In this document: positions 1-13,923 of the stretch, one piece after another | How the letters are laid out: each line of letters starts with the position of its first letter | How positions within the stretch are numbered: position 1 is the first letter of the stretch | Assembly: GCA_027451605.1 (NCBI GenBank) | Contig: DAIDJA010000010.1 | Span: 1 to 13,923 of the forward strand | Direction of reading: 5' to 3' | DNA length: 13,923 nt | Source of the DNA: Acidimicrobiales bacterium | GTDB taxonomy: Bacteria; Actinomycetota; Acidimicrobiia; Acidimicrobiales; JABEUL01 | The notes under the pieces: model-generated | Database searches by the model: none | What the model was told of the DNA's origin: nothing | The model's input: only the letters and a program-made list of their open reading frames with translations | Position numbers and translations under genes: made by a program

Positions 1-337
1 CGTATTTCACAGACTGAGCGATTTAAACGAAGGTAATTTTTCATCCGGAAATTCCGAATCGGCAAAGGGCCTTATCTCGGACTCGGAAACAAAGGTAATA
101 TTTTCACAGCCCTCAAGTGAACTTGAGCTATTGGGAAAGATCTTAAAACTTAATAATACGGAGCTTTCGATTTTACCGAAATTAACAAGGGCTCATGCAC
201 TGTGGAAAGTTTCCGAAAGATCTTTTCTGATAAAGCATCGTATATCCCAATTTGAACGTCTCATAGTCGATACTGACCAATCGCTTAGAAACACACAGAA
301 TTTGGATCAACTAGCTTCTTTGAAGTCGGAGGGTTGA
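1..337 (+). CDS. VirB4-like type IV secretion ATPase, C-terminal end (partial)
   Basis: The frame is open from base 2 to the TGA at 335-337, so this is the last 111 codons of a gene that starts outside the window. The TTG at 131 is an internal Leu codon, not a start. The tail contains HRLSDLNEG, then a stretch like SDSETKVIFSQ, then LTRAHALWKVSERSFLIKHR and a closing IVDTD. This order matches, from memory, the C-terminal end of VirB4/TraE-like ATP-binding proteins of actinobacterial conjugation or secretion modules. Such proteins are cytoplasmic ATPases that energise assembly of a type IV channel. The Walker motifs would lie upstream and are not visible. The gene overlaps the next one, a coupling protein, by 4 bases, which supports the assignment. 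The family call is by pattern, without a database search. Confidence 0.6.
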   Translation, partial: VFHRLSDLNEGNFSSGNSESAKGLISDSETKVIFSQPSSELELLGKILKLNNTELSILPKLTRAHALWKVSERSFLIKHRISQFERLIVDTDQSLRNTQNLDQLASLKSEG

Positions 338-2052
338 AATCTGCCGTGAACTTGAAGAATGCAGATTCCAAGGGGGCCGATGTGGGCAAAAAGCTATATA
401 TCTATGCCGGAGTTGTCGGTGTTGTCATCACGGCATTTGATTTCATAACTGCGGAGGTGACAGATCTGATTTTTAACTTTAGACTGTTTAGTCTTCCTGT
501 ATCGAAAATTGTTTCCGATGCAATTCTAAATGTTATGCATTTTGGCAGCACCAAACTGTCATGGAATCGTAATGTATATGTCGGAAGCGGACTAAGTTTC
601 AGAATATGCGCACTTATGCTTGGAGGACTCATTTATTCAGTAGTTTGGTTTTTATATAATAAGACTTCGTTTAAAGATAAGTTGGGTAAATTTATATCGG
701 TTTTGTCCAAAGGTTTTCACGATACTTCTCACACGAAATGGGCTGTTTTGAAGGACCTCTCGGACCTTATCGTAACTAATTTTGTGCGGGGTAGACTTGT
801 ATTTGGACGTTTCGATAACAGACTTATTGCCGGAGAAAATAATCAGTCATTACTTGTAATCGGTCCAACTCAATCCCGTAAGACTACCGGTTTTTGCATT
901 CCCGCGCTTTTGGAATGGGAAGGTCCGATCATAGCGACAAGTGTTAAGACTGATTTAGTCGACTTAACTATTGGCTATAGAAGTACATGTGGAAACGTAA
1001 ACGTAATAGATCCTTCCAGTCAGAGCGGATACCCCAAATCCCTTTGGTCTCCGGTTACGAATATAAAAAATTTTAGTGATGCAAAAAAGATCAGCGCGTT
1101 TATGTCCATGGAAACTTCGGGGCAATCGGGACTGGATGATTCCAGGTTTTGGTATCAGTGTGCCGCAAAGTTATTAGCCCCAATGTTATTTGCTGCTTCA
1201 AAGGCAAACTTGGGAATTGAGGAGGTCATTACCTGGACTGATACCCAGGCGGTGGATGTGGTCACAAGACTTTTAATTGAACTAGACGAACCGAAGGCGC
1301 TACAGGCCTTTGAATCAACTATTTACAAAGAAGAAAGGCAGCGTTCATCCATTTTTACTACCCTCGAATCCGTATTGGAGCCTTACTCGAATATTACAGG
1401 GGATACCCCATTGTTTTCTACGGGAAAATTTCTCGAAGGAAACAATACACTTTACCTGATATCCCCGGCCCATGAACAGCATCGTCTAAAAGACTATTTT
1501 TCTACGGTAGTCGGAGAAGTTATTCGGGGGGCTTTTGAGACCGTAACCAGAACGTCTAAACCCATTGATCCACCATTACTTATTGTCTTGGATGAGGCGG
1601 CAAATATAGCTCCGGTATCCGAGTTGGATACGTTGGCTTCAACGGCTGCATCAAACGGAATTCAAATAGTATCGATTTTCCAGGACATTGCTCAGATATA
1701 TACGCGATATGGAAGCAGGGCATCCACGATAATTAACAATCACAGAGCCAAAATTGTTCTTTCGGGTCTTTCGGATGTGGATAATATTGAAAAGTTATCC
1801 GTGTTGGGCGGTAGTCGGATGGATACCTTAGAGTCGGTAACCACTGATAAGCACGGAAACCGGTCCCTTACCCAATCACCTCAAAGTGCCAATCTACTTA
1901 GTAGTTCGGTTTTAAGGCAGCTGGAGCCCGGATGCGGATTTCTAGTTTACGGACATTTGCCGCCGGCTAAATTGTCGTTAAGGCTCTATTTTCAAGACGA
2001 AAAGTTACTGTCGAAAAGTCGATTGGCTTTTGATGTTGATGACGGCGGCTGA
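334..2052 (+). CDS. VirD4/TraG/TraD-like type IV coupling protein
   Basis: 572 aa. Coupling proteins are inner-membrane ATPases that bring DNA or protein substrates to a type IV secretion channel. Two hydrophobic segments (about residues 21-41 and 91-108) precede a cytoplasmic P-loop domain. The Walker A region is GPTQSRKT at 177-184. The consensus asks for Gly at 182 but Arg is encoded (CGT, 877-879). Walker B is LLIVLDEAAN at 415-424, with D420 and E421. Further TraG-like segments are the IVSIFQDIAQI block (445-455) and NNHRAKIVLSG (468-478). The TTG start overlaps the upstream stop. The purine-rich GGAGGG at 328-333 touches this TTG, so the in-frame GTG at 346 (12-base spacing) may be the real start. 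The upstream VirB4-like tail fits a conjugation or secretion operon. No relaxase is in the window, so a mobile element is not proven. Confidence 0.8.
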   Translation: MKSAVNLKNADSKGADVGKKLYIYAGVVGVVITAFDFITAEVTDLIFNFRLFSLPVSKIVSDAILNVMHFGSTKLSWNRNVYVGSGLSFRICALMLGGLIYSVVWFLYNKTSFKDKLGKFISVLSKGFHDTSHTKWAVLKDLSDLIVTNFVRGRLVFGRFDNRLIAGENNQSLLVIGPTQSRKTTGFCIPALLEWEGPIIATSVKTDLVDLTIGYRSTCGNVNVIDPSSQSGYPKSLWSPVTNIKNFSDAKKISAFMSMETSGQSGLDDSRFWYQCAAKLLAPMLFAASKANLGIEEVITWTDTQAVDVVTRLLIELDEPKALQAFESTIYKEERQRSSIFTTLESVLEPYSNITGDTPLFSTGKFLEGNNTLYLISPAHEQHRLKDYFSTVVGEVIRGAFETVTRTSKPIDPPLLIVLDEAANIAPVSELDTLASTAASNGIQIVSIFQDIAQIYTRYGSRASTIINNHRAKIVLSGLSDVDNIEKLSVLGGSRMDTLESVTTDKHGNRSLTQSPQSANLLSSSVLRQLEPGCGFLVYGHLPPAKLSLRLYFQDEKLLSKSRLAFDVDDGG

Positions 2053-2083
2053 AGTTTGCGGTTAAGTGGGAGATTTAGGCACT

Positions 2084-2203
2084 ATGGAGTACTTGAGTTT
2101 CGAGGAGTTTCTCAACGGACTTGGATTTAAAGTTCAAAGGTTGACAAGAGCAATTATTGCAGCAAAACTCGCAGCTCATTGTTCAAAAAAGTCACCACAG
2201 TAG
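2084..2203 (+). CDS. possible small ORF, 39 aa, unknown function
   Basis: An ATG at 2084 opens a 39-codon frame ending in TAG at 2201-2203, beginning MEYLSFEEFLNGLGF and ending in a basic tail. A GGGAG at 2068-2072 lies 11 bases upstream and could serve as a ribosome site. It starts 31 bases after the coupling protein, in the same direction, so it could be the last gene of that operon or the degraded start of something longer. The middle looks amphipathic and basic. I recognise no family, and an ORF this short can occur by chance. Confidence 0.25.
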   Translation: MEYLSFEEFLNGLGFKVQRLTRAIIAAKLAAHCSKKSPQ

Positions 2204-2229
2204 TTTAGGATAATTGATCATTTTTTAAA

Positions 2230-2298
2230 CTGACTCACAATTTCTTGTCACTAACGTGACGAATCATTACAGATAGTTATTTAATATACATGAGTCAG
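2230..2298. repeat. nested inverted repeats at the convergent junction before phoU
   Basis: CTGACTCA at 2230-2237 is the exact reverse complement of TGAGTCAG at 2291-2298. Between them GTCAC (2247-2251) and GTGAC (2256-2260) form a second inverted repeat around TAAC. The site lies where rightward transcription from the secretion genes meets the 3' end of phoU. There is no T-tract of the kind an intrinsic terminator needs directly after either arm. It could be a weak bidirectional terminator, a protein site or chance. Confidence 0.3.
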
Positions 2299-2305
2299 GG
2301 TGGCT

Positions 2306-2965
2306 TTAGTTCCATCGGGGTTCGTCAATTGCAATTTTGGCACTCCGCCTTGTCAAATTTACGGCATGGTCACCTAATCTTTCGTAAAATCTACCCACCA
2401 TCGCAAGTTCAATTGCAACTTGGGTAGGGATTCCGCTTCCCACGATTTCCGCCGTTAATGCAACGTGGAGTTCGTCCAACTCGTCATCCAGTTCTTTTAT
2501 CTCGTCCACTCTATCTCCGGTGCCGGCGATGAAATTTTGTGTAGACTGATTCCACATCTTTACCGTAAGATGACCCATTGAATTTATCAGACCTCTCAGC
2601 CGAGAAGTCAGTTCGTTACCGAGTCCTCGGCTTGCCCTCCAGGCAATGTGTTCGGCAAGATCTCCCGATCTTTCAAGTTCGGGAAGCATTCTCAGTATAA
2701 CTATTAATTCCTGGACTCTTGCTTTGGGTAAATCCAGAGTTGAGAGCCTCTCTAAAACCAAACTCTCTACATCACTGTAGAGAGAATCTACAAGTTCTTC
2801 GCGAGCCATTGTTTCTTTGGCAATTGCTCGATCGGATGATAGCAGAGCCTCGGTGGCTCCCGCTGTTGAATCCGTCACTAGCTGAAACAGTTGCACCACC
2901 TTTTTTTCAACTGTAAGCATTGGACGTGTTGTTGCATCCGAAACGATATCATTAAATTCTTCCAT
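2306..2965 (-). CDS. phoU: PhoU-like phosphate transport/Pho regulon regulator
   Basis: 219 aa, the usual PhoU length. PhoU proteins are cytoplasmic all-helical proteins made of two three-helix bundles. They damp phosphate uptake by the Pst transporter and signalling by the Pho histidine kinase. The two family metal-binding signatures are present: ELERSGDLAEHIA at residues 96-108 and FYERLGDHAVNL at 193-204, one per bundle. No pst genes or two-component genes are next to it here; the nearest genes are a divergent SDR and a convergent secretion operon. The ATG at 2965 has no obvious SD (the bases before it are AT-rich). A 9-bp inverted repeat inside the gene (2763-2771 and 2776-2784) falls in ordinary coding sequence and is probably incidental. 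The family assignment is firm; the exact signalling partner is unknown. Confidence 0.88.
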   Translation of the reverse strand: MEEFNDIVSDATTRPMLTVEKKVVQLFQLVTDSTAGATEALLSSDRAIAKETMAREELVDSLYSDVESLVLERLSTLDLPKARVQELIVILRMLPELERSGDLAEHIAWRASRGLGNELTSRLRGLINSMGHLTVKMWNQSTQNFIAGTGDRVDEIKELDDELDELHVALTAEIVGSGIPTQVAIELAMVGRFYERLGDHAVNLTRRSAKIAIDEPRWN

Positions 2966-3310
2966 ATATTTAAGAATAAACCAAATACCGCTTAACCGGC
3001 AAAATTTACCCTAAATTTAATCTAACTTGAATCAAGCTGAATGACTTTAAGTATTGTATTTGCCATTTTTTGGTCTGATAAAAAACTTTTCCGGGTAGTA
3101 AAAACAAGCTATTTGATTGCCGTGATGAATGAATACTCTTTTGTTGGCATAATGACTTAGAGGAATTAAAAGACAATTTGATTTTTTTTGAAAAAAGTAT
3201 GTATTCTTGAGCTATTGTAATGTTGTGGTTCGATGCAACACATATTTAAAATTGAGCCGAACCAGATTTTTGAGTGATATTTAGTTAAATAACAAGGTGG
3301 TGTTTTTAAG
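2966..3310. other. gene-free spacer between phoU and the divergent SDR gene
   Basis: 345 AT-rich bases that must hold the two divergent promoters. The only clear element is the ribosome site AAGGTGG at 3294-3300 for the SDR gene. A 39-codon frame at 3041-3160 has no ribosome site and is not supported. I find no convincing hairpin, operator or RNA gene. Confidence 0.5.
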
Positions 3311-4096
3311 ATGAAAAAGCAGTTTTCTATTGATGGGAGCCATGTGGCAGTGGTAACAGGAGCGGCAGGAGGTTTGGGGACTGAGTTTGTAAAGCAGCTT
3401 AAGAACAAAGGTGCCACTGTAATAGCTACTGACATTGCAAAATCTGAGGTAGTCGATGAAGTATTGGATGTGACAGATTACTCACAATGCCTCAAAATTG
3501 CCGAAAAATATAATCCCACTATTTGGATAAATAATGCCGGGCTTTTAGGACCGGGCCTTATCGACAAGATTGATGTCAAGACTATTGAAAAAGTTATTGA
3601 TGTAAATATACTCGGAGTAATCTACGGAACAAAAGCAGCCATAGAAGTGATGAAAGGTACGAAGAAAGGTGGTTCAATACTGAATATCGGTTCTCTGGCA
3701 TCTTACAGTCCGACATATGGTATCGGAATTTATTCGACTTCCAAATTTGGCGTAAGAGCTTTTACTCATACCGCCGCACAGGAAATGAAACCTCACAATA
3801 TTCACTTATCTTTACTGTGTCCGGATGGCATATGGACCCCTATGTTAAAAGCTGAAGTCGATAACGCAGATGCTGCTATGCCTTTCAGCTCGGGAAAACT
3901 CTTAGAGCCGGACAACGTTGCAGCATTGGGACTCAAACTAATTGAAGCAAGAGCACTGACGGGATCGATTCCACTCTACAGGGCAGTTTTGGCCAGATTT
4001 GCCGGCGAAGCCCCGAAGCTTGTTTCGAATATCGGAAAATTCACTGCCGGAATGGGCGCTAAAACACAACAAAAATATAAGGATATGTTGAATTGA
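3311..4096 (+). CDS. short-chain dehydrogenase/reductase (SDR), classical type
   Basis: 261 aa, a typical classical SDR length, expected to be a soluble NAD(P)-dependent oxidoreductase. Visible motifs are the nucleotide-binding TGAAGGLG at residues 16-23, DVTD at 53-56, NNAG at 74-77, the structural Asn of VNI at 99, the catalytic Ser at 128 and the YSTSK motif with Y141 and K145. An acidic residue, D41, ends the second strand of the Rossmann fold, which in this family favours NAD over NADP. The start ATG follows AAGGTGG (3294-3300) with a 10-base spacer. The gene stands alone between phoU and the glycosyltransferase, with no operon partner to suggest a substrate. The family is certain, the substrate unknown. 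Confidence 0.9.
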   Translation: MKKQFSIDGSHVAVVTGAAGGLGTEFVKQLKNKGATVIATDIAKSEVVDEVLDVTDYSQCLKIAEKYNPTIWINNAGLLGPGLIDKIDVKTIEKVIDVNILGVIYGTKAAIEVMKGTKKGGSILNIGSLASYSPTYGIGIYSTSKFGVRAFTHTAAQEMKPHNIHLSLLCPDGIWTPMLKAEVDNADAAMPFSSGKLLEPDNVAALGLKLIEARALTGSIPLYRAVLARFAGEAPKLVSNIGKFTAGMGAKTQQKYKDMLN

Positions 4097-4190
4097 CGGT
4101 ATGCAACTTGAATTTTCCTTTATTCAAAATCCTCAATTAAAAAATTCGAGATCTTATATAGTTAAATACCGATTCTTTTTCACCGCTAAG

Positions 4191-4976
4191 CTAATTCATT
4201 TCCGACAGCTGTCGAGTGATTTTTGAAAGCCTGTGTTTTAGGCGGAATATTCCAGTTAGCATCTCTATTCCCGTTTTAAAAGATAAGGTAGAGTTGCGGC
4301 GTTTAATTATTGTGACAGGGATCTCCTTGAAATTCGTATAACCATTTATTTTTGCTAGGTTTAGGAGCTCTAAGTCAATTAGAAATCCGTTTTCGGCAGA
4401 TAGATTCAGAATTGAATCCAATACCTTTTTTGAAAACATTTTCAAGCCGGTCTGAGTATCTCTTACCGGTAAGTCAAAAAATATTTTGGTAATATAACCA
4501 AAGCTAAATGAAGAGAGTTTTCTGAAAATCGAAGAGTTTACTTTTGAATCTTGTAGGATCTTTGACGATATTATTAAGTCCGGATTGACATGATTATCTT
4601 GACTGTTTTCGAAATTAATCGCATCCAATATCTGTATCAAAAAACGTGCCGGAATGTCCCCGTCAGCATCAATAAATCCTACCCAATCGCCTTGGGCTTC
4701 TTTAAATCCTGTTTTTAATGCGGCACCTTTACCCAAATTAGTCGAGTGGGAAATCAACGTGATTTCATTAAAGATCGATTTTGGTATTTTTTCGGTCTGA
4801 ATGGATTCTGATCCGTCATTAACCAGTATTAACTCTACATTGGGCTTAATTTGTTGGACTAGGCTGTAAATGGATACGATGTGATCTATAAAGTAGTCGC
4901 CGGGATTAAAAATCGGTATTACAACGGTTGCGTTGACTATCTTTGACAGTGATGAATCTGATTTAACGACCGGCAA
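4191..4976 (-). CDS. family 2 glycosyltransferase, polyprenyl-phosphate sugar transferase-like
   Basis: 261 aa with a GT-A type GT2 domain and no clear membrane segment. Motifs: the opening strand ATVVIPIFNPG (16-26), LVNDGS (51-56), GKGAAL (82-87), the metal-binding DADGD (103-107), and RDTQTGLKMF (172-181) followed by D201 in LIDLELL. The DTQxGxKxF block is typical of the DPM1/ALG5-like branch, which moves a sugar from a nucleotide to dolichyl or undecaprenyl phosphate, so that is the most likely role. The start is a TTG directly after the TAA of the upstream PAP2 gene, with no SD of its own, pointing to translational coupling. No ATG lies nearby in frame. With the PAP2 phosphatase, and the divergent sqd1 gene, it suggests lipid-linked sugar metabolism for envelope glycans. 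The donor sugar cannot be read from sequence. Confidence 0.82.
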   Translation of the reverse strand: MPVVKSDSSLSKIVNATVVIPIFNPGDYFIDHIVSIYSLVQQIKPNVELILVNDGSESIQTEKIPKSIFNEITLISHSTNLGKGAALKTGFKEAQGDWVGFIDADGDIPARFLIQILDAINFENSQDNHVNPDLIISSKILQDSKVNSSIFRKLSSFSFGYITKIFFDLPVRDTQTGLKMFSKKVLDSILNLSAENGFLIDLELLNLAKINGYTNFKEIPVTIIKRRNSTLSFKTGIEMLTGIFRLKHRLSKITRQLSEMN

Positions 4977-5621
4977 TTATAAAAGGTTGGTGTCAAGCGG
5001 CTTAAATTTCCTGCGGTCGGTTAGCTCAAGTAATTTTTTAGGCCGCGAAGTTACAATTTTTCTGTACTTTCCATCCGCAATGTTTTCAATGGTTGGATGT
5101 AGTAATCTGCTTGTAAGCGGTGATACAATTGCGGCAATTATAAGACCGAGCAGTAATCCTACTATGACATCACTGAAGTAGTGGGCTCCAAGATACAGCC
5201 GGGATGCAGCTACTAAAAGTCCGTCAATTGTAGCTATAAAAGTGATAAATACATCCCTTGATAGCCAAAGCCCCATTATCACGGCACCTACGACAATTGC
5301 GTGATTGGAAGGAAAAGAATACGAAGTTTCATGGGGCGCTAGAATAAAAGAGTTTAGATGAGTAGTCCAAGGTCTGGGTCGTTTAACTACTTCTTTTATC
5401 ACTTCGCTTATCCCGTAAGCCACGACTGCCGCGAGACCTGTGCCGATAACCCTGGCTAGTCGCTCGACGGCATCATCTCTGAATCTACCTCGAAGATAAA
5501 CCAAAAGAATTAATACCGCAAGGAGAACCACTCCCCAAGTAGTAAAAACTTTCACAAAGCCATTTAAAGACGGAGTATCTTTGGCAAATTTTGTCATTGC
5601 ATTAAAGACTGCATTATCCAT
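4977..5621 (-). CDS. PAP2-superfamily membrane phosphatase
   Basis: 214 aa integral membrane protein with the full acid phosphatase signature. KX6RP is at K76 with R83-P84, PSNH (the PSGH motif) at 104-107, and SRX5HX3D at S140 to D151, so the two catalytic His are H107 and H147. Several hydrophobic segments surround them (about 28-43, 58-72, 109-121, 124-140 and 152-168). Members dephosphorylate lipid phosphates such as undecaprenyl diphosphate (BcrC-like) or phosphatidic acid at the outer face of the membrane. The ATG is preceded by an AAGAGGT ribosome site on the minus strand. It abuts the glycosyltransferase downstream, and a link to recycling of a lipid carrier used by that enzyme is likely but inferred. 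The C-terminal 40 residues after the last membrane segment are basic. Confidence 0.88.
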   Translation of the reverse strand: MDNAVFNAMTKFAKDTPSLNGFVKVFTTWGVVLLAVLILLVYLRGRFRDDAVERLARVIGTGLAAVVAYGISEVIKEVVKRPRPWTTHLNSFILAPHETSYSFPSNHAIVVGAVIMGLWLSRDVFITFIATIDGLLVAASRLYLGAHYFSDVIVGLLLGLIIAAIVSPLTSRLLHPTIENIADGKYRKIVTSRPKKLLELTDRRKFKPLDTNLL

Positions 5622-5715
5622 AGTTACCTCTTATAGTATCGTACCCGTTCTGAAAAGTGCCTGTAATTTAAGTTTAATCTATAAATTTAACAAAATCATA
5701 ACAACAATCACAGTT

Positions 5716-5753
5716 TAAGAGTAGTTCAATCCCAGTTCAATCCCAGACTCTTA
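5716..5753. promoter_or_regulatory. tandem 11-bp repeat inside an inverted repeat, upstream of sqd1
   Basis: AGTTCAATCCC occurs twice with no gap (5723-5733 and 5734-5744). The pair is bracketed by TAAGAGT (5716-5722) and ACTCTTA (5747-5753), which are exact reverse complements. The site lies in the shared spacer between the divergent PAP2 and sqd1 genes, 55 bases before the sqd1 start, a normal position for an operator or an activator site. One-helical-turn tandem repeats suit binding of a protein on one face of DNA. No regulator is known from the sequence. Confidence 0.4.
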
Positions 5754-5792
5754 GATAAAGATATGTGTACAGATAGTAACACTCTAACTTAG

Positions 5793-6989
<1,197 letters not shown>

Positions 6990-7042
6990 TAATATATCCG
7001 TAATTTGGTCCGATAAAAATTCGATATTTTTAAACAAACAAT

Positions 7043-7072
7043 ATTTAAATAAACACCTGATTTAAATAAACA
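7043..7072. repeat. 13-bp AT-rich direct repeat
   Basis: ATTTAAATAAACA occurs at 7043-7055 and again at 7060-7072, 17 bp apart. A looser copy ending in AAACA stands at 7027-7040. The repeats follow sqd1 by about 50 bases. They may be a protein site or slippage-derived; low complexity makes chance possible. Confidence 0.4.
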
Positions 7073-7206
7073 TTTGGTTCGGCGATATTTGTATCGTCTG
7101 GTTTTCTGCCAGTTTTAGTTTTGCAATTTCAAAAGATCCGTCGTTATAAATCGGGACAACTAAGACATCGGCTGAGTAAGTATTTTCATTATGTTAACTA
7201 TTGGCA

Positions 7207-7346
7207 TAGGGATGCTCTTCTGACATGAGTATCCGCCCTAGAGGTTAAACCGTCACATCGCAGTAATTTGATTTGGCGTAACCTTATCGGTTTAGGTATA
7301 TGGTAAATTGAGATAAGCCTTTAAGCGTCCGGTGTAAAGGCTTTTT
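7207..7346 (+). ncRNA. predicted structured RNA (attenuator, riboswitch or sRNA)
   Basis: Several paired segments follow one another. Stem 1 pairs TAGGGATGCTC (7207-7217) with GAGTAT (7227-7232) and CCCTA (7236-7240) around a 3-base bulge CCG. Stem 2 pairs AGGTTA (7242-7247) plus CGTC (7251-7254) with GGCGTAACCT (7275-7284), again with a 3-base bulge. Stem 3 pairs CTTATC (7283-7288) with GATAAG (7312-7317). The terminator hairpin at 7315-7346 ends the element. Stem 3 shares bases with both stem 2 and the terminator, and TAAACCG (7246-7252) can instead pair with CGGTTTA (7288-7294). Such switching is typical of riboswitches and attenuators. It matches no riboswitch class that I know by sequence. 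It lies 85 bases before the unknown membrane protein gene, its likely target if it acts in cis. Confidence 0.4.
7315..7346 (+). terminator. intrinsic terminator within the gene-free region
   Basis: AAGCCTTTA (7315-7323) pairs perfectly with TAAAGGCTT (7335-7343) around an 11-base loop, and five T residues occupy 7342-7346. It lies over 300 bases downstream of sqd1, so it more likely ends the structured RNA just upstream, or controls read-through into the gene at 7432. Confidence 0.6.
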
Positions 7347-7431
7347 ATCGGCATTTAGTTGCCGGATTTCAATCAATTCAAGTTCGCCGGCAATTTATAC
7401 TTAATCTTAAAAGTATCAAATTTTAATAGAA

Positions 7432-8478
7432 GTGCCAAGCAAGCCCCGAAACTCCAAAAAAAAACGAATAGTCTTTGTATTTTTAATTATCCTCATTTTT
7501 GTCTATTTGGGGTATAACGTTTCCGTAGATATTAAAAGAACTAATTTTTCGATTAGAGACTTCTCAAATAAGTCGATTTCATCTTTGATCGCCTCGCTGG
7601 TCATGGCAGATCATAGCAGTCCTTTACTGCTCAATCAGATCCGTTCTTCTTCTGCGGTCGTTTCGGCTAATCAGAATGTCATATCTGACACGATTGTACT
7701 AAAATCTCAAATTTCATCAGAGATTACCGCAATCAGTGAAGCAATTAATGAAAACCCCGGTATTCAGCAGCTAAGGGCACTTTATAATATTTATGCGACG
7801 AGGATGATAGCCACAGATAACTTACTTAGATGTTTTTATGGTTTTATTTCAGCTTCCGGGTCTTCTGATTCAGGGAATTGTTTTACCACCTCGGCGAATA
7901 GTTACAATACGGCAGACCAAGCCTACAAAAGTCTTTTAACGTTCGAAAAAAAGTATGGATTTTTTGTTAATTCCGTATGGACATTAGGTAATAATCAATG
8001 GACGGCATCTTCTGTCTTGGGATGGGCAACCACCCTTTCTACGGAACTTCAATTAAACGGAAGTTATTCTCTGGATATAGCAGCCTGGACCGTATCACCC
8101 GCACCGGTTCGTTTTGATTCGAACGGCCTTGATGTATTGCCGCCGGCAACTATCGTTAGCGTGAGTTTTGCCATTGCGAATAACGGAAGCTACATCGAAC
8201 AGAATATTCCGATCTCAGTTACAGTTAAAGAGACCTCAACTGGTATACAGACCATTAAAAGATCTGAAATTTCGCTTCTTCCAATGCAAGTGCCCTCTTA
8301 CGGTAACTATCAAAATATTTCCGACTCAAAATACCTTACACTCGGACCTTTTCCGGTATCTTACGGCCAGACCTATACTATTTACCTGCAGGTAGGGCCC
8401 GTAGGAAATCAGCCCAACACGGGGGTTTCAAAAAGTGTAAATATTCAGGTGGCTCCTGACGCTACCACCACAACATAG
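7432..8478 (+). CDS. membrane-anchored extracytoplasmic protein, unknown function
   Basis: 348 aa, no family recognised. A short basic N-terminus (PSKPRNSKKKR) leads into one hydrophobic segment (residues 13-29) with no lipobox, so it is probably an anchor with the rest outside the membrane. Residues about 45-205 look mainly helical and contain the only two Cys, C134 and C150, a possible disulfide. Residues about 225-341 are rich in alternating hydrophobic and Thr/Ser residues, with blocks such as IVSVSFAIANNG and VNIQVAP. They resemble an Ig-like or CARDB-like beta sandwich. The end is PDATTTT. The GTG start is the first possible start after an in-frame stop at 7408-7410 and has no SD. A TATACT at 7396-7401 may be its -10 box. 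Neighbours give no functional hint. It may bind or scaffold something in the envelope; this is a guess from architecture. Confidence 0.75.
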   Translation: MPSKPRNSKKKRIVFVFLIILIFVYLGYNVSVDIKRTNFSIRDFSNKSISSLIASLVMADHSSPLLLNQIRSSSAVVSANQNVISDTIVLKSQISSEITAISEAINENPGIQQLRALYNIYATRMIATDNLLRCFYGFISASGSSDSGNCFTTSANSYNTADQAYKSLLTFEKKYGFFVNSVWTLGNNQWTASSVLGWATTLSTELQLNGSYSLDIAAWTVSPAPVRFDSNGLDVLPPATIVSVSFAIANNGSYIEQNIPISVTVKETSTGIQTIKRSEISLLPMQVPSYGNYQNISDSKYLTLGPFPVSYGQTYTIYLQVGPVGNQPNTGVSKSVNIQVAPDATTTT

Positions 8479-8535
8479 GTGATTTGGAGATAAATTTTTT
8501 AAAAGTAACCTAAAAATAAAAACTAAGCTAAGAAC

Positions 8536-9330
8536 ATGACACAAATAAAGAATTCCAAAGTTTTAATTACCGGAGCTTCGGGTGGTCTCGGACAGGCCAT
8601 CGCCAAAAAGCTTGCAAGTTTGGGCGCTAAGGTTATTTTGACATCCAGGAGGTCTGAAATTCTTCAGAATCTGGCCGACTCCTTGGGGGGAGAATTTATT
8701 CCGGCTGACCTATCGGATCCAACGGCAGCAAAGAAGTTATTTGAAAAGATTAACGATATCGACATCCTGGTACTTAATGCGGGACTCCCGGCAACCGGAA
8801 AATTTGAGGACATGGATATTCAGGAAATTGAAAAAATAATGAGAGTAAATCTTTATTCTCCTCTCGAACTGTCGAAACTGTTCTTACCGGGAATGCTGAA
8901 AAGAGGTTCCGGTCATATCGTGTTTGTATCATCTCTGTCAGGTAAAGCGGCAACTCCCGGATCTTCTATTTATTCGGCAACAAAATTTGGGATGAGAGGT
9001 CTTGCATTTGGAATGAGGGCGGATTTAAATGACAACAATATTGGAGTTTCCGTCGTGAGTCCCGGATTTATAAGAGACGCAGGTATGTTTGCGGATGCAA
9101 AAATAGAACTACCGAAAGGCGTTACAACCAGAACACCCGAAGATGTCGCTGATGCCGTAGTAAAGGTGACGGAAAAAAACTTGGCCGAATTAGATGTTGC
9201 CCCCGTTACAATGTGGATGGGAGCAAAAATAGCGTTGGTTGCCCCCGAGTTTTCCAGAAAAATTACAAAAATAATGGGTGCCGAATCCACAGCTCAGAAG
9301 TTGGCCGAGGGCCAAAAAGATAAAAAATAA
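8536..9330 (+). CDS. short-chain dehydrogenase/reductase (SDR), classical type
   Basis: 264 aa. Motifs: TGASGGLG (12-19), NAG (81-83), N105, catalytic S133 in VSSLSG, and YSATK with Y146 and K150. The second Rossmann strand ends in TSRR (36-39) instead of an acidic residue, which favours NADP(H). This differs from the SDR at 3311, whose D41 suggests NAD. SPGFIRDAGMF (175-185) is the usual loop after the active site. The ATG has no clear SD. The gene ends TAA directly against the ATG of the maleylpyruvate isomerase-like gene, so the two are almost certainly co-transcribed and perhaps translationally coupled. Substrate unknown; the C-terminal region has hydrophobic patches (about 224-238) that could associate with membrane lipid substrates. 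Confidence 0.88.
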   Translation: MTQIKNSKVLITGASGGLGQAIAKKLASLGAKVILTSRRSEILQNLADSLGGEFIPADLSDPTAAKKLFEKINDIDILVLNAGLPATGKFEDMDIQEIEKIMRVNLYSPLELSKLFLPGMLKRGSGHIVFVSSLSGKAATPGSSIYSATKFGMRGLAFGMRADLNDNNIGVSVVSPGFIRDAGMFADAKIELPKGVTTRTPEDVADAVVKVTEKNLAELDVAPVTMWMGAKIALVAPEFSRKITKIMGAESTAQKLAEGQKDKK

Positions 9331-9972
9331 ATGTCCTCGGAGACATTACCGACAAATCTAACTCTTGAAGCTTTCTTAAAAGCCTGTTTGGATTTTAAGA
9401 ACACTGTAGATGAAGTCAGCCTTGACAGTTATGATGTCAAAGCTGTAGGAACTTGGAGCGTCATATCTCTATTGGGCCATGTTTTTAGAGGTTTGGCATC
9501 GACTTTAACTTATTTGAATTCCGGGCAATCTGATGTACAGCCGCAGGTCAGAACAGCAGAGGAATTTTACTCAGCTGTTAATCTTAAAGATCCTAAATTA
9601 TTGGATCGGGTGGAAATGGGCGGAATTAATGAAGGAGAATTGATCAGAGATAATCTTGTGATTCATTTCGAAGAAATAGTGGAAAAACTTCAAATGAAAC
9701 TTTTTGACGTTGACTTAAAGGCAGTTATTGTCATAATGAATGAGATTACAATCCCTGTTGAAGAGTATCTGAAAATTAGAACAGTTGAACTGACAGTTCA
9801 TTTGTTAGACCTCTGCACTGCTTTAGGACTAAAATTCAGACCTTCTACCCAAGCACTTAAAGTCTGTGTCGAAGTAATGGTGGGTTGCAGCAATCAGTAT
9901 GAAAAGATGATTAATTTGGTGGCGGCACTTTCGGGTAGACAGTTTGACCCAAAGGAATTGTCAATTTTTTAA
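9331..9972 (+). CDS. mycothiol-dependent maleylpyruvate isomerase family protein
   Basis: 213 aa, a DinB/MDMPI-like four-helix protein. The N-terminal GTWSVISLLGHVFRG (40-54) and the later YLKIRTVELTVHLLDL (146-161) are the family's two signature helices. They supply a likely metal triad, H50, E153 and H157. Family members use a divalent metal and mycothiol, the actinobacterial thiol, for isomerisation, detoxification or thiol transfer, so this gene supports an actinobacterial host. The exact reaction cannot be inferred; many homologues have no known substrate. It begins immediately after the upstream SDR stop (TAAATG), suggesting a two-gene unit acting in one pathway. It ends 24 bases before the convergent end of recO, with no visible terminator hairpin between. 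Confidence 0.72.
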   Translation: MSSETLPTNLTLEAFLKACLDFKNTVDEVSLDSYDVKAVGTWSVISLLGHVFRGLASTLTYLNSGQSDVQPQVRTAEEFYSAVNLKDPKLLDRVEMGGINEGELIRDNLVIHFEEIVEKLQMKLFDVDLKAVIVIMNEITIPVEEYLKIRTVELTVHLLDLCTALGLKFRPSTQALKVCVEVMVGCSNQYEKMINLVAALSGRQFDPKELSIF

Positions 9973-9996
9973 AACAGGTAAGAATTCCGAAGAAAT

Positions 9997-10731
9997 TTAA
10001 AATATGGATACAGATTTCTTAAATGACTTTATTTGTGCACCGAGGTAGTGCTCCATCGCTGAGACGCTTAATAATTCAAACTCTTTGACTTCAAGCAATG
10101 AGTCTGTTTCGAGAAGATTTCTAAGCGTTCCGCCTAAAACTTGGCGCACTGCATTAATTGTTGTTTCTGATAGCCGCCTTGATTTTCTGCACTTTTCACA
10201 CGAAAATCCGTTTTCATTCATTTCAAAGGCAACAAGCTTAACGTCTTTATTGCAAAATATACAGTAATCAACGACCAGTCCGGCGCCTTCAATTAACATA
10301 AGTTTCAGACAAAATGCCGGGAAAACGAGCCTTATATTTTTGTCATATGTATCGAGCCACTTAAGTACATTGGTCAACATGGTGAAGATTTCCGTTGACG
10401 GATTGGAATCTTCACAGGCCCGATCAACAGTTTCTAAAATAGCAAATGCTTCATTAAGTTTATCCAGATCGGATTTTAGCCTTTTGTAACCATTAATATT
10501 TACGGCTTGAATTATTTTTTGAAGTTCTCCTCCGGTTCGGTAAAGATAAAAATCTACCAAACTGCCCGGTTCTATAATTGCACCAAGTTTAGAGGTAGGC
10601 TTTCTTACCCCTTTTACTACGGCCCGAATTTTTCCATAATCTTTGGTATATAAAACCGCAATCTTATCCGCTTCGCCAAGTTTGTAGGTACGAAGTATGA
10701 TGCCTTGGGTTTTATAATATCTGTCGGACAT
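9997..10731 (-). CDS. recO: DNA repair protein RecO
   Basis: 244 aa. RecO works with RecR and RecF to load RecA onto SSB-coated single-stranded DNA and to anneal strands in recombinational repair. The N-terminal OB-fold is visible in YKTQGIILRTYKLGEADKI (6-24) and in VVKGVRKPTSKLGAIIEPG (38-56). A zinc-binding cluster follows with C157-x2-C160 and C178-x2-C181. Length and layout are standard. The ATG at 10731 has no clear SD. It is the last gene of the leftward unit sirC, uppS, a small membrane protein, recO; close linkage of recO and uppS is common in Actinobacteria. Confidence 0.92.
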   Translation of the reverse strand: MSDRYYKTQGIILRTYKLGEADKIAVLYTKDYGKIRAVVKGVRKPTSKLGAIIEPGSLVDFYLYRTGGELQKIIQAVNINGYKRLKSDLDKLNEAFAILETVDRACEDSNPSTEIFTMLTNVLKWLDTYDKNIRLVFPAFCLKLMLIEGAGLVVDYCIFCNKDVKLVAFEMNENGFSCEKCRKSRRLSETTINAVRQVLGGTLRNLLETDSLLEVKEFELLSVSAMEHYLGAQIKSFKKSVSIF

Positions 10732-10776
10732 TAAATTGATTGTTTAGTCTAATTAAGGACATCAAAAGTTACCTGA

Positions 10777-10965
10777 TCAATCCATTTGCTCGCCTTTGGA
10801 TGAACTAGACGATGAGTGGGAAAAATATAAGTTCCCGACAGCCACTAAGAAAATGAGAATAATTCCGGCTATCAGCAGTTCAAAGGCCCCTCCCATTCCG
10901 GCAAGTCCCATTAAAATTAGCAGACCTATGATAAAGACTGCAACAAGTGAAATTAATACCTTCAT
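10777..10965 (-). CDS. small two-segment membrane protein
   Basis: 62 aa. Two hydrophobic stretches, about residues 3-23 and 29-48, are joined by a Gly-rich turn (GLAGMGGAFE) and followed by a polar tail with six Ser in a row and GEQMD. It is therefore likely a helical-hairpin inner-membrane protein. Its ATG is 3 bases after the uppS stop (TAAGGCATG), and an AAGG overlapping that stop can serve as ribosome site, so translation is probably coupled to uppS. recO starts 45 bases downstream. I recognise no family. The position next to the undecaprenyl diphosphate synthase gene allows a role in membrane or lipid-carrier biology, but nothing in the sequence demonstrates this. Confidence 0.7.
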   Translation of the reverse strand: MKVLISLVAVFIIGLLILMGLAGMGGAFELLIAGIILIFLVAVGNLYFSHSSSSSSKGEQMD

Positions 10966-10968
10966 GCC

Positions 10969-11691
10969 TTAGTCTTCGCCAATATTACCAAAGCGCCTAT
11001 TTCTTTTTTGATAGATCGAGACAGCTTCAAAAAGGTGGTCTCTTCTGAAGTCAGGCCACAGCACATCCATAAATACCAGTTCCGTATAAGCAAGTTCCCA
11101 TAATAAAAAATTTGAAATTCGAAATTCTCCCGAGGTTCTGATCATCAAATCCGGATCCGGCATATCCGGATAGTACATATATTTTGAAATTAATTTATCG
11201 TTTATCTTATTGGGGTTAGTTTTGTTTAGTACGATTTGTTTGACCGCATCTACGATTTCGGCGCGCCCACCGTAGTTAAAAGCAATAGTAAGAGTTAAGT
11301 CCCGGTTTTTTTCTGTCAGGCTGACGGACTCATCAATGTGCTTCTGCAGACGCTTCGGCACACGCCAGTCCTGTCTGCCGGCAAATCGTATTCGGACCTT
11401 TCGATCGTTGAGTTCATCTCTGTGTCGGGTCAAAATACCTTCGTTAAAATTCATCAGAAATCTGACCTCATCTACCGGTCGTTTCCAGTTTTCAGTCGAA
11501 AATGCATAAACCGTCAGCCACGACAGTCCAATGTCTAATGCTCCGTAGACCGTGTCGAGGAGTGCTTCTTCCCCCGCTGCGTGACCGTCAATTCTTGGAA
11601 GGTTTCTTCGTGTCGCCCACCTGCCGTTTCCGTCCATGATACATGCGACATGTCGCGGAACTTGTTTGAGATTAATTGAGTCAATTTTCAT
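10969..11691 (-). CDS. uppS: isoprenyl (undecaprenyl/decaprenyl) diphosphate synthase, cis-type
   Basis: 240 aa. Cis-prenyltransferases condense isopentenyl diphosphate units onto an allylic primer to make the polyprenyl diphosphate carrier for peptidoglycan and other wall glycans. All family regions are present: CIMDGNGRWA (17-26) with the catalytic D20, FSTENW (64-69), FNYGGR (138-143), and PDPDLMIRTSGEFRISNF (178-195) followed by LLWELAYTELVF (196-207). In the last block Phe190 stands where many homologues have Gln. AGGA at 11698-11701 (minus strand) lies 6 bases before the ATG. sirC ends 27 bases upstream and the 62-aa membrane protein starts 3 bases downstream. Chain length made is not predictable; mycobacterial relatives make C50 or short products. 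Confidence 0.94.
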   Translation of the reverse strand: MKIDSINLKQVPRHVACIMDGNGRWATRRNLPRIDGHAAGEEALLDTVYGALDIGLSWLTVYAFSTENWKRPVDEVRFLMNFNEGILTRHRDELNDRKVRIRFAGRQDWRVPKRLQKHIDESVSLTEKNRDLTLTIAFNYGGRAEIVDAVKQIVLNKTNPNKINDKLISKYMYYPDMPDPDLMIRTSGEFRISNFLLWELAYTELVFMDVLWPDFRRDHLFEAVSIYQKRNRRFGNIGED

Positions 11692-11718
11692 AAGATGTCC
11701 TAGATTAAATTTAGTACA

Positions 11719-12354
11719 TCATATTATCGTCGAAATGTAATCTTCCATTGTAGCTTCGGCAAGTTCATACTGTTTGGTTTTGATTAAGTCAACAACATTT
11801 TCATTAACAAACTGTTTTAAGTTTGCAGATTCAGTTGGGACATTGTTGTCTTTAAGTCGCTGCCTGGCTTCGGTGAGGAGGTTAAAAAGTAAAATTAAGT
11901 CTTCGTCTAATAATTCATCAAAATAGTCTCTTAGCCAGGCGGCAAAGGTGGGTGATTTCCCGAATGTGGAGACAGATACCATGATTCCCGATTTTTCCGA
12001 CTTAGCCGGCAGAATGAAATTACAGGATTCAAACTGATCGGCTGAGTTAATCCATAACTTGTTGTCTTCACAATCCGAAAATATTGTGCGGTCCAGCTTT
12101 GGATTACCGGTAGCTGAAATTACAAGCCAAACGTCCTTAAGATCCGATTTGTCATAAGCCTTTTGTAGCAAGGTTAAGTTTTCGTCATTCATCTCTAGGA
12201 GTTCATCGATAAAGTCAAGGGAGACAACTTTCACCTGTGCATATGAATCAAGCAGGGCTCTAACTTTCTTAAAAGCCACGGGCCCACCGCCAACTACCAG
12301 GCATAATTTATTTTTTAGTATTAAGTTAACCGGAAAAGTCTGGTATCTACTCAT
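11719..12354 (-). CDS. sirC: precorrin-2 dehydrogenase / sirohydrochlorin ferrochelatase (SirC/CysG-N type)
   Basis: 211 aa, the length of a stand-alone CysG N-terminal or Met8p-like protein without the methyltransferase domain. It oxidises precorrin-2 to sirohydrochlorin with NAD and, in bifunctional relatives, inserts Fe to give siroheme, the cofactor of sulfite and nitrite reductases. Motifs: FPVNLILKNKLCLVVGGGPVAFKK (7-30, including the NAD-binding GGGPVA), WINSADQFESCNFILPA (101-117), with D106 aligning with the catalytic Asp, and VSTFGKSPTFAAWLRD (128-143). It is divergent from cysH, also a sulfur assimilation gene, and probably leads the transcript into uppS. No SD precedes the ATG. 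The repeated operator region lies about 125 bases upstream, so shared control with cysH is possible. Confidence 0.85.
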   Translation of the reverse strand: MSRYQTFPVNLILKNKLCLVVGGGPVAFKKVRALLDSYAQVKVVSLDFIDELLEMNDENLTLLQKAYDKSDLKDVWLVISATGNPKLDRTIFSDCEDNKLWINSADQFESCNFILPAKSEKSGIMVSVSTFGKSPTFAAWLRDYFDELLDEDLILLFNLLTEARQRLKDNNVPTESANLKQFVNENVVDLIKTKQYELAEATMEDYISTII

Positions 12355-12478
12355 ATTTGGTTATTTGTGGTCTCAGGAGTTTTTTTATTCAGTAATTTTA
12401 TTAAGTGGATTCTGGGATAGTCTGCGGTTTCAGGCAGTTTAGATTTCGCATAAAAGAGTGAATTTTCACAAATTTATT

Positions 12479-12566
12479 AAAAGTTGACTAAACTGGTCAA
12501 CTATTGCTGAAAAGTTGACTAAACTGGTCATATATTATTTAAAAGTTGACTAAATTAGTCAACTTT
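12479..12566. promoter_or_regulatory. triple IscR/Rrf2-like operator, 31-bp phase, in the sirC-cysH spacer
   Basis: Three palindromes with arms GTTGAC and GTCAAC start at 12483, 12514 and 12545, exactly 31 bp apart, close to three helical turns. Copies 1 and 2 share GTTGACTAAACTGGTCA; copy 2 has a degraded right arm (GTCATA). Copy 3 is GTTGACTAAATTAGTCAAC. With its flanks it forms 12-bp arms AAAGTTGACTAA (12542-12553) and TTAGTCAACTTT (12555-12566) around one base. From memory of the E. coli type 1 IscR consensus, copy 3 agrees at 23 of 25 positions, copy 1 at 22 and copy 2 at 20. Each copy contains TTGACT, a usable -35 box, so a bound protein would block polymerase. The regulator gene is not in the window. 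Confidence 0.75.
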
Positions 12567-12576
12567 ACCATATTAG
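12546..12576 (+). promoter_or_regulatory. candidate cysH promoter embedded in operator copy 3
   Basis: TTGACT at 12546-12551 is a good -35 box. CATATT (12569-12574) follows at 17 bases, or TATTAG (12571-12576) at 19. Transcription would start near 12580-12585, just before the ribosome site AGGAGA at 12588-12593. The arrangement only works if translation begins at the ATG at 12606. An alternative is TTGACT in copy 2 with TTTAAA (12538-12543). Confidence 0.4.
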
Positions 12577-12605
12577 ACGATTTAGTTAGGAGATGGGATC
12601 CAAAA

Positions 12606-13256
12606 ATGACTTTAGTGAGAGATGAAGATTTAGATTTTGAGTCATTAACGATAGAAGAGCTTCTTGGGTGGACTTCTTCAACTTTTGGAGATGATGTCGT
12701 CCTGGCCGCATCCTTTCAGGATGTAGTAATGATTGATATTGTGGCAAAAGTAATTCCGAATATAAAAACCGTATTTATTGACACCGGGAGTCACTTTAAA
12801 GAGACTTTGGAATTTGTGAACTATATAAAAGATCGTTACAGTTTGAATTTAATTGTCATTGAGCCGGAAGTAAGTGCCGAAGATTTTCCGTGCGGAAGTG
12901 GAAACTGTTGTAAGTTGAGAAAGGTTGAGCCATTTAATAAATATTTAAAGGAGTCTCAGGCAAAAGCCTGGATCTCGGGAATCAAAAGAGTGGATACCCC
13001 AGAAAGAGAAAACGCTCCCATTGTAGGCTGGGATGAAACTAAAGGACTTTATAAGATTAATCCTATCGTAACCTGGAATGACGAAGACGTGGATGTTTAT
13101 TCCAAAAATAATGGCTTGCCTCAGCACCCACTTGTTAAACGCGGATATCTCTCGATAGGATGTGCGCCGACTACGGTTCCGGTTAAACCCGGTGAAACGG
13201 TACGCAGCGGGCGGTGGGCAAATATGACAAAAACTGAATGCGGTTTACATATCTGA
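12606..13256 (+). CDS. cysH: APS/PAPS reductase (assimilatory sulfate reduction)
   Basis: 216 aa from the ATG at 12606. The enzyme reduces activated sulfate (APS or PAPS) to sulfite with thioredoxin-type reductants. Motifs: AASFQD (34-39) and FIDTGSHFKETLEF (57-70) of the PP-loop fold, CC at 101-102 in NCCKLRKVEPF, the arginine-rich ISGIKRVDTPER (123-134), SIGCAPTT (183-190) and the catalytic C212 in ECGLH. The CC pair normally pairs with CxxC to hold a [4Fe-4S] cluster in APS-type enzymes, yet here CxxC reads CAPT (C186, T189), so one ligand is missing. The frame extends upstream to a TTG at 12546, but that codon lies inside operator copy 3, whereas AGGAGA (12588-12593) serves the ATG. The gene is divergent from sirC and ends before a strong terminator. 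Substrate preference (APS or PAPS) is unresolved. Confidence 0.9.
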   Translation: MTLVRDEDLDFESLTIEELLGWTSSTFGDDVVLAASFQDVVMIDIVAKVIPNIKTVFIDTGSHFKETLEFVNYIKDRYSLNLIVIEPEVSAEDFPCGSGNCCKLRKVEPFNKYLKESQAKAWISGIKRVDTPERENAPIVGWDETKGLYKINPIVTWNDEDVDVYSKNNGLPQHPLVKRGYLSIGCAPTTVPVKPGETVRSGRWANMTKTECGLHI

Positions 13257-13620
13257 TAGTTGCTTTTATCCATTGCAAATATTTTGACTAAAGATGTAGT
13301 TATTTTGATGGTTTTCACTAAAAAGTCATAACAAGTTCGTTTCTTTCGGGGTACATAAATTTAAAGGCCGTTTGCTGAGGAATATTTTTTAATTCCTCGG
13401 CAAACGTTTTTTTGAGGAGCTAACTTTTATGCTCTAATTCGCATCAGCGAAGGAAAATGTGCCGAACCAATGGCTTATATTTGCTACAGCCGGTACCATT
13501 CATAAAATTTCTGTAAGTCAGCAAAGCTACTTATAATGAATTTTGTAAATTGGGATTAGGACTATTAATTTAATCAAAAATTTTAATTGATTTAAGTCAC
13601 GGTTTACTTTGTTTTAACTT
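13257..13620. other. spacer between cysH and the lipoprotein gene
   Basis: Besides the cysH terminator it holds a possible leader hairpin: TTTGCTACAG (13480-13489) can pair with CTGT (13511-13514) and AGCAAA (13520-13525) across a 5-base bulge. An inverted repeat AATCAA/TTGATT (13572-13577, 13587-13592) lies about 30 bases before the next start and could be an operator. No further gene is seen. Confidence 0.4.
13369..13413 (+). terminator. strong intrinsic terminator after cysH
   Basis: CGTTTGCTGAGGAAT (13369-13383) pairs with ATTCCTCGGCAAACG (13392-13406) over 15 positions, with a single G-T wobble, around an 8-base loop. Seven T residues follow (13407-13413). It lies 112 bases beyond the cysH stop and points the same way, so it ends the cysH transcript as a single-gene unit and insulates the lipoprotein gene. 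Confidence 0.92.
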
Positions 13621-13923
13621 ATGGGTATTAATTTGTCAACCATGAGATTAAATATTAAACAAAAAAATCCAAGTAAGAAACGAAATAGGGTACGGATAGT
13701 TTCTACCTCAAATGAAAGCAATTTAACTGCTTTTTCGCAAAGAGTTGTGAGTTCAAAACGACGAAGCGGAGCTGTTCTCAAGAGAAAATCATCAATAATT
13801 TTGGTGTTGTCGTTATTGGGTTTGTTGTTTGCGGCATGCTCTTCGAGGGCAAATGCATCCGCAGCTAAGTCACAGTCGGGATCTTCCGGATCGTCGGCTC
13901 CTCCATTGGTTATTTATTCCGCA
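13621..13923 (+). CDS. lipoprotein, probable ABC transporter solute-binding protein (partial, 5' end)
   Basis: 101 codons are visible before the window ends. A hydrophobic signal segment ILVLSLLGLLFAAC ends in a lipobox-like FAAC with the lipidated Cys at residue 73 (codon 13837-13839), so the protein is exported and anchored to the outer face of the membrane. A Ser/Gly/Ala-rich linker follows, then PPLVIYSA. That is the usual first strand of family 1 solute-binding proteins such as those for iron, molybdate or phosphonates, so a transporter component is likely though not certain. The ATG at 13621 gives an unusually long, basic 60-residue region before the hydrophobic core. A GTG at 13747 would give a more normal signal peptide (MSSKRRSG onward). 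No SD is seen before either. Ligand unknown. Confidence 0.65.
   Translation, partial: MGINLSTMRLNIKQKNPSKKRNRVRIVSTSNESNLTAFSQRVVSSKRRSGAVLKRKSSIILVLSLLGLLFAACSSRANASAAKSQSGSSGSSAPPLVIYSA

Follow-up and report, generated by a model that had tools for sequence, protein, structure and literature searches.

Upstream of cysH in the window, by which we mean the whole 13,923-nucleotide stretch of Acidimicrobiales DNA analyzed here, three palindromes of the IscR type-1 kind form an array that recurs in related genomes. With a probability of about 0.65, judged from sequence comparisons, this array is the three-site operator of an order-wide sulfur and cysteine regulon of the Acidimicrobiales, most likely read by an Rrf2-family protein encoded on contig C78 of the same genome, hereafter the A-type. 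The array and its conservation are secure. The parts of the reading that go beyond them carry their own grades: a sulfur regulon under the operator is very likely, an Rrf2 protein as its reader is likely, and the A-type as that reader is probable.

A first-pass annotation of the window had described three palindromes at an exact 31-bp period in the spacer between sirC and cysH, the last of them perfect to 12-bp arms. Both statements are correct: the 25-bp palindromes (Table 1), which together span 12480-12566, start exactly 31 bp apart at both steps, and 12 of 12 arm positions pair in copy 3, compared with 9 of 12 in copy 1 and 7 of 12 in copy 2. When the window was scanned with AGTTGACTAAANTAGTCAACT, allowing up to three mismatches, there were five strand-matches at three places, all of which are the array; 0 of 200 dinucleotide shuffles of the window matched the pattern. 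The identity of copy 3 to the IscR type-1 consensus, which the annotation had put at 23 of 25 positions, is exact against ATASYYGACTRWWWYAGTCRRSTAT, the consensus as printed in the accessible text of PMC6599224. What did not survive is the idea that a degraded middle copy tunes the response. The GTCAT(A/G) right half of copy 2 recurs in the upstream copies of three relatives (G001, G002 and G003), and both halves of a perfect site at the sir gene, TATGACTAAATTAGTCATA, are of the same kind; the copy-2 half-site is a recurrent variant, not decay.

Table 1. The cysH control region and adjoining genes, in window coordinates
Feature	Position	Strand	Remarks
Operator copy 1, AAAGTTGACTAAACTGGTCAACTAT	12480..12504		22/25 to IscR type-1 consensus
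Operator copy 2, AAAGTTGACTAAACTGGTCATATAT	12511..12535		20/25; right half is the GTCAT variant known from relatives
Operator copy 3, AAAGTTGACTAAATTAGTCAACTTT	12542..12566		23/25; counterpart at the same place in 6/6 family genomes
cysH, (phospho)adenylyl-sulfate reductase, gene under the array	12606..13256	+	NF002537, TIGR00434
sirC-like siroheme synthase N-terminal domain protein	11719..12354	-	TIGR01470 121.4 bits, cut-off 62.3
Candidate core promoter: -35 TTGACT inside copy 3, weak -10 CATATT at 17 bp	12546..12574	+	inferred

The product of the gene under the array scored 223.6 bits against NCBIfam NF002537 (cut-off 154) and 195.5 against TIGR00434 (cut-off 165.1). Starting from a TTG within copy 3 (12546) would lengthen the cysH open frame; the ATG at 12606, with a GGAG box before it, is the likelier start. 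The sirC-like gene is divergent from cysH and may have a control region in common with it. At the opposite end of the window from cysH, positions 334-2052 encode a VirD4/TraG-type conjugative coupling protein.

Conservation was assessed in 59 genomes, comprising the window's genome and its relatives, 45 of which have cysH. The family of the window's genome contributes six of these (G000 to G005). A comparison across relatives, of the kind that had been proposed for the array, showed 31-bp-spaced sites before cysH in all six family genomes, with three copies in G000 and G001 and two in G002 to G005. One further 31-bp step upstream of the family arrays, only 2 to 6 of 12 arm positions pair. For the rest of the order, we built a matrix from the family sites only and ran it on the DNA upstream of cysH and sir in non-family genomes, comparing each region with its own shuffles. 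We found that 33 of 47 upstream regions scored at p<=0.05, where 2.4 would be expected; 31 of these loci reached the lowest attainable value (1/61) and two had a value of 0.049. This test left out four sir loci whose upstream DNA was missing or misplaced (L107, L114, L118 and L122), as well as the own loci L003 and L106, whose sites belong to the training set. The common form of the motif in the order is close to AAACTTGATCGGATTAGTCAGGTTT.

The 14 loci missed by the matrix are 11 cysH and three sir regions. In six genomes of missed loci (G007, G010, G014, G016, G024 and G035), cysH lies directly behind a motif-bearing sir. The cysH locus of G044 (L014) was scored as a miss, and a site is present there farther upstream. 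In G019, the matrix scan found the motif at neither cysH nor sir.

Tandem sites also occur outside the family, at other distances. They are 27 bp apart before cysH in G199 and G360 (family f32), the latter with sirC and uppS divergent from cysH as in the window; at sir, the spacing is 31 bp in G028 and 29 bp in G024. A 28-bp tandem in G392 adjoins a gene with no assigned identity, and the stretch viewed around the tandem of G025 holds no recognised sulfur gene. The exact tandem pattern was found in 12 of 397 genomes of the order, four of them from the family and three from f32, while a control pattern gave one match; gene context for these 12 leaves out G050, G183, G197 and G291. A contig scan for relatives with cysH as the query confirmed none. 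The helical phasing proposed in the first-pass annotation agrees with the family, where the 31-bp step is kept in all six genomes, and is not supported as a general rule. The kept spacing supports cooperative stacking within the family only, as far as sequence can speak to it.

We then have the other genes at which the motif stands. In the window's genome, the perfect palindrome at sir overlaps the promoter of a Sir/NirA-type reductase gene (C2:2233), and the site is present in all three family genomes with readable upstream DNA (G000, G002 and G003). The reductase matched 11 NCBIfam models, each with a score under the model's cut-off (for NirA, 232 vs 523), and we read it as a sulfite reductase because its gene adjoins cysH in other genomes. 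A site on C250 lies between a ThiF-rhodanese gene of the MoeB/MoeZ type, whose product is above the MoeB cut-off (560 vs 449) and below that of MoeZ, and a divergent nitroreductase-like gene. This site is kept in G000, G001 and G002 (L039 ~1405-1766, L324 ~1164-1624 and L347 ~1409-1744), and in G000 and G001 it is closer to the nitroreductase-like gene, which could be the target instead. On C52, a site precedes a 1-Cys peroxiredoxin gene; the site is present in G000, G002, G004 and G005, and in the last three it stands in a divergent spacer that also faces a HAD-phosphatase-like gene, which could likewise be the target. On C138, a site lies behind mec at the contig end, and the same site is found between mec and cysO-cysM in G001 and G003; this spacer site is thus present in three of the five genomes with mec. 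A JAB domain is present in the product of mec. The cysO-like protein belongs to the MoaD/SAMP1-type carriers, and the cysM-like protein narrowly misses the cysKM cut-off (317.7 vs 344.15). Within the Mec-CysO-CysM pathway, CysO and CysM form the sulfur-carrier route to cysteine. Two more genes have the motif at fewer places: in G003, one whose product is sulfide:quinone-reductase-like and scores below the family cut-off, and in G004 and G005, one for a TauE/SafE exporter.

The first-pass annotation had suggested an Fe-S- or cysteine-sensing Rrf2 regulon and a genome scan near suf, cys and Rrf2 genes. The genome does have Rrf2 genes, and the motif does recur at sulfur genes including cys, with A/T-rich ends to the sites; Fe-S assembly targets were not borne out. 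Among five suf loci (suf fragments of G005 were left out), four have no site at up to four mismatches. The fifth, in G002, has two poor matches, an intergenic one with four mismatches and another, with three, that falls within the second SUF gene. From these positions, the targets look like a sulfate-reduction and cysteine regulon, not an Fe-S assembly regulon. As a separate observation, G003 (94% complete) has no SufB/SufD match, and its five sister genomes have one.

The argument for a regulon rests on the conservation and position of sites, not on raw genome-wide counts. Matches at up to three mismatches, set against a reversed-pattern control, numbered 32/17 in G000, 42/16 in G001, 37/50 in G002, 31/23 in G003, 28/15 in G004 and 19/19 in G005. 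Because these counts are near or below the control in some genomes, single sites are weak unless they are conserved. Matches in C84, C107 and C22 of the window's genome were set aside, as they fall within other genes or at their ends. Further 1-mismatch matches in this genome (C18, C30, C70, C95, C107:713 and C253) were left out of the gene annotation.

As for the placement of the sites relative to promoters, only the promoter of sir could be located firmly. There the -35 box, ATGACT, coincides with the left half-site; a TATAAT box lies 18 bp further on, and the start codon comes six bases after it. This promoter is far clearer than that of cysH, whose -10 box agrees with TATAAT at 4/6 positions. 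The sir transcript is probably leaderless, and the site is in a repressor position: a bound dimer would cover the -35 box and the spacer. The reductase loci L106 and L108 (both ~1460-1500) and L133 (~1360-1400) share a TATAAT box (TATTAT in L133) shortly before the ATG, with the operator over the -35 box and spacer. At the moeB/Z and peroxiredoxin sites, a box resembling TATA or TAAA was seen by eye farther downstream; this would put a bound dimer near -40, from where it could act in repression or activation.

As for the reader, the possibility that the window's genome lacks an Rrf2-family gene is settled. This genome, which is 83% complete, encodes two PF02082 proteins: the A-type (C78, 147 aa) and a longer one, the C-type (C2, 317 aa). 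The A-type has the Rrf2 DNA-binding domain that IscR also has, at 133.4 bits against PF02082 (cut-off 30). It occurs in 54 of the genomes, and the 30 orthologues examined all keep Glu43, Gln44 and Arg59 (IscR numbering here and below), the last of which we take to be the wing recognition residue of IscR; at the position of IscR Ser40, all 30 have Pro. In IscR, Ser40, Glu43 and Gln44 bind the major groove (PMC5411485). At the positions of the IscR ligands Cys92, Cys98, Cys104 and His107, the 30 A-types have Pro, Cys, Cys and Leu, and their invariant residues include Asp8, Arg12, His93, Cys98, His100 and Cys104. The A-type scored 101.4 against the IscR equivalog TIGR02010 (cut-off 207.55), 83.2 against the CymR equivalog (cut-off 195) and 38.4 against the NCBIfam NsrR model (cut-off 182). 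Because its scores are below both the IscR and the CymR cut-offs and its IscR ligands are incomplete, the A-type is by strict membership neither IscR nor CymR. Going by its sequence and that of the operator, it nonetheless seems to act in the manner of CymR, on an operator of the IscR-like kind.

The A-type is missing from five of the 59 genomes, four of which also lack cysH. The fifth, G004, has the array and no Rrf2 match; contig C31 ends ~55 bp before the expected 3' end of the A-type gene, and the absence looks like an assembly gap. Among 120 listed homologues, the organism names, where given, are Acidimicrobiales, Acidimicrobiaceae or Actinomycetota. Co-occurrence with cysH across the 59 genomes (44/1 vs 10/4, Fisher p 0.009) ignores kinship and is weak evidence, and it says little because the A-type is nearly universal in the order. 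Outside the family, the A-type is the only Rrf2 match by phmmer in 12 genomes, 10 of which were scored for the motif: it was at the lowest attainable p in seven, at 0.049 in one, and absent from two (G019 and G021). The retention of Glu43, Gln44 and Arg59 in 30/30 orthologues and the clear motif in seven of these 10 genomes support the A-type as the reader.

In the loci viewed, the A-type gene does not adjoin sulfur or suf genes (in G038, it is ~8 kb from cysH). The Rrf2 part of the proposed genome scan also came out negative for autoregulation: by eye, no clear site was seen within 130 bp upstream of the A-type gene at 30 loci (one of them with ~50 bp), and partial look-alikes stand before it in L080 (G003) and L093 (G053). 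Since the loci viewed show neither adjacency to these genes nor a clear own-gene site, the link between the A-type and the operator rests on presence and absence, residues and motif shape.

Motif shape bears on a different class of reader as well. In a scan of named genomes for tandems, we found at least 119 stretches at at least 80 loci, mostly from Bacillota, with the TTGAC-N7-GTCAA core mostly at 33-36 bp; the spacing counts are a sample among the matches listed. Also among the matches listed were the iscR promoters of Vibrio and Kosakonia, with a TTGAC-N7-GTCAA tandem at 25 bp. Because Bacillota tandems with the same core adjoin TetR-like genes, the core by itself is not diagnostic of Rrf2. 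McbR is a TetR-type cysteine regulator of C. glutamicum, and the main rival reading, conceivable although we think it unlikely, is that a TetR-family functional analogue of McbR reads the TTGAC-N7-GTCAA palindromes of the Acidimicrobiales. A TetR-like gene adjoins Bacillota tandems of TTGACC-N5-GGTCAA at 33-36 bp in five of six loci viewed, and Pfam TetR_N was found in all three proteins tested beside them, but the 110 sites of 55 such tandems (the TetR neighbor having been checked in few) lack A/T ends and mostly have A or T beside the core. Specifically, the outer six columns are all A/T in 28 extracted family sites, a set without the middle copy of L004 and the peroxiredoxin site of L344. 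In 13 order sites, selected on nothing but their inner 17 bp, these columns average 5.8/6 A/T, compared with 2.3 expected from G+C; in the 110 Bacillota-type sites the average is 3.4/6. The flank score, out of 6, was 4.4 for the family (n=28), 4.4 for the order (n=13, flanks ignored in the choice), 5.2 for iscR (n=6) and 1.7 for the Bacillota tandems (n=110), so that family and order sites differ from the tandem sites at p 7e-14 and 8e-7, respectively. Our first flank figures for the order were biased, since a 25-column matrix selects such flanks (L008 was also left out of them), and the analysis was repeated with the inner 17 columns. Neither family nor order sites take the Bacillota TetR-type form, with A or T next to the core and no A/T-tract ends. 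The array has both the 25-bp consensus and the conserved A/T-rich ends of an IscR type-1 operator; the A/T-rich triplets at either end are reported to rank with the most conserved bases of type-1 sites (PMC6599224). The ends of the operator thus favor an IscR type of reader. Two further groups from the scan deserve mention. In Bacillota, TetR-like genes adjoin TTGACC-N5-GGTCAA tandems at 33 bp in L203, L213, L216, L223 and L240, which could be mistaken for IscR sites. In Mesorhizobium, IscR-like tandems at 25 bp stand near TonB-receptor-like (L234 and L266) and isochorismatase-like (L227) genes, and are perhaps an alphaproteobacterial Rrf2 regulon.

Another Rrf2 paralogue could read the array in place of the A-type, though we consider this improbable. 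One candidate is a CymR-like protein without cysteine ligands, the B-type (~150 aa), whose gene is near sir or cysH in G006, G014, G015 and G034 (L141-L144) and which has Glu43 in five and Arg59 in six of six examined; it could own the motif there, but it was not found in the six family genomes. In those other families, the B-type may share the operator or have taken it over. The second candidate is the C-type fusion, the second Rrf2 of the window's genome (L070:10358-11311), encoded on C2 ~6 kb from sir; in both G000 and G001 its gene is on the sir contig. In the four C-types examined, the IscR-type ligand set is complete (Cys, Cys, Cys, His), yet they have Ser at 43 and Ala or Ser at 59, in place of Glu43 and Arg59. 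There is no C-type match in G004 and G005, both of which keep the array. Similar proteins (L136, L137, L138, L145, L148 and L149) are ~295-350 aa long, with no Pfam match in the C-terminal extension. Several C-type genes are preceded by a different recurrent block, seen by eye, like ACGTCAAGT...ACTA(T/C)ACT, which argues against the C-type as reader of the array. Finally, the sites might be -35 boxes with accidental symmetry, or chance altogether, given that TTGAC is a -35 consensus and that at sir the left half of the site occupies the -35 position. We regard this as extremely improbable: the shuffled windows gave no match, the upstream copies keep both halves at 31 bp without good -10 boxes, the A/T ends are kept in G+C-rich genomes, and 33 of 47 order loci carry the motif.

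The system with the A-type as reader resembles several known ones, each in part. With the IscR type-1 system of Proteobacteria it shares a 25-bp palindrome that has A/T-rich ends around a YYGAC...GTCRR core, tandem sites that overlap the -35 region, and an Rrf2 protein with Glu43, Gln44 and Arg59. In Pseudomonas aeruginosa, single type-1 sites overlap or cover the -35 box of nfuA and tpx (PMC6599224). Unlike the IscR tandems of Vibrio and Kosakonia, which are spaced at 25 bp, those here are spaced at 31 bp in the window's family and 27-31 bp elsewhere in the order; the sites stand next to genes of sulfate reduction and cysteine, and the suf loci checked gave no convincing one; and of the four ligands, the A-type keeps only Cys98 and Cys104. 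With CymR of Bacillus and Staphylococcus, it has in common the Rrf2 repressor family and, probably, cysteine and sulfur targets: operators were found at cysH, sir, mec/cysO, moeB/Z and peroxiredoxin genes, and the A-type is their probable regulator. Solved structures of relatives include those of CymR (2y75 and 3t8r). CymR works without a cofactor (PMC5411485), whereas the A-type has invariant Asp, His and Cys residues. Asp8 and Arg12, a cluster ligand and its salt-bridge partner in the [4Fe-4S] NO sensor NsrR of Streptomyces coelicolor, also an Rrf2 protein (PMC5411485), are invariant in the 30 A-types examined, but of the three NsrR cysteines, the first is missing from the A-type. An actinobacterial parallel is IGTS8_peg394 of Rhodococcus qingshengii, a CymR/Rrf2-annotated protein proposed from proteomics as a global sulfur regulator (PMC8557817). 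That proposal, in the accessible text of the paper, is based on abundance and CymR similarity, without an operator or target list.

Under the A-type reading, plentiful reduced sulfur or cofactor would let A-type dimers occupy the sites, cover the -35 box and spacer, and block cysH and sir, with cysO-cysM, the MoeB/MoeZ-type gene and the peroxiredoxin gene probably repressed alongside. Copy 3 at cysH would act by overlapping the candidate -35 box, and dimers stacked 31 bp apart upstream would add occupancy, possibly cooperatively: 31 bp is about three helical turns, which would place three dimers on one face of the helix. When sulfur runs short or the cofactor is lost, the repressor would leave, and sulfate reduction and cysteine synthesis would be turned on. 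Because Asp8, Arg12, His93, Cys98, His100 and Cys104 are invariant, a reasonable guess is that these residues supply an unusual set of ligands for an Fe-S cluster, or for another metal, that serves as the sensor. The full model, in which the A-type uses IscR type-1 operators, senses metal or Fe-S through Asp8, His93, Cys98, His100 and Cys104, and runs both sulfate reduction and the CysO-CysM route, is offered tentatively, as a possibility that we would not bet on.

We found no paper with both Rrf2 and Acidimicrobi- in the open literature, from whose coverage subscription journals mostly fall outside, and none in the wider, mostly open-access literature that clearly deals with an operator of this kind at cys genes of actinobacteria. 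According to the accessible part of a 2011 review, regulators comparable to CysB and Cbl had not been identified in mycobacteria (PMC3141025). With a conserved operator, a specific candidate protein and a small set of genes to examine, the question can be tested directly. The results also suggest that an IscR type-1 sequence alone is not a signature of Fe-S assembly control, which calls for caution in motif-based regulon annotation. Fe-S assembly takes its sulfur from cysteine. If the A-type senses metal or Fe-S, the cysteine supply would track Fe-S or metal status, and the suf genes themselves would lie outside the operator regulon. If this is true, a near-universal Rrf2 protein of the Acidimicrobiales would combine two classical Rrf2 roles.
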